64,000 nucleotides of DNA from Rheinheimera aquimaris (lineage in GTDB: Bacteria > Pseudomonadota > Gammaproteobacteria > Enterobacterales > Alteromonadaceae). The notes beneath the pieces were generated by a model. That model searched no databases, had not been told where the DNA came from, and worked only from the letters and a program-made list of their open reading frames with translations. The translations under genes and the position numbers were made by a program. Of the stretch, positions 1 to 64,000 are shown piece by piece (the stretch's first letter is position 1; each line of letters begins with the position of its first letter). The DNA is taken from assembly GCF_020531985.1 (NCBI RefSeq), contig NZ_JAJAVQ010000003.1:496001-560000 (forward strand), given 5' to 3'.

Positions 1-409
1 TAATAATCAGCTCGGCTCCCTGCGCGACAGCCAGCTCGGCCATTGGCGGCGTCAGGCCGTAGCCGTACTCGAAACGGTTTGGTACCAGATATTCGACATA
101 CTTAAAGCCCAGCGCTTTGAGGCCGGTTAGCAGTACAGCGGTACTGGTGGCACCATCCGCATCAAAATCACCAACGATTACCAGATGTTGCTGCTGTGAC
201 AATGCCTGTACCAGAAGCTCTACCGCTGCATCGATGCCTTTTAGGCTGTTAAAGGGTAATAAAGCCGCAGCACCACGCTCAAGTTCGCGCATGTCGGTTA
301 TGCCGCGGCTAATATATAAGCGCTGCAACACCGGATGTTGCACACCGGCTAAGGTTGGTAAAACGCCGGGTAAAGCCCGGCGCTGAATAAAACGGTTTAC
401 TGCAGACAT
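1..409 (-). CDS. recJ: Single-stranded-DNA-specific exonuclease RecJ (N-terminal part)
   Basis: RecJ is the 5'-3' single-strand exonuclease of recombination and mismatch repair. Only about the first 136 codons are present; the gene runs off the left edge. Translating the minus strand from ATG at 409 gives an open frame to base 1 with the DHH-family motif I (VGDFDADGATST), which holds metal-binding aspartates, followed by a segment matching the RecJ core (VPNRFEYGYGL). Its start lies 6 bp after the dsbC stop, so it probably shares the xerD-dsbC-recJ transcript, as in E. coli. Identification is firm; the catalytic DHH motif and the C-terminal domains lie outside the window. Confidence 0.93.
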   Translation of the reverse strand, partial: MSAVNRFIQRRALPGVLPTLAGVQHPVLQRLYISRGITDMRELERGAAALLPFNSLKGIDAAVELLVQALSQQQHLVIVGDFDADGATSTAVLLTGLKALGFKYVEYLVPNRFEYGYGLTPPMAELAVAQGAELII

Positions 410-415
410 AACAGG

Positions 416-1132
416 TTATGCATCTGTTTTCAGTTGTTCCAGTAACGCTTTCACCGGTTGATACCCCGGAATTAACCGGCCGCTGGGCAGAATAATGGCA
501 GGTGTACCGCTGATACCAAAAGACTGACCCAATTCATATTGTGCCTTTACCGGGTTTTGGCACATTGCCGGTGTAATATCTTTACCATTTTTTGCAGCGG
601 TAAGTGCAGACTGACTATCTTTGCTACACCAGATATGCTGCATCTGCAGATAGGTGTCAGAACCCAGGCCATTGCGCGGAAAAGCCAGATAGCGCACGGT
701 GATACCTGCATCATTATATTGCTGCATTTCCTTGTGTAACTTGCGGCAATAACCACACGTCGGGTCCGTAAACACGTTAATCACATACTTTTCATTTTTG
801 GCTTTGTATTCAATAGTGTCGTTTTCACTTGCTGCAAGCTGTTTCTGAATATAAGGCCGCATTTGTTCATCGTTTACCAACACCTTATTTTTCAGATCGT
901 AAATATTACCTTCGATAAAGTACTGGCCGTCTTTTGAGGTAAAAAACAGCCCTCTGTTGGTAAATACCTGCAATAGCCCATCCAGCGGCGCATCAGCCAC
1001 GGCTTTGACTGTCAGATTCAACTGGCTGAACTGCTCACGCACCTGCTCATATTCGGCCTCCGGCGCTTTTAGCTGCGCTTGCGCTGAGGCGATAAATCCG
1101 ATACTGCATAAGGCTAAAACAAACTTCTTCAT
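416..1132 (-). CDS. dsbC: Thiol:disulfide interchange protein DsbC
   Basis: Periplasmic disulfide isomerase that reshuffles wrong disulfides and is kept reduced by DsbD. The 238-residue product starts at ATG 1132 with a clear signal peptide (MKKFVLALCS..., cleavage after about residue 19). A longer frame upstream lacks a signal peptide and overlaps xerD, so I reject it. An N-terminal dimerisation region is followed by a thioredoxin fold with the active site CGYC (Cys126 and Cys129 of the precursor) in the context FTDPTCGYC, and the cis-proline segment SGTPAII near the C-terminus. It sits between xerD (19 bp upstream) and recJ, a conserved order. Confidence 0.95.
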   Translation of the reverse strand: MKKFVLALCSIGFIASAQAQLKAPEAEYEQVREQFSQLNLTVKAVADAPLDGLLQVFTNRGLFFTSKDGQYFIEGNIYDLKNKVLVNDEQMRPYIQKQLAASENDTIEYKAKNEKYVINVFTDPTCGYCRKLHKEMQQYNDAGITVRYLAFPRNGLGSDTYLQMQHIWCSKDSQSALTAAKNGKDITPAMCQNPVKAQYELGQSFGISGTPAIILPSGRLIPGYQPVKALLEQLKTDA

Positions 1133-1151
1133 ATACTTTCCTGCTAAACGC

Positions 1152-2069
1152 CTAAGGGCGCGGATGATGTTGCTGGTGCAAGCTTTGCAAACGTGCCTGC
1201 GCGACATGGGTATAAATTTGAGTCGTAGACAAATCACTGTGGCCTAACAACATTTGTACAACGCGCAAATCGGCACCATGGTTTAGTAAATGGGTTGCAA
1301 AAGCATGACGCAGCGTGTGTGGCGACAGCTCAGCCTGAATGTGCGCTACTTTGGCATAAAATTTAATGCGGTGCCAGAAGGTTTGCCGCGTCATTTGCTG
1401 CGCCCGGCTACTGGGAAACACCACATCCAGCAGCTGGCCGCCCAGCAGCAATACTCTGCCCTGCTGCAGATAAAGCCGCAACCAGTGAGCAGCTTCTTCG
1501 CCCATCGGCACCAGCCGCTCTTTCTGGCCTTTACCGGTTACTCTTACCAGACCGTGTTGCAGGTTAATTTGTTGCATCGATAACCCAACTAATTCCGATA
1601 CACGTAAACCGCTGGCATACAACAGCTCAAGCATCGCCTTGTCCCGGAACTGAATGGGGTCGTTAATATCCGGCGCACTGAGTAAGGCGTCAACATCCTG
1701 CTCAGACAGCGTTTTTGGCAAACTGCGGCCAATTTTGGGGTTTAATAACTGGCTTAGCGGGTTCTGCGCTATTTTGCCACTTTGATGCACATAAGCATAA
1801 AACCGCCGCAGGCTGCTCAGCGCCCTGGACGTACTGCGCGGGCTGAACGCTTTATCTATGCGCTGCGCCAGATAGCGGTTTAGCAGCTGGCTGTCGGCAT
1901 CAAGCAAGTTCTTTTTTTGCTGCGCCAGAAAAAGCGCAAACTTTCTTAAATCAGTACCATAAGCACTGAGAGTGTGTTCACTGACACCTTTATCCAGCCA
2001 CAGCTGATCAAGAAACTCAGTAATAAGCCCAACATCAGATGCCTGCAGTTGGGCTGTTTGTTCTGCCAT
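1152..2069 (-). CDS. xerD: Site-specific tyrosine recombinase XerD
   Basis: With XerC it resolves chromosome dimers at dif. The 305-residue product has the N-terminal SAM-like core-binding domain (about residues 15-100) and a C-terminal catalytic domain with the full tyrosine recombinase set: Arg156, Lys180 or Lys183, His251, Arg254, His277 and the nucleophile Tyr286. ATG 2069 is chosen because AGGCGG lies upstream and the product then begins like known XerD; the frame is open further upstream but the extra 18 residues look non-coding. The assignment to XerD rather than XerC rests on synteny (fldB/xerD-dsbC-recJ) as well as sequence. Confidence 0.95.
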   Translation of the reverse strand: MAEQTAQLQASDVGLITEFLDQLWLDKGVSEHTLSAYGTDLRKFALFLAQQKKNLLDADSQLLNRYLAQRIDKAFSPRSTSRALSSLRRFYAYVHQSGKIAQNPLSQLLNPKIGRSLPKTLSEQDVDALLSAPDINDPIQFRDKAMLELLYASGLRVSELVGLSMQQINLQHGLVRVTGKGQKERLVPMGEEAAHWLRLYLQQGRVLLLGGQLLDVVFPSSRAQQMTRQTFWHRIKFYAKVAHIQAELSPHTLRHAFATHLLNHGADLRVVQMLLGHSDLSTTQIYTHVAQARLQSLHQQHHPRP

Positions 2070-2131
2070 ATCTGTCCGCCTGTAAAACCCCGGTAATGGT
2101 ACCTTAAGCTCCGCCTGCGGCAAAGCCGGGA

Positions 2132-2160
2132 TTTTGTAACACCCGCGAATCTGCTACACT
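2132..2160 (+). promoter_or_regulatory. Candidate sigma-70 promoter of fldB
   Basis: TTTTGT (2132-2137), a 17-bp spacer and TACACT (2155-2160) lie about 40 bp before the fldB start, in the gap between the divergent xerD and fldB genes. The -10 box is good and the -35 box is weak. Based on sequence match alone. Confidence 0.35.
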
Positions 2161-2200
2161 GCGCGCACTTTTACCGCCCAAATCCAGTAATGAGAACGGT

Positions 2201-2719
2201 ATGAAAATTGGCTTATTTTATGGCTCAACCACCTGCTACACCGAAATGGTGGCCGAGAAAATTCAGGCGCTGATTGGCGCTGATACCGTTGAGCTACACA
2301 ATATAAAACACGTGCCGCTTAGCCGGATGGCTGACTACGATATTCTGATCCTTGGCCTGTCTACCTGGGACTTTGGCGAGATACAGGAAGACTGGGAAGC
2401 ACACTGGGATGAAATCAGCAGCGTAAACCTTGGCGGCAAAATGGTCGCCATCTACGGTATGGGCGATCAACTTGGCTATGCCGAATGGTTTATCGACGCA
2501 GTCGGCATGCTGCACGATGCCATAGCACCACAACAGCCTGTGCGGATTGGTTTTTGGCCAACGGCAGGTTACGACTTTATTGCCTCTAAAGCGCTGACGG
2601 CAGATGGTGAATTATTTTACGGTTTAGCATTGGACGATGAAAACCAGTACGACCAGACCGACGAAAGGCTAAATGACTGGGTTAGTCAGGTACTACAGGA
2701 AATTGCTCAGCACTTATAA
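2201..2719 (+). CDS. fldB: Flavodoxin FldB
   Basis: Small FMN electron carrier for reductive enzymes. At 172 residues it has the long-chain flavodoxin length. The phosphate-binding loop is at the N-terminus (YGSTTCYTE, residues 8-16), and the isoalloxazine-contacting segments follow (STWDFGEIQEDW; GMGDQLGYAEWF). The FldB subtype fits its position divergent from xerD-dsbC-recJ, as in E. coli. No strong terminator follows; the next 167 bp hold the control region of the PEP-CTERM gene. Confidence 0.92.
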   Translation: MKIGLFYGSTTCYTEMVAEKIQALIGADTVELHNIKHVPLSRMADYDILILGLSTWDFGEIQEDWEAHWDEISSVNLGGKMVAIYGMGDQLGYAEWFIDAVGMLHDAIAPQQPVRIGFWPTAGYDFIASKALTADGELFYGLALDDENQYDQTDERLNDWVSQVLQEIAQHL

Positions 2720-2739
2720 AACAGCTAGATATGTCAGTT

Positions 2740-2786
2740 CTGTTTACAATTGAAGCCGCCAAATCCGGCTGTACATTTGTAAACAG
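2740..2786. promoter_or_regulatory. Inverted repeat, candidate activator site
   Basis: Perfect 10-bp arms CTGTTTACAA (2740-2749) and TTGTAAACAG (2777-2786) are separated by 27 bp, which itself holds a small AGCCG/CGGCT hairpin. The half-site recurs as ATGTTAACAGAT (2792-2803) and as a palindrome at 2846-2859. The repeat centre is about 75 bp upstream of the start site expected from the sigma-54-like promoter, a plausible place for an enhancer-binding protein. There is no T-run, so a terminator for fldB is unlikely. Confidence 0.5.
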
Positions 2787-2811
2787 ATGAAATGTTAACA
2801 GATTTTATTTC

Positions 2812-2827
2812 AGGCACAGAAATTGCT
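2812..2827 (+). promoter_or_regulatory. Candidate sigma-54 (-24/-12) promoter
   Basis: AGGCACAGAAATTGCT has GG (2813-2814) and GC (2825-2826) exactly 10 bp apart, matching the -24/-12 consensus TGGCAC-N5-TTGCW at all but the first base. The transcript would start near 2838, leaving a leader of about 50 nt with AAGGAG before the PEP-CTERM gene. PEP-CTERM genes in other bacteria are known to be controlled by RpoN with the PrsK/PrsR two-component system, which supports the reading; here it is inferred. Confidence 0.5.
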
Positions 2828-2845
2828 GTTATTACGCAAGCGCAG

Positions 2846-2859
2846 GCTGTTTAAACAGC
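2846..2859. repeat. Perfect 14-bp palindrome with the CTGTTTA half-site
   Basis: GCTGTTTAAACAGC is a perfect palindrome whose core CTGTTTAAACAG repeats the half-site of the 2740-2786 inverted repeat. It lies just downstream of the predicted sigma-54 start site and upstream of the Shine-Dalgarno, so a bound protein could repress, or the RNA could form a small hairpin. Confidence 0.4.
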
Positions 2860-2886
2860 GCGATTCTCAAGGATAAGGAGTCGGAT

Positions 2887-3804
2887 ATGAGTAACGTTTT
2901 ACAGTTCGGGCTGGCAGCAGTACTAATCGCGGGTAGCTTTCATGTGCAGGCAGCTTTGCCTGCTGGCACAGCGCTTTGCGACATTATGGATGTACAGGTA
3001 ACAAGCTATCAGAAACAAAATGGTTCAGGTTTAATTACGCTTGATCCCACTATCCCTGCCAGTGCCTGCCTGGGTGCTTATGCAGGTAATGACGCTAATG
3101 CCAGTTCGCAAGGTATTGGTGATAATCTCGGTTATGATACACATGGCTTTTTGAATGATAAAAGCCTGTTTGCCGATTACGGCGCTTTTATTGCCGAGAA
3201 TGAAATGCAGGATCTTGAGTTTGAAGGTAACTTTAAAGATCCGGGTTGGATTTACGTCGGCAAGCAAGATATGGGAGGCAGCTTCGATGCCGGTGTTGTT
3301 AAAAAAGGAGCAGATTCTTATACCTTTTCATCTGACATCTTAACGATGCAAAATTGCAAAGATAAAGACGGTGCAGCTACCAGTTGCAGTGCAGACGCCG
3401 TATCGGGTGAGTGGGTGTACAAACCACCACAATTTAACCCCGCACTGCTATTAGACTTACTGGGCATGGATAAATTTTTTGATCAGGTTGCAGTGGTATT
3501 TAAATCGGGTACTCAGTATGCAATTTATAACTTTAAATTATCAGATTTTGGTTTGCCGCCGGTGCTGGGCACTATGGACGCCAACTACATCTTCACCGGC
3601 ACCTGGGATATGTCGGACACCTTGCTGATGGAAAAAAAATGCAAGAAGAATGAAGTAGGTCCTTGCTATAGCAGCCCAGGGTTATCTCACGTGTCATTGT
3701 GGTTACGTGACCCAACCACAGCACAGGTGCAAGTACCAGAGCCTGCTACTGTAGCCATTCTGGGTTTAGGTTTATTGGGGCTGCGTTTACGCCGTAAACA
3801 CTAA
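2887..3804 (+). CDS. PEP-CTERM domain exported protein of unknown function
   Basis: A 305-residue protein with an N-terminal signal peptide (residues 1 to about 22) and a classic PEP-CTERM tail: a VPEP motif, a hydrophobic helix (VAILGLGLLGL) and a basic end (RLRRKH). By family knowledge the tail is recognised by an exosortase and removed as the protein is exported to the surface or into an exopolysaccharide matrix. The middle (about residues 25-280) resembles no domain I can name; it has scattered cysteines, including a CKDKDGAATSC segment. The start ATG 2887 has a strong AAGGAG 7 bp upstream. No exosortase or EPS gene lies in the window, so the partners must be elsewhere. It is a single-gene unit closed by a terminator. 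Confidence 0.9.
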   Translation: MSNVLQFGLAAVLIAGSFHVQAALPAGTALCDIMDVQVTSYQKQNGSGLITLDPTIPASACLGAYAGNDANASSQGIGDNLGYDTHGFLNDKSLFADYGAFIAENEMQDLEFEGNFKDPGWIYVGKQDMGGSFDAGVVKKGADSYTFSSDILTMQNCKDKDGAATSCSADAVSGEWVYKPPQFNPALLLDLLGMDKFFDQVAVVFKSGTQYAIYNFKLSDFGLPPVLGTMDANYIFTGTWDMSDTLLMEKKCKKNEVGPCYSSPGLSHVSLWLRDPTTAQVQVPEPATVAILGLGLLGLRLRRKH

Positions 3805-3818
3805 GCTCTAACCAACAC

Positions 3819-3850
3819 AAAAAACCATCGTGATAAGCGGTGGTTTTTTT
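3819..3850. terminator. Bidirectional rho-independent terminator
   Basis: The arms AAAAAACCATCG (3819-3830) and CGGTGGTTTTTT (3838-3849) pair over 12 positions with one G-U, around a 7-nt loop, and there is a T-run on either strand. It separates the convergent PEP-CTERM gene and the ycaQ-like gene and can serve both. Confidence 0.8.
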
Positions 3851-5039
3851 ATGCTTGTAGATATTGTAAGCGCCTGTAGCGCTGCTTTAGCAGCGTGTCA
3901 TTGCATGACACCAGCTTCCAGCGCACACAGTCGTTAAAACGGGTGTAAGCTGCCACGGCCTGCACAAAAGCCTCAATAAAACTGCTACTCACCAAGCCGA
4001 GACTATCGTAAGCGCTCTCTTCCAGCGTCAGTTGCTGCAACAATAACGTTTTGCTGGCCCGGTCGGCCTTTACATCTACCCGGCCAACCATTTGCGTCTG
4101 CCACAAAATCGCCAGGCTGTAATAACCAAAGCGGCGTTTCTCAGCGGGTACGTAAACCTCAATCTGGTAGTCAAAATTAAACCACTGCTTTAACCGTTCA
4201 CGCTGGATAAGCACATTGTCAAACGGATTGAGTAACCAGACAGTATTACCTGTGCCAACAGCCGAAGTGGTGATTTCAGGTAAAAAATAATGCATTTTGC
4301 CCTGATAGCTAAACTGCGCCAATTCGCCCTGCTCCAGCATATGATTGAGCTCTGTTTGCAGCGCGGCTTTAATATTCTTGCGCAGATACCCCATCTGGGT
4401 TGCAGTGCCGAAACCATGCGCCTGCAGATAACGCAGGATAAGATAACGACAAAACTCCGCCTCGTCCGGCAACCTTGTATCCACCGTTGCTGGCAATACC
4501 CGTTCGGTCAGGTCATACACTTTCTGAAAATTATCGCGCCGCAGTGCCATTACATCGCCTTGCATAAATAGCTGCTCCAAGGCTTTTTTCGCCGGCTTCC
4601 AGTCCCACCAACTACCGCGGCTTTTCACCTCGTCATTAAAATCAGCCGCGGTAAGTGGTCCCTCCTGTCGTAACCTCGCCAACACCTGTGCCATCATCCT
4701 TTGATCAGGCTCATGCCAGTGCAGCTCGCCCTGCTTCAGCTGCTGTTTACGGTATAAACTGAAGCGATAATCCGCCATCGGCAGATAAGCTGCAGCATGC
4801 GCCCAGTATTCAAAGACCTGTCCACTGGCAATGGCATCGTCGAGCATTTGTGGCTGGTAATGTGACAGACGGCTGTGCAATACATGATGGTGAGCGCGCT
4901 GTACCACATTGATAGAATCAATCTGCACATAGCCCAGCTGCTGCACTGCAGCGTCAAGTGACACCGGCGGCTGCAACAGCCCTTGTTGCCGCAGCAAAAT
5001 ATGTATCCATTCTTGTGCTGAAAAGGGGCTGTTTTTCAT
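3849..5039 (-). CDS. Winged-helix DNA glycosylase of the YcaQ/AlkZ-like family
   Basis: The 396-residue protein belongs to the HTH_42 family, which includes AlkZ and E. coli YcaQ (AlkX), glycosylases that unhook bulky alkyl adducts or interstrand crosslinks. The N-terminal LGYVQIDSINVVQRAHHH segment and EYWAHAAAYLPMADYRF are hallmark sequences. The catalytic-type motif reads Q39-I-D41, the QxD form of the AlkX group rather than the QxQ form of AlkZ (family knowledge). Its ATG overlaps the stop of trmN6 (ATGA, 5036-5039), so the two are translationally coupled. Substrate is not shown by sequence. Confidence 0.87.
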   Translation of the reverse strand: MKNSPFSAQEWIHILLRQQGLLQPPVSLDAAVQQLGYVQIDSINVVQRAHHHVLHSRLSHYQPQMLDDAIASGQVFEYWAHAAAYLPMADYRFSLYRKQQLKQGELHWHEPDQRMMAQVLARLRQEGPLTAADFNDEVKSRGSWWDWKPAKKALEQLFMQGDVMALRRDNFQKVYDLTERVLPATVDTRLPDEAEFCRYLILRYLQAHGFGTATQMGYLRKNIKAALQTELNHMLEQGELAQFSYQGKMHYFLPEITTSAVGTGNTVWLLNPFDNVLIQRERLKQWFNFDYQIEVYVPAEKRRFGYYSLAILWQTQMVGRVDVKADRASKTLLLQQLTLEESAYDSLGLVSSSFIEAFVQAVAAYTRFNDCVRWKLVSCNDTLLKQRYRRLQYLQA

Positions 5040-5773
5040 ATGGTTGACCGGGGCTCATCAGGGAATTTCAGATAAAAAGCGCTAAGTAACTGCTGGTACT
5101 GTATAGAGTAAGCGCCATTGGAATCATGGATATGCAGCTGTGTCTGCTGCGGTTTAACGCCATGGCTGCTTCGGCCCAAACATAACAAACTGCGGTGCGC
5201 TTTTGTCGGCTTAGTGTAAACGGTACAGCTGTGCTGCAATTGCCAGCCAGCAGACAACGCCAGGCCAATGAAATAGTCATGCACACTAAAAGGGATAACG
5301 ATGGCAAAAGTTCCGCCGGAGCTTAGCAAAGCCGCCGCAATATTGAGCAAGCTGGCAAAAGGTAAGCTATCCGTATGCCTGGCCTGATGCCTTTTGGCAT
5401 CCTGCGCCGGAACAGCGTGCTGAAAAAACGGTGGGTTAGACACAATTAAGCGGTAACGTTTATCACTGCGATAGGTTAGAATATCGCCCTTTATCAGCCT
5501 GATTGCTTCTGGCCAGGGGCTGTTGGCGACATTAATTGCGGCTTGTTCTGCTGCAGCGGCATCAAGTTCAACAGCGTCAATCGGGTTGGCGCCTGCGGTG
5601 CGCTGAGCTAGCATAAGGCTTATCAGGCCAGATCCAGCACCGATATCGAGAATAGCGCCGCCTGCAGGTGGCAGCGGGGCGAAAGCGCCAAGCAATAAAC
5701 CGTCAGTGCCGACTTTCATCGCGCACCGATCATGGGCTACAAAAAATTTTTTACATTGAAAACCGGCTGACAT
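5036..5773 (-). CDS. trmN6: tRNA1(Val) (adenine(37)-N6)-methyltransferase
   Basis: Methylates N6 of A37 in tRNA1-Val using S-adenosylmethionine (E. coli YfiC). At 245 residues it shows the Rossmann SAM loop (DIGAGSGLIS, 43-52), an acidic residue ending the next strand (VELDA) and the N6-adenine methyltransferase signature NPPF (113-116). ATG 5773 is preceded at ideal spacing by GGAGGT, which decides the start over a longer open frame that would run into srmB. It is divergent from srmB as in E. coli and overlaps the next gene by ATGA. Confidence 0.92.
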   Translation of the reverse strand: MSAGFQCKKFFVAHDRCAMKVGTDGLLLGAFAPLPPAGGAILDIGAGSGLISLMLAQRTAGANPIDAVELDAAAAEQAAINVANSPWPEAIRLIKGDILTYRSDKRYRLIVSNPPFFQHAVPAQDAKRHQARHTDSLPFASLLNIAAALLSSGGTFAIVIPFSVHDYFIGLALSAGWQLQHSCTVYTKPTKAHRSLLCLGRSSHGVKPQQTQLHIHDSNGAYSIQYQQLLSAFYLKFPDEPRSTI

Positions 5774-5845
5774 CAGTACCTCCGCCGCCAGTTTACGGCG
5801 AAGCAGACGAACTGTCACCGGGCAGGCAATAATGCTGAGGACTAC

Positions 5846-7069
5846 ATGACAACATTCGCAGAATTTCAACTGGATGACGATATTAACCGCGCCATTAGCG
5901 AGCGCGGCTTTGAACAGCCCACGCTGATCCAGGAAATGGCGATCCCACTGGCGCTGGACGGTAAAGATATTCTGGCCAGTGCACCAACCGGCACCGGAAA
6001 AACCCTGGCCTTTGTACTACCGGCTATACAGTATTTGCTCGACTTCGGCCGTAAAGATCCGGGTTTTGCCCGTGTCCTGGTGATGACCCCGACCCGCGAA
6101 CTGGCATATCAGGTGTATGACGAATTTAAACACTTCACAAAACACACGACGCTAAATGTCGGTGTGATTACCGGCGGCATTAATTACGGCAGCCATAAAG
6201 ATACGCTGGAAAAAAACAACGACATTCTGGTCGCCACACCAGGGCGCTTAACGGAATACCTCGACGAAGAGAGTTTTCAGGCCGATGAGGTGGAGGTGCT
6301 GGTGCTGGATGAAGCCGACCGTATGCTGGATATGGGCTTTATCGGCGAAATGAACCGCATTGTGCTGGAAGCCCGTCGCCGCCGGCAGACATTTTTGTTT
6401 TCTGCCACGCTGGAAGGTAATAATCTGGAACGTTTTGCCGAGCGCGCTTTGAAAGAGCCTGAGCGGCTGGAAGCTATACCTTCACGTAAAGAAAAAGCCA
6501 AGATTTTGCAGTGGGTACATCTGGCAGATAATGCCCAGCATAAACTGGCGCTGCTTATTCACTTGCTAAAACAAGCTGATGTCAGCAAGGCTATAGTGTT
6601 TGTGAAAACCCGCGAGCGTCTGGCCAGCTTAACCGGTCAGCTTGAAACCGCCGGTCTGCGCTGTGGTTGGTTACAGGGCGAAATGCCGCAGGACAAACGG
6701 ATGCAGGCAGTAGAGCGCTTCAGTAGTGGCCGGGTAAATATTCTGCTGGCAACCGATGTCGCTGCACGTGGGCTGGATATTGATGATATCAGCCACGTGA
6801 TTAACTTTGATATGCCCCGTACTGCAGATGTCTATGTACACCGCATTGGCCGCACCGGCCGGGCCGGAAAAAAAGGCATAGCCATTTCACTGGTAGAAGC
6901 ACACGACATGGCGATTCTGGCGAAAATAGAACGCTACAGCGAACAAAAACTGAAACGCCGCGTTGTTGACAGCTTGCGCCCTAAGAACAAGGAAGCCAAA
7001 GTACCGGTGAAAAAGAAAAAGCCTGGTAAAGTGGCGGCCAAAAAAATCGTTAAAAAGACCAAAAAATAA
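5846..7069 (+). CDS. srmB: ATP-dependent RNA helicase SrmB (DEAD-box)
   Basis: DEAD-box helicase that aids early 50S ribosome assembly. The 407-residue product carries the Q motif region (FEQPTLIQ), Walker A ASAPTGTGKT (44-53), PTREL, the box DEAD (154-157), SAT, and the C-terminal ARGLD and HRIGRTGRAG motifs, then a lysine-rich RNA-binding tail. It lies divergent from trmN6 with 72 bp between the starts, matching the E. coli srmB/yfiC arrangement, which supports SrmB over RhlE-type paralogues. Confidence 0.92.
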   Translation: MTTFAEFQLDDDINRAISERGFEQPTLIQEMAIPLALDGKDILASAPTGTGKTLAFVLPAIQYLLDFGRKDPGFARVLVMTPTRELAYQVYDEFKHFTKHTTLNVGVITGGINYGSHKDTLEKNNDILVATPGRLTEYLDEESFQADEVEVLVLDEADRMLDMGFIGEMNRIVLEARRRRQTFLFSATLEGNNLERFAERALKEPERLEAIPSRKEKAKILQWVHLADNAQHKLALLIHLLKQADVSKAIVFVKTRERLASLTGQLETAGLRCGWLQGEMPQDKRMQAVERFSSGRVNILLATDVAARGLDIDDISHVINFDMPRTADVYVHRIGRTGRAGKKGIAISLVEAHDMAILAKIERYSEQKLKRRVVDSLRPKNKEAKVPVKKKKPGKVAAKKIVKKTKK

Positions 7070-7085
7070 CCCGCACTGAGTTACC

Positions 7086-7106
7086 GCCGCCCGTAAAACA
7101 GGCGGC
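7086..7106 (+). terminator. Weak hairpin after srmB
   Basis: GCCGCC (7086-7091) and GGCGGC (7101-7106) form a 6-bp GC-only stem with a 9-nt loop, 16 bp after the srmB stop. The T-run comes only about 10 bp later, so termination is uncertain. Confidence 0.35.
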
Positions 7107-7198
7107 AGTTGTCGCATTTTTACGCTACCGTCTTGGAATTTTTTAGTAAAGCTGCTATTGGTATGCTGAATAAATTATTACAAACGTGGAGCCGTCAG

Positions 7199-8254
7199 AT
7201 GGATAAAAGACAATTTATAAAAAACTGCGCGCTGGCTGCCAGCCTGATACCTTTGGCCAGCTGTGCCAACGTCATAGCGGCACCGGCTGCCAATAAGGGC
7301 AAGCGGTTGTTGCCGGTGGCGTTGAACCCGGGCGATACTGTCGCACTGGTAAGCCCGTCAAAAGCCACTGACAACAAGATAGATTTGCAAATTGCTACCG
7401 AAGTTATGCAGGCGTTGGGGCTAAAAGTAAAAACCGGCCAGCACCTTGCATCACGCCGTGGCCACCTTGCCGGTACTGACCTCGAACGCGCAAGCGATAT
7501 CAATGCCATGTTTGCTGACAAAGAGGTCAAAGCCATCATTTGCTTACGTGGCGGCTCAGGTGCTGCCAGGGTATTGCCGTTGCTGGATTACAACCTGATC
7601 CGCAACAACCCGAAAATTCTGCTTGGATACTCCGACATAACTGCTTTACATAACGCTATTCATGCCCAGACCGGGCTGGTCACTTTTCACGGCCCTAACG
7701 GCACCGGTAGCTGGAATAGTTTTAATGCCGATCAGTTCCGCCGGGTATTTTTTGACCGCGAATTAATGCACTACCAAAACGTGATCGATGCTAAAGACGA
7801 GCTGGCGCCCAGACAAAACCGCACCATCACCATCACCGGTGGTAAGGTGCAAGGCGAATTGATTGGCGGTAACCTTACCGTACTGACCGCCCTTGCCGGC
7901 TCTCCTTACCTGCCCGATTTCAGTGGCAAAATTTTGTTTGTCGAAGATGTCGAAGAAGCCCCGTACCGCATTGACCGCATGTTAAGTACCTTAAAACTGA
8001 TGGGCGCGCTGGATAAAATTGCCGGTTTTATTTTTGGTGAATGTACCGACTGCCGTCCAAGTGGCGGCTATGGCTGGCTGACGATGGATCAGATTTTTGA
8101 TGATCATATCAAGCCGCTGAATATTCCGGCGTACCGTGGTGCCATGATAGGCCATATAAAACAGCAATTTATCGTGCCGGTTGGCGGCCGGGTTGAACTG
8201 GATGCTGACGCCGGTAACTTCCGTTTACTCGACAACGTGTTTCAAAACGCCTAA
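7199..8254 (+). CDS. Peptidase S66 (LD-carboxypeptidase family) protein, predicted exported
   Basis: S66 peptidases such as LdcA cut the L,D bond of tetrapeptides during murein recycling. This 351-residue protein has the family core GYSDITALHNAI with the candidate nucleophile Ser145, the FVEDVEEAPYRIDRML glutamate segment and the C-terminal GHIKQQ histidine. Unlike cytoplasmic LdcA it starts with an export signal: MDKRQFIKNC resembles a Tat motif with Lys for the first Arg, and LASC (19-22) is an acceptable lipobox, so it may be a lipoprotein. ATG 7199 has GGAG upstream; a longer frame to 7109 has no such support. Neighbours give no clear functional link. Confidence 0.85.
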   Translation: MDKRQFIKNCALAASLIPLASCANVIAAPAANKGKRLLPVALNPGDTVALVSPSKATDNKIDLQIATEVMQALGLKVKTGQHLASRRGHLAGTDLERASDINAMFADKEVKAIICLRGGSGAARVLPLLDYNLIRNNPKILLGYSDITALHNAIHAQTGLVTFHGPNGTGSWNSFNADQFRRVFFDRELMHYQNVIDAKDELAPRQNRTITITGGKVQGELIGGNLTVLTALAGSPYLPDFSGKILFVEDVEEAPYRIDRMLSTLKLMGALDKIAGFIFGECTDCRPSGGYGWLTMDQIFDDHIKPLNIPAYRGAMIGHIKQQFIVPVGGRVELDADAGNFRLLDNVFQNA

Positions 8255-8263
8255 ACCCAGTCA

Positions 8264-8284
8264 CCTGCCGCCGCTGGCGGCAGG
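8264..8284 (+). terminator. GC-rich hairpin after the S66 peptidase gene
   Basis: A perfect 9-bp stem, CCTGCCGCC (8264-8272) and GGCGGCAGG (8276-8284), with a 3-nt loop begins 9 bp after the stop codon. There is no long T-run, but the stem is strong enough to act as a terminator or 3' RNA stabiliser. Confidence 0.5.
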
Positions 8285-8379
8285 TATCCTTTGCTACAGG
8301 TATTTACTGCCACTTCGCCCTGCACTTTACGCCATGCTGTGCTAGGGTGTGGTAAACCCGCTACTAAAAATTCGATGTT

Positions 8380-10014
8380 ATGCGCCTAATATTTGTTATC
8401 AGCTCCGTCGCCATATTGTTACTGGTAGCCACACTAAGCCTACGCTGGCCAGCGCTCTGGTGGGCGTTGATTTTCATCGTACCACTTATCCTGCGTGGCG
8501 TGTACGATATGTTGCAAACACGCCATAGTTTATTGCGTAATTATCCGCTGATTGGCCATGCCCGTTGGTTGATGGAGTTTATCCGGCCCTATGTGCGTCA
8601 GTACCTGTTTGAATCAGAAACTGATGGTACCCCGATAAACCGGATGTTCCGCTCGGTGATTTACCAGCGTGCCAAAGGTAGCCTGGATACTAACCCTTAT
8701 GGTACTAAGCTTGATACGCAGCGCGTTGGCTACGAATGGATAGGCCACTCTATTGCTGCCCGTCATCATGCACCACACGATCCCGAGACAAAAATAAGTA
8801 TCGGCGGACCACACTGCAGCCAGCCTTACCAGGCCAGCATCTTTAATATTTCGGCAATGAGTTTTGGCGCGCTTAGCAATAACGCTATTCTGGCCCTGAA
8901 TAACGGCGCTGCGCTGGGCGGCTTTTATCATAATACCGGCGAAGGCAGTGTCAGCGATTATCACCTGCAATATGACGGAGACTTGGTATGGCAGATTGGT
9001 ACCGGCTATTTTGGTTGTCGCGACGAACAAGGCAACTTTGACGCCGCATCCTTTGAGCGTGTGGCAACTAAACCTTCGATCAAAATGATCGAGATTAAAT
9101 TGTCCCAGGGTGCCAAACCCGGCCATGGCGGCATTTTGCCTGCAGACAAAAACACCGCTGAAATTGCCCGTATCAGGCTGGTGCAGCCAGGTACCCGGGT
9201 AGATTCACCACCGGCGCACAGCGCTTTTGGCACGCCCTTGGAGATGATGCAGTTTATTCAGCAACTGCGGCAGTTATCGGGCGGTAAACCCGTCGGTATC
9301 AAGTTAGCAATTGGCCGCGCCAGCGAGTTTGTGGCGATATGTAAAGCCATGGTTGAAACTGGCCTCGCGCCTGATTTTATCACTGTCGATGGCGGTGAAG
9401 GCGGTACCGGCGCCGCGCCGCTGGAGTTTTCCAACTCTGTGGGTATGCCGCTACGAGAGGCATTGGCGTTTGTCTGTGATGTGCTGACAGGGTTTGGCCT
9501 GAAGCAACAAGTTAAAGTGATCGCCAGTGGTAAAGTATTCACCGGCTTTCATCTGGTAAAGAATCTGGCATTGGGCGCCGATATCTGCAACAGCGCGCGC
9601 GGCATGATGATGGCACTGGGCTGCGTACAGTCGCTGGTATGCAATACTAATCGCTGCCCGACCGGTGTTGCCACACAAAACCCGGCACTTACCCGGGGCT
9701 TGGTGGTACCGGATAAAGCCAGCCGGGTGGCCCGCTTTCATCAGGAAACAGTACGTGCCTGTATGGAGATTATTGCCAGTGCCGGCCTCAAGCATACGTC
9801 GGAGCTAAACCGCTCACATATTTTTCGCCGCATCAGTGAAACAGAAGTACGTCGCTTCGATGAAATTTACACCGATCTGGAACCGGGTTGTCTGCTAAAT
9901 GGTAAAAGCCCGGTTAAATTTGCTCAGGCACTGCATGAAGCCAGCGCAGACAGCTTTGCCCCTAAACGTTACATTGCTGAAACTGAGCAGGGGCTAAAAG
10001 CGCTGCAGTCATAA
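8380..10014 (+). CDS. FMN-binding glutamate synthase family protein, membrane-anchored
   Basis: The 544-residue protein begins with two hydrophobic helices (about residues 3-20 and 25-41), followed by a domain equivalent to the FMN/3Fe-4S synthase domain of GltB. Visible family features are ISAMSFGALS, GEGS, KPGHGG, DGGEGGTGAAPLEFSN and the cluster motif with Cys415, Cys421 and Cys426 (C-x5-C-x4-C, the spacing found in GltB). It lacks the GltB amidotransferase domain, so it cannot use glutamine on its own. Proteins of this kind are widespread and mostly uncharacterised; oxidoreductase activity at the membrane is an inference. It converges on gsk with 3 bp between the stops. Confidence 0.87.
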   Translation: MRLIFVISSVAILLLVATLSLRWPALWWALIFIVPLILRGVYDMLQTRHSLLRNYPLIGHARWLMEFIRPYVRQYLFESETDGTPINRMFRSVIYQRAKGSLDTNPYGTKLDTQRVGYEWIGHSIAARHHAPHDPETKISIGGPHCSQPYQASIFNISAMSFGALSNNAILALNNGAALGGFYHNTGEGSVSDYHLQYDGDLVWQIGTGYFGCRDEQGNFDAASFERVATKPSIKMIEIKLSQGAKPGHGGILPADKNTAEIARIRLVQPGTRVDSPPAHSAFGTPLEMMQFIQQLRQLSGGKPVGIKLAIGRASEFVAICKAMVETGLAPDFITVDGGEGGTGAAPLEFSNSVGMPLREALAFVCDVLTGFGLKQQVKVIASGKVFTGFHLVKNLALGADICNSARGMMMALGCVQSLVCNTNRCPTGVATQNPALTRGLVVPDKASRVARFHQETVRACMEIIASAGLKHTSELNRSHIFRRISETEVRRFDEIYTDLEPGCLLNGKSPVKFAQALHEASADSFAPKRYIAETEQGLKALQS

Positions 10015-10017
10015 AAC

Positions 10018-11316
10018 TCAGCGCTCCCAGTACGCTTCTTCCAGGCTATCCTCGCGCTCTGGCAAGCCTTTGGATAGCCTCGGAGCGTTTTGCACCAGAA
10101 TTTCGTAGCTGACACGGTTAGCGTATTTACAAATCTGGGCAAAAGACGAATACGCCAGATAAGGCTGTTCATGCTTGCCTGATAACGGCTGAACCTGTTT
10201 ATGAAAGTGGTTCGCTGCCATATCATGCAAAATGGCCGACAGCGCACCATCGCCGGCACCATTAGTGTTCTTAATCCGCTCCGGACCACCTAAATACGGG
10301 TCGATATGTGAGTAAACTTTCAGTGGCTGTTCGCAGTTGGCGTGTAACATCGGACGACTAAATTCATACTGGTTAAAATCGGCCAGACTGGCTGACTTTA
10401 TCGGATTGCTGCTTTCGCGCTTGACGCTGTCATCGGTATGGCCACACAGATACAAACCTTCCGGCCCGGCGGTGATTAATACCATGTCAGTGTGATCCAG
10501 GATTGCCTCGGCCGCTTTTAGCGGATCGGCAAAGCCGGTTAATGCTTCAGCTTCCAGCTCATTCATCGCCAGCACATTGACGTACTGCTTAATCGTCGCC
10601 AGGATTTGTTCGCGGTTTTCCTCTACCAGATGCCGTGTGCCCAGGCTCATTACCACCGGTACGTTATGCGTTTTGGCATCCTCCAGCGCTTTTAACATTG
10701 CCTGCTGAATAGGTTTACCCACTGCGCGTAGTGGATAAGCGCTAACCACAAAAGCAGCGGCGCCGGCGATAATGTCTGTCGGAATATACTCGTGGCTCAG
10801 CTCGTCCATATCACTGGGGTCGATAACAAAGGTGCGCTCGCCATCGGGTGTAATCATGGTAATACCACGACCAATATCACCGGAAACGCCTTGCAGGTGG
10901 TTCATATCCACCTTCGAGCTGGTATGACAAACATAATGATAAGCTGGCGAGCCAAGCGCGATATTGGCTGACATCACGCCAAGCAGTACCGACTTATCAT
11001 CGGCCAGCACCGAGTAGTTGTGAATGGTATTACCGATAGTACCACCGGCGAAATGATCAGAAATAGCCTGCTGCGCCACCAGCTCCTGATAGATCAAATT
11101 GGCTTTGCCGTGCTCGACCAGGTTAGATAAACCTTTACGGATAGCGTATTTATTCAGAAACTCATCGCTGACACTGGCCACCACATCAACAATAGTTTGA
11201 TCCAGGCCGACAATATAGGTATCCAGCTCTGGCCGCACTTCAAAACTGGGCAGCTGTGGCTTGGGCTGGGATACCGGAAAATAATGTTTAATCTTACGCA
11301 GGCCGGGAAATTTCAT
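10018..11316 (-). CDS. gsk: Inosine/guanosine kinase
   Basis: PfkB-family kinase that phosphorylates guanosine and inosine for purine salvage. The 432-residue length, the N-terminal block MKFPGLRKIKHYFPV, the glycine-rich GGTIGNTIHNYSVL and the catalytic NGAGDGALSAIL (anion hole and Asp base) match Gsk. It is downstream of yaaA (72 bp) on the same strand; a GC-rich stretch followed by six T in between could weakly terminate the yaaA transcript. Confidence 0.92.
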   Translation of the reverse strand: MKFPGLRKIKHYFPVSQPKPQLPSFEVRPELDTYIVGLDQTIVDVVASVSDEFLNKYAIRKGLSNLVEHGKANLIYQELVAQQAISDHFAGGTIGNTIHNYSVLADDKSVLLGVMSANIALGSPAYHYVCHTSSKVDMNHLQGVSGDIGRGITMITPDGERTFVIDPSDMDELSHEYIPTDIIAGAAAFVVSAYPLRAVGKPIQQAMLKALEDAKTHNVPVVMSLGTRHLVEENREQILATIKQYVNVLAMNELEAEALTGFADPLKAAEAILDHTDMVLITAGPEGLYLCGHTDDSVKRESSNPIKSASLADFNQYEFSRPMLHANCEQPLKVYSHIDPYLGGPERIKNTNGAGDGALSAILHDMAANHFHKQVQPLSGKHEQPYLAYSSFAQICKYANRVSYEILVQNAPRLSKGLPEREDSLEEAYWER

Positions 11317-11388
11317 CTGTAATACCGCTGTTATGCCGGAAGAAGCAAAGCGCGCATTGTAACAAAAAAGCCGGCGCTGGCGCAGTGC

Positions 11389-12165
11389 TTATTCAGTGCT
11401 GTGACGCAAAAATACCGGTTCATCGGCGGATGATTGTTCCGCACTATATTGATATCCAGCCAAATCAAAGCCTTTTATTTGCTCTGCTGTGCTAAGGCGC
11501 TGTTCGATGATATAGCGCGCCATCAGGCCCCGGGCTTTTTTCGCGAAGAAGCTGATAATTTTATACTGACCGTTTTTGAAATCTTTAAATACCGGCGATA
11601 TCAAACGGCCCTGCAGCAGCTTAGGTTTAACCGCTTTAAAATACTCTTGCGACGCCAGATTGACGACGATATCAGTCTGCAACTCACTCAGCTGCTGGTT
11701 TAACTGTTCGGTAATGCTGTTTTGCCAGAAGGCATATAAATCTTTGCCATGCGGGTTTGCCAATTTAGTGCCCATTTCCAGCCGGTAAGGCTGCATCAGA
11801 TCAAGCGGGCGCAATACACCATACAGACCACTTAAAATGCGTAAATGTTGCTGGGCATAAGCAATATCATCGTCAGTTAGGCTGCCGGCATCCAGGCCCT
11901 GATACACATCGCCATTAAAAGCGAATAATGCTGCTTTAGCGTTTTGCTCGGTAAAAGGTAGCTGCCACTGGGCAAAACGTGCTGCGTTTAAGCCTGCCAG
12001 TTTATCGCTGATGTGCATTAACGAGGATAAGTCAGCCGGGGTTAAACCTTTGCAAATATCAGCCAGTTGCCGGCTCTGCGCCAGCATAGCAGGTTGGGTA
12101 ACGTTTACCGGCTTTGCCAAAGGCTGAAAATCAAGATCTTTAGCGGGCGATACTAACAACAACAT
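11389..12165 (-). CDS. yaaA: Peroxide stress protein YaaA
   Basis: The 258-residue DUF328/UPF0246 protein begins [13 protein letters not shown] and contains the typical [18 protein letters not shown] and [12 protein letters not shown] segments. In E. coli YaaA limits free iron and oxidative DNA damage under peroxide stress and binds DNA. The start is 28 bp after the stop of the REC-TPR gene, so both may be transcribed together. Confidence 0.93.
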
Positions 12166-12193
12166 AAAAAAACGTCCGTTCTGGTATGAAAAA

Positions 12194-13810
12194 TTAATCG
12201 AGATACAACTGCGGTAATTGCGGCAGTAACTGTGCCAGCCGCTGCTGGTTAGCGGCCGACTTGGTGCTGAACTCCAGCGCTGCCATCGCTGATTTCGCCA
12301 GCGGCTTTAATGTTTTATCAGCTGGCAGCTGCGTAAGGGTTTGCAGCAGATTCAGCACCAGCGCAGCATTACAGGGCATAAACACAAATGCCTGACGCAG
12401 CAAAGTTAACGCCTGCTCAGGTTTTCCTGTTTGTGCCTGCTCCATGCCAGCCTGATTCCACTGCCTGATTTGGCCTCGCAATTGCTGTTCTTGTTGCAGC
12501 AGATATTGTGCGGTTAAACGCTGGCATTCTCCGGTTAAATCGGCTTTAGCCGGTATAAAATCTTTTAACATCGCGAGAAAAGCATCTGCCTGCTTCATCT
12601 CGCCAAGAGCAAATGCCAGTCTGGCACTATCTACAATCGCTTCGGGGTCTACCGGAGTATAATCAGCAACCAGTTGCATAAACTGCTGCCGCGCCTGGGC
12701 GATATTACCCTGCAGCAAACTTAGCCTGGCACGCAGAACCGTCAGTTCAGCTTCAGTAGTTTCATTAACGAGTTTTTGCGGCATCAATGCCAGTGTATCA
12801 ACCGCTTTTTTTAACCTGGTGCTAAACTCCTGCGTTGCAGCCCGCTGGGCCTGTTCCAACTGCAGTCGGGTCAGAATAAAATAATAGTCAGCCTGGTCAA
12901 AGGCTGAAAACCGGTATTGCTGGATCTGCTTTTGCCAATACTTGCTGCTTTCTTCCTGCTGGCCTTGCAGCAGCATTATGCAACCATTCGCTTTATGCGC
13001 CTGTACACTGACATTGTTTAACTTCATCAGTTCAGCTAACTGCTTAGCCGCCAGCTCAGTTTTGCCCTGGCGCAGATACAGGCAACACAGCCATTCCAGC
13101 GCTTCTGGCCGGGTATCATCCTGCTCTATTAATGACATCAGGCGGGATTCAGCTGCCTGGTATTCCTGCAGTTGCAGCAATGCCACGGCCTGTCCCAGCA
13201 GGGCCCAGCTGAAATCGCGCTGCTGCGTAACCTGCTCATACAGCTTCAGCGCAGCGCTATAGCTGTGATCAGCCATTAATACCTCAGCCATCAGCCGCAA
13301 AGCTGGCAGTGATGAGGAATTAACAGCGTTAATGACCGGGTCAAGTTCTAACTGTGCAGTTTTATAGTCCTGCTGCTGTACAGCCTGATACGCCTTACGC
13401 AGTTTTACCCGGTTATTCCAGGCTTTAGCCAGGCGCTTTTCTAACTCAACATATGAAAAGGGTTTAAGAATAAACGCATCAGGCGCACCTTGCAGTAATC
13501 CAAGCACAGGCATACGCCTTGGCTCTGCACTCATCAGAATAAAACAGCACCCCACGCGTAAGACCGCTTGCTGACTCAGATCAGCAAAAAACTGCAATGC
13601 ATCTTTGCCACTACCAAGGTCAAAATCAGCCAGAATAAAATCAAAGCTGTCTTTACTCGCCATTGGCATAGCCTGCGCAGCATCTGCAACCGTGGTAATA
13701 TTGTCGAAACCAATTTGCTGCAGCATACCCTTAATAGAAGCTCGCACTGGCTCACAGTCTTCGATTAGCAGAAGTTTTTTGCTTTTATAAAAGCTGGCTT
13801 GAAAGATCAT
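12194..13810 (-). CDS. Response regulator with tetratricopeptide repeats
   Basis: The 538-residue protein has an N-terminal receiver domain (about residues 11-130) with acidic pair Glu17/Asp18, phospho-acceptor Asp62 (FILADFDLG), and Lys in LKPFS. The rest is alpha-helical with repeated A-L-x-L and Y-x-x-A patterns typical of TPRs (about 140-530). No DNA-binding or enzymatic output domain is visible, so it should act by protein contacts. Similar REC-TPR proteins occur in Vibrio, Shewanella and Alteromonas, with unclear roles. No kinase is adjacent. It is divergent from talB. Confidence 0.85.
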
Positions 13811-13957
13811 CGAGATCCTGTGCTAATTTACATTAATGACATAACGCCGGTCATGTCCGGCACAACAAACGGTATAGTAACTTACTTTATGTATACAAGG
13901 CTATCGGGGTTATAGTTCTATGAAGCTCTGTAAGCTGTTGTAATATTCCTACATTAA

Positions 13958-13986
13958 TTGCTTATTAAACACTGAATCACTAGAAT
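13958..13986 (+). promoter_or_regulatory. Sigma-70 promoter of talB-pgi
   Basis: TTGCTT (13958-13963), a 17-bp spacer and TAGAAT (13981-13986) predict a start near 13993, giving a leader of about 22 nt before talB. This is the best promoter match in the 204-bp gap between the divergent REC-TPR gene and talB. Confidence 0.55.
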
Positions 13987-14014
13987 GTGATCAAAAATAC
14001 GGTAATAAAACAAT

Positions 14015-14965
14015 ATGAGCGACTTACTTAGCCAACTGAAAGCCGTGACCACAGTCGTTGTGGACAGCGGAGATCTGACTGCCATCGAGCAGTTCCGCCC
14101 GGTCGATGCAACCACTAATCCCAGTTTGCTGTTAAATGCCAGCCAATTGGAGTTTGCCAAACCGATTTTGAGCAATGCCATTGCTTACGCGAAAAGCAAA
14201 ACCAGTGACAGTGCAGAACAGCTTAGCCTGGCTTCTGACAAATTTGCTGTCGATATTGGTACCGCCATTGCCAAGCTGGTACCTGGCCGCGTATCAACCG
14301 AAGTTGATGCCCGCCTGTCTTTCGACACCGACGCTACGGTTAACAAAGCGCTGCAGCTTATTGCTCTGTACAAAGAGAACGGCGTTGCAACCGAACGTAT
14401 CCTGATCAAAATAGCCTCTACCTGGGAAGGCATTCAGGCGGCCCGCGTGCTGGAGCAGCAAGGTATTCAGTGTAACCTGACGTTGTTATTCCATATGGCC
14501 CAGGCCAGAGCCTGTGCCGAAGCCGGTGCGTACCTGATTTCACCTTTCGTCGGTCGCATTCTCGATTGGTATAAAGCCAGCACTGGCAAAGACTACACTG
14601 CTGAAACAGACCCAGGTGTATTATCAGTGCGTGACATATACCGTTTCTACAAACAACACGGCTATAAAACGGTTGTAATGGGTGCCAGCTTCCGCAACAC
14701 CGGTGAAGTACTGGCGCTGGCAGGTTGCGATCGTTTAACGATCAGCCCGGCATTACTGGCCGAGCTGAGTCAGCAACAAGGTGAACTGACAGTACATCTA
14801 CGCGACGAAGGGGCGACAACAACCGCTCCGGCTGCGCTGACTGAAAGCGAGTTCCGCTGGGCTCTGAATGAAGATGCGATGGCAATAGAGAAACTGTCTG
14901 AAGGCATCCGCAAATTTGCAATCGACCAGCGTAAGCTAGAGCAGGTTATTCAACAAGCACTTTAA
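14015..14965 (+). CDS. talB: Transaldolase
   Basis: Transfers a dihydroxyacetone unit between sugar phosphates in the non-oxidative pentose phosphate pathway. The 316-residue protein has the Schiff-base Lys132 ([11 protein letters not shown]), Asp17 and the family blocks [10 protein letters not shown] and FVGRILDWY, all aligning with E. coli TalB. pgi follows after 25 bp, so the two sugar-phosphate enzymes form an operon. Confidence 0.96.
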
Positions 14966-14990
14966 CTACAACATTACAGGGGATTAGAGT

Positions 14991-16610
14991 ATGTCCGTTT
15001 CGTCATGGCCCGGATTAAAAGCACTGGCAGCACAGCAAGGCTCGTTACGTCAGGCCTTTGCTGAAGATCCGACGCGGGCTGAGCAATTTAGTACTCAGGC
15101 TTGTGGCATCACGCTGGACTACTCGAAAAACCTGATCAACCGTCAGAGCTGGCAGGCATTGCAGCAACTGGCTGCACAGAGCCGGATAAAACCTGTGCTC
15201 AACGCCATGCTAGCTGGCGAGAAAATTAATAACACCGAGCAGCGCAGTGTCTGGCATATGATGCTGCGTAAAACAGATGTATCCGGCCTGATGCTTGATG
15301 GTGAAAATATTGGCGACGCCATTCATGATTGCCGCAAGCGGATGACAGCGTTGGTCAGCCAGCTACATAACGGTGAATACCTCGGTTACACCGGCAAAAC
15401 CATTACTGACCTGATATGGGTAGGGATCGGCGGCTCGCTGCTGGGGCCGCAGATGGCAGTTGAAGCCCTGACCCCTTACCACTGCAGTCCGGTTCGTTTG
15501 CATTTTGCCGGCAACATCGATGGTGCCGTGGTATCCGATATTGTTAAAGGGCTGAACCCTGCAACAACACTGGTCTTTGTGGCGTCCAAATCTTTTGGCA
15601 CCGAAGAAACCAAGCAAAATGCACTGGCTATCCGGCAGTGGTTTAAAGACCACGGCGCCGATGGTGCAGCTATCGCCCGGCATTTCTGGGCAACCTCGTC
15701 AAATATCAGCGCAGCGACAGAGTTTGGTATCGTTGAGCAAAATATTCTGCCGATGTGGGACTGGGTTGGCGGCCGCTACTCGTTATGGTCTGCGATTGGT
15801 TTTCCGGTCGCGCTGATGATAGGCAACGCGCACTTCGCCGAGCTGTTAAAAGGTGCAGAGGCCATGGATACCCATTTTACTGAAGCGCCGTTCAGTGACA
15901 ATTTACCGTTAATCTTGGCGCTGCTGGGTATTTGGTATATCAATGGTTTTGGTTGCCAGGCGCAGGCGCTGTTGCCATACAGCCATTATTTGCGCTTACT
16001 GCCCTCTTATGTGCAGCAGCTGGATATGGAATCTAACGGCAAAAGCGTTGATGTCAACGGCGTTGCGGTAACGGATGCCACAGCCCCTGTGATTTGGGGT
16101 GATGCCGGCACTAATGGTCAGCATGCCTATCATCAGTTGTTACACCAAAGTGCACTGGCCGTGCCGGCTGATTTTATTCTGCCGGTAAAACCTGCGCATA
16201 AGCTGAGCGATCAGCATCAGCGTCTGGCAGCGCACTGCTTTGCACAGACCCAGGCATTAATGCAAGGCAAAACGCTTGATGAAGCCACCGAGGAATGTCT
16301 GGCAGCAGGAATGAGCGGCGCTGAGGCTGCTGTACTGGCACCGCATAAAGTATCACCGGGCAATAAACCCAGTAACACACTGCTGTTACCGGAACTGTCG
16401 CCCTATTATCTCGGTGCCTTAATTGCTATGTACGAGCACAAAGTATTCTGCCAGGGCGTGCTGTGGAACATTAACTCTTTTGACCAATGGGGTGTGGAGT
16501 TGGGTAAACAACTGTCAGGCCCGATATATCAGGCATTGTCAGGCGCTGCAGCAGATAAACTCGATAGCTCTACGCGGGCGCTGATTAAGGTATTTACAGA
16601 ACAAAAATAA
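14991..16610 (+). CDS. pgi: Glucose-6-phosphate isomerase
   Basis: Interconverts glucose-6-P and fructose-6-P. The 539-residue length is near the E. coli 549. Catalytic segments are present: MESNGKSVDVNG (glutamate base), GTNGQHAYHQLLHQ (histidine) and FDQWGVELGKQL (lysine), along with VGIGGSLLGPQM in the phosphate-binding region. A good GGGGATTAGAGT ribosome site precedes the start. It is co-directional with talB. Confidence 0.97.
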   Translation: MSVSSWPGLKALAAQQGSLRQAFAEDPTRAEQFSTQACGITLDYSKNLINRQSWQALQQLAAQSRIKPVLNAMLAGEKINNTEQRSVWHMMLRKTDVSGLMLDGENIGDAIHDCRKRMTALVSQLHNGEYLGYTGKTITDLIWVGIGGSLLGPQMAVEALTPYHCSPVRLHFAGNIDGAVVSDIVKGLNPATTLVFVASKSFGTEETKQNALAIRQWFKDHGADGAAIARHFWATSSNISAATEFGIVEQNILPMWDWVGGRYSLWSAIGFPVALMIGNAHFAELLKGAEAMDTHFTEAPFSDNLPLILALLGIWYINGFGCQAQALLPYSHYLRLLPSYVQQLDMESNGKSVDVNGVAVTDATAPVIWGDAGTNGQHAYHQLLHQSALAVPADFILPVKPAHKLSDQHQRLAAHCFAQTQALMQGKTLDEATEECLAAGMSGAEAAVLAPHKVSPGNKPSNTLLLPELSPYYLGALIAMYEHKVFCQGVLWNINSFDQWGVELGKQLSGPIYQALSGAAADKLDSSTRALIKVFTEQK

Positions 16611-16723
16611 TTCAGTAAAAGCAATTTTGTCATCGTATGGTCACTTAGTTGTTTTATTTTCAGACAAAGTGTGGTAAATCATTTGTTGAAAATAACAACA
16701 ACAACTATCAGAGAGGCCAAACA

Positions 16724-16897
16724 ATGGAAAGCTTCGAAGACTTACTGAATATGTTGGAACGTCCTGCCGCTAAACCCCGTGCGGTAAAACGTAAATGGCG
16801 CGAAATAGAACAGTTGAAAGAGCGGCAGCGCTTGAAAAAAGAGCTCAGCGACATCGACTGGACGATTGAACCGGAACTGGCCGATATCGAATTATAG
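16724..16897 (+). CDS. DUF3545 family small protein
   Basis: The 57-residue basic protein has a central KRKWREIEQLKERQRLKKEL helix, the recognisable core of DUF3545 proteins of Shewanella, Vibrio and relatives. The frame is open further upstream, but ATG 16724 has GAGAGG at good spacing and gives the usual family length. The function is unknown; the charged helix would suit RNA or protein binding, which is only a guess. A separate promoter probably lies in the 113 bp after pgi. A strong hairpin follows 3 bp after the stop. Confidence 0.82.
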   Translation: MESFEDLLNMLERPAAKPRAVKRKWREIEQLKERQRLKKELSDIDWTIEPELADIEL

Positions 16898-16900
16898 AAC

Positions 16901-16926
16901 AACGCCCGCTGTGATAAGCGGGCGTT
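16901..16926. terminator. Hairpin between DUF3545 gene and ung
   Basis: Perfect 9-bp arms AACGCCCGC (16901-16909) and GCGGGCGTT (16918-16926) with an 8-nt loop lie between convergent genes. A short T-rich tract (GTCGTTTTC) follows on the plus strand. It may also serve the thr-ung transcript from the other side, with a weak U-tract. Confidence 0.7.
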
Positions 16927-16944
16927 GTCGTTTTCGGCTATAGC

Positions 16945-17601
16945 TTAAAGCTGCCAGTTAATCGGGGTTTTGCCCTGCTTAACCAGCAGCTCGTTGGCCT
17001 GCTTAAAATGGCCACAGCCCAGAAAACCGCGATGTGCAGACAGCGGTGACGGATGCGGTGCTTCCAGCACATAGTGTCGTTGCCGGTCGATAAAGCGGCC
17101 TTTTTTCTGAGCGTGCGAGCCCCACAACAAAAACACTATGCCCTGACAGTGGGTACTGATCTGCGCTATCACTTTGTCTGTAAATTGCTCCCAGCCCAAA
17201 TGCCGGTGTGAATTGGCCTGAGTCGCCACGACCGTTAATACGGTATTGAGCAGCAATACACCCTGCTTTGCCCAGTCCTCAAGACAGCCATGGGCTGGGA
17301 TCACAAACTCCGGATACTCCAGTGCCAGCTCTTTATACATATTTTGCAGTGATGGCGGTACGCGCACGCCGTGGCGGACAGAAAACGCCAGACCATGTGC
17401 CTGATTCGGCCCATGGTAAGGATCCTGCCCCAGCAGCACCACTTTCAGGTTATCCAGCTCCGTCAGCTTAAAGGCATTAAACACATCGCTTTGTGGCGGA
17501 TAAATAACCTGACCGGCTTGCCTGGCCTGTTCTACCTGGGTCAGCGTATCAACAAAATAAGGCTGACGCTTTTCTTCACCCAGTAACTGCTGCCACGACA
17601 T
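16945..17601 (-). CDS. ung: Uracil-DNA glycosylase
   Basis: Removes uracil from DNA. The 218-residue protein has the water-activating loop [18 protein letters not shown] (catalytic Asp60), the uracil-binding LLLNTVLTV strand and the minor-groove loop [11 protein letters not shown]. Its ATG shares a base with the thrC stop (TGATG at 17603-17599), so translation is coupled to thrC and the gene is the last of the thr operon. That placement is unusual for a repair gene. Confidence 0.96.
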
Positions 17602-18884
17602 CAGCGCTGCTCCAGTTTCAGCAGCTCTTGCTGCAATACAGCAAAATCAGCAGGAATATCAATGCTTAATCCCTGCTCTGCTGCACAGCGGGCCAAGGCT
17701 TCAGGCAACGCCAAAGGTGTACCAAGGATATTCTCTACCTGCTCTTTAAACTTGGCAGGATGTGCAGTACCGAGAAAAATACCGTATTCACCATCCTGCA
17801 GGCTGCGCTTTAACGCTTTATAAGCAACAGCCGCGTGTGGCTCGCTGACATATCCCAGCTGTGATAGCAATCGCACACCAAGCACGGTATCGTCTTCATC
17901 TACCATTGATGTTTCGATATCACTGCGCGCAATCATTCCTTGCGCCAGCAACGCCTCTACCCTTGGCCAGTTATTCGGTGCAGCTACATCCATCGCATTG
18001 GACAAGGTTGCCACTGTCGGTTTAGGTTGCCATTGCCCCGAGCGCCAGTAGCGCGGCACCGTGTCATTGGCATTCGTCGCTGCGACCATGCGTTTGATTG
18101 GCAGACCCAGTGCTTTGGCAATTAGCCCGGCTGTCAGATTACCGAAATTACCGCTTGGCACAGCAATAACCACCTGACTGCGTTTTTCGGCTGGCACCTG
18201 GGCAACGGCTTCAAAGTAATAACAAATTTGCGCAAATAAGCGGCTGATATTAATAGAGTTAGCCGAGTTAATGCTGAGCTTCTCGACTAAGGCTTTATGA
18301 TCAAACACCTGCTTAACCAGCGCCTGGCACTGATCAAAGTCTCCTTCCACCGCCAGCGTAGTAATGTTTTCACCTAAAGTCGTAAACAGCTTCTCCTGCA
18401 ACGGGCTGATTTTGCCTTTCGGAAATAAAATAACCACCTGCACCCCTGGCTGCTTATAAAAAGCATGGGCTACTGCTGCACCGGTATCACCTGAGGTTGC
18501 GGTAACGATCGTGGTTTTTCTGCCCCCTTGCGCTTTGGCTAAGGCCTGCGCCATAAAGCGGCCACCAAAATCTTTAAACGCCAGGGTCGGGCCATGAAAC
18601 AGTTCAAGGCAACTGATATCATCTGTAACCGGCGCCAGCGGCGCAGCAAAGGTAAAAGCCTTTGCTACCATCTCACCTACTTCGGCTGCGCTTAACTCGT
18701 CACCTATCAACGCCTTTAAAATAGCAGCACTGCGTTCGACCATTGGCATCGCCAGCAAGGCTTCAATGTCCAGCTTAGGCCAGCTGGTTGGAAAAAACAG
18801 GCCTTGCTGTTGCCCTAATCCCTGCCGTACGGCCTGTAAAAAACTAACCTGCTCGGCAGGTACTTTAATATTGCTTAACTGCAT
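17601..18884 (-). CDS. thrC: Threonine synthase
   Basis: PLP enzyme converting O-phosphohomoserine to threonine. The 427-residue protein carries the PLP lysine (Lys104 in [11 protein letters not shown]), the phosphate-binding [10 protein letters not shown] loop and TSGDTGAAV. It follows thrB by 9 bp in the order thrA-thrB-thrC and ends overlapping ung. Expression should follow the upstream attenuator. Confidence 0.96.
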
Positions 18885-18893
18885 GTCTTTATC

Positions 18894-19862
18894 CTACAGC
18901 GCTCTGGCGCCGCCTTGTGACAAGCGACAAATTTGTGTTGTCGCATCCTGATTCTTTTCATAATGCCGCGATAAATAATCAGCAGCAAGCTGTGCCTGTT
19001 CATCATTACTGCATAAAGCGAACAATGTCGGCCCGGCGCCGGAAATCCCCAGATGCAAAATCCCCTTTCCGGCAAGGGCGGCTCTTAATCCGGGTAGTTC
19101 TGGCAATAATGGCGTCCGGGCGGGTTCCGCAACCAGATCCTGCAGCGCAGCCACAGCATCGGCTTCATCTTTTGCATACAAAGCGCTGACGAAGCGGCTT
19201 AACATACCAGCAAAGGCAATACTCTGACCCAGGCTGAGTTGCTGTGGTAATACAGCACGGGCAGCCTTAGTCGATAGCACAGTACCCGGGTAACTCAGTA
19301 CAACCCGCCATTGTGCAAACCAGGGCAGGCTGCGGCAGATTTGCGCGCTTTGTGGCAACATCAGCTGTAAACCGCCGAAATAAGAAGGTGCTACGTTGTC
19401 ATAGTGCACACCGCCACTTACGCCACCTTCAGCTTCTGCCATCAGTTGCAGTAATTCAGCTTCGGATAATGGTTTACCGAAGTAGTCATTAAATGCATAG
19501 CACGCGACAACAATGGAACAGGCACTGGAGCCCAAACCACTGCCGACCGGTAAGTTTTTATGCAGTCTAAGCGCCAGCTTTGGTAAATTGTGGCCAACTT
19601 TGCGTTCGAAGGCATCAAAACAGCTCAGCACCAGATTGTCGTTATGATCAGCAGGTAACTGATGTACATAGCGCCCCACTATCGTCAGTTGCATATCAGC
19701 TTGTTCAGCAACAATATCCAGTACATCGCCAAACAGCTCACCACTGACAGGTTCAAATGCCGCGCCGAGCAAATCAAAACCAACGGAGAAGTTGCCGGTA
19801 GAAGCCGGCGCGTAATAACGTTTCAGATAAGCGCCCGGCGCTAGTTCAGATGTAATTTGCAT
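18894..19862 (-). CDS. thrB: Homoserine kinase
   Basis: GHMP kinase phosphorylating homoserine. The 322-residue protein has the ATP loop PVGSGLGSSACSIV (about 105-118), the family N-terminal YAPASTGNFSVGFD and the C-terminal GISGAGPTLFAL. The N-terminus is about 15 residues longer than in E. coli ThrB, and there is no internal ATG near the conserved block, so I keep ATG 19862. The gap to thrA is 5 bp. Confidence 0.95.
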   Translation of the reverse strand: MQITSELAPGAYLKRYYAPASTGNFSVGFDLLGAAFEPVSGELFGDVLDIVAEQADMQLTIVGRYVHQLPADHNDNLVLSCFDAFERKVGHNLPKLALRLHKNLPVGSGLGSSACSIVVACYAFNDYFGKPLSEAELLQLMAEAEGGVSGGVHYDNVAPSYFGGLQLMLPQSAQICRSLPWFAQWRVVLSYPGTVLSTKAARAVLPQQLSLGQSIAFAGMLSRFVSALYAKDEADAVAALQDLVAEPARTPLLPELPGLRAALAGKGILHLGISGAGPTLFALCSNDEQAQLAADYLSRHYEKNQDATTQICRLSQGGARAL

Positions 19863-19867
19863 AATGA

Positions 19868-22327
19868 TTACACCTGCTGCTGCCAGCCAAGCGTGCGCAT
19901 GACATCACTGAACACACCGGCAGATGTCACTGCGGCACCTGCGCCGTAACCACGCAGCACAAAAGGTATTGGCTGATAATAACGGCTATGGATCGCTAGC
20001 GCATTTTCACCGTCTTTCACTTTCGCCAGCGGATGAGACAGGTCTAAGGCTTTTATTGCAACTTTACATTTGCCCTCAACAATCTCACCGATGTACCTGA
20101 GCACTTTGCCTTCTGCCGCGGCTTGCGCTATGCGCTCAGCAAAAGCACTGTCTAATTGTGGCAATTGCGCTATAAAATCATCTGTAAGCGCATTTTGGGC
20201 GAAACCTGCAGGTAATACCGACTCAACCTCAACATCACTTAACTCCAGCTTCATGCCTGCTTCCCGGGCTAATATCAGCAGCTTACGGGCAACATCCATA
20301 CCGGATAAGTCATCACGCGGGTCTGGCTCGGTAAAACCCATCGCTTTTGCTTTGCGGGTAACCTCTGACAACGACACACCCGCTTCCAGTTCACCAAAGA
20401 TATAGGACAGCGAACCGGACAATATACCTTCGAAGGCAACCAGTTCATCGCCGGCGTTAAGCAAGCCCTGCAGAGTGTCAATGACCGGTAAGCCCGCACC
20501 GACGGTTGTTTCATATAAAAATCTGCGCCGGTGCTGCTGCGCAACATGCCTAAGCTGCTGATAGTAAGCCAGCGACGCGGTATTGGCTTTCTTATTAGGG
20601 GTGACCACATGGAAACCGGCCGCCAGAAAATCGGCGTATTGGGCCGCAATCTGCTCTGAACTGGTGCAATCGATCAGTACCGGATTAGTCAGGTGCTGCT
20701 GCTGAGCAAACTGGCTCAAGGCGGCTAACGAAAACGGCTGATTCACACCTTGCAACTGTTGCTGCCAGTGTTGTAAATCAATACCGTCGTTGTCCAGCAA
20801 CAGTGCCTTGCTATTGGCGATCCCATAAACCGTGACTTTTACCTGCCGGCTGTGTAAAAACGCCTGCTGACGCTGAATTTGTGCCAGTAATTCGCTACCG
20901 ACTACGCCACAGCCAACCAGAAATACATCAATGCTCGGGATATGGCTGAAAAAGTTCTCATGACACACCTTCACCGCATTTTTGCAGGCCGCCTGCTCCA
21001 CTACTGCAGAGATCGACCGTTCACTACTGTCCTGCGCTATTGCCACCACGTTAACTCTGGCTTGGGCCAGCGAGGCAAAGAACTTCGCCGCCACACCACG
21101 GTGCTGACGCATGCCATCGCCCACCAGACTGACGATAGCCATGTCAGATAAAATATTCAGCGGGCGCAACAGGCCGGTTTGCAGCTCAAGCTCAAACTCC
21201 TGCTGCAGTGCTTTTTTAGCGGCACTCAGGTGCAGTTGCGGCACACAAAAGCTGATACTGAACTCAGAAGATGATTGGGTAATCAGACTAACCGATATTT
21301 GCGAGCGCGCCATAGAGGCAAATACCCGGCTGGCCATGCCTACCACGCCTTTAAGCCCCGGTCCGGATACTGTTATCAGCGCCAGATGTTCCAGGCTGGA
21401 AATCCCTTTAACCAGTGCATCACCTTCGCCGGCGTTATCAATACAAGTACCCGGAGCCGATGGATTAAGAGTATTTTTGATATAACAGGGAATATTGTAA
21501 CGAGCCAGAGGGCCTATCGTTTTCGGGTGCAGCACCTTGGCACCAAAATATGACAGCTCCATTGCCTCATCATAAGATAAGCGGTCAATCAACTTAGCAT
21601 TTTTAACCTGCCGTGGATCTGCGCTATAAACACCATCGACGTCAGTCCAGATCTCGCACGCCTCAGCGCGGATACTGGCAGCGACCACAGCACCGGAATA
21701 ATCAGAGCCATTGCGCCCCAGCAGGCAGGTTTCGCCCTGAGCATTACTGGAAACAAAACCCGCGATGACATATACCTGCGCATTCTGGGCGGCAATCGCC
21801 TGAGACAGTGTTACCTCAGAGGCTGCAACATCAGCAGTGGCATTTAAATAGTCACCACTACTTTTAACCAGCGAGACAGCATCTAACGCCACTGTTTGTA
21901 CCTGACTGGCGTTTAGCATCGATGTCATCAGTGCCACACTAAACTGCTCTCCAAGACCCAGGATCTGCGCTTTGATATGATCCGGGCAGTGTTTTAGCAG
22001 TGAAATACCGGTTAGCTGAGCATCCAGCTGCGCTAACTGCTGTAGCGCAATTTGTTGCACCTGCTCTAATGTCGCTGCGGGAAAAGCCGCTGCTGCATCT
22101 TCAGCTAACTGCTGATAACGTTGCTGAAGCTGCTGCAGTACAGGCCTGAAATCAGAGCCAAGATAGGCTAAATCGGTCAGCTCAACCAGGGTATTGGTGA
22201 CACCTTGCGGTGCAGATAACACCAGACATATACGATCCGTAGTAGTCAGTTGCTGGACAATTTTTGCAACCTCGGCAAAACGCTGAACTGACGCCAGCGA
22301 CGATCCACCAAACTTGAGCACTCTCAT
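19868..22327 (-). CDS. thrA: Bifunctional aspartokinase/homoserine dehydrogenase I
   Basis: Catalyses the first and third steps of threonine synthesis. The 819-residue protein starts MRVLKFGGSSLAS with AAGGAG upstream; an ATG 18 bp earlier is less well placed. The aspartokinase domain spans about 1-290, ACT regulatory domains about 310-455 (SGPGLKGVVGMASRVF; SLVGDGMRQHRGV), and the homoserine dehydrogenase domain about 465-819 (FLVGCGVVGSELL NAD(P) loop; AFEGILSGSLSYI; FTEPDPRDDLSGMD). It heads thrA-thrB-thrC-ung behind the thrL leader and attenuator, the E. coli arrangement extended by ung. Confidence 0.96.
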   Translation of the reverse strand: MRVLKFGGSSLASVQRFAEVAKIVQQLTTTDRICLVLSAPQGVTNTLVELTDLAYLGSDFRPVLQQLQQRYQQLAEDAAAAFPAATLEQVQQIALQQLAQLDAQLTGISLLKHCPDHIKAQILGLGEQFSVALMTSMLNASQVQTVALDAVSLVKSSGDYLNATADVAASEVTLSQAIAAQNAQVYVIAGFVSSNAQGETCLLGRNGSDYSGAVVAASIRAEACEIWTDVDGVYSADPRQVKNAKLIDRLSYDEAMELSYFGAKVLHPKTIGPLARYNIPCYIKNTLNPSAPGTCIDNAGEGDALVKGISSLEHLALITVSGPGLKGVVGMASRVFASMARSQISVSLITQSSSEFSISFCVPQLHLSAAKKALQQEFELELQTGLLRPLNILSDMAIVSLVGDGMRQHRGVAAKFFASLAQARVNVVAIAQDSSERSISAVVEQAACKNAVKVCHENFFSHIPSIDVFLVGCGVVGSELLAQIQRQQAFLHSRQVKVTVYGIANSKALLLDNDGIDLQHWQQQLQGVNQPFSLAALSQFAQQQHLTNPVLIDCTSSEQIAAQYADFLAAGFHVVTPNKKANTASLAYYQQLRHVAQQHRRRFLYETTVGAGLPVIDTLQGLLNAGDELVAFEGILSGSLSYIFGELEAGVSLSEVTRKAKAMGFTEPDPRDDLSGMDVARKLLILAREAGMKLELSDVEVESVLPAGFAQNALTDDFIAQLPQLDSAFAERIAQAAAEGKVLRYIGEIVEGKCKVAIKALDLSHPLAKVKDGENALAIHSRYYQPIPFVLRGYGAGAAVTSAGVFSDVMRTLGWQQQV

Positions 22328-22411
22328 TTTAAACTCCTTGCGCATAATTAATTGTTATTGTCCGTTATCGTACTACCTGGTTAAGCAACAATAGCCCCGT
22401 ATGCCGAAGCC

Positions 22412-22451
22412 AAAAAAAAGACCCGTGACATTTGAGGTCACGGGTCTTTTT
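22412..22451 (-). terminator. thr operon attenuator terminator
   Basis: Read on the minus strand, AAAAAGACCCGTGAC, a 7-nt loop and GTCACGGGTCTTTTT form a 15-bp perfect stem followed by a run of U, a textbook intrinsic terminator. It lies between thrL (stop 22476) and thrA (start 22327), about 85 bp before the structural gene. A pre-emptor hairpin can form from the CCCCTTCGGGG overlapping the thrL stop. Stalling at Thr/Ile codons would favour an antiterminator; the alternative pairing was not folded. Confidence 0.92.
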
Positions 22452-22475
22452 CAAAGACAACACACCGCCGACCTC

Positions 22476-22535
22476 CTACCCCGAAGGGGTGGTGGTAATA
22501 ATAATGGTGGTGAGTACAGTCGTTTTTATTTTCAT
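22476..22535 (-). CDS. thrL: thr operon leader peptide
   Basis: The minus-strand frame from ATG 22535 to TAG encodes the 19-residue MKIKTTVLTTIIITTTPSG, with 7 Thr and 4 Ile. This is the composition expected of a leader peptide sensing charged tRNA-Thr and tRNA-Ile, like the E. coli ThrL (21 residues). It sits directly upstream of the attenuator hairpin and thrA. There is no convincing Shine-Dalgarno in front of the ATG, and the predicted transcription start is almost at the start codon. Confidence 0.93.
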   Translation of the reverse strand: MKIKTTVLTTIIITTTPSG

Positions 22536-22542
22536 GGCTTTC

Positions 22543-22572
22543 ACTATGCACAGACTTTTAGACGTCTGTCAA
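22543..22572 (-). promoter_or_regulatory. Candidate thr operon promoter
   Basis: On the minus strand, a consensus TTGACA (22572-22567), an 18-bp spacer and CATAGT (22548-22543) preceded by TGTG predict transcription from about 22536, at or next to the thrL ATG. A promoter further upstream, inside the end of the GGDEF gene, is not excluded. Confidence 0.5.
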
Positions 22573-22592
22573 TGGCTAATTCTTGCAAGCGG

Positions 22593-23555
22593 CTATTTTA
22601 CCTGTTTTAGATAGACTTCAGCAGGCTCCTGCCAGGCTACAACTCTGTTGCGCCCCTGACGTTTCGCGTTGTACAACGCCATGTCAGCCTGCTGAATAAG
22701 TTCGTCCGCCGTCTGACCTTTATAGCTGCTGACGCCTATGCTTACCGTAACGTTAAGGGTCTGGCCATTAAACAGCAGCTGATGCTCTGCCACCGCTTTA
22801 CAAATACGGTTGGCGACCAGAACAGCCCCCTGCAAATCTGTTTCAGGCAATACCACACCAAATTCCTCTCCGCCGTAACGGCCAAGTAAGTCAGTATCAC
22901 GTAGCAAAGCACCAATGACAGCAGAGAGCTCAACCAACACCGCATCCCCGCCCTGGTGGCCGTATTGATCATTCAGCTGTTTGAATTTATCAAGATCAAA
23001 CAGTAGCAGCGCTAAAGAATGCTGATAACGAACAGCCCTTGCGACTTCGTAACCCAGCTGTTGCTGCCAGTAACGGCGGTTATAGACACCGGTTAAGCCA
23101 TCAGTACGATTGGCCAGCTCTAATTGGGCCATGCTTTGCTGCAGCTGAAGCTGATATACATAAGCGTCTGTAGCGTCTTCAATCAGCATGCAGACGTAGT
23201 GTGAAACGCCATCCGGCGCGGTAAGCGGTAGCATAGTGCAATTCTGAGCCATATAGAGGCTGTCACTGCTAAGCGGGCGAAGGTGCGGTAACTTCAGAAT
23301 ATATTGCCGTTGTTCCCAGCTACTAAATGCCGGAGCCTGTAACGACAACACGCCATCTAATTTACGTTGTAGCCAGGCTCGGGGTAAATCATCAAACACA
23401 TCGTATACCAACTGGCCCTGAGTATGCTCAAGCCGCTTGTCCGCCCGTCGGGCAATAAATTGATTGAAAAACACTATCTGGTGCTGGTCATTCAGCACCA
23501 GCACTCCGGTATTCAATTGGGCAAGTAGCGGTTGCAATAACCAGTCTAACTGCAT
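22593..23555 (-). CDS. PAS-GGDEF diguanylate cyclase
   Basis: Makes c-di-GMP from GTP. The 320-residue protein has an N-terminal PAS-like domain (about 5-130) and a GGDEF domain (about 150-310) with the intact active-site motif GGEEF (228-232). An RxxD inhibitory site (Arg219 to Asp222) lies five residues before it, so product inhibition is likely. No membrane helix is seen. The start ATG shares a base with the stop of the CheC-like gene (TGATG), coupling it to the CheY-CheC unit that should control it. Confidence 0.92.
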   Translation of the reverse strand: MQLDWLLQPLLAQLNTGVLVLNDQHQIVFFNQFIARRADKRLEHTQGQLVYDVFDDLPRAWLQRKLDGVLSLQAPAFSSWEQRQYILKLPHLRPLSSDSLYMAQNCTMLPLTAPDGVSHYVCMLIEDATDAYVYQLQLQQSMAQLELANRTDGLTGVYNRRYWQQQLGYEVARAVRYQHSLALLLFDLDKFKQLNDQYGHQGGDAVLVELSAVIGALLRDTDLLGRYGGEEFGVVLPETDLQGAVLVANRICKAVAEHQLLFNGQTLNVTVSIGVSSYKGQTADELIQQADMALYNAKRQGRNRVVAWQEPAEVYLKQVK

Positions 23556-24169
23556 CAGAAGCTAGCCAGAATTTGATCCAGTATTAAACGCAGCCGCAGT
23601 ACTGCTTCACCTGGGATCAGTAAAATCATGTCACAATTAAAGCTATAGTCGGTCAGCTGATAACGGATATCGACCTGCAACGCCAGCTGCCATTGCTCTG
23701 CTGTAGAGGCAAGTTTTTCCGCAAAGTGCTTATCCCGGCTGGACAAGATACGCGGAGCGGCGTAGGAGAAACTATTGTCCAGCTGTTCTGCCAGACCATT
23801 AAGAAATGTAGTCGTTAATACTGAGCTGATATCCGTTAGCATTTCTGCTTCTGAGCTGTCATCATCGCTGTAACCCAGCAATTTAGCGATCACGCCGACA
23901 TTCTCCAGCTGATACAGCATGATGGTTTCACCACGCAGTCCCTGATCGCCAAAAAAGCCAAGACTAATCATGGTGACACTTTGCTGCTGATGCCGGTCGG
24001 CGAAATGCTCAGGCAGCTGCTCCGTCTTCACCAGCTTAATAGCCGGCACCTGCAAATGCACCAGTGTATTAAGATAGCGCGCCAGCTTATCGCTGGCTAA
24101 CCCCATAGCAACATTCACCAACTCTTGCAGGCAGTCGCGCTGCTCTTCACTAAATTGGAAATCTGTCAT
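23555..24169 (-). CDS. CheC/CheX-type phosphatase domain protein
   Basis: The 204-residue protein starts with the CheC/CheX-like helix LQELVNVAMGLASDKLARYL, containing the E-x-x-N pair used to dephosphorylate CheY-like receivers. A second, more degenerate repeat (TDISSVLTTTFLNGLAEQL, about 112-131) has Asp where Glu is usual and no Asn at the usual place. It is sandwiched with overlaps between a single-domain receiver (ATGA) and a diguanylate cyclase (TGATG). A role in ending the receiver signal is inferred from family and context. Confidence 0.8.
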   Translation of the reverse strand: MTDFQFSEEQRDCLQELVNVAMGLASDKLARYLNTLVHLQVPAIKLVKTEQLPEHFADRHQQQSVTMISLGFFGDQGLRGETIMLYQLENVGVIAKLLGYSDDDSSEAEMLTDISSVLTTTFLNGLAEQLDNSFSYAAPRILSSRDKHFAEKLASTAEQWQLALQVDIRYQLTDYSFNCDMILLIPGEAVLRLRLILDQILASF

Positions 24170-24531
24170 ATTAAACCGTACTTATGCATCACATCGGCCA
24201 GCTTCGCTGCGCTGGCAGGTTTCTGGATAAACGCCAGTGCCCCCAGCTCCATTACCCTTTTTTGCATCTCCGGCTGAATATCCGCTGACACCACTATCAC
24301 CAGACAATCCATGGCGTCTGCTTTGATAGCTTCCAGCACACCTATACCGTCAAGTTCCGGCATCGTTAAGTCGAGAAACACCAGCCCTATCTCCTGTGAG
24401 CGTAACGTGGCTAACGCCTCAACACCATTGCTGGCGGTCACAATATTGGCATCGAACTCTGCGGGAAGGGACTTCTTTAATTGGTTGCGGGCGAGTAAAG
24501 AGTCATCACAAATTAACGCGTTTAAAGCCAT
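24166..24531 (-). CDS. Single-domain CheY-like response regulator
   Basis: The 121-residue receiver has the acidic pair Asp9/Asp10, phospho-acceptor Asp54 in FLDLTMPELDG, the conserved Ser/Thr position in VVSAD and Lys104 in IQKP. It has no output domain and must signal through partners. It is the first gene of the receiver-CheC-GGDEF operon and is divergent from a histidine kinase that itself lacks a receiver, so the two are probably cognate. Confidence 0.9.
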   Translation of the reverse strand: MALNALICDDSLLARNQLKKSLPAEFDANIVTASNGVEALATLRSQEIGLVFLDLTMPELDGIGVLEAIKADAMDCLVIVVSADIQPEMQKRVMELGALAFIQKPASAAKLADVMHKYGLI

Positions 24532-24547
24532 GTCTGCTGCCTGTTTG

Positions 24548-24577
24548 TTATAGTGGTTCTTGGCAATATCTGGTCAA
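24548..24577 (-). promoter_or_regulatory. Sigma-70 promoter of the receiver-CheC-GGDEF operon
   Basis: On the minus strand, TTGACC (24577-24572), an 18-bp spacer and CTATAA (24553-24548) would start transcription about 20 bp before the receiver gene. Both hexamers are close to consensus. Confidence 0.5.
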
Positions 24578-24715
24578 AAAATATATACATTACGCCACTA
24601 TAAAGCAATATCTACGCTATAAATAGCCCAGATCCACATGCGCTATTTGCAAACAGCCGGTTATTGGTTATCGTAGAGCCATAAAAGCAATTTTAATTCG
24701 CCACAAGGTACCTTC

Positions 24716-26464
24716 ATGCAGCACAAAAGCTTATCCCGTAAGCTATTAACCAAAGTATTGTCGGTCTACTTCATCCTGACATTTGTGGTTACTCTGGGGC
24801 AAATTGTTGCTGAGTACTTTAATACTAAAGATCATATCAACGGCGAACTGGAAACACTGCAACAAACGTTTTCCGGCAGCCTGACCCGCGCCATTTGGGA
24901 GCTTAACACCCAACAGGCAATGATTATCGCTGATGGCCTGCTGGCCATCCCGGCGATAGAAGGCATTATCGTTCGAGATGACAGCGGTGCCGTCATTACG
25001 CAGCTTGGCCGTTATATCAATATCCAGGAAAGATTCAGTACACAGTTGGTACGTGAAGGTGTAAGGCTGACTGAACAACAATCTGGCATCTTTGGTTACA
25101 CCTTTCCGCTTATTTTTGAATTTTCGGGCCGTGCTACCCAGGTAGGCGATGTCACGCTGTTTTCAAGCCGGGCGGTAGTTATAGACAGGATAAAGGTGGG
25201 TATTTACTTTCTGGTCGGTAACGCGATGCTCAAAACCACCTTTTTGATCATTTTGTTTTTGATGGCGTTTCGCAAGCAGCTGACATTACCACTGACTGAG
25301 CTGACACAACAGATTGAAGATTTAGAACTGGATCAGCTTGATGGCGCCAAAGTGGAAATTCAGCACGATGACACCTCTGAGCTGAGCGTAATGGCTGACG
25401 CCTTTAACCGGCTGATTGGCAGGGTTCAGGATTATAAGAATCAGCTAGAGACAACACAAAAACAGTTACTGCTATCTAATGAAAAACTGGATCAGCAAAA
25501 TCTGATGCTGGAGCAGGAGGTTGCGCGTAAAACATCAGGTTTAAGCCAGGCAATGATGGATCTGCAGCAGCAAAAACAAGAACTTGAAGTTAAACAACAA
25601 AGCTTACGTGAAGAAATTGAACGTCGCCGTCATACAGAAGGCGCGCTGCGTGGCAAGCAAACTGAGCTGGAGAAAATTGTCGACGATTTAAAACAGGCGC
25701 AGGATCGCTTAGTGCAATCGGAAAAAATGGCTGCACTGGGCGGTCTTGTTGCTGGCATAACACATGAAGTGAACACCCCGGTTGGTATTGGCGTAACAGC
25801 AACCAGTTTTCTGGCTGAGAAATTACAGGCATTGTCAGTAGCCTACGCAGACAAAACGCTGACACCTAAAATGCTTGAGCACTTTATCGAAGAAGCAAGC
25901 CAGGGCACCGAACTGCTACAATCTAACCTCATACGTGCTTCAGAGCTGATTGCCAGCTTTAAACAGATAGCAGTGGATCAAACCAGTGAAGCCGTGCGTA
26001 CTATTAATCTGGCGGATTACCTGCACGAAGTTATCCGTTCATTGCAACCTAACTTTAAAAAGACCCACCATCAGATTGAAGTTAATTGTCCGGACAATAT
26101 CGTGCTAAGTTGCCCTGCCGGTGCGATCTCACAGATTTTTACCAATTTACTGATGAACTCCTTAATTCATGGATTTGAAGACATGGAAGATGGTTTGGTG
26201 CGCATTACCGTGTTAGATGAAGACGATAATGTTGACATTAAATACAGCGACAATGGTAAAGGCTTAAGCCCAGACCAACTGGAGAAACTGTTTCATCCTT
26301 TCTTCACTACCAAACGTGATCAGGGTGGCAGCGGCCTGGGTACACACATTACCTATAACCTGGTGCGCCAGACGTTAGGCGGTAGCATTCAGGTAAGCAG
26401 CGAACCCGGTAAGGGCCTGCATTACCATATTTGCTTTCCAAAAAACCTGAAAATCCAGAGCTAA
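24716..26464 (+). CDS. Membrane sensor histidine kinase with HAMP and coiled coil
   Basis: The 582-residue kinase has TM helices at about 12-34 and 162-184 flanking a periplasmic sensor, then a HAMP region (about 190-240), a long Gln/Glu-rich coiled coil (about 240-335), and an H-box with His350 (GITHEVNTPVGIG). The ATPase domain has N, G1 and G2 boxes (LLMNSLIHGF; SDNGKGLSP; GGSGLGTHI). The THEVNTP form of the H-box is that of the DctB/HWE-like group of kinases lacking a DHp receiver. It has no receiver domain of its own and is divergent from a CheY-like receiver operon, its likely target. Confidence 0.9.
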   Translation: MQHKSLSRKLLTKVLSVYFILTFVVTLGQIVAEYFNTKDHINGELETLQQTFSGSLTRAIWELNTQQAMIIADGLLAIPAIEGIIVRDDSGAVITQLGRYINIQERFSTQLVREGVRLTEQQSGIFGYTFPLIFEFSGRATQVGDVTLFSSRAVVIDRIKVGIYFLVGNAMLKTTFLIILFLMAFRKQLTLPLTELTQQIEDLELDQLDGAKVEIQHDDTSELSVMADAFNRLIGRVQDYKNQLETTQKQLLLSNEKLDQQNLMLEQEVARKTSGLSQAMMDLQQQKQELEVKQQSLREEIERRRHTEGALRGKQTELEKIVDDLKQAQDRLVQSEKMAALGGLVAGITHEVNTPVGIGVTATSFLAEKLQALSVAYADKTLTPKMLEHFIEEASQGTELLQSNLIRASELIASFKQIAVDQTSEAVRTINLADYLHEVIRSLQPNFKKTHHQIEVNCPDNIVLSCPAGAISQIFTNLLMNSLIHGFEDMEDGLVRITVLDEDDNVDIKYSDNGKGLSPDQLEKLFHPFFTTKRDQGGSGLGTHITYNLVRQTLGGSIQVSSEPGKGLHYHICFPKNLKIQS

Positions 26465-26508
26465 ACCACGTTATACTGCCTGCCGAGTTTTTTTGTGTAG
26501 GTTAAATT

Positions 26509-27408
26509 ATGTGGTTTAAAAATATCCGGGTTTACAAACTCAGCGCGCCGTTAAGCACAGATCCCGCCGTTTGGGAGCAGGCGCTGGCAGAATTCAAATT
26601 CACCCCGCTCACTGCACAGGAAGCGGTCAGAAGCGGTTTTAGCTTTCCCCTGCATGCCAGCATTAAACAGTATTGTCATGCTTGTCAGCATTTGTTGTTT
26701 TTCGCACTGAAACGACAGGAAAAAATATTGCCTGCTGCCGTGATTAACGAAGAAATGCAGCCGAAACTGGAAGCAATGGAGCAGGAAAAGGGCCGCCCGC
26801 TGAGCCGTAAAGAGAAACAAAGCCTGAAGGAAGAATTGCAGCTGAGTTTGCTCCCCCGGGCATTTAGCCGTTCCACTCTGACCCAGGGTTACTACGATCC
26901 AGAAAATCAGTGGCTGGTCATTAACAGCGGTAGTGCTTCCAAAGCTGAAGACGTACTGGCATTGCTGCGTAAAGCGCTCGGTTCTTTGCCAGCCCTGCCC
27001 TGGCTGGACAACCATAAACTCAATACACACCTGCAGTTATGGCTGCAGAATCAAGCGCTGCCACAAGGGTTTGTGCTTGGTAGTGATGCTGAGCTAAAAG
27101 CGCCGGATGACGAAGGCGCGAAAGTAAAGTTCAGCAACCATTTGTTAAGTGCTGATGAAGTGCAAAGTCATTTACAGGATAAACTGGTTACCAGCATAAG
27201 CCTGGAACAGGCTGACGCCATTTCTCTGGCCATAACTGACGACGGCGCTATTAAACGCATTAAGTTTCATGATGTGCTGACCGGCCAGAATGATGAACTC
27301 GGCTGGGAAGATTTAACCGCCCGCCTTGATGCCGATTTAATGCTGATGGCATCTGCGCTAAACCAGGCCTTACTCAGTATCAGCCAACAGGTTGGCGCCG
27401 CAGAGTAA
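26509..27408 (+). CDS. rdgC: Recombination-associated protein RdgC
   Basis: RdgC is a ring-shaped DNA-binding protein that restrains RecA-dependent recombination and sits on the nucleoid. The 299-residue length and the N-terminal MWFKNIRVYKL, REKILPAAVINEE-like and GRPLSRKEKQSLKEE segments identify it. A TATACT box lies 32 bp upstream. It is convergent with the HDOD gene (9 bp gap). Confidence 0.95.
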   Translation: MWFKNIRVYKLSAPLSTDPAVWEQALAEFKFTPLTAQEAVRSGFSFPLHASIKQYCHACQHLLFFALKRQEKILPAAVINEEMQPKLEAMEQEKGRPLSRKEKQSLKEELQLSLLPRAFSRSTLTQGYYDPENQWLVINSGSASKAEDVLALLRKALGSLPALPWLDNHKLNTHLQLWLQNQALPQGFVLGSDAELKAPDDEGAKVKFSNHLLSADEVQSHLQDKLVTSISLEQADAISLAITDDGAIKRIKFHDVLTGQNDELGWEDLTARLDADLMLMASALNQALLSISQQVGAAE

Positions 27409-27417
27409 AGCTGCAGC

Positions 27418-28260
27418 TTAACTGAACATTGCCCTGACATCCTGATATACGGTTTGTATGTCAGGATGTTGCATAAAGTCAGGTTGCGGCACCAGCTGCA
27501 AATTCACATAATAGGCTAACAGCCGCTGCTGTAAATCCTTGTCACTGTAACCATCCCTGGCTATTACGGCCAGCCTGATAAAATCTGTGTAACCCGGGCC
27601 TGGCTTTTCAGGTTGCAGCTTCTGCCAGTTCAGTGCAACCTGATGAAAAGGTTCATCAAAACTCCAGGCAAACAGGATTCTGACACTGACATCTGTTGCC
27701 AAACGTGTAGCTATAAATAATAAGAAGCGTGAATCCCCTAATAAGTCCTGTTGCCGTTCAGCTTCGGTAATAAGCGGCAAAGCGCCAATGTTATGCACCA
27801 GCGCCATCAGCGTCAGCACATCTTTATTTAAGCCCGTTCTTGTCACCCGTCCGTTGTAATAGGCCAGGCATGCCGCTGCAATACAGGCCACATCGATGCT
27901 GCTTTGCCAAAGCATATCCAACTGCTGCTGCACTTGTTTGTGTTTTGATACAAACACCTGCTCCAGCGCCATTGCCACAGCTATATTACGGATTTGGCTA
28001 AGACCAATGCGTGTGACGGCCTGGTTCAATGTGTTGACCTTGATAGAACGCCCCATAAAAGCACTGTTCGCCACTTTAATCATTCTGGCTGCCAGTGCCG
28101 GATCCTGGGCAATAATATCGGCCATTTCAATTAAGCTGACATTTGGATCAGCAGACCGTTGTCTGACCTTCAGTGCTATATCCGGCAGTGTCGGTAGCAC
28201 CAGCTCATCGTGTTGGATTTTATGCTGCAGGATCTGCAGTAACTGCTGCTGTGCGGTCAT
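27418..28260 (-). CDS. HDOD domain protein
   Basis: The 280-residue protein carries an HDOD domain (about 18-215), an HD-related fold without the full metal site and common in signalling proteins. Visible features are LPTLPDIALKVRQRSADPNVS and the helix IAQDPALAARMIKVANSAFMG. Its function is not known from sequence. The start has a strong AAGGAGATAGA ribosome site and is 23 bp after the hybrid kinase stop, so it is probably translated from the same transcript and may act in that pathway. Confidence 0.88.
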   Translation of the reverse strand: MTAQQQLLQILQHKIQHDELVLPTLPDIALKVRQRSADPNVSLIEMADIIAQDPALAARMIKVANSAFMGRSIKVNTLNQAVTRIGLSQIRNIAVAMALEQVFVSKHKQVQQQLDMLWQSSIDVACIAAACLAYYNGRVTRTGLNKDVLTLMALVHNIGALPLITEAERQQDLLGDSRFLLFIATRLATDVSVRILFAWSFDEPFHQVALNWQKLQPEKPGPGYTDFIRLAVIARDGYSDKDLQQRLLAYYVNLQLVPQPDFMQHPDIQTVYQDVRAMFS

Positions 28261-28283
28261 TCTATCTCCTTAGCACGCCAGAA

Positions 28284-30935
28284 TCATTGAGCAGCAGGCA
28301 CATGCCGGCTGATGATCTGCGCCATAGCACCGAGTAATGTTTCAGATTCGCCGGGCAGTTGCTTGTTGGCACTGCGCTCCAGTTTGCCCGCCAGTTCAGT
28401 CAGTTCAGGGTATCCCATGCTGCCTGCACTACCTTTGAGACTGTGTGCAGCATAAGCCAGATCTCGCCAGCGCAAAGCGTTAAAATGCTGCTCTAGCTCA
28501 GTCAATAGTTGTGGTAACTGAGCGGTGAATTGCTGCTTAAGCGCCAACATCTGTGGGTCAGAGGCGAGCTGCTGCGCCAGTGTATCGGCCTGTAATGTTA
28601 TACCTGAGCCATACTTGGTCAATATAGCCAACAAATCGGCCTGAATCACAGGTTTGGGTAAAAGCCCCTGACAACCAGCCTGTCGGTAACGCTCTAAATC
28701 TTCCGACATCACGTTAGCTGTTACCGCAATAACGGGTGTATCTATACCGGCATGGCGGATAAGACGGGTAGCTTCTTCTCCTCCCATTAGCGGCATCTGC
28801 ATATCCATAAAAATCAGGTCAAATTCCTCCGCCAGTGCTCTCTCAACCGCTTTGTGGCCATTATCAACCAATTCAGCGCTGGCATTAGCTTTTTCCAGCA
28901 TCAGTTGCAGTAGCAATTGATTATCCGGGTTATCTTCGGCGACCAGAATATGCAGCTGATGTTGTGCTACAGCTTGCTTTGTATCAGCACCGCTTGGTGT
29001 CGTCTCTTTAACATAGCTATCCAGCAATAGCGTCTGAGCCGAGCTGCAATCAAACACCAGCTCAAAACAGCTGCCAATACCTTTGACACTCTCCACCCGA
29101 ATGTCACCGTTCATCTGCTGCATCAGCTTTTTCGATATACATAAGCCGAGCCCTGTACCGCCAAAGTTGCGGGTTACTGTGGCATCGGCCTGGACAAAGG
29201 GTTGAAAAATGCGGCTGAGCTCATCGGCAGTCATGCCTATCCCGCTGTCTTTAACTTTAATGGACAATTGGCTGGTTAACACGTCAAAGGACACATCAAT
29301 GATAATCTTGCCTTTCTGCGTGAATTTGACAGAGTTACTGGTCAGGTTTAATAGTACCTGGCGAAATCGCAGTGCATCGTTATACAGTTTTGCCGGCAAC
29401 GGGAAATGTAAATTCAGTAAGCACTGTAACCCCTTACTTTCCGCCTGGCTTCTGGTCAGTAAAAACACGTCTTCGATTAGCGTCAGACAATCGAATGGTT
29501 CGTAATTCAGCTCCAGCTTTTCGGCTTCAATTTTTGATAGGTCCAGAATATCATTGATCAGATTAAGCAGATGATCGCCGCTTTTTAACACCCGCTGCAG
29601 ATAATCCTGTAGTTTACTGCTATCACGCTCACCTTGTGCCTGCTCAGAAAAGCCGATAATAGCAGTAAGTGGTGTGCGGATTTCATGGCTCATATTGGCC
29701 AGAAACACACTCTTGAGCCGGTTCGCCTGTTCAGCCGCTTCCCGGGCCAGAATAAGTTCCTGGTTGGCGGCAGCGAGATCGTCGTTGGCCCTTGCCAAAT
29801 CTTGCGTCCGGCGCAACACCTTGTCCTCCAGTTGCTGCTTATACGCCCGTTCGCGCTCACGATAGACCCTAAGCTGACGAACCATCACATTAAACGCAGC
29901 AAACATATCACCGAGCTCATCCTGCTTTTTCACTTCCAGCAAGGTGGATAAGTCTCCACGGCCCACTGCTGTTTTTGCAGCCGTCAGTTGCTTGATAGGT
30001 TCAAAAATGTTGCGGATCAGCAACCAGTACGCCAGCAAAGGCAAAATCAAGCTCACCATCACGGTTAACAAGATCAGCACCAGTGATAACGTACGCTGCT
30101 GGCGGGAGATTTCGTTTTCATCTAAGCCATAAAGCAGCTGGTAGCTTCCCGGCAAACTCTTGCCCAGCAACATACGCTGCTGCCCCAACAATAGCTCTGG
30201 TGAAAAGGTGTTTGCATCGATACTGCGCTGTATAGCTCTGAAGTTGGTCGGTGCAAAAGCACTGCCAATCAGCGCCGGATTATCAGCATAAGTAATAGTA
30301 GCCGCTTTACTGATCAGTAAAGTGACACTGTTAGGGGTATGGCGATAGCTGACAACTTCAGCAAAGATATCGGGGTTTACCACTATCACCAAATAACCCC
30401 ATAACCGCCTGGACTCTGTTACCGAACTACCATAAAGCTTATGGGCGAAGAATAACTGTAGCTTTTTACTGTCTATGTCCTCCGCCAGAAAGTACCCTTC
30501 TTTATCGACCTGCGCTTGCAGTGACGAAAAATACTCATTACGAAACCGGTTTGGCAGCGTGGAATATTCTGTTCGGGCTGGCAACTGCAACTCATAATCA
30601 CCGTTGAGATTGATCAATTTCAGTGAAACAATTCTGCGATCCGTACTGACAAATTGCTTAAACTGCTGTTCAACGCCACTAAGGTTGTCTGAAGAGGACT
30701 GCTTAATATACTGCTGTAACAAGGGACTTTGCGCCAACATTGCCAGACGGATTTGCTGCTGCTGCAAGAAATCACTTAACTGCAATTGCTGTGATGTTAA
30801 CGCCTTGTCAGCCTGAAAATAGGCCTGTTGCTGAAGATAGTCTTTACTAAACTGGTACGCCAGATAGCCAAATGCCATTACCGGTAGCACCAGCAACGGC
30901 AACATATAAGCTACTAGGGTCTCACGTAATTTCAT
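28284..30935 (-). CDS. Hybrid sensor histidine kinase with receiver and Hpt domains
   Basis: The 883-residue kinase starts at ATG 30935, which has AGGA nearby; a TTG 27 bp upstream is less likely. Order: TM helix (about 8-29), large periplasmic Cache-like sensor (about 30-280), second TM (about 283-306), HAMP (about 307-360), H-box with His417 (MSHEIRTPLTAIIGF), ATPase domain (DSGIGM; GGTGLGL), receiver with Asp711 (IFMDMQMP), and Hpt with His831 (AAHSLKGSAGS). This is a complete BarA/ArcB-type phosphorelay; the final response regulator is not adjacent. The downstream HDOD gene is the nearest partner. Confidence 0.93.
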   Translation of the reverse strand: MKLRETLVAYMLPLLVLPVMAFGYLAYQFSKDYLQQQAYFQADKALTSQQLQLSDFLQQQQIRLAMLAQSPLLQQYIKQSSSDNLSGVEQQFKQFVSTDRRIVSLKLINLNGDYELQLPARTEYSTLPNRFRNEYFSSLQAQVDKEGYFLAEDIDSKKLQLFFAHKLYGSSVTESRRLWGYLVIVVNPDIFAEVVSYRHTPNSVTLLISKAATITYADNPALIGSAFAPTNFRAIQRSIDANTFSPELLLGQQRMLLGKSLPGSYQLLYGLDENEISRQQRTLSLVLILLTVMVSLILPLLAYWLLIRNIFEPIKQLTAAKTAVGRGDLSTLLEVKKQDELGDMFAAFNVMVRQLRVYRERERAYKQQLEDKVLRRTQDLARANDDLAAANQELILAREAAEQANRLKSVFLANMSHEIRTPLTAIIGFSEQAQGERDSSKLQDYLQRVLKSGDHLLNLINDILDLSKIEAEKLELNYEPFDCLTLIEDVFLLTRSQAESKGLQCLLNLHFPLPAKLYNDALRFRQVLLNLTSNSVKFTQKGKIIIDVSFDVLTSQLSIKVKDSGIGMTADELSRIFQPFVQADATVTRNFGGTGLGLCISKKLMQQMNGDIRVESVKGIGSCFELVFDCSSAQTLLLDSYVKETTPSGADTKQAVAQHQLHILVAEDNPDNQLLLQLMLEKANASAELVDNGHKAVERALAEEFDLIFMDMQMPLMGGEEATRLIRHAGIDTPVIAVTANVMSEDLERYRQAGCQGLLPKPVIQADLLAILTKYGSGITLQADTLAQQLASDPQMLALKQQFTAQLPQLLTELEQHFNALRWRDLAYAAHSLKGSAGSMGYPELTELAGKLERSANKQLPGESETLLGAMAQIISRHVPAAQ

Positions 30936-31056
30936 CCTTGTCCTGACGTGTCTGCTAAGCAATGCTCAGCACGTTAATATACTGCTACAGCATAACCAGC
31001 ATACATCACTGCGACAAGTACTAGTTTAAGCGCAGGCATCAATACGACCCAGTATC

Positions 31057-32346
31057 TTATTCCCAGATAAATTTGCTAAGAAATACCAGCGCAAGCACCC
31101 AAACACTCAGTGTTGTTTGCTGCAATTTACCGGTCAGCAAACATAACAGTGCATAAGTAATAAAGCCCATACCTATGCCATCGGAAATAGAAAATGTCAG
31201 CGGCATCATAATCAGAACCACTGATACCGGCACGGCCTGAATAACATCGTCCCATTGGACGTGCTGCAAACTGCTCAACATCAGCGTTGCAACGTACAAC
31301 AGTGCACCTGCAGTGGCATATGCCGGCACCATCGCCGCCAACGGAGCGAACCACAGTGCAGCCAGAAACAGGCCTGCGGTAACAACAGCCATCAGGCCAG
31401 TGCGTCCACCTGCTGCAACTCCGCTTGTGCTCTCCACATAGCTGGTCGTCGTCGATGTTCCCAGTAATGCCCCTGCGATACTGGCTGAGCTGTCAGCTAT
31501 CAGCGCTTTACTTAGATCAGGGACTGCTCCGTCTTTCTGCATCAGGCCTGCTTTGTGAGTAACCGCAACCAGCGTGCCCGAGGTATCAAACAAATCCAGA
31601 AATAACAGGCTAAGAATAACGGGCAACATACTAAGTTGTAATGCGCTGGCAAAGTCCAGCTGCATAAAAGTCGGCAGCAATGACGGCGGCACAGATATCA
31701 CACCGCTGTATTTTGTATCCCCCATCAACAACGCAGCGACAGTCACCAACAAAATACTAATAAGTACTGCACTGTGCCAACCCCGGTGCGCCAGCGCAAA
31801 AATCAGGAAAAAACCTGCAACGGCTACCAGAACCTGGGGGCTGTGCAGATCACCCAGCTTCACCAGCGTTGCCGGACTAGCGACAATAATATTGGCAGTT
31901 TTCAAGGCGATTAGCGCCAGAAACATGCCAATCCCCGCAGCAATCCCCATCTTTAATGGCAATGGAATGCTGTTGATAATCCATTCCCGTATCTTAAAGA
32001 TACTCAGTAACAGAAACAGGCAGCCAGAGAAGAAGACTGCTGCCAATGCAGTTTGCCAGCTATGCCCCTGCTCCAGCACTATCACATAAGTAAAAAAAGC
32101 ATTCAGCCCCATACCCGGAGCCAGCGCGACCGGCAAATTTGCCAGCAGCCCCATCACCAGACATCCCAGAGCTGCAGCCAGGCACGTGGCTACAAACACC
32201 GCACCATGGTCCATTCCAGCCTGAGCCAACATCGATGGGTTAACAAACAGTACGTAAGACATCGCCATAAATGTTGTAATACCGGCGACGACTTCCCGCT
32301 TCACTGTTGTACGGCGCTCAGTCAGCAAAAAGAATTTATTCAGCAA
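31057..32346 (-). CDS. NCS2 family (AzgA-type) purine permease
   Basis: The 429-residue membrane protein has about 12-14 hydrophobic segments and the AzgA-like blocks VAGITTFMAMSYVLFVNP and ALAPGMGLNAFF, typical of adenine or guanine/hypoxanthine permeases. The substrate is not fixed by sequence. The frame starts with TTG (32346) behind a GGGGA at suitable spacing; the next Met lies inside the first helix, so TTG is the likely start. It is downstream of the nqr operon but separated by a strong terminator, so it needs its own promoter. Confidence 0.88.
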   Translation of the reverse strand: MLNKFFLLTERRTTVKREVVAGITTFMAMSYVLFVNPSMLAQAGMDHGAVFVATCLAAALGCLVMGLLANLPVALAPGMGLNAFFTYVIVLEQGHSWQTALAAVFFSGCLFLLLSIFKIREWIINSIPLPLKMGIAAGIGMFLALIALKTANIIVASPATLVKLGDLHSPQVLVAVAGFFLIFALAHRGWHSAVLISILLVTVAALLMGDTKYSGVISVPPSLLPTFMQLDFASALQLSMLPVILSLLFLDLFDTSGTLVAVTHKAGLMQKDGAVPDLSKALIADSSASIAGALLGTSTTTSYVESTSGVAAGGRTGLMAVVTAGLFLAALWFAPLAAMVPAYATAGALLYVATLMLSSLQHVQWDDVIQAVPVSVVLIMMPLTFSISDGIGMGFITYALLCLLTGKLQQTTLSVWVLALVFLSKFIWE

Positions 32347-32359
32347 AGGCCTTTCCCCG

Positions 32360-32392
32360 AAAAAACAAAAAAGCTGGCAACACGCCAGCCTT
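32360..32392 (-). terminator. Terminator of the nqr-apbE-nqrM operon
   Basis: On the minus strand, GCTGGC-GTGTT-GCCAGC is followed by TTTTTTGTTTTTT, a clear intrinsic terminator 22 bp after the nqrM stop. It closes the nqr transcript before the NCS2 permease. Confidence 0.85.
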
Positions 32393-32414
32393 TCATTTTA
32401 CTAAAACCGAACAA

Positions 32415-32627
32415 TCAGACAATTTTATTCTGTTGCCAGAATTTTTCCTTTTCCATGCGTTTTTGTCTTTTTTCACAAGGCTTATCGCAATCGCAGGCTT
32501 TTTCGATGCCAATTTCGCCGAGGCCACCACAGCTACCGGCAATAGTCTTGCGCTGCAGCAGAAAGCCAGAGGCCATTGCTACCACTACCAGCAAAAACAG
32601 GCCAAAAGTCAGTAAAAATAGGGTCAT
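32415..32627 (-). CDS. nqrM: Na+-NQR maturation protein NqrM
   Basis: The 70-residue protein has one N-terminal TM helix (about 3-24) and a cysteine-rich tail GSCGGLGEIGIEKACDCDKPC, the DUF539/NqrM signature. NqrM is needed to mature NQR, supplying iron to its inter-subunit cysteine site. It follows apbE by 12 bp at the end of the nqr operon, the usual position. Confidence 0.93.
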   Translation of the reverse strand: MTLFLLTFGLFLLVVVAMASGFLLQRKTIAGSCGGLGEIGIEKACDCDKPCEKRQKRMEKEKFWQQNKIV

Positions 32628-32639
32628 AGCTGCCTCCGC

Positions 32640-33665
32640 TTACTCAGTCAGAAAAGGTTTAAACGCGTCCGATGCCAGCTCAGTAAAACCATCTTCGGTT
32701 TTCACTACCAATAACGCAGCAATATTATACCGGTTTGCAAAAGCAATTGCTTCCTCTGACGGCATAACATTTAGTGCAGTAGCATAACCATCTGCCGTCA
32801 TACACGAGGGATGTAGTACAGTAGCTGACACTGTCTTATGTTGTATCGGCTGCCCACTACGAGGGTCGATAAGATGGGAATACCGGATGCCGCCCTCTTC
32901 AAAGTAGTTACGGTAATCACCCGACGTAGCAACGCCCATATCACCAGTTTGCAAAATGCGCTGTACCGAGCGCTCGGCATTAACTGGTTTCTCAATCGCA
33001 ATCTTCCAGGGCTGCGAGTCTGGCTTATTGCCTTTTATCCGCATTTCACCGCCGATTTCAACCAGATAATTATCGATACCATTATGCTCCAGAATCTCAG
33101 CGACTCTGTCTACCCCATACCCTTTAGCGATGGTCGATAAATCGACTGCCAACTGCGGCACTGATTTAGTCAGGCCGTCAGCCGATAATGTCAGCTTCTG
33201 ATAACCTACCACTGAGCGCGCGTTATCAATATCAGCCTGATCCGGTGCGTGCTCGATGCGGCCATGGGCACCAAAGCCCCACAGCTCAACTAAGGGTCCG
33301 ACAGTAACATCTAATACACCATTGGTTTGCTCAGCAAGACGTAATGCTTCAGCCACCACTACCCGTGTCTGTTCTGACAATGGAAACGCCTTGCCAGAGT
33401 CGAAACGGTTGAAGCGCATTAGCTCAGACTCTGGCCGGTAAGTTGACATCAAATCATTGACCAGTTCTAACTCGGTATCAATTTGCTGTTGTAGTGCTGC
33501 GGTATCCAGCTCGTGTGCGCTGTATAGCTTGACGACATAATAGGTTCCCATCGTGCTGCCATTAAGCTGTACTTGTTCGTTACCAGGCTTAGCCGGGCTG
33601 CACGCAGTAATGACGCTTATGATGATGCAAATAAAGCAGAGTTTGACAGAAGAAAGTGTATGCAT
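32640..33665 (-). CDS. apbE: FAD:protein FMN transferase ApbE
   Basis: A periplasmic lipoprotein that attaches FMN to threonines of NqrB and NqrC. The 341-residue product starts at ATG 33665 with a signal and lipobox ITAC (Cys22). Family blocks MGTYYVVKL, VDLSTIAKGYGVD, VEIGGEMRIKG and DPRSGQP are present. It is 62 bp downstream of nqrF in the same direction and before nqrM, so the enzyme and its flavin loader are co-expressed. Confidence 0.94.
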   Translation of the reverse strand: MHTLSSVKLCFICIIISVITACSPAKPGNEQVQLNGSTMGTYYVVKLYSAHELDTAALQQQIDTELELVNDLMSTYRPESELMRFNRFDSGKAFPLSEQTRVVVAEALRLAEQTNGVLDVTVGPLVELWGFGAHGRIEHAPDQADIDNARSVVGYQKLTLSADGLTKSVPQLAVDLSTIAKGYGVDRVAEILEHNGIDNYLVEIGGEMRIKGNKPDSQPWKIAIEKPVNAERSVQRILQTGDMGVATSGDYRNYFEEGGIRYSHLIDPRSGQPIQHKTVSATVLHPSCMTADGYATALNVMPSEEAIAFANRYNIAALLVVKTEDGFTELASDAFKPFLTE

Positions 33666-33727
33666 AGCAGTTCCAGATAGCAGAAGGGGCAGCCTTGCGG
33701 TCGCCCCTTTTGTTGTCACATTAAATA

Positions 33728-34960
33728 TTAGCCGCCGAAGTCGTCTAACAGGATGTTTTCATCTTCAACGCCAAGATCTTTAAGCATATTGATCACGGCC
33801 TTGTTCATCATCGGAGGACCACACATGTAGAATTCGCAATCTTCAGGTGCTTTATGGTTTTTCAGGTAGTTCTCATAAATGACGTTATGGATAAAACCGG
33901 TATAACCGCTCCAGTTGTCTTCCGGCTGCGGATCAGACAAAGCAACATGCCATTCGAAGTTGTCATTCTCAGCCGCCAGCATGTCAAAATCTTCCACATA
34001 GAACATTTCACGCTTCGAGCGGGCACCGTACCAGAACGTGATCTTACGCTTCGACTTTAACCGACGCAGCTGATCGAAAATGTGTGAACGCATTGGCGCC
34101 ATACCAGCACCACCACCGATAAATACCATTTCTGCTTCGGTTTCTTTGGCGAAGAACTCACCAAATGGGCCGGAAATCGTCACTTTATCACCTTTTTTCA
34201 GGCTCCAGATAAAGGATGACATCTTACCACAAGGCAGCGTCAGGTTATTTGGTGGTGGCGTAGCGATACGCACGTTCAGCATGATAATGCCTTCTTCTTC
34301 CGGATAGTTCGCCATTGAGTAAGCGCGGATAGTTTCCTCGTCTACTTTTGACTCCAGGCTGAAGAAGTTAAAGCGTTCCCAATCACCACGGAATTGCTGC
34401 GGAATATCAAAATCTTTGTACTTAACATGGTGCGCAGGTGCTTCAATCTGAATATAACCACCGGCACGGAACGGAACCGATTCGCCATCCGGGATCTGCA
34501 GCTTAAGCTCTTTAATGAAGGTCGCTTTGTTATCGTTAGAGATAACTGTACACTCCCATTTCTTGATGCCGAAGATTTCCTCTTCAACTTCAATTTCCAT
34601 ATCAGTTTTCACGTTAACCTGACATGACAAACGGCAGCCTTCGCGCGCTTCGCCTTTAGTGATATGGCCCAGTTCTGTTGGCAGAATTTCGCCGCCACCT
34701 GATTTAACATGCACGCGGCACTGACCACATGAACCACCGCCGCCACAAGCTGATGATAAGAAGATCCCTTTATCAGCCAGCGCGCCTAACAGTTTACCAC
34801 CAGCTTTGGTTTTAATCGCTTTACTCGGGTCACCATTAATGCCGATGGTAACGTCACCTGAGGCAACCAGCTTAGATTTAGCCGCTAAAATGATAACGAC
34901 TAACGCCAGAACCACCAGGGTAAACATGCCAACGCCAAGAAATATGTCTAAATTTTCCAT
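33728..34960 (-). CDS. nqrF: Na+-translocating NADH:quinone reductase subunit F
   Basis: NADH dehydrogenase subunit of Na+-NQR. The 410-residue protein has one N-terminal TM helix (about 5-27), a plant-type [2Fe-2S] site (Cys72, Cys78, Cys81, Cys113), the FAD motif [16 protein letters not shown] and an NADH domain ([23 protein letters not shown]). It is the last structural gene, after nqrE, in the order nqrA-B-C-D-E-F. Confidence 0.97.
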
Positions 34961-34978
34961 CTTGTCTGCCTTTACCCC

Positions 34979-35587
34979 TTACAGTGAAACACCAGAGAAA
35001 GACATAAAGCCTAACCCCATTAAGCCAACCATTAAGAAGGTAATACCCAGACCACGTAAACCGTGTGGAATATCTGCGTATTTTAACTTCTCACGAATAC
35101 CTGCCAGTAACGTAATAGCCAACATCCAGCCAATACCACTGCCGATACCAAATACCACGCTCTCGCCAAAGTTGTAGTCGCGCTCAACCATGAAAGCTAC
35201 CGCACCGAAAATGGCACAGTTAACCGTGATTAGCGGTAGGAAAATACCTAAAGCGTTGTACAGCGCCGGGAAGAACTTATCTAAAATCATCTCCAGGATT
35301 TGTACTAACGCAGCAATAACGCCGATATAGGTTAAGAAACCCAAAAAGCTCAGGTCAGCTTCCGGGAAACCGGCCCAGTCCAGCGCACCTGGCGCCAATA
35401 AGTTTTGGTATACCAGATTGTTCACTGGTACTGAAATACCTAACACCACTGTTACCGCAACACCCAGACCAAAAGCCGTGGTGATTTTTTTCGATACAGC
35501 GATAAAAGTACACATCCCAAGGAAGAATGACAGTGCGAGGTTTTCAATGAAAACCGCACGAACGAATAAACTAATATAATGTTCCAT
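34979..35587 (-). CDS. nqrE: Na+-translocating NADH:quinone reductase subunit E
   Basis: A 202-residue membrane subunit with six predicted helices, homologous to RnfA. It begins [26 protein letters not shown] and includes the conserved Cys in FFLGMCTF that helps coordinate the iron centre shared with NqrD. It lies 18 bp before nqrF. Confidence 0.96.
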
Positions 35588-35597
35588 CTAATTCTCC

Positions 35598-36227
35598 TTA
35601 GGCCTTCTCTACCTGTTCGGTACGGAAGGTGCGCAGTATCCAGATAAAGCAGGCGATGATGATAAATGCGCTAGGTGGCATTAACAGTAAGCCCATAGGC
35701 TGATACCAGCCGCCATCTTTTACCAGAGGTAAAATTTCAACACCAAATACTGTGCCCGAACCGCCCAGCTCACGAATAAAGGCAACCGTCATCAATACAA
35801 CGCTGTAACCTAAACCGTTACCGATACCATCGAGGAAACTGATACCCGGAGCGCTTTTCATAGCATAAGCTTCTGCACGCCCCATTACGATACAGTTGGT
35901 AATAATCAGACCAACGAATACCGACAGTTCTTTTGCCACATCATAAGCAAAGGCTTTCAGTAACTGGTCAACGACGATTACCAAAGATGCGATAATTGTC
36001 ATCTGCACAATAATACGCACGCTTGATGGAATATGATTACGGATCAATGAAATAAAGAAGTTTGAAAAGGCCGTTACCAAAGTAAGTGCAATACACATTA
36101 CCAAGGCTTTATCCATTTTCGTCGTTACTGCCAGTGCAGAACAAATACCCAGTACCTGCAATGCAATAGGGTTATTGGCAAAAACCGGCCCGAAAAGAAC
36201 CGTTTTAATCTCTTTTGCGTTAGCCAT
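35598..36227 (-). CDS. nqrD: Na+-translocating NADH:quinone reductase subunit D
   Basis: A 209-residue membrane subunit with six helices, homologous to RnfE, with the conserved [17 protein letters not shown] cysteine segment and [13 protein letters not shown]. Its start overlaps the nqrC stop by 8 bp (36220-36227), indicating coupled translation; nqrE follows after 10 bp. Confidence 0.96.
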
Positions 36228-37005
36228 TGTTTAATGCTCCATCGCGAACTTTGGCCAGGAACGGGGCAAAGCCCTTAGCACCTGCCCAGAAATCGAAAGT
36301 ATGCTGTACACCGTTACTGGTTAATGTCGCACCAGATAAACCGTCTACTTCAAAAGCAGAATCTGCACTGGCGTTGCCAGGCTTAACCACTTTAATAGCA
36401 GGCTGGCCTGACTGATCCAGTAGTTTCTTACCAACGAATTGCGCAGACCATTTCGGGTTCTGTACTTCACCACCTAAGCCAGCAGTTTCACCTTGCTCGT
36501 AGTAGTTCAGTCCCTGAATGGTAGTACCGTCCGGCCCTAACGCCAGGAAGGCATGCATGGTAGACCACAGACCATAACCGTGAATTGGCAGTACTATTGC
36601 AGACAATTCACCAGACTCAACACCGTTTTCATAAGCAAAGTAAACCGGTGCTACGTTAGCACGGGTTTTAATTGAGGCAATATCCTCATCTCCCGATAAA
36701 CGCTCGCTGGTAGCAGGGTCTTTCATCGCTTTGCGGTAGTCATAATCTTTTGGCTTATCAACCAGCTCACCGCTGTCTAAATCGACAAAACGTTCTTCAA
36801 TATGCTTGCTGTATAAAGCAGCAATGTCTGAACCTGACAGTAAGCCTGTTACAGCCAGCACGTTTTTCTGGGAGTCCAGCAACTTATTTGCAGTTTGTTG
36901 TGGGCGTAGTTGTACAGCAGCAGTAGATACGATAACTGCACACACCAGACATAAAGAGATGACTACAATCAGCGTTTTGCTGATGCTATCGTTATTACTA
37001 GACAT
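36220..37005 (-). CDS. nqrC: Na+-translocating NADH:quinone reductase subunit C
   Basis: A 261-residue subunit with one N-terminal TM helix (about 11-30) and a periplasmic domain carrying covalent FMN. The flavinylation motif D221-G-L-S-G-A-T227 fits the ApbE target consensus, with Thr227 the expected attachment site. ATG 37005 gives the normal NqrC start; the longer frame into nqrB is rejected. It overlaps both nqrB and nqrD by 8 bp. Confidence 0.96.
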
Positions 37006-38203
37006 TACGTGCCAGCCTCCGCTTGATATTGGCCTGAGCCACGAAGAAATCGAATAGTGGTGCAAACAGGTTTGCAAACAGTATTGCTAACATCATACCT
37101 TCTGGGTATGCAGGGTTAACTACTCGGATCATCACAACCATGAAACCGATAAGCATACCGTAAGCCCATTTACCTTTGTCGGTGAAAGAAGCAGATACCG
37201 GGTCAGTCGCCATGAAGAACATACCGATGGCAAAACCACCTAATACCAGATGCCAGTGCCAAGGCATGGCAAACATAGCATTAGATTCTGAACCAATGGC
37301 GTTGAACAGATAAGATGTCAGCACCATACCCACCATTACACCGGCAACAATACGCCAGGATGCGATACGGAAGTAAATCAGTGCCAGGCCGCCAACTAAC
37401 AGCGCCAATACTGAGGTTTCACCAACTGAACCCGGGATAAAACCATAAAACGCATCCCACCACAGTTGCATGTTAGAGGCATAGTCTAAATCACCCGCAG
37501 CGGCTTTACTTAACCAGGTTGCGCCTGAATAACCGTCAGCGACAGTCCAGACCGCATCACCGGAAATTTGCGCCGGGTAAGCGAAGAACAAAAATGCACG
37601 GCCAGCCAGAGCCGGGTTCAAGAAATTACGGCCTGTACCGCCAAACACTTCCTTGGCAATAACCACACCGAACGTGATACCTAAGGCAACCTGCCACAGC
37701 GGAATAGTGGCTGGCAGAATCAATGCAAACAGGATAGAGCTAACGAAGAAACCTTCGTTGACCTCATGTTTACGCACAGAGGCAAACACGACTTCCCAGA
37801 AGCCACCGACTACGAAAGTGACAGCATAAATCGGCAGGAACCATACAGCACCGTACCACATTTTACTGCCCCAACCCGATGCAGCACTTAAGTCACCACC
37901 TAAAGCATGGAAAATAGCAACCTGCCAGGTGTCTGGTGTACCAAAACCGGCCTGCAGTGCAATAACAGCCTGATGACCTACGTTATACATACCAAAAAAC
38001 AGAGCTGGAAACAGTGCCAACCAGACAAAAATCATGATCCGTTTCAGATCGATACTGTCACGTACGTGCGTACCGTTCTTGGTAACCAGACCCGGAGTAT
38101 AAAGAATAGTGGCAACAGCTTCATACAGCGCATACCACTTCTCATATTTACCGCCCTTCTCAAAAGACGGCTCAATGCGCTCTAAAAAATGCTTCAAACT
38201 CAT
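36998..38203 (-). CDS. nqrB: Na+-translocating NADH:quinone reductase subunit B
   Basis: The core Na+-transporting membrane subunit, 401 residues with about ten helices. It carries a covalent-FMN motif D223-G-Y-S-G-A-T229 and the conserved [18 protein letters not shown] block. The N-terminal cytoplasmic stretch (about 1-50) is typical. nqrA lies 2 bp upstream and nqrC overlaps the 3' end. Confidence 0.97.
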
Positions 38204-38205
38204 GA

Positions 38206-39543
38206 TTAGCCTTCCTTCTGAATGATCGTCAGGCAGTTACGTAAAATGGTGCCGTAATCATACTTGCCAGGGCACACAAAGGTACATAGTGCCAGATCTT
38301 CTTCGTCTAATTCGAGACAACCCAATGACTGAGCACTGTCGGTATCACCCGAAATCAGATCCCGTAGCAATAACGTTGGCAACATATCCAGCGGCATAAC
38401 ACGCTCATAGTTACCAATAGGCACCATGGCACGGGAAGAGCCGTTGGTTGTCGTGGTCATGTTAAATAAGCGCTTAGGGCTCAAATGAGACAGATAGGCA
38501 CGAGTTACTGAGAACTTGGTTGCACCAGGTGCAATCCAGCCTAAAAACTCTTTATCGTAGCCTTCAGCCAACACCGACAACTGAGTATGGAACCGGCCAA
38601 CATAGCCATGCACACCATGAGCTGTAACGCCAGACAATACTGAGCCTGAGATGATACGATTCTGACCGTCAGCCAGTTCACCTGCTGTCAGTTGAGCAAC
38701 AGAGGCTCCCTGTACAGTTTTAACTAAACGAGGGTTATTCACTGCCGGGCCAGCCAGAGAAATAACACGTTCGCTGTGCAGCTCGCCGGTAGTAAACAAC
38801 TTACCGATAGCAATGACATCCTGATAGCCAATGTGCCAAACCACTTTCTTCGCGCTGACAGGGTCAAGCAAATGAATATGGGTACCAACCAGACCGGCCG
38901 GATGCGGGCCATCAAACTCGGCAACTTCTGCTTTGCTCACTGTCGGTACATTTGCACCAGCTTTTTTCGACAAATAAAGCTTGCCATCCGTCAGTGCCGT
39001 CAGAACCGTCAGACCCTGAGTAAAGGCTTCGCTGTCAGCCGCAATAACAACAGCCGGGTCTGCTGCCAGCGGGTTGGTATCCATTGCATTGACGAAAATC
39101 GCACGAGGTGTGCTATCAATTGCCGGAGTCTGGCTGAAAGGACGGGTACGAAATGCCACCCAAAGCCCTGAGTCAACCAGGTTCTGTACGACCTGTTCGC
39201 GGTTTAATGTTGCTAACTGATCAGCGCTATACTTGGCGAACTGAACAGCATCATTGCCAGAGGCTTCAATCACCACCGACTGGAGCACCCGCTTCGCACC
39301 ACGATTGATTTCCGTGACCGTACCCGCCAGCGGTGCAGTAAACTTCACACCTGGTGTCTTTTTGTCTTCAAAAAGTACCTGGCCTTTTTTTACCGTATCA
39401 CCAACTTCAACCGCCATCGTCGGACGCATACCAATATACTCTTCGCCTAATACAGCGACAGTGGTAATGGCATTGCCCGTACTGATCTCTTGTTTAGGAC
39501 TGCCCGCCAGGGGAATGTCCAAGCCTTTTTTGAGTTTTATCAT
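38206..39543 (-). CDS. nqrA: Na+-translocating NADH:quinone reductase subunit A
   Basis: A peripheral subunit of Na+-NQR without redox cofactors, linked to quinone binding. The product is 445 residues from ATG 39543 ([16 protein letters not shown]), the usual NqrA start; a GTG four codons earlier is possible. A biotinyl-like barrel ([18 protein letters not shown]) near the N-terminus is typical. First gene of the operon. Confidence 0.96.
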
Positions 39544-39830
39544 ACGTACTTGCACTACTATTTTGGGAAGAAACAGGGCCTAGTTTTTCAGCTGCTCTGA
39601 GCGCAGCGCATCCGGCGTTTTTTATTCAGCATCAAATACTGTTTATTTTTGCGACAGATACACGTATTAAAGTCGCGGATTCTATCATCATTACCGCAGC
39701 CTATCTATGCTATTAGATAAATTTTCCAGCAATCCGGCTGGGCAATTCCGCCATTGGTCTAACCCGACGGCGCGGCGACTTTAGCTCGTTACCAACGCAA
39801 ATTCTAGTCAACTTTAGTCCATTCGCAGAT
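39544..39830. other. Intergenic control region upstream of nqrA
   Basis: About 290 bp with no gene I can support. On the minus strand a TAGAAT (39684-39679) could be the nqr -10 box, with only a weak -35 (TAGATA) 17 bp upstream, leaving a leader of about 130 nt before nqrA. A 75-codon minus-strand frame that overlaps the end of fabV is a shadow. I see no riboswitch-like structure. Confidence 0.4.
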
Positions 39831-39855
39831 AAACAAAAGCCGCCCAACGGCGGCT
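39831..39855 (-). terminator. Terminator of fabV
   Basis: On the minus strand, AGCCGCC (39855-39849), a GTTG loop and GGCGGCT (39844-39838) are followed by TTTGTTT, 8 bp after the fabV stop. A perfect 7-bp GC-rich stem with a U-rich tail. Confidence 0.85.
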
Positions 39856-39863
39856 CTAATATT

Positions 39864-41057
39864 TTATCCGGCGATATTATGCAGTGGCACCATAGGCGAT
39901 ACGTCTGCATCATAATCAACATGGTTGTAACCAAAGCCAAATAGTCTCAGGAATTCATTATGATAGCCTTTGTAATCAGTCAGCGTATCGATAGTGTCAG
40001 TGGTTACCTGGCCCCACAGATCTTTCACAGCTTGCTGGATATGCTCACTTAATTCTTTGCCATCCATCCGCAGACGACCAGCATCATCCATCAATGGTGC
40101 ATCACTGTATAAGCCCTGGCGGAATAAACCATTAATCTGCTCAATACAACCTTCATGTGTGCCCTCTTCTTTCATCACCCGGTACAACAATGAAATATAA
40201 AGCGGCATGATAGGAATGGCAGAACTGGCTTGGGTAACTAACGCTTTAAGCGATGCCACGTAAGCCTTACCTTTTTTTGCACTTAGTTTATCAGTAATAG
40301 CTGATGCAGCCCGATCCAGATCTTCCTTGGCTTTACCAATGGTAGCTTTACCGTATATTGGCCAGGTTAATTCTTTACCAATGTAGGTGTAAGCAACAGT
40401 CTGGCAGTTATCTGCTAATACGCCAGCAGCATTTAGCTGATCCAGCCAGCGCTCCCAGTCTTCGCCACCCATGACTTTCACTGTCTGATAAATTTCATCG
40501 TCGTTTGCTGGCTCTACGGATACTTCTTCAATTTCACGCTTGCTGGTGTTCAGTGTCCGGGCTGTATATGACTGACCGATGGGTTTTAACACTGAACTGA
40601 AGACTTCGCCGCTAACAGGGTCTTTACGTCGTGGTGCGGCCAGGCTGTACACCACCAGATCAATCTTACCCATTTCTTTGCTGATAATATCAATTGCCTG
40701 ACTTTTCAATTCATCAGTAAAGGCGTCGCCATTCAGGTGTTTATTCCATAAACCAGCAGCATTTGCCGCCTGCTCAAAAGCCGCAGTGTTATACCAACCC
40801 GCAGAAGCCGTTTTGTTCTCTGTTGGCTCTTTTTCAAAGAAAATACCTAATGTTTTCGCTGCTGAGCCAAAAGCCGCAGTAATACGTGAAGCCAGGCCAT
40901 AACCGGTTGAAGACCCTATAACCAGGACATTTTTAGGCCCGTTAGCGACGGGCCCCAGCGCTTTAACATACTCAATTTGTTCTTTTACGTGCTCGGCACA
41001 GCCGACAGGATGAGCGTTTGTACAAATAAAACCACGAATTTTCGGTTGAATAACCAT
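39864..41057 (-). CDS. fabV: Enoyl-[acyl-carrier-protein] reductase FabV
   Basis: NADH-dependent trans-2-enoyl reductase closing the fatty-acid elongation cycle; FabV is the triclosan-tolerant type. The 397-residue protein has the cofactor loop VIGSSTGYGLASRI (46-59) and the family catalytic spacing Y-x8-K (Tyr235 and Lys244). A GGAG lies before ATG 41057. It stands alone with its own promoter and terminator. No FabI gene is in the window. Confidence 0.96.
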   Translation of the reverse strand: MVIQPKIRGFICTNAHPVGCAEHVKEQIEYVKALGPVANGPKNVLVIGSSTGYGLASRITAAFGSAAKTLGIFFEKEPTENKTASAGWYNTAAFEQAANAAGLWNKHLNGDAFTDELKSQAIDIISKEMGKIDLVVYSLAAPRRKDPVSGEVFSSVLKPIGQSYTARTLNTSKREIEEVSVEPANDDEIYQTVKVMGGEDWERWLDQLNAAGVLADNCQTVAYTYIGKELTWPIYGKATIGKAKEDLDRAASAITDKLSAKKGKAYVASLKALVTQASSAIPIMPLYISLLYRVMKEEGTHEGCIEQINGLFRQGLYSDAPLMDDAGRLRMDGKELSEHIQQAVKDLWGQVTTDTIDTLTDYKGYHNEFLRLFGFGYNHVDYDADVSPMVPLHNIAG

Positions 41058-41072
41058 GACAGCTCCTGCTGT

Positions 41073-41101
41073 TGTATCGACAAAATTGACGCTAGTGTAA
41101 A
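41073..41101 (-). promoter_or_regulatory. Candidate promoter of fabV
   Basis: On the minus strand, TTTACA (41101-41096), a 17-bp spacer and GATACA (41078-41073). It would place the start about 10 bp before the fabV ATG, close to the Shine-Dalgarno, so a slightly different start site may be used. Moderate match only. Confidence 0.3.
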
Positions 41102-41170
41102 ACTTTACCGCAGAAAACAGGTCTGATCAGCCATTTTCGTGGAATAAATGCCTGGATTAGATTTGGCAGA

Positions 41171-41196
41171 AAAAAAGCGTCATACCGACGCTTTTT
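41171..41196 (-). terminator. Terminator overlapping the 3' end of the bolA-family gene
   Basis: On the minus strand, AAAAAGCGTC, a GGTAT loop and GACGCTTTTTT form an intrinsic terminator whose 5' arm and loop encode the last codons and stop of the BolA-family gene (stop 41180). The terminator is thus partly inside the coding sequence. Confidence 0.85.
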
Positions 41197-41521
41197 CGTT
41201 ATTTTCCAGTTTGCTACCACCATAGCAACGGGGTGATGCCGGTGGCTTCTCTGCATAATACTCATACCATTCAGACGGAGTATAGGTATGCAAAGCTAAA
41301 GCATGAATTTTCTCGGCCAACTCTTCAGCAACAACTGCATTAACGGCTCGATGCCGTTGCAGCAGACGCATGCCGTCAAATGCCGGCGTAACAATAACCA
41401 CTTTAAAATGCGACTCAGATCCCGATGGCACATTATGCAGATGGCTTTCATTAACCACCTCAAGGAACACAGGATCAAACGCACTAAGTAACTTCTGTTC
41501 AATAGCAGTATGAATCAACAT
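41180..41521 (-). CDS. bolA: BolA family transcriptional regulator/Fe-S partner
   Basis: The 113-residue protein has the BolA fold sequence: LEVVNESHLHNVPSGSESHFKVVIV, then RHRAVNAVVAEEL and HALALHTYTPSEW. BolA proteins bind monothiol glutaredoxins with Fe-S clusters and influence cell shape and stress responses. The conserved His of HALALHTY is present. The length and C-terminal extension match BolA rather than the shorter IbaG. It is near yajG-ampG as in E. coli, though in the opposite direction. Confidence 0.9.
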   Translation of the reverse strand: MLIHTAIEQKLLSAFDPVFLEVVNESHLHNVPSGSESHFKVVIVTPAFDGMRLLQRHRAVNAVVAEELAEKIHALALHTYTPSEWYEYYAEKPPASPRCYGGSKLENNEKASV

Positions 41522-41654
41522 AGTTCTAATCCTTTTTTATTCCTTCTCAATAACTCTAGATGGCAGCACTAAACTTGCCAGCACAGTTCGCTGTCAAGTT
41601 AATTAATCAGAAGTAACGGGCTGGCCAGCCTACTAAAAATAAATTTGTCTAAGT

Positions 41655-42281
41655 TTAAGCGGCGATATAACGAAAAGTCAGATTCACTCTGCTTTGTGTT
41701 ATCCGGCTTTGTTTTGGCAAACGATGCAACCAGTGCAGCTGGCAGGCACCGGCCATCAGCAATAAACTGCCTGATGGCAAATCCCACGCCAGCTGCCAGG
41801 GTTGGTGCCGGTGTTTCAATTCAAATCGCCTGGTACTGCCCAGACTAAGTGATGCGATAACAGGGTCGATACCCAGCTCCCGCTCATTGTCTGCATGCCA
41901 TCCCATGTGTTGCTGCCCGTTTTGATATAAATTCAACAGCACACAATTAAAATGGTACCCGGTAAAGTCGCTTATCTCTTCTGTCAGCTGCTTAACCAAT
42001 GGATGCCAGGGCTGAGGAGAAAACGTCATACCAGAATAGCGATATTGACAATGCGGCTCTCCCATCCAAACTTGCTGACGAGGTATTTTAACCGGCTTAC
42101 CAAACATCATGATACTGTCCTGAGCCCAGCGTAACTGATGCTCCAGCTGTTGTTGTAAAGCATCACTGTTTGAGCGCGGTAACCAGTCAGGCCATAGCTG
42201 AATATCAGCATTGGGCACACTAAAATGTTCAGCAGCCTTTTGTCGGTTGTCGCTGCCTGGCTGCCGTGTCAAAATGCTCAT
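41655..42281 (-). CDS. Alpha-ketoglutarate-dependent dioxygenase AlkB family
   Basis: Fe(II)/2-oxoglutarate oxygenase that oxidatively removes methyl groups from DNA or RNA. The 208-residue protein has the metal ligands His129, Asp131 (WHADNE) and His186 (LHRLPK), and the 2-oxoglutarate arginines Arg198 and Arg204 (SRVNLTFR). The HRLPK and RRFELKHR segments resemble the ALKBH2/3-like group more than E. coli AlkB. Divergent from rlmG with 23 bp between starts. Confidence 0.92.
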   Translation of the reverse strand: MSILTRQPGSDNRQKAAEHFSVPNADIQLWPDWLPRSNSDALQQQLEHQLRWAQDSIMMFGKPVKIPRQQVWMGEPHCQYRYSGMTFSPQPWHPLVKQLTEEISDFTGYHFNCVLLNLYQNGQQHMGWHADNERELGIDPVIASLSLGSTRRFELKHRHQPWQLAWDLPSGSLLLMAGACQLHWLHRLPKQSRITQSRVNLTFRYIAA

Positions 42282-42304
42282 CTTACTTCACCGATAATGT
42301 CATT

Positions 42305-43462
42305 ATGAATACCACTTTTAGTTTTGCCGGCGGCAGCCTACAGCTACATCGCTGGCCGTTAGAACAACCGAACACCAGTTTACAGGCATGGGATGCCGCT
42401 GACGAATTATTATTACAACATGGTCAGACCGCCATCAGCGAATTTCAAAATCAGCATAACAAGCAACCCTCACTGCTGATTATTAATGACAGCTTTGGTG
42501 CCCTGTCCTGTGCATTGGCAGCTTATCCTCAAGTGCAGATAAATGACTCCTACCTGGCAGAACAAGGTACCCGCTATAACCGCCAGCGTAATGGTTTGGG
42601 GTTTGACAATTTGCAGCAGCAAACAAGTTTGCAGCCTTATCCACAGCATGCCGATATCGTGCTGCTTAAACTGCCAAATAACCACAGCTACCTGCAATAC
42701 ATTCTGCAGCAGCTGGCGACAGTTGTAACGACGGATACTGTTGTATTGGCTAGCGCCAAAGCCAAAGACATTAACCGAAATGTTCTGGCGATATTTGAGC
42801 GGGCTATCGGTCAGGCTAGTGCTTCTTTAGCCGTTAAAAAATGTCGTCTGATTCACTGCACCGTCAGTGCCCAGCAGCACGAGGTATCAGACTTCCCGCT
42901 ACGCTGGCCATTGGAACAAACGCCTTACACGCTGGTTAATCACGCCAATGTATTCTCCCGGGAGAAGCTTGATCAGGGCGCGCGCTTCTTTTTGCAACAT
43001 TTACCCGAAACCCCAAATGGCGATCTGGTTATAGATTTGGGTTGCGGCAACGGCGTTTTGAGCCTTGCTCTGCTTAGCCAAAATAATGATATTCAGCTGA
43101 TTTGCGCCGATGAATCCTACATGGCCGTGGAATCCGCCCGGCTGACTATTGCAGAAAACCTGCCGGAGCGTTTGTCCCAGTGTCAGTTTTTTGCAGACGA
43201 TTGCCTGAGCCGTCAGTCAGACAAAACTGCTGATTATATTTTGTGTAACCCACCTTTTCATCAGCAACACGCCGTTACCAGCCATATCGCCTACCAAATG
43301 TTTCAGGATGCTAAACGGGTACTGAAACAGGGTGGCCGTTTGCGTATAGTAGCGAACAGGCATCTGGACTATGCTCAGATGTTAAAACGTCTTTTCGGTA
43401 ACTGTCGGCAACTGGCTGCAGATCCCAAATTTGTTATTTTAGAAGTGATAAAAAGGAGTTAA
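42305..43462 (+). CDS. rlmG: 23S rRNA (guanine(1835)-N2)-methyltransferase RlmG
   Basis: Methylates G1835 of 23S rRNA. The 385-residue protein has an inactive N-terminal methyltransferase-like half and an active C-terminal half: the SAM loop VIDLGCGNGVLSL, CNPPFHQQHAVTSHIAYQMF and GGRLRIVANRHLDY, nearly identical to RlmG blocks. ATG 42305 is preferred over a GTG at 42266 that overlaps alkB; its ribosome site is weak. The yajG-like gene follows after 2 bp. Confidence 0.94.
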   Translation: MNTTFSFAGGSLQLHRWPLEQPNTSLQAWDAADELLLQHGQTAISEFQNQHNKQPSLLIINDSFGALSCALAAYPQVQINDSYLAEQGTRYNRQRNGLGFDNLQQQTSLQPYPQHADIVLLKLPNNHSYLQYILQQLATVVTTDTVVLASAKAKDINRNVLAIFERAIGQASASLAVKKCRLIHCTVSAQQHEVSDFPLRWPLEQTPYTLVNHANVFSREKLDQGARFFLQHLPETPNGDLVIDLGCGNGVLSLALLSQNNDIQLICADESYMAVESARLTIAENLPERLSQCQFFADDCLSRQSDKTADYILCNPPFHQQHAVTSHIAYQMFQDAKRVLKQGGRLRIVANRHLDYAQMLKRLFGNCRQLAADPKFVILEVIKRS

Positions 43463-43464
43463 TT

Positions 43465-44016
43465 ATGCGCTATGTGCTATTCGCCGCCTTGTTACTGGCA
43501 GGCTGCAGCAGTCAGGTACCAAACTTTATTCTTGCCCCTCAGGTGTATCCTGTAGCCTCCAATCAGTTGAGTCAGGCCCGGTTTGCTTTTGCCGTCAGTG
43601 ATGAAAGAGGCATAGCCTACACATTACGCCTGAAAGACGGTGATAAAGTAAAACAAATCATGACGAGTAATGATGTTCGCAGCCAGCTGGAGCAGACGCT
43701 TTCTCAGGCTTTGACAGAACAGGGTGCAGTGTTGGATATCAACAGTAATACCCAGATGACCGTCAAGATAGCGCAGCTACAGGCGTTAGTGGATCAACGT
43801 ACGCTTGAGCACGTGGTGACAAACCAGGTAGCATTTAAAGTGTATATACAAAATGCGCAAGGCACATTCAGTAAGACTTATTCCGGCGACAGCAGCTTTA
43901 CGGCGCCGTTTAAAATGGATGTCGCAGCTGTTGAGCGCGAATTGCGGCTGCTGACAGAGCAGGTATTGACACAATTACTGCAGGATAACAGTTGGCAACA
44001 GGCTGTCAGGGGGTAA
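43465..44016 (+). CDS. yajG: YajG family lipoprotein
   Basis: The 183-residue lipoprotein starts with a signal and lipobox LAGC (Cys14). The mature part, with FILAPQVYP and a segment rich in beta strands, matches YajG. Function is unknown. A strong AAAAGGAG precedes the start, and a cyclophilin gene follows after 1 bp; ampG is nearby as in E. coli, where yajG precedes ampG. Confidence 0.88.
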   Translation: MRYVLFAALLLAGCSSQVPNFILAPQVYPVASNQLSQARFAFAVSDERGIAYTLRLKDGDKVKQIMTSNDVRSQLEQTLSQALTEQGAVLDINSNTQMTVKIAQLQALVDQRTLEHVVTNQVAFKVYIQNAQGTFSKTYSGDSSFTAPFKMDVAAVERELRLLTEQVLTQLLQDNSWQQAVRG

Positions 44017-44017
44017 G

Positions 44018-44608
44018 ATGCGCAATGTGTTTTTCAGTGTGCTGCTGACGCTGATAGCGTTCAACACTATGGCGGATGCCGGCCAGTTTATTCAACCGAA
44101 CAACTTGTACCCTAAAGTAAAGCTGATGACATCTTTTGGCGACATAGTCGTTGAACTGGACCGTAGTAAAGCCCCCATTACAGTGAACAATTTTCTCAGT
44201 TACGTGAAGAACAAGCACTATGATGGCACGCTGTTTCATCGTCTGGAACCTGAATTTGTGCTGCAAGGCGGTGGCTACGATATAAATTACAAGCCGATTG
44301 AAGAAGCCAAAGCTATTTTCAATGAATCCGGTAATGGCATGAAAAATCAGCTGGGCACTATTGCCATGGCCAGGCTAAATGATCCACACAGTGCCACCAG
44401 TCAGTTTTACTTTAATCTGGCAGATAATAGCCACCTCGATCCGGGCCGGAATTGGGGCTATGCGGTATTTGGTTACATCACCGAAGGCATGGAAGTGCTA
44501 GAGAAAATACGTGCAGTTCAGACAGATACGTCGGTCGAGCTAGGCTGGCCGAATGTGCCGGTAGAAAAGGTTATATTAAAAACGGCTATCGTGCTGCCAG
44601 AGCAGTAA
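44018..44608 (+). CDS. Periplasmic cyclophilin-type peptidyl-prolyl isomerase
   Basis: The 196-residue PpiA-like enzyme has a signal peptide (residues 1 to about 21) and cyclophilin blocks NNFLSYVKNKHYDGTLFHR, GTIAMARLNDPHSATSQFYFNL and FGYITEGMEVLEKI. The active-site Arg in FHR and the QFYFN segment are kept. It assists proline isomerisation of exported proteins and is tightly linked to yajG. Confidence 0.92.
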   Translation: MRNVFFSVLLTLIAFNTMADAGQFIQPNNLYPKVKLMTSFGDIVVELDRSKAPITVNNFLSYVKNKHYDGTLFHRLEPEFVLQGGGYDINYKPIEEAKAIFNESGNGMKNQLGTIAMARLNDPHSATSQFYFNLADNSHLDPGRNWGYAVFGYITEGMEVLEKIRAVQTDTSVELGWPNVPVEKVILKTAIVLPEQ

Positions 44609-44662
44609 AACCGGCTATACTTGGCTTTGACGCATGAATGAAAGGGTGCTGAAAAGCCAGGT

Positions 44663-44983
44663 ATGCCAGACCAATTTATCGAGCAGAAATCGCAACAGCT
44701 GATTTTTTATATCTCACGCTATTTGCGCGGACGTTTGCCGCACAGTGAGCTGCACCTGTTTGTCTGGGATACGCTGGAGGAATGGGCGCACCTTAATCAC
44801 ACAGTACATCTTCCCTACACCAACAGAGAACGGGTTTTCTGGCATCTGATCCATCAGCTCGAATGCTGGCCTGATGCCACTTTGCGTGAGAGCAAAACGC
44901 TACGTAGAAATATTCAGGATTGTATCTGTTACCTGAAAGGTCGCGGAATAGCGCCTTTGGATTGCGTTGGCGTAAGGCCATAA
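44663..44983 (+). CDS. Conserved-looking hypothetical protein, 106 residues
   Basis: I do not recognise this protein. It is soluble, rich in Trp, His and Arg, with an alpha-helical pattern (LIFYISRYLRGRLP; VFWHLIHQLECWP) and two Cys (residues about 77 and 93). There is no signal peptide. Start ATG 44663 has only a weak ribosome site (CCAGG). It lies 54 bp after the cyclophilin gene and 70 bp before ampG, all on the same strand. Codon use looks like its neighbours and no other frame is better, so I consider it real. Confidence 0.65.
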   Translation: MPDQFIEQKSQQLIFYISRYLRGRLPHSELHLFVWDTLEEWAHLNHTVHLPYTNRERVFWHLIHQLECWPDATLRESKTLRRNIQDCICYLKGRGIAPLDCVGVRP

Positions 44984-45001
44984 ATAACTGAGCCACAATA
45001 C

Positions 45002-45029
45002 TTGACCCATCGACGGTGACAGGTAAGCT
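45002..45029 (+). promoter_or_regulatory. Candidate promoter of ampG
   Basis: TTGACC (45002-45007), a 16-bp spacer and TAAGCT (45024-45029) lie just upstream of ampG. The -35 box is good, the -10 box moderate. Confidence 0.3.
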
Positions 45030-45053
45030 ACATCAACTTGTTGTAGTCATCCG

Positions 45054-46400
45054 GTGTTGCTGTTGCCTAATTATCTGAACTGGCTAAAAAGCCTTAATAT
45101 CTATTTCCAGCGTAGAGTTCTGGCTATTTTTGCACTGGGGTTTTCCAGCGGTTTGCCACTGATGCTGGTCTTTGGTGTTTTATCCTTCTGGCTGCGGGAG
45201 GCTGGAGTATCACGAGCAGACATCGGCTATTTCAGTTGGGTAGCCCTTGCCTATGCGATTAAATGGCTTTGGTCACCGCTGGCCGATCACCTGCAAATTC
45301 CTTATCTGCATCATAAATTAGGCCGGCGCCGTAGCTGGTTATTGTCGTCGCAACTGGCAGTTGTACTGGCGATAGTGTGCATGGCAATGATGGACCCGCA
45401 AAAGGACCTGGCTGTGATGGCCGCTTTTGCCGTTGTACTGGCTTTTGCATCAGCGACTCAGGACATCAATGTTGACGCGTTTAGAATTGAAAGTGCTCCG
45501 GAAAAACTGCAAGCCGCACTTGCCGCCGCTTACCTTGCAGGATACAGGCTGGCCATGATCCTGGCATCAGCCGGTACACTCTGGCTGGCCGCCGTATTTT
45601 CAGATAGCAACAAGGCGTCAGACAGCAGTTACGATTTATCCGGCTGGCAAACCGCCTATATGTTTATGGCGTGTTGTATGCTGCCGGGCATTCTGACCAC
45701 CTTACTAAGTAAAGAACCAGTCAGCCAGCTACAACAACATCAGACAAGCACCGGTCGTGCATTAAGCCGGTTTTACCAGTGGCTAAAGCAAGCCGTTGTA
45801 GCCCCTTTTATTGATTTCTTTCAGCGCTACAAGTGGCAGGCACTGCTGATCCTGGCACTGATCGCCTGTTATCGTTTAACCGATATCGTAATGGGCGTGA
45901 TGGCTAACGCATTTTATGTCGATATGGGATACAGCAAAGAAGAAGTTGCCAGCATATCTAAAATATATGGTGTCATCATGACCCTTGCCGGAGCCGGTTT
46001 AGGTGGGGTACTGATTAATCAGTTTGGTACAGCCCGGATTTTGTTTCTGGGTGCTTTGCTAAGCGCAGCAACCAATCTGTTGTTTGCCGCGCTTAGCCAA
46101 ATCGGCTATGACCTTGCCTGGCTTACCCTGATTATCTCTGCCGACAACCTGAGTGCCGGTATAGCCACCAGCGCGTTCCTGGCCTACTTATCTTCGCTGG
46201 TAAATCTGGCATTTACGGCAACCCAATACGCGATATTCAGCTCTTTGATGTTGCTACTGCCGAAATTTGTTGGCGGCTTTTCAGGTAGTTGGGTAGAACA
46301 GTTAGGCTACAGCCAGTTTTTCACAATGACAGCATTATTAGGCATACCCGCTTTGGTATTGATTGTACTAATTGAACGCTGGCGTGCGCATCAATCCTAA
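45054..46400 (+). CDS. ampG: AmpG-type muropeptide transporter (MFS)
   Basis: A 448-residue inner-membrane MFS protein, about 12 helices, importing anhydromuropeptides for cell-wall recycling. The block ALGFSSGLPLMLVFG, then GYFSWVALAYAIKWLWSPLADH and GRRRSWLL align with E. coli AmpG. No ATG precedes the conserved first helix, so the start must be a GTG at 45054 or a nearby TTG; the exact N-terminus is uncertain. It follows yajG and a cyclophilin gene, consistent with the E. coli yajG-ampG pair. Confidence 0.9.
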   Translation: MLLLPNYLNWLKSLNIYFQRRVLAIFALGFSSGLPLMLVFGVLSFWLREAGVSRADIGYFSWVALAYAIKWLWSPLADHLQIPYLHHKLGRRRSWLLSSQLAVVLAIVCMAMMDPQKDLAVMAAFAVVLAFASATQDINVDAFRIESAPEKLQAALAAAYLAGYRLAMILASAGTLWLAAVFSDSNKASDSSYDLSGWQTAYMFMACCMLPGILTTLLSKEPVSQLQQHQTSTGRALSRFYQWLKQAVVAPFIDFFQRYKWQALLILALIACYRLTDIVMGVMANAFYVDMGYSKEEVASISKIYGVIMTLAGAGLGGVLINQFGTARILFLGALLSAATNLLFAALSQIGYDLAWLTLIISADNLSAGIATSAFLAYLSSLVNLAFTATQYAIFSSLMLLLPKFVGGFSGSWVEQLGYSQFFTMTALLGIPALVLIVLIERWRAHQS

Positions 46401-46410
46401 TTCTGTATAA

Positions 46411-46442
46411 AACAAAACGCCGCTGGTTAGCGGCGTTTTGTT
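46411..46442. terminator. Strong bidirectional terminator after ampG
   Basis: Perfect 14-bp arms AACAAAACGCCGCT (46411-46424) and AGCGGCGTTTTGTT (46429-46442) with a 4-nt loop, 10 bp after the ampG stop and 5 bp from the end of the convergent HTH gene. It works in both directions. Confidence 0.88.
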
Positions 46443-46447
46443 AATAA

Positions 46448-46690
46448 TCAGGCTGACAAGACCTGCTTTAGACCTTCTTTAGGATCGACATCCAGTGCCT
46501 GGCAATAACGGACATATTCAATTACGTCCAGCCTTCTTTCCTGATTCTCTACTTTACCAATAAAAGAATGAGGTGTACCTAAAATTTCAGAAAGACTACG
46601 CATAGTGTGGCCTTTTTCCTGACGCTGTCGCTTCAGCCAAACACACAGGCGCTTGTTTTCATCAGAAATAACGCTTTTTGTACCTTTCAT
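46448..46690 (-). CDS. XRE-family helix-turn-helix protein, 80 residues
   Basis: A small stand-alone Cro/C1-type DNA-binding domain: KRQRQEKGHTMRSLSEILGTPHSFIGKVENQERRLDVIEYVRYCQAL covers all five helices. There is no other domain. A 13-bp palindrome 16 bp before its ATG may be its own operator. Such regulators occur with restriction systems or as core small regulators; no such system is visible here. Target genes are unknown. Confidence 0.85.
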   Translation of the reverse strand: MKGTKSVISDENKRLCVWLKRQRQEKGHTMRSLSEILGTPHSFIGKVENQERRLDVIEYVRYCQALDVDPKEGLKQVLSA

Positions 46691-46705
46691 GTTTTTTCTT
46701 CTCCC

Positions 46706-46718
46706 AGCGTGTTACGCT
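46706..46718. promoter_or_regulatory. Palindrome upstream of the XRE gene
   Basis: AGCGT-GTT-ACGCT (46706-46718) is a 5-bp perfect inverted repeat with a 3-bp centre, just upstream of the ribosome site (GGGAG) of the XRE gene. It is a candidate autoregulatory operator by position only. The rest of the 245-bp gap holds nothing else I can support. Confidence 0.3.
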
Positions 46719-46935
46719 TTTATTATTTAAAATACTTCCTGCAAAACTCAAACCCTATTGCAAACGCAATAAGCAATAAAAATCGGTTAATTAAACCACA
46801 GGATGCGACAAGCGTACAGCTACAAGCGTTAAAAACTGTAAAAGGCCTTTACAATTTAAGTTGGCTTAGAAAAAAAATGCTTAGACGTCGATTTTTGAGT
46901 GTTGCAACTTCAGTTGCCCGGATGAGAAAAAGATC

Positions 46936-47109
46936 ATGATAAAGCTACTGTTTCTGCTACCTGTCGTTATGTGTGCTGTCTGGTACTGGTATTTGCAGCA
47001 AAACGGCTGGAGCATAAAACAAGGCCGCAAAGGCTTTGGTTACATCATCGGTTTTAACCTGACCATAGCCATATGTCTATGGATAATTATGCTGCTGACA
47101 CAGCGTTAA
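46936..47109 (+). CDS. Small two-helix membrane protein, 57 residues
   Basis: The plus-strand frame from ATG 46936 to TAA 47109 encodes a protein with a hydrophobic N-terminal helix (LLFLLPVVMCAVWYWYL, about 4-20), a short basic loop (SIKQGRKGFGY) and a second helix (IIGFNLTIAICLWIIMLL). The helix-loop-helix layout and clean start and stop suggest a real small membrane protein rather than noise. The ribosome site is weak (GAGAAAAAG). It converges on erpA. I do not know a family for it. Confidence 0.6.
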   Translation: MIKLLFLLPVVMCAVWYWYLQQNGWSIKQGRKGFGYIIGFNLTIAICLWIIMLLTQR

Positions 47110-47161
47110 CGTGCTGCCAGCAGCATATTTGCATCAAAAATTTTACATAAAATCTAAATAG

Positions 47162-47503
47162 TTACACCGAAAACGATGAACCACAACCGCAGGTGGTTGT
47201 TGCATTAGGGTTTTGCACAATAAAGCGACTGCCCTGCAGCCCCTCAGTGTAATCGACCACGCCACCCATCAGGTACTGTAAGCTCATTGGGTCTACAACC
47301 ATAGACACACCTTGCTTCTCTACAACAAAGTCTCCTTCGTTCACTTTTTCGTCGAAGGTGAAACCATACTGAAAACCTGAACAACCACCGCCTGTGATAT
47401 AAACCCGTAATTTCAGATCTGGGTTTTCCTCTTCACTTACCAGCAGCGCCACCTTACGTGCCGCCGCTTCAGTAAATTCTATTGGTACAGCTGGTTCTGA
47501 CAT
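47162..47503 (-). CDS. erpA: Iron-sulfur cluster insertion protein ErpA
   Basis: An A-type Fe-S carrier delivering clusters to apo-enzymes such as IspG. The 113-residue protein has the three cluster cysteines (GGGCSGF and the TTCGCGSSF tail). ATG 47503 is chosen because GGAG lies 6 bp upstream. In E. coli erpA is next to hemL and clcA; here a ClC gene is directly divergent and hemL is 3.5 kb away, so part of that neighbourhood is kept. Confidence 0.94.
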
Positions 47504-47668
47504 AACAACTCCACAGGTTTCGCTAAGGCGCAAATTATCTAATACCTGACTAATTTATTCAAGTATTAGGCCGTAATGCCGCTTTATCATTAAATAGCCA
47601 GATATTAAAGCTGAATAGTCAGCAACTTATGTTAAACTCTGGTGTACATATTACGGGTGTTATGGCTT

Positions 47669-49375
47669 ATGCAGCGCTGGCAAATCTGGCTTCCGTCGTT
47701 ACAACGCCGTCTGGCGTTACCACAAACCTCATTGCAACTATGTATCTTAGGTATGCTAGGTGGCCTTGCCGCTGCCATTTTGATTATTTTATTCCGCCTG
47801 GCAATTATCGGTCTGCAACTGTTCTTTCTCGAACGCACAGATGATTTTTCAACCGTTGCAGCTGATATCCGCTGGTTGTTACCGTTATGCGGTGCTGCAC
47901 TGGTTGGCTTAATCGCCTGGATAACCGGCTACAGACATTATCGTCTGGGCATCCCTTTTGTTATCCACCGTATTAAACTGAAATACGGCACCATGCCAAC
48001 CCGCAATACGCTGAACCAGTTTTTTGGCGGTATTCTGGCGCTTGCCAGTGGCTTTTCAGTAGGACGCGAAGGCCCGTCAGTTCACCTTGGGGCTTATGGT
48101 GCCAGTACTATTGGTAAATATCTGCAGTTACCCTTCAACAGTATTCGCATATTGGCAGGCTGTGGCATTGCTGCTGGTATTTCAGCATCGTTTAACACGC
48201 CGTTGGCCGCCGTAATTTTTGTAATGGAAGTGGTGCTGCGGGAATATCGGGTGCATGTTTTTATTCCCATTATGCTGTCTTCCGTTGTTGGTGCTCTGGT
48301 GACTCAGAGTGTGTTTGGTAATGTAAATGAGCTGGCCCTGCTGAATATTAACCCGATAAGCGGTTGGCACCTGCCTTATCTGGTGCTTTGCGGTATTGTG
48401 TTTGGTGCAATCGCTTTCGTATTTAACAAAAACATGATGCGACTAATCAGGTTGTTCAAAAATTGGCCACTGATACTCAGGTTAGCGTTGGCAGGTGCGG
48501 TAACCGCAGCCGTTGGTTATCTGATACCACATGCGATGGGGGCTGAAACAGGCGCCATTTTCTATGCCGTTAACGCACCGAATGATGTCGCGCTGCTGCT
48601 AACCATCTTTATAGGTAAAATGTTGCTGACGCTATTTGCGTTAGGGCTGGGGGTACCAGGCGGTGTTATAGGCCCGGTGTTTGGTATAGGCATCGTTTTG
48701 GGTACTTTGCTGGCAATTATTCCGTCAGCTGTGATGGGTGATAGCAGCATAGCCGGCACCTACGCCGTGCTAGGCATGGCGGGATTAATGGCAGCGACTA
48801 TGCATGCTCCACTGGCTGCACTGGTGGCGGTGATGGAGCTGGCGCATAACCCGGGTATTATTGTTCCGGCTATGCTGGTAATTGCTACCGCCTATATTAC
48901 CGGCGTACAGTTTTTCAATAACAAATCGATTTTCCTGCTACAGCTTGATTTTCTGCAGATGCCATACAAACTGTCGCCTGCCGACGATGTGCTACAGAAA
49001 GTCGGAGTGTTGGCACTGCTGGACAATCAATATCAATTACTGGATGCCCCGGATGAGCCGCAGGTGCTACAGGCGCTGGATAAACTTGAACCACCGCAGC
49101 AACTGTTGGTAAAACGGCAGTCTGAAACAGGGCATGAGTATCTGTTGGCCAGCTACGACGTGCAGCTATCAATGACCGGTGCCAGCGCAGTGCAATATCT
49201 GCCGCTGCAGGGGGTAAATCATCAGGCAACGATGGCGGAAGTGTTTGCAATTCTGGAAGACAAGCGTGAAGGTGCAGTTTATGTTTTCCGGGAGCAGGAT
49301 CCTGCTCAGCTGATAGGCATTATCCGCTGGGATCAGGTACGCAGTTTATTGGTTAAACAGAACAACCTATTATGA
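47669..49375 (+). CDS. ClC-family chloride transport protein with C-terminal CBS region
   Basis: The 568-residue membrane protein has the ClC core (about 20-430) with the gating motif GREGP (Glu134), FNTPLAAVIFVMEVV and the GVPGGVIGPVFGIG pore segment, and a C-terminal CBS-like region (about 440-565). In exchangers such as E. coli ClcA the residue after the conserved Glu of the inner motif is the proton-transfer Glu203; here it is Val188, as in channel-type ClCs. The GSGIP motif is replaced by RLGIP. A GTG 27 bp upstream is an alternative start. hemJ overlaps its end (ATGA). Confidence 0.88.
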   Translation: MQRWQIWLPSLQRRLALPQTSLQLCILGMLGGLAAAILIILFRLAIIGLQLFFLERTDDFSTVAADIRWLLPLCGAALVGLIAWITGYRHYRLGIPFVIHRIKLKYGTMPTRNTLNQFFGGILALASGFSVGREGPSVHLGAYGASTIGKYLQLPFNSIRILAGCGIAAGISASFNTPLAAVIFVMEVVLREYRVHVFIPIMLSSVVGALVTQSVFGNVNELALLNINPISGWHLPYLVLCGIVFGAIAFVFNKNMMRLIRLFKNWPLILRLALAGAVTAAVGYLIPHAMGAETGAIFYAVNAPNDVALLLTIFIGKMLLTLFALGLGVPGGVIGPVFGIGIVLGTLLAIIPSAVMGDSSIAGTYAVLGMAGLMAATMHAPLAALVAVMELAHNPGIIVPAMLVIATAYITGVQFFNNKSIFLLQLDFLQMPYKLSPADDVLQKVGVLALLDNQYQLLDAPDEPQVLQALDKLEPPQQLLVKRQSETGHEYLLASYDVQLSMTGASAVQYLPLQGVNHQATMAEVFAILEDKREGAVYVFREQDPAQLIGIIRWDQVRSLLVKQNNLL

Positions 49376-49803
49376 CAACTTTACTCGTTTTCAAAGCGTT
49401 ACACGTGTTTTTCATGGTTGCCTGGTTTGCAGGTATCTTTTATCTACCCCGGTTATTTGTCTATCATGCCAGCAGCCAGAGTGCCGAGTGTCATGAAGAG
49501 TTTAAGGTGATGGAAAGGCGCTTATTGTATTTTGTCACGCCTTTCGCCGCGCTGACATTAGTATTTGGTTTGTTGCTGGTCTATAGCTACGGCAGTAGCT
49601 GGTTTAACGTGAGCAGTTGGTTGCATTACAAACTGGTGTTAGTCAGCTTGCTATATATTTATCATGGTTATTGTTTCAAATTACTGGCGGATTTTAAACA
49701 CAACCGTAACCGGCGTAGCCCCCGTTTTTATCGTATTTTTAATGAGCTGCCGGTACTGGTTTTGCTAGCCATCATTTTATTGGCCTATCTTAAACCTATG
49801 TAG
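49372..49803 (+). CDS. hemJ: Protoporphyrinogen IX oxidase HemJ
   Basis: Oxidises protoporphyrinogen IX in heme synthesis where HemG and HemY are absent. The 143-residue membrane protein has four helices and the family N-terminus KALHVFFMVAWFAGIFYLPRL, with the conserved His11, and a YKLVLVSLLYIYHG segment. The start overlaps the ClC stop by ATGA. hemL, another heme gene, is 1.1 kb downstream. Confidence 0.92.
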   Translation: MTTLLVFKALHVFFMVAWFAGIFYLPRLFVYHASSQSAECHEEFKVMERRLLYFVTPFAALTLVFGLLLVYSYGSSWFNVSSWLHYKLVLVSLLYIYHGYCFKLLADFKHNRNRRSPRFYRIFNELPVLVLLAIILLAYLKPM

Positions 49804-49835
49804 TGCGGCATTCGCTTTTATACGCTGAATTAGCA

Positions 49836-49841
49836 TATAAT
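49836..49841 (+). promoter_or_regulatory. Candidate -10 element of pyrB
   Basis: A perfect TATAAT lies 58 bp before the pyrB ATG; the corresponding -35 (CGCTTT at 17 bp) is weak. No leader peptide or U-rich attenuator like E. coli pyrL is seen in the 96-bp gap, only a short GCCGGTTCCGGC palindrome (49855-49866). Confidence 0.45.
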
Positions 49842-49899
49842 ACGCCGGTCCACAGCCGGTTCCGGCCTCTGTTAATCTCAGCGTAAAAGAGCACAGACT

Positions 49900-50913
49900 A
49901 TGAGCTTTAAAGGCGAACACATCCTCTCGGTAAACCAGTTTGATCGCGACACCATTCAGCAGATCTTCCAGATCGCACGCAATATGCAGCCCTACGCCAG
50001 CCGGCAAAAACGTACTAAAGTGCTTGAAGGCGCTATTTTAGGTAATCTGTTTTTTGAACCCAGTACGCGCACCCGCGTCAGTTTTGGCTGTGCCTTTAAT
50101 CTGCTTGGTGGTGAAGTACGCGAGACTACCGGTATGGAGTCATCGGCTCTGTCCAAAGGCGAGTCTTTGTTTGATACCGCCCGCGTGATTAGCAGCTACA
50201 GTGATGTTATTGCAATGCGCCATCCGCAAGCAGGTTCCGTTGCTGAGTTTGCAGTAGGCAGCCGGGTACCGGTATTAAACGGTGGCGATGGCGCAAATGA
50301 ACACCCGACTCAGGCGCTGCTTGATCTGTTTACTATCGAGCGGGAGCTGGCTGCGTCTGGCCAGACTATCGATGGTATGCATATTGCGATGGTGGGTGAT
50401 TTAAAATTTGGCAGAACCGTACACTCATTATCCAAGCTACTAAAGCTGTATAAAAACCTGCGTTTTACACTTATTTCACCAAAAGAGCTGGCCATGCCAG
50501 ACGATATTGTCAGTGCAATTGAAAATGCTGGGCATCATGTAACCGTTACCGACGTACTTGAGGGCCACCTGAACGCGGATATTGTGTACCAGACCCGTAT
50601 TCAGGAAGAGCGTTTTCCTTCAAAAGCAGAGGCCAATTTATATCGCGGTAAATTCCGCCTTAATCAGGAAATTTATACCCGCTACTGCAAATCCAACACT
50701 GTCATTATGCACCCGCTGCCACGGGATTCACGAATGGAAGCGAACGAACTCGACAACGATCTCAACTTACACCCTAATCTGGCTATTTTCCGCCAGGCCG
50801 ACAATGGCATCCTGGTCAGAATGGCCCTGTTTGCACTTACGCTCGGGGTAGAGAACATCGTCAGTGATTATGAATGCGCTGTGCCATGGTACAGCAACAA
50901 ACACAGTGGTTAA
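49900..50913 (+). CDS. pyrB: Aspartate carbamoyltransferase catalytic chain
   Basis: Condenses carbamoyl phosphate and aspartate, committing to pyrimidine synthesis. The 337-residue protein has the carbamoyl-phosphate site FFEPSTRTRVSFG, the HPTQALLDL block and MHPLPRDSRMEANELD. It is longer than E. coli PyrB (about 311), matching the longer form known from some marine gammaproteobacteria. No pyrI follows; hemL comes next after 43 bp. A regulatory chain would have to be elsewhere or absent. Confidence 0.94.
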   Translation: MSFKGEHILSVNQFDRDTIQQIFQIARNMQPYASRQKRTKVLEGAILGNLFFEPSTRTRVSFGCAFNLLGGEVRETTGMESSALSKGESLFDTARVISSYSDVIAMRHPQAGSVAEFAVGSRVPVLNGGDGANEHPTQALLDLFTIERELAASGQTIDGMHIAMVGDLKFGRTVHSLSKLLKLYKNLRFTLISPKELAMPDDIVSAIENAGHHVTVTDVLEGHLNADIVYQTRIQEERFPSKAEANLYRGKFRLNQEIYTRYCKSNTVIMHPLPRDSRMEANELDNDLNLHPNLAIFRQADNGILVRMALFALTLGVENIVSDYECAVPWYSNKHSG

Positions 50914-50956
50914 TCTTTCATTAACCTGTGTTTCCTTAACAACCGGAATTTGATTT

Positions 50957-52237
50957 ATGTCTTTATCTGCAGAATTATTTCAACGGGCTCAGCACACTAT
51001 TCCAGGCGGCGTGAACTCACCAGTGCGGGCGTTTAAAAGTGTTGGTGGTACACCTGTGTTTATCGACCGGGCTGACGGAGCCTATTTGTTTGATGTCGAT
51101 GGCAAGCGTTATATCGACTATGTGGGCTCATGGGGGCCGATGTTGCTGGGGCATAATCACCCGACTATCCGCAATGCCGTTATTGAAGCAGCGCAAAAAG
51201 GCTTAAGCTTTGGTGCGCCCTGCCCGGCTGAAGTGACGATGGCAGAGCTGGTGAGTAAGCTGGTACCCAGTATGGAAATGGTGCGTATGGTCAGCTCAGG
51301 CACTGAAGCTACTATGAGTGCTATCCGTTTAGCCCGCGGCTATACCGGCCGTAACACCATAGTAAAATTTGAAGGCTGCTACCATGGCCATGCTGACTCG
51401 CTGCTGGTAAAGGCCGGCTCTGGCGCTTTAACACTGGGCGTACCTAATTCCCCCGGTGTACCGGCTGATTTTGCTAAGTACACGCTGACAAGCGAGTTTA
51501 ATAATCTGTCGCAGTTACAACAGCTGTTTGCACAGCATGGCGATGATATAGCCTGTATTATTGTTGAGCCGGTAGCGGGCAATATGAACTGTATTCCACC
51601 TGCCCCGGGCTTTTTGGAAGGCCTGCGTCAGTTGTGTGATCAGTATGGCGCAGTGCTGATTTTCGATGAAGTCATGACCGGCTTTCGCGTTGCTCTTGGC
51701 GGTGCTCAGGCGGTATACAATGTAACACCTGATTTAACGACGTTAGGCAAAATTATCGGTGGTGGTATGCCGGTAGGCGCCTTTGGTGGTAAGCGCGACA
51801 TCATGCAGCATATAGCGCCACTGGGTGCGGTATATCAGGCTGGCACCCTGTCAGGTAACCCTATCGCTATGGCGGCTGGTTTAGCTGCCCTGACAGAAAT
51901 CAGTAAGCCAGGGGTGTATCAGGCGCTGACGGCAAAAACCACAGAGCTTCTTAACGGCTTCAGTGCTGCTGCCGCCAGGCATGGCATTCCACTAACGACG
52001 AATCAGGTCGGTGGCATGTTTGGTGTTTTCTTTACCACCGAGAAACATGTCAGCAATTTTGCTCAGGCGACACAATGCAATATTGATGCTTTCAAACGCT
52101 TTTTCCACCTGATGCTGGATCAGGGCGTATACCTTGCGCCATCCGCTTATGAAGCAGGCTTTTTGTCACTCGCCCACAGCGCCGAAGACCTGGCATACAC
52201 TTTACAGGCAGCAGAACAAAGTTTTAAACAGCTTTAA
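50957..52237 (+). CDS. hemL: Glutamate-1-semialdehyde 2,1-aminomutase
   Basis: PLP enzyme making 5-aminolevulinate in the C5 heme pathway. The 426-residue protein has the PLP lysine (Lys265 in [17 protein letters not shown]), [16 protein letters not shown] and the FDEVMTGFR aspartate. It probably shares the pyrB transcript. Its TAA overlaps the TAA of the convergent regulator gene in the shared TTAA (52234-52237). Confidence 0.96.
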
Positions 52238-54312
52238 CGACGGTTCTGCAACCAAACGATATCTGTGTCGTGTGGCCTCGGCCGCACGACATAGCCGATA
52301 CCATGACCACCGGAGTATATAGCGACCGGCCATGCCGATGTCCAGGCCTCGCGCATTATCGTACCGTCAGACCAAGAGTAAGCATTTACTGTTCTGTTTT
52401 CATTTTCTTGCCAGTAAATACCGGTGTCATCAACAAACCATTGCTCAGCAGTTTGCTTACGCCAGTCAATTAACACAGGTAGTGTTGTCACAGTACCGTC
52501 TGCACTAAGCAGCAATAGGCTATCACTCTCATTTTGCTGCAATACCAACGCTTGCTGTGGTGCACACCGCACATCAACGGCCCCTTTGTGCACTAGCTGC
52601 TTTTTATTATCGGTTTCGGTAAACAACTGCCAACCATCATCAGTAAGTTCGGTCCAGTACAACCTTCCCTGACAGCTGGCATAACGGCCCGGGTTATCAG
52701 GCTGCAGCGGGTACAGAGTCAGGGCACTACTTTGCGGCTCAAGCCGGTACAGTTCACTGTTAATCAGTACCAACAATGATTTCCCATGCCACAACAGCTG
52801 CTGCACCTGCTGATCCTCGTTCAAACGCGTCAGTTGTATACTGTCTCTTCCCTGCTCCAGCCAAATCTGGCTATGCCCTGCCCGTTCCGATACAAAAGCC
52901 GTTTGTTGTTCTGCCACAGCCAGTAAGCGCTCACTGCGGTTGCTGACATGCCAGGGCACAAAAATCGCATTACTGTCATCAGAGGCTTTAGGCTTAAGCT
53001 GAAATATATCTGTTGTATAGTCGAGAAACTGCGTTGCCAGTACCTGTCCCGGATACCTTACGGTCTGAGTTAAATCACGTGTCAGCGCGCCAAGCCCCTG
53101 CCAGTTCAGGCTGTTTATATCGAGGATCTGCAGCTCCTGGCTTTGTGGAGCCAACAACAACTGCGTTTCATCCCACCAGGAAAAATGACTAACAATAAAG
53201 GGGAAGCGCATCACCTGTTCAGGCGTACCATCAGGTAATGCCAGTTTCAGTAAGATACTGTTGTTCTGAGTTTCCTGCGCCAACAGATAAAGCGTGTCAT
53301 CAGATATCAGTATGTGCTGCACCGCACGCCATCCGCCTGACAAGGTTTGCAATAATTGTGCTTCAGAGCCAGGCTTAGCAAGCCACAGTTGAACCTGGTT
53401 TTTCAGATCGGTATCGAGCCATAGCCAGCTATCCTGCCAACGAACAGTCGCTTGCGGCAGCACCTTATGACAAGGCCACAATGATATAGGCTCAGAAACA
53501 ACCGGCTGTAATTGTTGACTATAGAAAAAACAACCCTGCCCCGGCTTATTGGCCCTGAACAAAATGCGCTGCTCGTCCTGCCATAGTGCCTGAGAAATCT
53601 GCTGGTAGAGCTGTGGTAAATGCGTCACACGCAAATCGGTCAAGTCTTGTATGCTCCAGTTCGACAGCTTGCTGTCGGGAGCCTTGTGCTGATATATCAC
53701 CTGCGTTTGGGCAGCATTAAGCACCGGCCAGTATTCCTGGCCACTCAACGCACTGATTGGCGCTATGGTATCCGGCAATTTAACCAAAGGTGCAGCGGTA
53801 TACTTTGCCAGAATAAATGCCAGGCTCGCACAGCCTACCAGTATTGATAACGCAGTCACTGCAATAAACCGCCATGGCCGCTGCTGAGCTATGTTGTCAT
53901 CAACCACTGCAAACTGTTGGTATTCATCAGCAGGTAAGGAGGTAGTGGCTGGCAATGAAACGGGTAAAGAAACAGGCTGAATTTTCGCCAGCCAGCAGTA
54001 TCCCTTTTTGGACACGGTAGCAATATAACTTGGCGTCCTGACATCATCGCCAAGTAGTTTACGCAGTGCGCCGACTGCACGCATAACAGCCGCATCTGTG
54101 CCTTCATCAGCTGGCCAGACTTTCTCTATCAGGGTGTCTTTTGCCAGCAATACATCAGGATTTTGCAGAAAGAAATTTAGTAAACTGTGTAAGCGGGGTT
54201 CAAGTCGGATCATATGATCTGTAGATGGCTGTGCGCCAGCAGGCCACAGCTGACCATAGATCACCTGATAGTACCAGTCGCCAATTTGTACCACAGGGTC
54301 CAGATTTGACAT
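52234..54312 (-). CDS. ToxR/CadC-like membrane transcriptional regulator (I)
   Basis: The 692-residue one-component regulator has an N-terminal OmpR-type winged helix (about 8-110: [40 protein letters not shown]), a Pro/Ser-rich linker, a single TM helix (about 148-169) and a large periplasmic domain of beta-repeat character (about 175-690) rich in Trp/Leu, probably a degenerate propeller. This layout is that of CadC and related regulators that sense periplasmic signals and bind DNA directly. It is the second of two in this region; the start codon sits in an inverted repeat (54312-54357). The signal and targets are not known. Confidence 0.85.
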
Positions 54313-54357
54313 TAAGGTCCGCCCGACTTCAAAGTATCTGGGCGGAGTATACCTTAA
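54312..54357. repeat. Large inverted repeat at the start of regulator I
   Basis: The arms TTAAGGTCCGCCC (54312-54324) and GGGCGG-agtat-ACCTTAA (54340-54357) pair over 13 bp with a 5-nt bulge and a 15-nt loop. Read in the minus-strand mRNA, the 3' arm covers the ribosome-binding region and the A of the regulator ATG (54312). It could be an operator, a translational block, or a 3' hairpin for the small gene upstream; there is no U-run. Confidence 0.6.
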
Positions 54358-54398
54358 CTATTGGAAATGTTTAGCGTTTCTATTTGTAAGACAGTATT

Positions 54399-54620
54399 TC
54401 AGGCTAGTTTTTCGTTTTTGGTATCCTGAGTCTCTGTTTTAGATTTTGAATCTTTGGGTGTTGCTAATGGGCTATAAACATCCGGATCGCCACAAGCTGG
54501 GTACCATACACAGGCTAAGCTATCGGAAAACTTTGCACTGCCATTGTGCGATATAGTTGAATCTGTCTTTGCCAATCCTGTAATAGCAATTAAAACTGTC
54601 AAAAATGCAAGCTTGTTCAT
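54399..54620 (-). CDS. Small secreted protein of unknown function, 73 residues
   Basis: From ATG 54620 (GAGAG upstream) the product has a signal peptide (MNKLAFLTVLIAITGLA, residues 1-17), a short mature part with two cysteines in CVWYPAC and DPDVYSPL, and a hydrophilic Lys/Asp/Glu/Thr tail. A longer frame starts at 54659. I recognise no family. It lies between two ToxR/CadC-like regulator genes on the same strand; a role as signal or ligand is only a possibility. The gene and its surroundings are AT-rich. Confidence 0.6.
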   Translation of the reverse strand: MNKLAFLTVLIAITGLAKTDSTISHNGSAKFSDSLACVWYPACGDPDVYSPLATPKDSKSKTETQDTKNEKLA

Positions 54621-54716
54621 GTTATTCGCTCTCATGTGTGTTGATAGACGAAGTAACACTAGTCAGCCCGTAGTTGATTATCCCGATGATTTTAGTATAA
54701 AAAAATTACAAATAAT

Positions 54717-56885
54717 CTATGGCAACTTGACAGAGGCTACATCAAAGTCCCCTCTAACGGCTTCAAGAATGTAGATAAACTTTTCGTCAGGAGTCAGACT
54801 AAATCTACTATGGTAGAGATAATCGACAGTTACAGCATTGCTAATTTCACCGTTGTCAAAGGAGTAATACTTTAAAGAGTACTTAATTTCATCCACTAAA
54901 TAGGCAAAATAGACCCCTGATTTTGTGGTCTGAAATTTCAGCCAAGCCTGATTTTCAGGCAAGGTAATCGGTATTTCTTGAGGGATTTGTGTATCAAATC
55001 GTTGCATATAAAATTTCTTCGATATGGCATCCCGCCAAATACTGTACTTCCCATCATAACTTTCTATGTACAACTCGCGATCGACTGCAAAAACGATAGG
55101 GGTGAGTAAATTATCACTAACTTCGTGACTTACGATGTGCCAGCGACCACTTTTAGATTCAGCATAGTAGATCTTTTTTCCATCGTAACTCCACGCTGGC
55201 TGACTAATTAGATTGTCGTTGTTTTCAGATAAACGCACCGGGGCTTTGCTATCAGATAATAACCAAATCTCATTATTGATTTGCGCCAACAGCTCTTTGC
55301 CACTGGGAGAAAACACTAAACTGCGGAAGCGTTCGTTTTTTTCAAAGAATGTAATCTGTTTTTGCTCTCCGCCGGGGTAGAACAACCAAACCTGTGGTAA
55401 TCCTGAACGGCGGGAAACGACCGCGGTTGGTCCTTTTGGCAAGGGGTTTGCTTCGGCTAGAGTCTCATTTCTATTTGAGCTGAAAACCGTCGTACTATCC
55501 GAAACTGGATTAGTGATCTGGTTCGCGACCTTCTTTATGTTCACATGCGAGAAGTTTCCTACTGAAGCGTAAACAGTATTACTTTTTGCAACCTGTATTT
55601 CATGGGCATTAACGTCGGTGTAAGCTAAAACCCGGATATTCCCAGTACGAACTTCGACCTGACTGATAGTATTGGGCGCGGACGGATAAATAATATATCT
55701 ATCATCATTCGTCCAATCTATATTACCTGGTAATACATCAGTCACCTTAACTAACATTGATGTTTCACGACTGGACAAATCCAGTACCCAAATTTGGGCA
55801 GATCCAGCAGCCTCCCTCAAAAAGACCAGCTTGTTGCCTTGATTTGAAAATCTGGCGACATAATCACCGAAGCTGGTCGGGGGCGGTGTCGTTAGCTCTT
55901 CAGCGGCACCTCCAGAAACACGTTTAAGCATTAAAATAGTCTGTCTTTTATCACTCATAGTAGGATAAACAAGATACGCACTGTCTGGAGACCATGATAA
56001 CCTTGACGAAATAGAGTTATCTCCGCATGACACGAGCAATTTATCGTTGGTTATAGTAAAGGAATCACCGTTAAAATCCGCTACCCGTATTTCACATTTA
56101 CCATCAGGATAAGCACGATGGTATGCTAATTGGCTTTCATCTGGGCTAAATGCAGCACCGAAACTGCTGTATGACGAATCTGTAATTTGGATACGCCGAT
56201 GCTCTTGTAAATCTTCTAACATCAGCACTGTTACGTTTTCCTGTTCCGGGCTGGCGTAGCTGTATACCAGATACCTCTCATCCTCAGACACATTATGATA
56301 AAACTCCAGACCATCAAGTGCAGTGACAGGCTTATACCGCAACATGGGAATATCTGACGCAGTTTTATCCTGTAAATCCGGCGTCGCCGGCCATAACCAC
56401 CAGGTAATAGCCGCAATAAAAATGAACGCAAAGCCAAGATACCAAGGCCAGTGTGCTTTTTCCTTTTCAGAGCGGTTAATCCCCATCTGAGCTGGTGGGT
56501 CATTTTTATCAAACGTAACCTGAGGTTCCAGCACCGTTACCGGGGCAATAAAACGGTAACCTCGTTTAGGAATGGTTTCGATATAGCGAGGCTCGCGGGT
56601 ATCATCCCCAAGTGCTACACGTAGTACTCTAATTACCCGGGTAACACGCCCGTCTGATACATCCCGGATACCCCAGACATCATGCAGCAGTTCGTCTTTA
56701 GTGATCAGCTTGCCCGCATTAGCAATAAAATAATTCGCTACTTTCTGCGACAGGTTATCCAGATCGGCGGTAACGGCAATTTTACCGTCGGCAGCCAGCT
56801 GCACCAGCTTGTCCTGCTCTGGTACATATTGCCAATCGCCAACCTGCAATGGTTTATCTAGTTTTATCGCCATAGTGTCAGACAA
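54717..56885 (-). CDS. ToxR/CadC-like membrane transcriptional regulator (II)
   Basis: The 722-residue protein has an OmpR-type winged helix (about 10-115: LITKDELLHDVWG, VTRVIRVLRVALGDD, YIETIPKRGYRF), one TM helix (about 147-165) and a periplasmic domain with TolB/WD40-like PD40 repeats (SPDESQLAYHRA; SWSPDSAYLVYP; FSNQGNKLVFLR; WSYDGKKIYYAES), a likely beta-propeller. It starts 6 bp after mrcB, in an hrpB-mrcB-regulator run, which suggests a link to the cell envelope. The C-terminal half is AT-richer than the winged helix. Signal and targets unknown. Confidence 0.88.
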   Translation of the reverse strand: MSDTMAIKLDKPLQVGDWQYVPEQDKLVQLAADGKIAVTADLDNLSQKVANYFIANAGKLITKDELLHDVWGIRDVSDGRVTRVIRVLRVALGDDTREPRYIETIPKRGYRFIAPVTVLEPQVTFDKNDPPAQMGINRSEKEKAHWPWYLGFAFIFIAAITWWLWPATPDLQDKTASDIPMLRYKPVTALDGLEFYHNVSEDERYLVYSYASPEQENVTVLMLEDLQEHRRIQITDSSYSSFGAAFSPDESQLAYHRAYPDGKCEIRVADFNGDSFTITNDKLLVSCGDNSISSRLSWSPDSAYLVYPTMSDKRQTILMLKRVSGGAAEELTTPPPTSFGDYVARFSNQGNKLVFLREAAGSAQIWVLDLSSRETSMLVKVTDVLPGNIDWTNDDRYIIYPSAPNTISQVEVRTGNIRVLAYTDVNAHEIQVAKSNTVYASVGNFSHVNIKKVANQITNPVSDSTTVFSSNRNETLAEANPLPKGPTAVVSRRSGLPQVWLFYPGGEQKQITFFEKNERFRSLVFSPSGKELLAQINNEIWLLSDSKAPVRLSENNDNLISQPAWSYDGKKIYYAESKSGRWHIVSHEVSDNLLTPIVFAVDRELYIESYDGKYSIWRDAISKKFYMQRFDTQIPQEIPITLPENQAWLKFQTTKSGVYFAYLVDEIKYSLKYYSFDNGEISNAVTVDYLYHSRFSLTPDEKFIYILEAVRGDFDVASVKLP

Positions 56886-56891
56886 GTGCTG

Positions 56892-59183
56892 TTATTCTTC
56901 TGTACATTCGGACATTACAGGCATTTCAACCGAAATCGCTGGTAATAACAATACGTTAAAGCAATTTTGTGGTTGGGCATAACCTGTTTTTAACGAAAAT
57001 GCCTGTAAAGATACCTGTTCAGGCATAGGCCGCAGTAGTGAGCTTACACCTAACTGACTGTATAAACGGCTAAAAACGCTCAGAGCGCCGGTAGAGCCCG
57101 TCAGGCCGATAGCTTTATTATCATCCCGCCCCAACCAAATCGTTGTTAGGGTGTTCTGATCAAAACCAGTAAACCAGCTATCGCGGTAATCACTGGAGGT
57201 GCCGGTTTTACCTGCAATGCTAAGCCCCGGAAAAGTTGATTGCAGCACTTTGCCGGTACCTGTTTTTGTCGCCTGCATTAACGCATATTGCAACAGATAA
57301 ACTTCCTGCTCGTTATACCGCCGCGTTAATTCATGCTCGCGTAAATACAAAGCATGGCCGTCGTAGCCTGCTACAGCATGAATGGTTGCCAGTTGCTGGT
57401 GCAAACCATTGTTGGCAATAGTCTGGTACAACTGGGTAACTTCGAGCGGGCTTAACTCAACGGCACCTAATAAGGCCGCTGGATGCAGTTTTACTTTTCG
57501 TCTGAGACCAAGCCTGCGCAACCCGTCACTGATAGCAGGCAAGCCCAGTTGCAGCCCAAGGCGCACCGTTGGAACATTCAGTGAGTTAGCCAGTGCATCT
57601 ATCAACATAACAGGCCCGCGGAACTGCTTGTCAAAGTTCTGTGGCTGCCAGTCCTGATCATTGCTACGCAGTCTGATTGGCACATCTTCCAATATTGATG
57701 CCAACGTATAACGTCCGCGCTGGGCCAGGGCTTCCAGGTATATGACCGGCTTTATAATACTGCCGATCTGCCGTTTCGCATCGACCGCCCGGTTGAAACC
57801 GCCCTGTACTGCATCTTTGCTGCCCAGCATGGCTATTATCTCCCCATGCTGATAATTAGCGGTGACAACTGCAGCCTGAAGCTCTGGGTCCAGCTTGGCA
57901 AGCTGATGCTGTACTGCTGTTTCTGCGGCATACTGTGCCTGCGTATCCAGGTAAGTGAATACCTTTATGCCCTGCTCTTTGTCGGCGGCATTAATATCAA
58001 GCTGGCGTAACTCTTTTTTTACGGCATCAATGTAAGCGGCATAACCGCTATTGAGGTACTGAGCCCGCGGAATAACAGAGACCGGCTGAGTTACCGCACT
58101 TTCGTACTGCGCTTTGTCCAGCAGATGCTGCTCAAACATTAACCTCAAAACAAGATCACGCCGCTGCCGGGCGCGCTCGGGGTAACGACGTGGATCGAAA
58201 TAAGACGGCCCTTTTAACAAACCAATCATCAGCGCATATTCTGCCGGTTGCAGCTCGCTCACTGGTTTACCAAAATAAAACCGGCTGCCAAGCCCGACAC
58301 CATGCACCGCATTTGCGTAGTTCTGCCCGACAAACACTTCGTTCAGGTAGGCTTCCAGAATTTGGTCTTTGTTAAAACGGTAATCCAGTACCAGCGCAAT
58401 CATGGCCTCATTTATTTTTCGCCATAGGGTACGATCGCTGCTCAGGTACATATTTTTAGCCAGCTGCTGCGTCAGCGTAGAGCCCCCCTGTACAGTGCGA
58501 CCAGCCAGCGCATTGACCCACAAAGCACGTAGCACCGACAACGGCGATACACCATGGTGATGATAGAAGTCACGGTCTTCCACCAGCAACAATGTGTCTT
58601 TAAATAGCTCGGGCACCTGCTCCAAGCGCACCAGCTCGCGGTCTTCCTGCTGCGCCGCAACCAGATGCTCTATCAGCTGCGGTTCCAGCCTGGCGAAGTT
58701 TAGTGGTTCTTTTTGCTGGCGCTGGGTGATCCGGTTAATGCCGCCGCGATTAAATTCAACACTGAATAACTGCGCAGCTTCAAAACCGTTGATATAGGTA
58801 AAAGACCGGCGATATACCGTGACATGATTACGGGAAACACTGTACTGGCCAGGTGCAGACAAAGCGGCATTACGCTGATATTGCAGGCTGTTGAGCTGGT
58901 TAATAAGCTGCTGCTGGCTAATAGTCGCCCCCGGCAGTAACTCAGTGCTGCGGGCATAAATCTGTGCCGGTACCTGCCATTTCTGGCCGCTGAACTTCTT
59001 GCTGATTTTGCTATCCAGATACACCAGATAAAACAGCAGGATCAGTACCAGCACACAAAGCACCTTCAGCAGCAGTACTGCCGTTTGGCGGAAAAAACGG
59101 ATCACGGCAGAGGATGAGGTGTTTTGCGAAGGGGCTTTAGAGCGGCCTTTTTTCGCCTGACCGGCATTTTTTGTTTTACTCAT
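56892..59183 (-). CDS. mrcB: Penicillin-binding protein 1B (bifunctional transglycosylase/transpeptidase)
   Basis: A class A PBP that polymerises and crosslinks peptidoglycan. The 763-residue protein begins with a short Lys-rich cytoplasmic tail, one TM helix (about 32-54), a UB2H-like region, a GT51 domain (VEDRDFYHHHGVS; GGSTLTQQLAKN) and a transpeptidase domain with the SIIK serine (Ser-Ile-Ile-Lys), SLN and KTGTSSDYRDSWF. ATG 59183 overlaps the hrpB stop (ATGA), which decides it over an upstream frame. The E. coli hrpB-mrcB order is kept. Confidence 0.94.
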   Translation of the reverse strand: MSKTKNAGQAKKGRSKAPSQNTSSSAVIRFFRQTAVLLLKVLCVLVLILLFYLVYLDSKISKKFSGQKWQVPAQIYARSTELLPGATISQQQLINQLNSLQYQRNAALSAPGQYSVSRNHVTVYRRSFTYINGFEAAQLFSVEFNRGGINRITQRQQKEPLNFARLEPQLIEHLVAAQQEDRELVRLEQVPELFKDTLLLVEDRDFYHHHGVSPLSVLRALWVNALAGRTVQGGSTLTQQLAKNMYLSSDRTLWRKINEAMIALVLDYRFNKDQILEAYLNEVFVGQNYANAVHGVGLGSRFYFGKPVSELQPAEYALMIGLLKGPSYFDPRRYPERARQRRDLVLRLMFEQHLLDKAQYESAVTQPVSVIPRAQYLNSGYAAYIDAVKKELRQLDINAADKEQGIKVFTYLDTQAQYAAETAVQHQLAKLDPELQAAVVTANYQHGEIIAMLGSKDAVQGGFNRAVDAKRQIGSIIKPVIYLEALAQRGRYTLASILEDVPIRLRSNDQDWQPQNFDKQFRGPVMLIDALANSLNVPTVRLGLQLGLPAISDGLRRLGLRRKVKLHPAALLGAVELSPLEVTQLYQTIANNGLHQQLATIHAVAGYDGHALYLREHELTRRYNEQEVYLLQYALMQATKTGTGKVLQSTFPGLSIAGKTGTSSDYRDSWFTGFDQNTLTTIWLGRDDNKAIGLTGSTGALSVFSRLYSQLGVSSLLRPMPEQVSLQAFSLKTGYAQPQNCFNVLLLPAISVEMPVMSECTEE

Positions 59184-61624
59184 TTCAGCATCGCCTTTTT
59201 CGTTTTTGTTGTTGGCATTGCCTGTGCCGGATCTTCCGGCCAATAGTGTTTCGGATAACGCCCACGCATTTCTTTTCTTACTTCCTGCCAGGCATTTTGC
59301 CAGAAACTGGCTAAATTCTGTGTCAGCTGTAATGGCTGCCGCGATGGCGACAATAACTCAATCGTAATATTGATCCGGCCTTGTAGTACCGACGGAGACT
59401 GCATCTGGCCATACATTTCCTGAACACGCACTGAAAGCCGCGGCCCGCCCTCTGCCAGATAGTCAATGCTCAAACGCGACCCGGTAGGTGCTTGCCAGTG
59501 GCTGGGCAGCAACTGTTGCAACTGTTGCTGCTGCTGATAACTGAGTTGCTGCAACAACGCATCGTACAGTGGCAACTGTGCCAGCGCCGCACTTTTACTT
59601 ATTTGCGAAAGCTGATGTCCTAACCAGCTTTCCAAACTATCGAGTAATGCCTGATCAGAAAAATCCGGCCACTCTGTATCACTCTGATACTGGCGTAGCA
59701 GCGCAACCCGCGCTTTTAACGACAAAGCAGCCTCCGACCAGGTTAAGCAGCCCAGGCCTTTGCTGCGGATATAATGCAGCCAGGCCTGCAGCTTTTGCTC
59801 GGCCGTTAGTTGCAGTGCGGCGGGCTTGGCAGAGAGTACACACTGACCAAAATTCAGTTGCTGTTCGCTGATAAAGCTGGCACTTCTCTCATCCCAGAAA
59901 GTACGGGTTTCCCAGTGCAGTTGCGCCTGCCAGTCTTGCAGAATTTGCTCCGGCGTAATACTAAATGCATGATAAATCTGGTTTTCACGGCCAAACTGCT
60001 GCAAATGCAATACAACCAGCCACGGCTGCGCGCTAAGGCTGTGGTTATGCTGCAAAACAGCGCCACTGCCATTTGCCAGTTGGTAACCCTGGCCCCGTCT
60101 TTTTGCCAGTCGGTCTGGAAAGGCCCGCAAAGCCAGTACCGGCGCAAGTTCTAGCGGTAAAGCTGTCGCCAAATCAACACCCAGCATGCGCGCAAAACTG
60201 CAGGCCTGCTGCCACTGCTGCGGTAAGGCATGTTTTAGCCTGCCGAGCAAACTGTATATATCACCCTGCAGTGCACGGGTGTCTTCTAATATTGCTGCCA
60301 GCAAACACGCCAGAGCTGTCGCGCCGCGACAGCCTTGTTGTTCAAGCTGTTGGCTGTGCAGCAACATAGCAGCAAAACGGGGGGCTGTGCCCAGGCTGTG
60401 TGCCTGCCGGCCAAGGCTGGTAATATTCAGGCTATTGTCTATCAGACCCAGCTGTTGCAATAACTGCTCTGCAACCGAAAGATGCGCGGAGGGCGGTGCA
60501 GTCAGCCAGAACAAATCTTCAATTTTGCAGCCCCAGGCTGCAATTTCCAGCCGCAGCGAACTCAGATCACTGGTTTCAATTTCTGCCGCAGTAAACCGGG
60601 CCCGGCGTTGCCATTTTTCTGCCGTATCTAGCCGATAACAAATTCCGGCACTGAGCCTGCCTGCCCTGCCGGCTCGCTGTATCGCTGCGGCCTGGCTGAT
60701 GGCGCAGGTCTCCAGCATACTGACACCGCTGCGTGGGTTAAACCGGCTTTGCCGGCACAGGCCACTGTCAATAACAATACTGATGCCCTCTATCGTCAAA
60801 CTGGTCTCGGCCAGATTGGTCGACAGTACTACTTTTCGCTTGCCAGCAGCTGGCGGCGCTATGGCTTGCTGTTGTTGCTCAAGCGACTGACTGCCTTGCA
60901 ATACATACAGCTGCACATCAGCAGCTAAATCCTGCTGTTGCAGCAACTGTAATGTCTGCTGAATTTCATGTTGACCGGGTAGGAATACCAATACACTGCC
61001 AGAGTGTCGGCTCAGAGCTTGCTGTACCATACGGGAGATTTGTGTCGCCAGTGGCTGGTTTTCAGGTGTAACGTAAGCCAGCTCTACCGGGTAACTGCGA
61101 CCGGCACTTTCCAGCACGGGCGCACCGAGCTTATCTGCCAGCAAAGCCATATCCAGTGTGGCAGACATGATAAGCAGTTTGAGATCGTCCCGTAATTGCT
61201 GCACTTCCAGACACAGCGCCAGTGCAAGGTCAGCATGCAAGGAGCGTTCATGAAACTCATCGAACAAAATGAGGTCGATATCTCTGAGTTCCGGGTCTTG
61301 CTGTAACTTACGTGTCAGTACGCCTTCGGTGACGATCAATAAACGTGTTTGGCTGCTGCTGCGCTTTTCCTGCCGGATCTGATAACCAACAGTCTCTCCG
61401 ACCCGCTCACCTAACTGCGCACTGAGATAGCTGGCGATGCTTTTCGCTGCTATACGGCGCGGTTCAAGCATCAGTAATTTTTTGCCTGCAAAAGCAGCAT
61501 CTTGTAGCAGATAAAGTGGCAGGTAGGTCGATTTGCCGGCACCAGGTGGCGCCGACAAGATAATCCTATTATGCTGCTGCAGTAACGTCAGCAGCTGTGG
61601 CAGTATTTCCGCGACAGGTAACAC
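59180..61624 (-). CDS. hrpB: ATP-dependent RNA helicase HrpB
   Basis: A DEAH-box-type helicase of 814 residues: Walker A SAPPGAGKSTYLP (about 24-36), the DEFH box, SAT, GRAGRLSAG and the HrpB C-terminal domain (MFGR-like RYPKHYWPEDP). The start must be GTG 61624, since an in-frame stop lies two codons upstream. The role in E. coli is unclear. It is coupled to mrcB by ATGA. Confidence 0.93.
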   Translation of the reverse strand: MLPVAEILPQLLTLLQQHNRIILSAPPGAGKSTYLPLYLLQDAAFAGKKLLMLEPRRIAAKSIASYLSAQLGERVGETVGYQIRQEKRSSSQTRLLIVTEGVLTRKLQQDPELRDIDLILFDEFHERSLHADLALALCLEVQQLRDDLKLLIMSATLDMALLADKLGAPVLESAGRSYPVELAYVTPENQPLATQISRMVQQALSRHSGSVLVFLPGQHEIQQTLQLLQQQDLAADVQLYVLQGSQSLEQQQQAIAPPAAGKRKVVLSTNLAETSLTIEGISIVIDSGLCRQSRFNPRSGVSMLETCAISQAAAIQRAGRAGRLSAGICYRLDTAEKWQRRARFTAAEIETSDLSSLRLEIAAWGCKIEDLFWLTAPPSAHLSVAEQLLQQLGLIDNSLNITSLGRQAHSLGTAPRFAAMLLHSQQLEQQGCRGATALACLLAAILEDTRALQGDIYSLLGRLKHALPQQWQQACSFARMLGVDLATALPLELAPVLALRAFPDRLAKRRGQGYQLANGSGAVLQHNHSLSAQPWLVVLHLQQFGRENQIYHAFSITPEQILQDWQAQLHWETRTFWDERSASFISEQQLNFGQCVLSAKPAALQLTAEQKLQAWLHYIRSKGLGCLTWSEAALSLKARVALLRQYQSDTEWPDFSDQALLDSLESWLGHQLSQISKSAALAQLPLYDALLQQLSYQQQQQLQQLLPSHWQAPTGSRLSIDYLAEGGPRLSVRVQEMYGQMQSPSVLQGRINITIELLSPSRQPLQLTQNLASFWQNAWQEVRKEMRGRYPKHYWPEDPAQAMPTTKTKKAMLK

Positions 61625-61689
61625 AACTTAACCCGTTTTACGCACTAAGGCTGACCATCATCATGTTTAACCGGCAAATTGCGGCCAAC

Positions 61690-62982
61690 TCAGGCCTCGG
61701 CCAGTAAAATAGCGCTGATAGTGCGGATACCCTGTCCGGTGGCGCCAGCCGCCCAATAGGCATTGTTGGTATTGTTAAAAGCTGCAGCTAAATCAAAATG
61801 CAACCACCCCTTACCTTCATTTGGCACAAAGCGGCTTAGAAAGCCGGCGGCATTACTGGCGCCACCAGCACCGCCACCTTTAACCGGCCGGCTGTTCGCT
61901 GTGTCTGCGTAGGCAGAAGGGCACTGCTGCTGATGCCAAAGTTCAAGCGGTAACTGCCAGGTGAGTTCCTGCACGGTTTCGGCGTAAGACAGCGCCTTTT
62001 GTGCCAGGGCTTTATCCAACGCAAATAGTGCAGTGTACTCACTGCCTACCGCTGTAACAGCAGCGCCGGTCAGGGTCGCTGCATCAATAATAAGCCCGGC
62101 ACCACTTTCTGCAGCACACATTAAACCATCGGCCAACACCAGACGTCCTTCCGCATCGGTATTTACAATCTCGACTGTAGTGCCATTTTTATAGGTAATA
62201 ATATCGCCAAGCTTATATGCATTGCTGCTGATCAGGTTTTCAGCGCAGCATAAAATCAGCCGCACCCGTTTATTCAGCCCTTGCAGTATCGCCAGCGCTA
62301 AGGCCGCAGTGACAGTCGCTGCGCCGCCCATATCACATTTCATCGTCAGCATGCTTTCGGTAGCTTTAATTGAATAACCACCACTGTCAAAAGTAATACC
62401 TTTACCAACCAAAGCAGCACTGACAACGGCAGAAGCATCCCCGGTCGGATTGTAATCCAGCACCAGCATTGCTGGTTTTCTGGCACTGCCACGGCCAACA
62501 GCGTGCAGACCATTCCAGCCTGCATCAAGCAATTGTTGGTCCAGCAAAATTTCACTGCGTACTGTGCCTTTAGCCGCAACGCTTTCAATAAAAGCCAGTG
62601 CAGATTTCGCTAATTGTTCAGGGTATAAATCATCCGGCGACTGGTTAGTCACTTTTTTAGCCCAGCTAAAGCAGCGGGCTAAATACTCAAGCTGCATCTT
62701 AGTGCTATCGTCACCGCAAAAATGCACAGTGCCGCTTTTCCTGGCTGAACAGAAGCCCTGATAAAATGCCCATTGCAGCTCTTGTGTCCACAGCTCACCG
62801 GTTAACTTAACCTCAGTTAGTCCCAGATTGTCTAAACTCCGGCTGGCTTTTTGCACGCTGCGCAGAGCGTCCTGCTGTTTCAAATGGATCTGAAAACCGT
62901 TATTTACCGGAGTAAATAACGCTTTTCCCCACTTCTCTGCAGCGCCACCTTGCTGCAGTGTGATCTGCACCACATCTGACAT
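61690..62982 (-). CDS. pepB: Aminopeptidase B (M17 leucyl aminopeptidase family)
   Basis: A cytosolic two-metal exopeptidase. The 430-residue product from ATG 62982 (AGGG upstream) has the M17 signature NTDAEGRLVLADGL, GKGITFDSGG with metal Lys and Asp, and KCDMGGAATV. The length and N-terminal domain are near E. coli PepB (427) and shorter than PepA. It is not tightly linked to hrpB. Confidence 0.92.
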   Translation of the reverse strand: MSDVVQITLQQGGAAEKWGKALFTPVNNGFQIHLKQQDALRSVQKASRSLDNLGLTEVKLTGELWTQELQWAFYQGFCSARKSGTVHFCGDDSTKMQLEYLARCFSWAKKVTNQSPDDLYPEQLAKSALAFIESVAAKGTVRSEILLDQQLLDAGWNGLHAVGRGSARKPAMLVLDYNPTGDASAVVSAALVGKGITFDSGGYSIKATESMLTMKCDMGGAATVTAALALAILQGLNKRVRLILCCAENLISSNAYKLGDIITYKNGTTVEIVNTDAEGRLVLADGLMCAAESGAGLIIDAATLTGAAVTAVGSEYTALFALDKALAQKALSYAETVQELTWQLPLELWHQQQCPSAYADTANSRPVKGGGAGGASNAAGFLSRFVPNEGKGWLHFDLAAAFNNTNNAYWAAGATGQGIRTISAILLAEA

Positions 62983-63237
62983 AATCTGCCCTTTTATCAC
63001 TGTCGTTAAAGGAATAATGCTGAGTGTACCACAAGGTTTTCGTGACAAAACACCGCTACGTTATTTTGCTGCTGCAGCACGGCCAACACTAAGTGATGTT
63101 AGCCAGATGAAAAAAGATGACGTTACTGCAAGCAATCTGTATACTTCCGCGTCTTTTAAATCTGATTGCGATGCCAGCAATATTCTGCTATCTATAGCCG
63201 CCACATTTTTTTGCTTGGCATTATACAGGAGATGATT

Positions 63238-63687
63238 ATGCCAGAGGGCAATACTACCAAAACGCTGGGCTTACTCGCCCTTGCAGGCGTAGCGCCATAT
63301 CAGGAAGCTGTCGGGGAAGAGTACATGAACCCGAAGCAACTGGAACATTTCCGCCGCATTCTGGACGCCTGGCGTCAACAGCTGCGCGAAGAAGTCGATC
63401 GCACAAAGAACCATATGGCTGACGAAGCCGCAAACTTCCCTGACCCGGTCGATCGCGCGGCTCAGGAAGAAGAGTTCAGCTTAGAGCTGCGTGCCCGTGA
63501 CCGTGAACGCAAACTGCTGAAAAAAATTGAAAAAACACTGCAGAAGATTGAAGACGAAGATTTCGGCTACTGTGATACCTGCGGCATCGAAATTGGTATC
63601 AGACGCTTGGAAGCCCGGCCAACAGCAGATCAGTGTATCGACTGCAAAACCCTGGCAGAAATAAAGGAAAAGCAGTTGGGCGGCTAA
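63238..63687 (+). CDS. dksA: RNA polymerase-binding transcription factor DksA
   Basis: Works with ppGpp at the RNA polymerase secondary channel. The 149-residue protein has the coiled coil with the tip motif D69-x-x-D72-x-A74 (FPDPVDRA) and a four-cysteine zinc finger (Cys112, Cys115, Cys133, Cys136). ATG 63238 has AGGAG 6 bp upstream; a longer frame to 63166 lacks support. In the gap from pepB a TATACT (63140-63145) and a TTGCGA-17-TATCTA (63166-63194) are possible promoters. gluQ follows immediately, as in E. coli. Confidence 0.96.
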
Positions 63688-63688
63688 T

Positions 63689-64000
63689 ATGCCCGGACTC
63701 TCCCCCGCTTACACCGGCCGGTTTGCGCCTTCGCCTTCCGGCCCGCTTCACTTCGGTTCTCTCATCGCTGCCCTGGGCAGTTATCTGCAGGCAAAAAGTC
63801 AACAAGGTCGCTGGCTGGTGCGGATGGAAGACATCGATACACCCCGTATGGTACCGGGTGCAGACAGCGACATCTTACGCACGCTGGAGCAATTTGGTTT
63901 GCACTGGGACGGCGAAGTGTTATATCAAAGTCAACGCCTGGAGCGATATCAGCAGATATTTGCGCATTTACAGCAGCTAAAGCTGCTGTATGGTTGCGCT
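63689..64000 (+). CDS. gluQ: Glutamyl-Q tRNA(Asp) synthetase (N-terminal part)
   Basis: A paralogue of glutamyl-tRNA synthetase that attaches glutamate to the queuosine of tRNA-Asp. About 104 codons are present before the right edge. ATG 63689 is 1 bp after the dksA stop. The class I signature region reads [16 protein letters not shown], followed by [10 protein letters not shown], matching GluQ. The dksA-gluQ pair is conserved in gammaproteobacteria. Confidence 0.95.

Follow-up and report, generated by a model that had tools for sequence, protein, structure and literature searches.

A probable PEP-CTERM box in Rheinheimera aquimaris: a predicted sigma-54 promoter with a putative PrsR site in helical phase and a candidate IHF slot

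What controls the PEP-CTERM gene that lies behind fldB in Rheinheimera aquimaris, and which of the sequence elements crowded in front of it is the site of its regulator? In the window, the whole stretch of 64,000 nucleotides that was analysed, fldB (2201-2719) is followed by 167 nt of intergenic DNA and then, at 2887..3804 on the forward strand, by a gene for a PEP-CTERM protein of 305 amino acids (PF07589 30.4 bits, cut-off 20.7; TIGR02595 21.4 bits, cut-off 16). The PEP-CTERM sorting tail occupies residues 282-304 (3730..3798, forward strand), and the N-terminus resembles a signal peptide by eye. We propose, with a probability of about 0.86, that the intergenic DNA holds a PEP-CTERM box, that is, an enhancer-dependent sigma-54 promoter of this single PEP-CTERM gene, with PrsR predicted to bind at 2732-2748 and to be looped to the promoter at 2812-2827.

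The sigma-54 type -24/-12 promoter AGGCACAGAAATTGCT (2812..2827, forward strand) consists of GG at 2813-2814, N10 and GC at 2825-2826, and this near-consensus box upholds the sigma-54-type promoter that a preliminary description of this DNA had placed upstream of the PEP-CTERM gene. The transcription start is predicted at 2838 (forward strand), 12 nt after the -12 GC, by spacing convention only. Haft et al. 2006 reported that PEP-CTERM genes of Proteobacteria are preceded by a motif of 17 nt with TTTACA at its end and, after a mean spacer of 62.8 nt (SD 10.6), by a sigma-54 motif, and predicted PrsR as the binding protein (PMC1569441). The corresponding motif 1 in the window is the predicted PrsR binding site TGTCAGTTCTGTTTACA (2732..2748, forward strand), a match to TGT-N8-TTTACA that also fits, but for one position, the consensus of related sites given below. 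It ends 63 nt before the -24(GG)/-12(GC) box and 64 nt before the first G of GGC, the point to which all gaps are counted here from the end of the 17-mer. The box in turn ends 59 nt before the start codon (2827 to ATG 2887), compared with about 71 nt (SD 38.5) in the 2006 set. The preliminary description had also listed a perfect inverted repeat with 10-nt arms (CTGTTTACAA at 2740-2749, TTGTAAACAG at 2777-2786), a near-copy of the arm (ATGTTAACAGAT at 2792-2803) and the perfect palindrome GCTGTTTAAACAGC (2846..2859, either strand), and all of them, like the box, are present at these positions. When 2720-2886 was shuffled 20,000 times with dinucleotides preserved, an inverted repeat with perfect 10-nt arms arose in 0.9% of the sequences, a perfect 14-nt palindrome in 1.2% and a -24/-12 box of equal quality in 0.27%, but TGT-N8-TTTACA in phase with a GGC-N8-TGC box arose in none (0/20,000). 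The single repeats are therefore only mildly unusual, whereas the composite of 17-mer and box is not due to chance.

The proteins named by Haft et al. are all encoded in the genome above their cut-offs, namely PrsR (TIGR02915, 687.4 bits against 502.6; HTH_8 and Sigma54_activat domains), PrsK (TIGR02916, 524.6 against 300) and PrsT (TIGR02917, 482.5 against 312.2). The only exosortase found (TIGR02602, 170.8 bits against 105.55) scores best with the XrtA model TIGR03109, yet at 179.8 it stays below the curated cut-off of 208 for that subtype. The PrsK/PrsR system that the preliminary description had named from other bacteria is thus present, together with an exosortase. Unlike the tendency in the 13 genomes of Haft et al. 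(PMC1569441), which is not a property of the promoter, prsR does not lie beside prsK here: prsR is on contig C1 (C1:576868-578223) and prsK is on C13, where prsK, prsT, the sole exosortase found and two of the six box-bearing PEP-CTERM genes fall within 20 kb. By tblastn, the N-terminal part of PrsK has no counterpart in the 40 kb that surround prsR. In the best named relative of this PrsR, from Rheinheimera sp. 4Y26 (78%), a PrsK homologue is adjacent. Of 80 loci the 62 closer ones were examined, some of them incomplete, and in 52 of these a PrsK homologue is found no more than 4 kb from PrsR. With the genes lying apart, we infer the pairing of PrsR and PrsK in this organism from family membership only. 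A TonB/ExbB-like cluster is kept downstream of prsR, apparently as in Rheinheimera sp. 4Y26, judging by translations, gene order and lengths.

The PEP-CTERM tails above cut-off in the genome number 10, one being an open frame of 24 aa that lacks a start. Six of the ten matches are preceded by the 17-mer and an in-phase box, at gaps of 51, 51, 53, 63, 64 and 64 nt, which bears out the regulon envisaged earlier. An exact activator site was not found before three others; one of these shows no in-phase candidate even with a relaxed pattern, and the other two have degenerate in-phase candidates, TGTCGGTTTTTTTTTCA (gap 74) and CGTCAGAATAGTTAACA (gap 65), of a kind so common that they were left uncounted. 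The 17-mer pattern by itself is of little discrimination: TGT-N8-TTTACA occurs 41 times in the 4.23 Mb genome against 27 for the reversed control, so most copies are due to chance. A further match in the window is the near-palindrome TGTAAAAGGCCTTTACA at 46837-46853, which carries TGT-N8-TTTACA on both strands and has no convincing in-phase sigma-54 box. A looser composite, TTTACA-N48-78-GGC-N8-TGC, was discarded as too unspecific (48 matches in the genome against 7 reversed); by position, three of the 48 precede PEP-CTERM genes, the window's and two on C13. A separate observation is the near-perfect palindrome TGTAAACTCCGTTTACA at C9:792219-792235, with a sigma-54-like box TGGTCAGTATCTTGCT at a gap of 64 to GG. 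It is flanked by cytochrome-bd-like genes (by translation) and by a divergent histidine kinase/NtrC-type regulator pair, and this regulator is the second-best PrsR match (389 bits, below cut-off); the locus is perhaps a paralogous circuit with a similar half-site.

Comparison of the window's promoter with its orthologues offers little. Relatives of the PEP-CTERM protein were found in 3 of 30 congeners, all weak (30-38% identity), indicating poor conservation, and a separate scan of the genome contigs for a relative found none. One of the three relatives has a 17-mer, TGTCAGGATTTTTTACA, which lies some 240 nt ahead of the first ATG in the frame and has no GG-N10-GC at gaps 40-104; no 17-mer was found upstream of the remaining two. 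With only three weak relatives, none carrying both 17-mer and box, an orthologue footprint was impossible. The evidence beyond this genome comes instead from the pattern itself.

The strict composite pattern, TGT-N8-TTTACA followed at a gap of 44-74 by GGC-N8-TGCT, is present in 265 of 395 genomes of the family (reversed control, 6 matches). In a class-wide sample of Gammaproteobacteria, 362 genomes numbered into 180 families, it is present in 80 genomes with 128 matches (reversed control, 7). PrsR above cut-off was found in 104 of these 362, and the two go together: 66 genomes have both, 14 the motif only, 38 PrsR only and 244 neither (p = 3e-31), so that 38 of the 104 PrsR-bearing genomes show no strict TGCT-pattern match at gaps 44-74. 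The analysis covered 200 distinct sites, from 140 of 151 prepared regions and 59 earlier loci. A loose C-terminus pattern, rather than a profile, finds a PEP-CTERM-like tail in the open frame behind 105 of them (among the first 60 sites, a stricter pattern found 33), and behind 22 others the sequence read ends before the open frame does. The same 200 promoters contain 32 extra PrsR-like sites against 32.2 expected from shuffles, giving no sign of a second site. The 183 in-phase related sites yield the activator consensus TGTCRRnWWWnTTTACA, of which only the inner positions are informative, TGT and TTTACA having been fixed by the search pattern; position 4 is C in 93% of them. The window's 17-mer departs from this consensus at position 9 (C). 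We conclude that the locus is an ordinary member of the regulon predicted in 2006.

The activator site is placed almost only at whole helix turns from the promoter. Among the family matches listed, 150 from 55 genomes (one overlapping pair in one genome counted twice), 46 have gaps of 49-54, none 55-60, 90 have 61-65, none 66-68 and 14 have 69-74. The in-phase ranges 50-54, 61-65 and 72-74, drawn after the first histogram was seen, cover 13 of 31 possible values and contain 145 of the 150; in class genomes outside the family they contain 101 of 119 gaps. In the class genomes with PrsR, gaps of 74 or less are in phase in 108 of 113 cases (ranges of 14 of 31 values). Over gaps 44-100 the same genomes show five clusters with means of 52.5, 63.8, 74.8, 85.8 and 96.7, which hold 163 of 173 gaps in ranges covering 38 of 57 values. 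The step between clusters is 11.00 bp (95% CI 10.82-11.17, bootstrap over 81 genomes), and a periodogram of the gaps gives a best period of 11.26 (11.0-11.5) with a strength of 0.70 against at most 0.23 for uniform gaps. The step agrees with the helical repeats of 10.95-11.60 bp per turn fitted to in-vivo lac looping, as far as given in the text available of that study (PMC1762422). A second set of sites, with TGCA at the -12 element, was predicted beforehand, for a sample of the family, to follow the same rule; it was taken from other sites of the same 362 class genomes at gaps 44-74 only, and 54 of its 60 matches in PrsR-bearing genomes fall within the ranges (15 of 31 values). In genomes without PrsR, 10 of 15 TGCT and 8 of 12 TGCA matches do so, too few for a clean control, and R(10.5) over gaps 44-100 is 0.15 (n = 26), the best value being 0.42 at 12.05.

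The spacers themselves carry a second positional signal. With the first G of the -24 box as the reference point, they show information peaks at -31/-32 and at -20 to -24, and most IHF consensus matches of at least 8/9 begin at -20 (±1) if forward and between -34 and -31 if reversed. If the 5' edge of WATCAR is the IHF pseudo-dyad, as we assume from the H' structure, both orientations share one centre at -20.5 (±1). Of 187 in-phase sites, 106 have a match of at least 8/9 to the published consensus in this slot and 81 have none, where shuffled sequences gave 3.0 matches (at most 8); among off-phase sites the figure is 1 of 13. In the TGCA set the slot is matched in 36 of 72 loci against about 1 shuffled, made up of 15 of the first 30 (0.4 shuffled, all in reverse orientation) and 21 of the other 42 (0.56 shuffled; 8 forward, 13 reverse). 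The IHF consensus lies on the right of a 35-bp site with A-tracts on the left, according to the accessible part of one account (PMC8421141), and the flanks on the A-tract side have A/T fractions of 0.78 and 0.76 against 0.61 outside. The window itself has a weak candidate core, TAAACAGATGAAA (2780..2792, reverse strand), which reaches 7 of 9, the chance of at least 7/9 in the slots for this spacer being 0.089. Scored with WATCAANNNNTTR, two of the six PEP-CTERM sites of its genome reach 8, three reach 7 and one 6 of 9. Taken together, the related promoters indicate that a DNA-bending protein probably binds at a fixed spot between activator site and promoter; no paper naming PEP-CTERM and IHF together was found in the open-licence PMC literature.

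The spacer element might instead reflect the intrinsic bendability of A/T-rich DNA, or a protein other than IHF, with the phasing arising from DNA shape alone. The spacers are indeed A/T-rich, and slot matches of at least 7/9 become fewer in the long-gap classes (7 of 15 at gaps 81-89, 3 of 11 at 95-100), as this explanation would have it. Harder to reconcile with it are a 13-nt consensus whose position varies by no more than one or two bases, both orientations implying one centre, and a signal about 35 times the shuffled expectation that was reproduced in the second pattern set; the A/T-richer flanks on the A-tract side also speak for IHF. We therefore regard bendability or another protein as improbable and prefer a bend by IHF.

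The repeats of the window allow another reading, in which the inverted repeat CTGTTTACAA/TTGTAAACAG is the operator of a different dimeric regulator, activator or repressor, and the 17-mer is incidental. The perfection of the arms over 10 nt, at the shuffle frequency given above, and the near-copy that follows at 2792-2803 lend it some appeal. It is still less probable than the preceding one, since the genome's five other PrsR-type promoters all lack the arm pair and all carry the 17-mer in the right phase; moreover, the right arm overlaps the IHF slot. Indeed, the right arm and the copy at 2792-2803 overlap the stretch that holds the IHF matches in related promoters, the right arm also overlapping the candidate core at 2780-2792. 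The preferred reading, a PrsR site at 2732-2748, agrees with the preliminary description as to the type of activator but not as to the CTGTTTA half-site it had taken from these repeats. The conserved unit begins 8 nt upstream of the left arm (2732 against 2740), and the repeats themselves are not that unit. At the other five promoters no activator site contains CTGTTTA (0/5), so that CTGTTTA/TAAACAG was rejected as a regulon signature; recurrence at the other PEP-CTERM genes of the genome, the check that had been set for the half-site, fails for CTGTTTA and succeeds for the 17-mer. Off the sites, CTGTTTA or TAAACAG occurs upstream of these genes at -370 in one case and at -32 in another. Its CTG lies outside the activator consensus, position 11 being G in 7% of the 183 sites, and on this alignment CTGTTTA is an accident of the window's copy, in which CTG falls on poorly conserved positions. 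The palindrome at 2846-2859 is unlike any PrsR site; it lies downstream of the predicted start, within the predicted 5' leader and just upstream of the ribosome-binding region, and would fold as a short hairpin, the leader fold (-12.5 kcal/mol, z -1.23) being not exceptional. The earlier view of RpoN and a PrsR-like activator at a PEP-CTERM gene was thus essentially right in kind and wrong in its half-site. Inheritance of the quantised spacing from a few ancestral promoters, rather than selection, is the least probable of the alternatives, for although the sample includes related genomes in which the same gene can recur, it spans 362 genomes across 180 families with five classes one turn apart, the 31 spacers of gap 64 share a mean identity of 31% with 1 of 465 pairs above 60%, so that equal length in unrelated spacers is not simple inheritance, and at one site per genome the periodicity persists, with a strength of 0.66 for a period of 11.2 bp and 78 of 81 gaps inside the cluster ranges, although these cover 38 of 57 values.

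Based on these observations, we propose a mode of action for the PEP-CTERM box. PrsR, with its receiver, AAA+ sigma-54-interaction and Fis-type DNA-binding domains, would presumably be phosphorylated through PrsK, bind the 17-bp site at 2732-2748 and then oligomerise. A short loop, some 70 bp of DNA, would bring it into contact with the RNA polymerase-sigma-54 held at 2812-2827, whose closed complex it would remodel, leading to transcription from near 2838. A loop below the persistence length of DNA would have no tolerance of torsional mismatch, so the activator would have to be bound on the side of the helix turned to the polymerase. IHF is proposed to bend the spacer in about half of these promoters, its pseudo-dyad lying some 20.5 bp before the -24 GG, with extra helical turns placed upstream of this bend. 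The PEP-CTERM protein may then be exported and processed by the exosortase of the genome. More generally, we consider it likely that PEP-CTERM boxes are three-part looping devices built by one rule across Gammaproteobacteria, in which the IHF site, whatever its orientation, is centred about 20.5 bp before the -24 GG (about -45) and the PrsR site lies further upstream, its distance being close to 53 + 11n nt (n = 0 to 4). If this is true, their natural variation amounts to an evolutionary looping assay whose readout, about 11.0 bp, is the helical repeat of DNA looped inside living cells of many families. In addition, the 17-mer consensus, the helical steps and the IHF centre would together allow the PrsR regulon to be predicted sharply, where the earlier motif was loose and its spacer broad, and the prediction would reach PrsR targets without a PEP-CTERM gene.

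Among the known systems, one comes from Aquincola tertiaricarbonis, a member of a burkholderial lineage. Its pepA gene shows RpoN1-dependent transcription from an experimentally mapped start, with a predicted enhancer upstream (PMC9850573). Like the window it thus joins a PEP-CTERM gene to sigma-54-type control, experimental there and predicted here; site spacing and IHF are not discussed in the parts of that account available to us. Closest to the window is the box of Haft et al. 2006, with the same motif 1, spacer of about 63 nt, motif 2, single PEP-CTERM gene, PrsK/R/T and exosortase (PMC1569441). In its text, as far as accessible, only a mean spacer is given, IHF, bending, looping, phase and periodicity were not found, and 'helical' occurs only in a reference. 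What is new here is the predicted architecture, helical steps and a fixed IHF centre, which is statistically well supported and was repeated in the second site set. IHF-assisted sigma-54 promoters in general have the IHF site between enhancer and promoter, according to the available text (PMC7962754); in PEP-CTERM boxes, by comparison, the predicted IHF centre is fixed to the -24 box, its orientation is free and the activator site moves in helical steps. A precedent for these steps is Vibrio qrr, where the loop lengths of 61 LuxO enhancers cluster about 11 bp apart (PMC4740811). Similar to the PEP-CTERM boxes, an NtrC-like activator there works with sigma-54, but the system is limited to one genus, sRNA genes, tandem LuxO sites and loops of about 80-120 bp, and the available text reports periodic A/T content and no fixed IHF site. 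The principle of helical clustering of sigma-54 enhancers is thus already known from Vibrio qrr, and PrsR is a second and much wider case, which extends it to another activator in many bacterial families.
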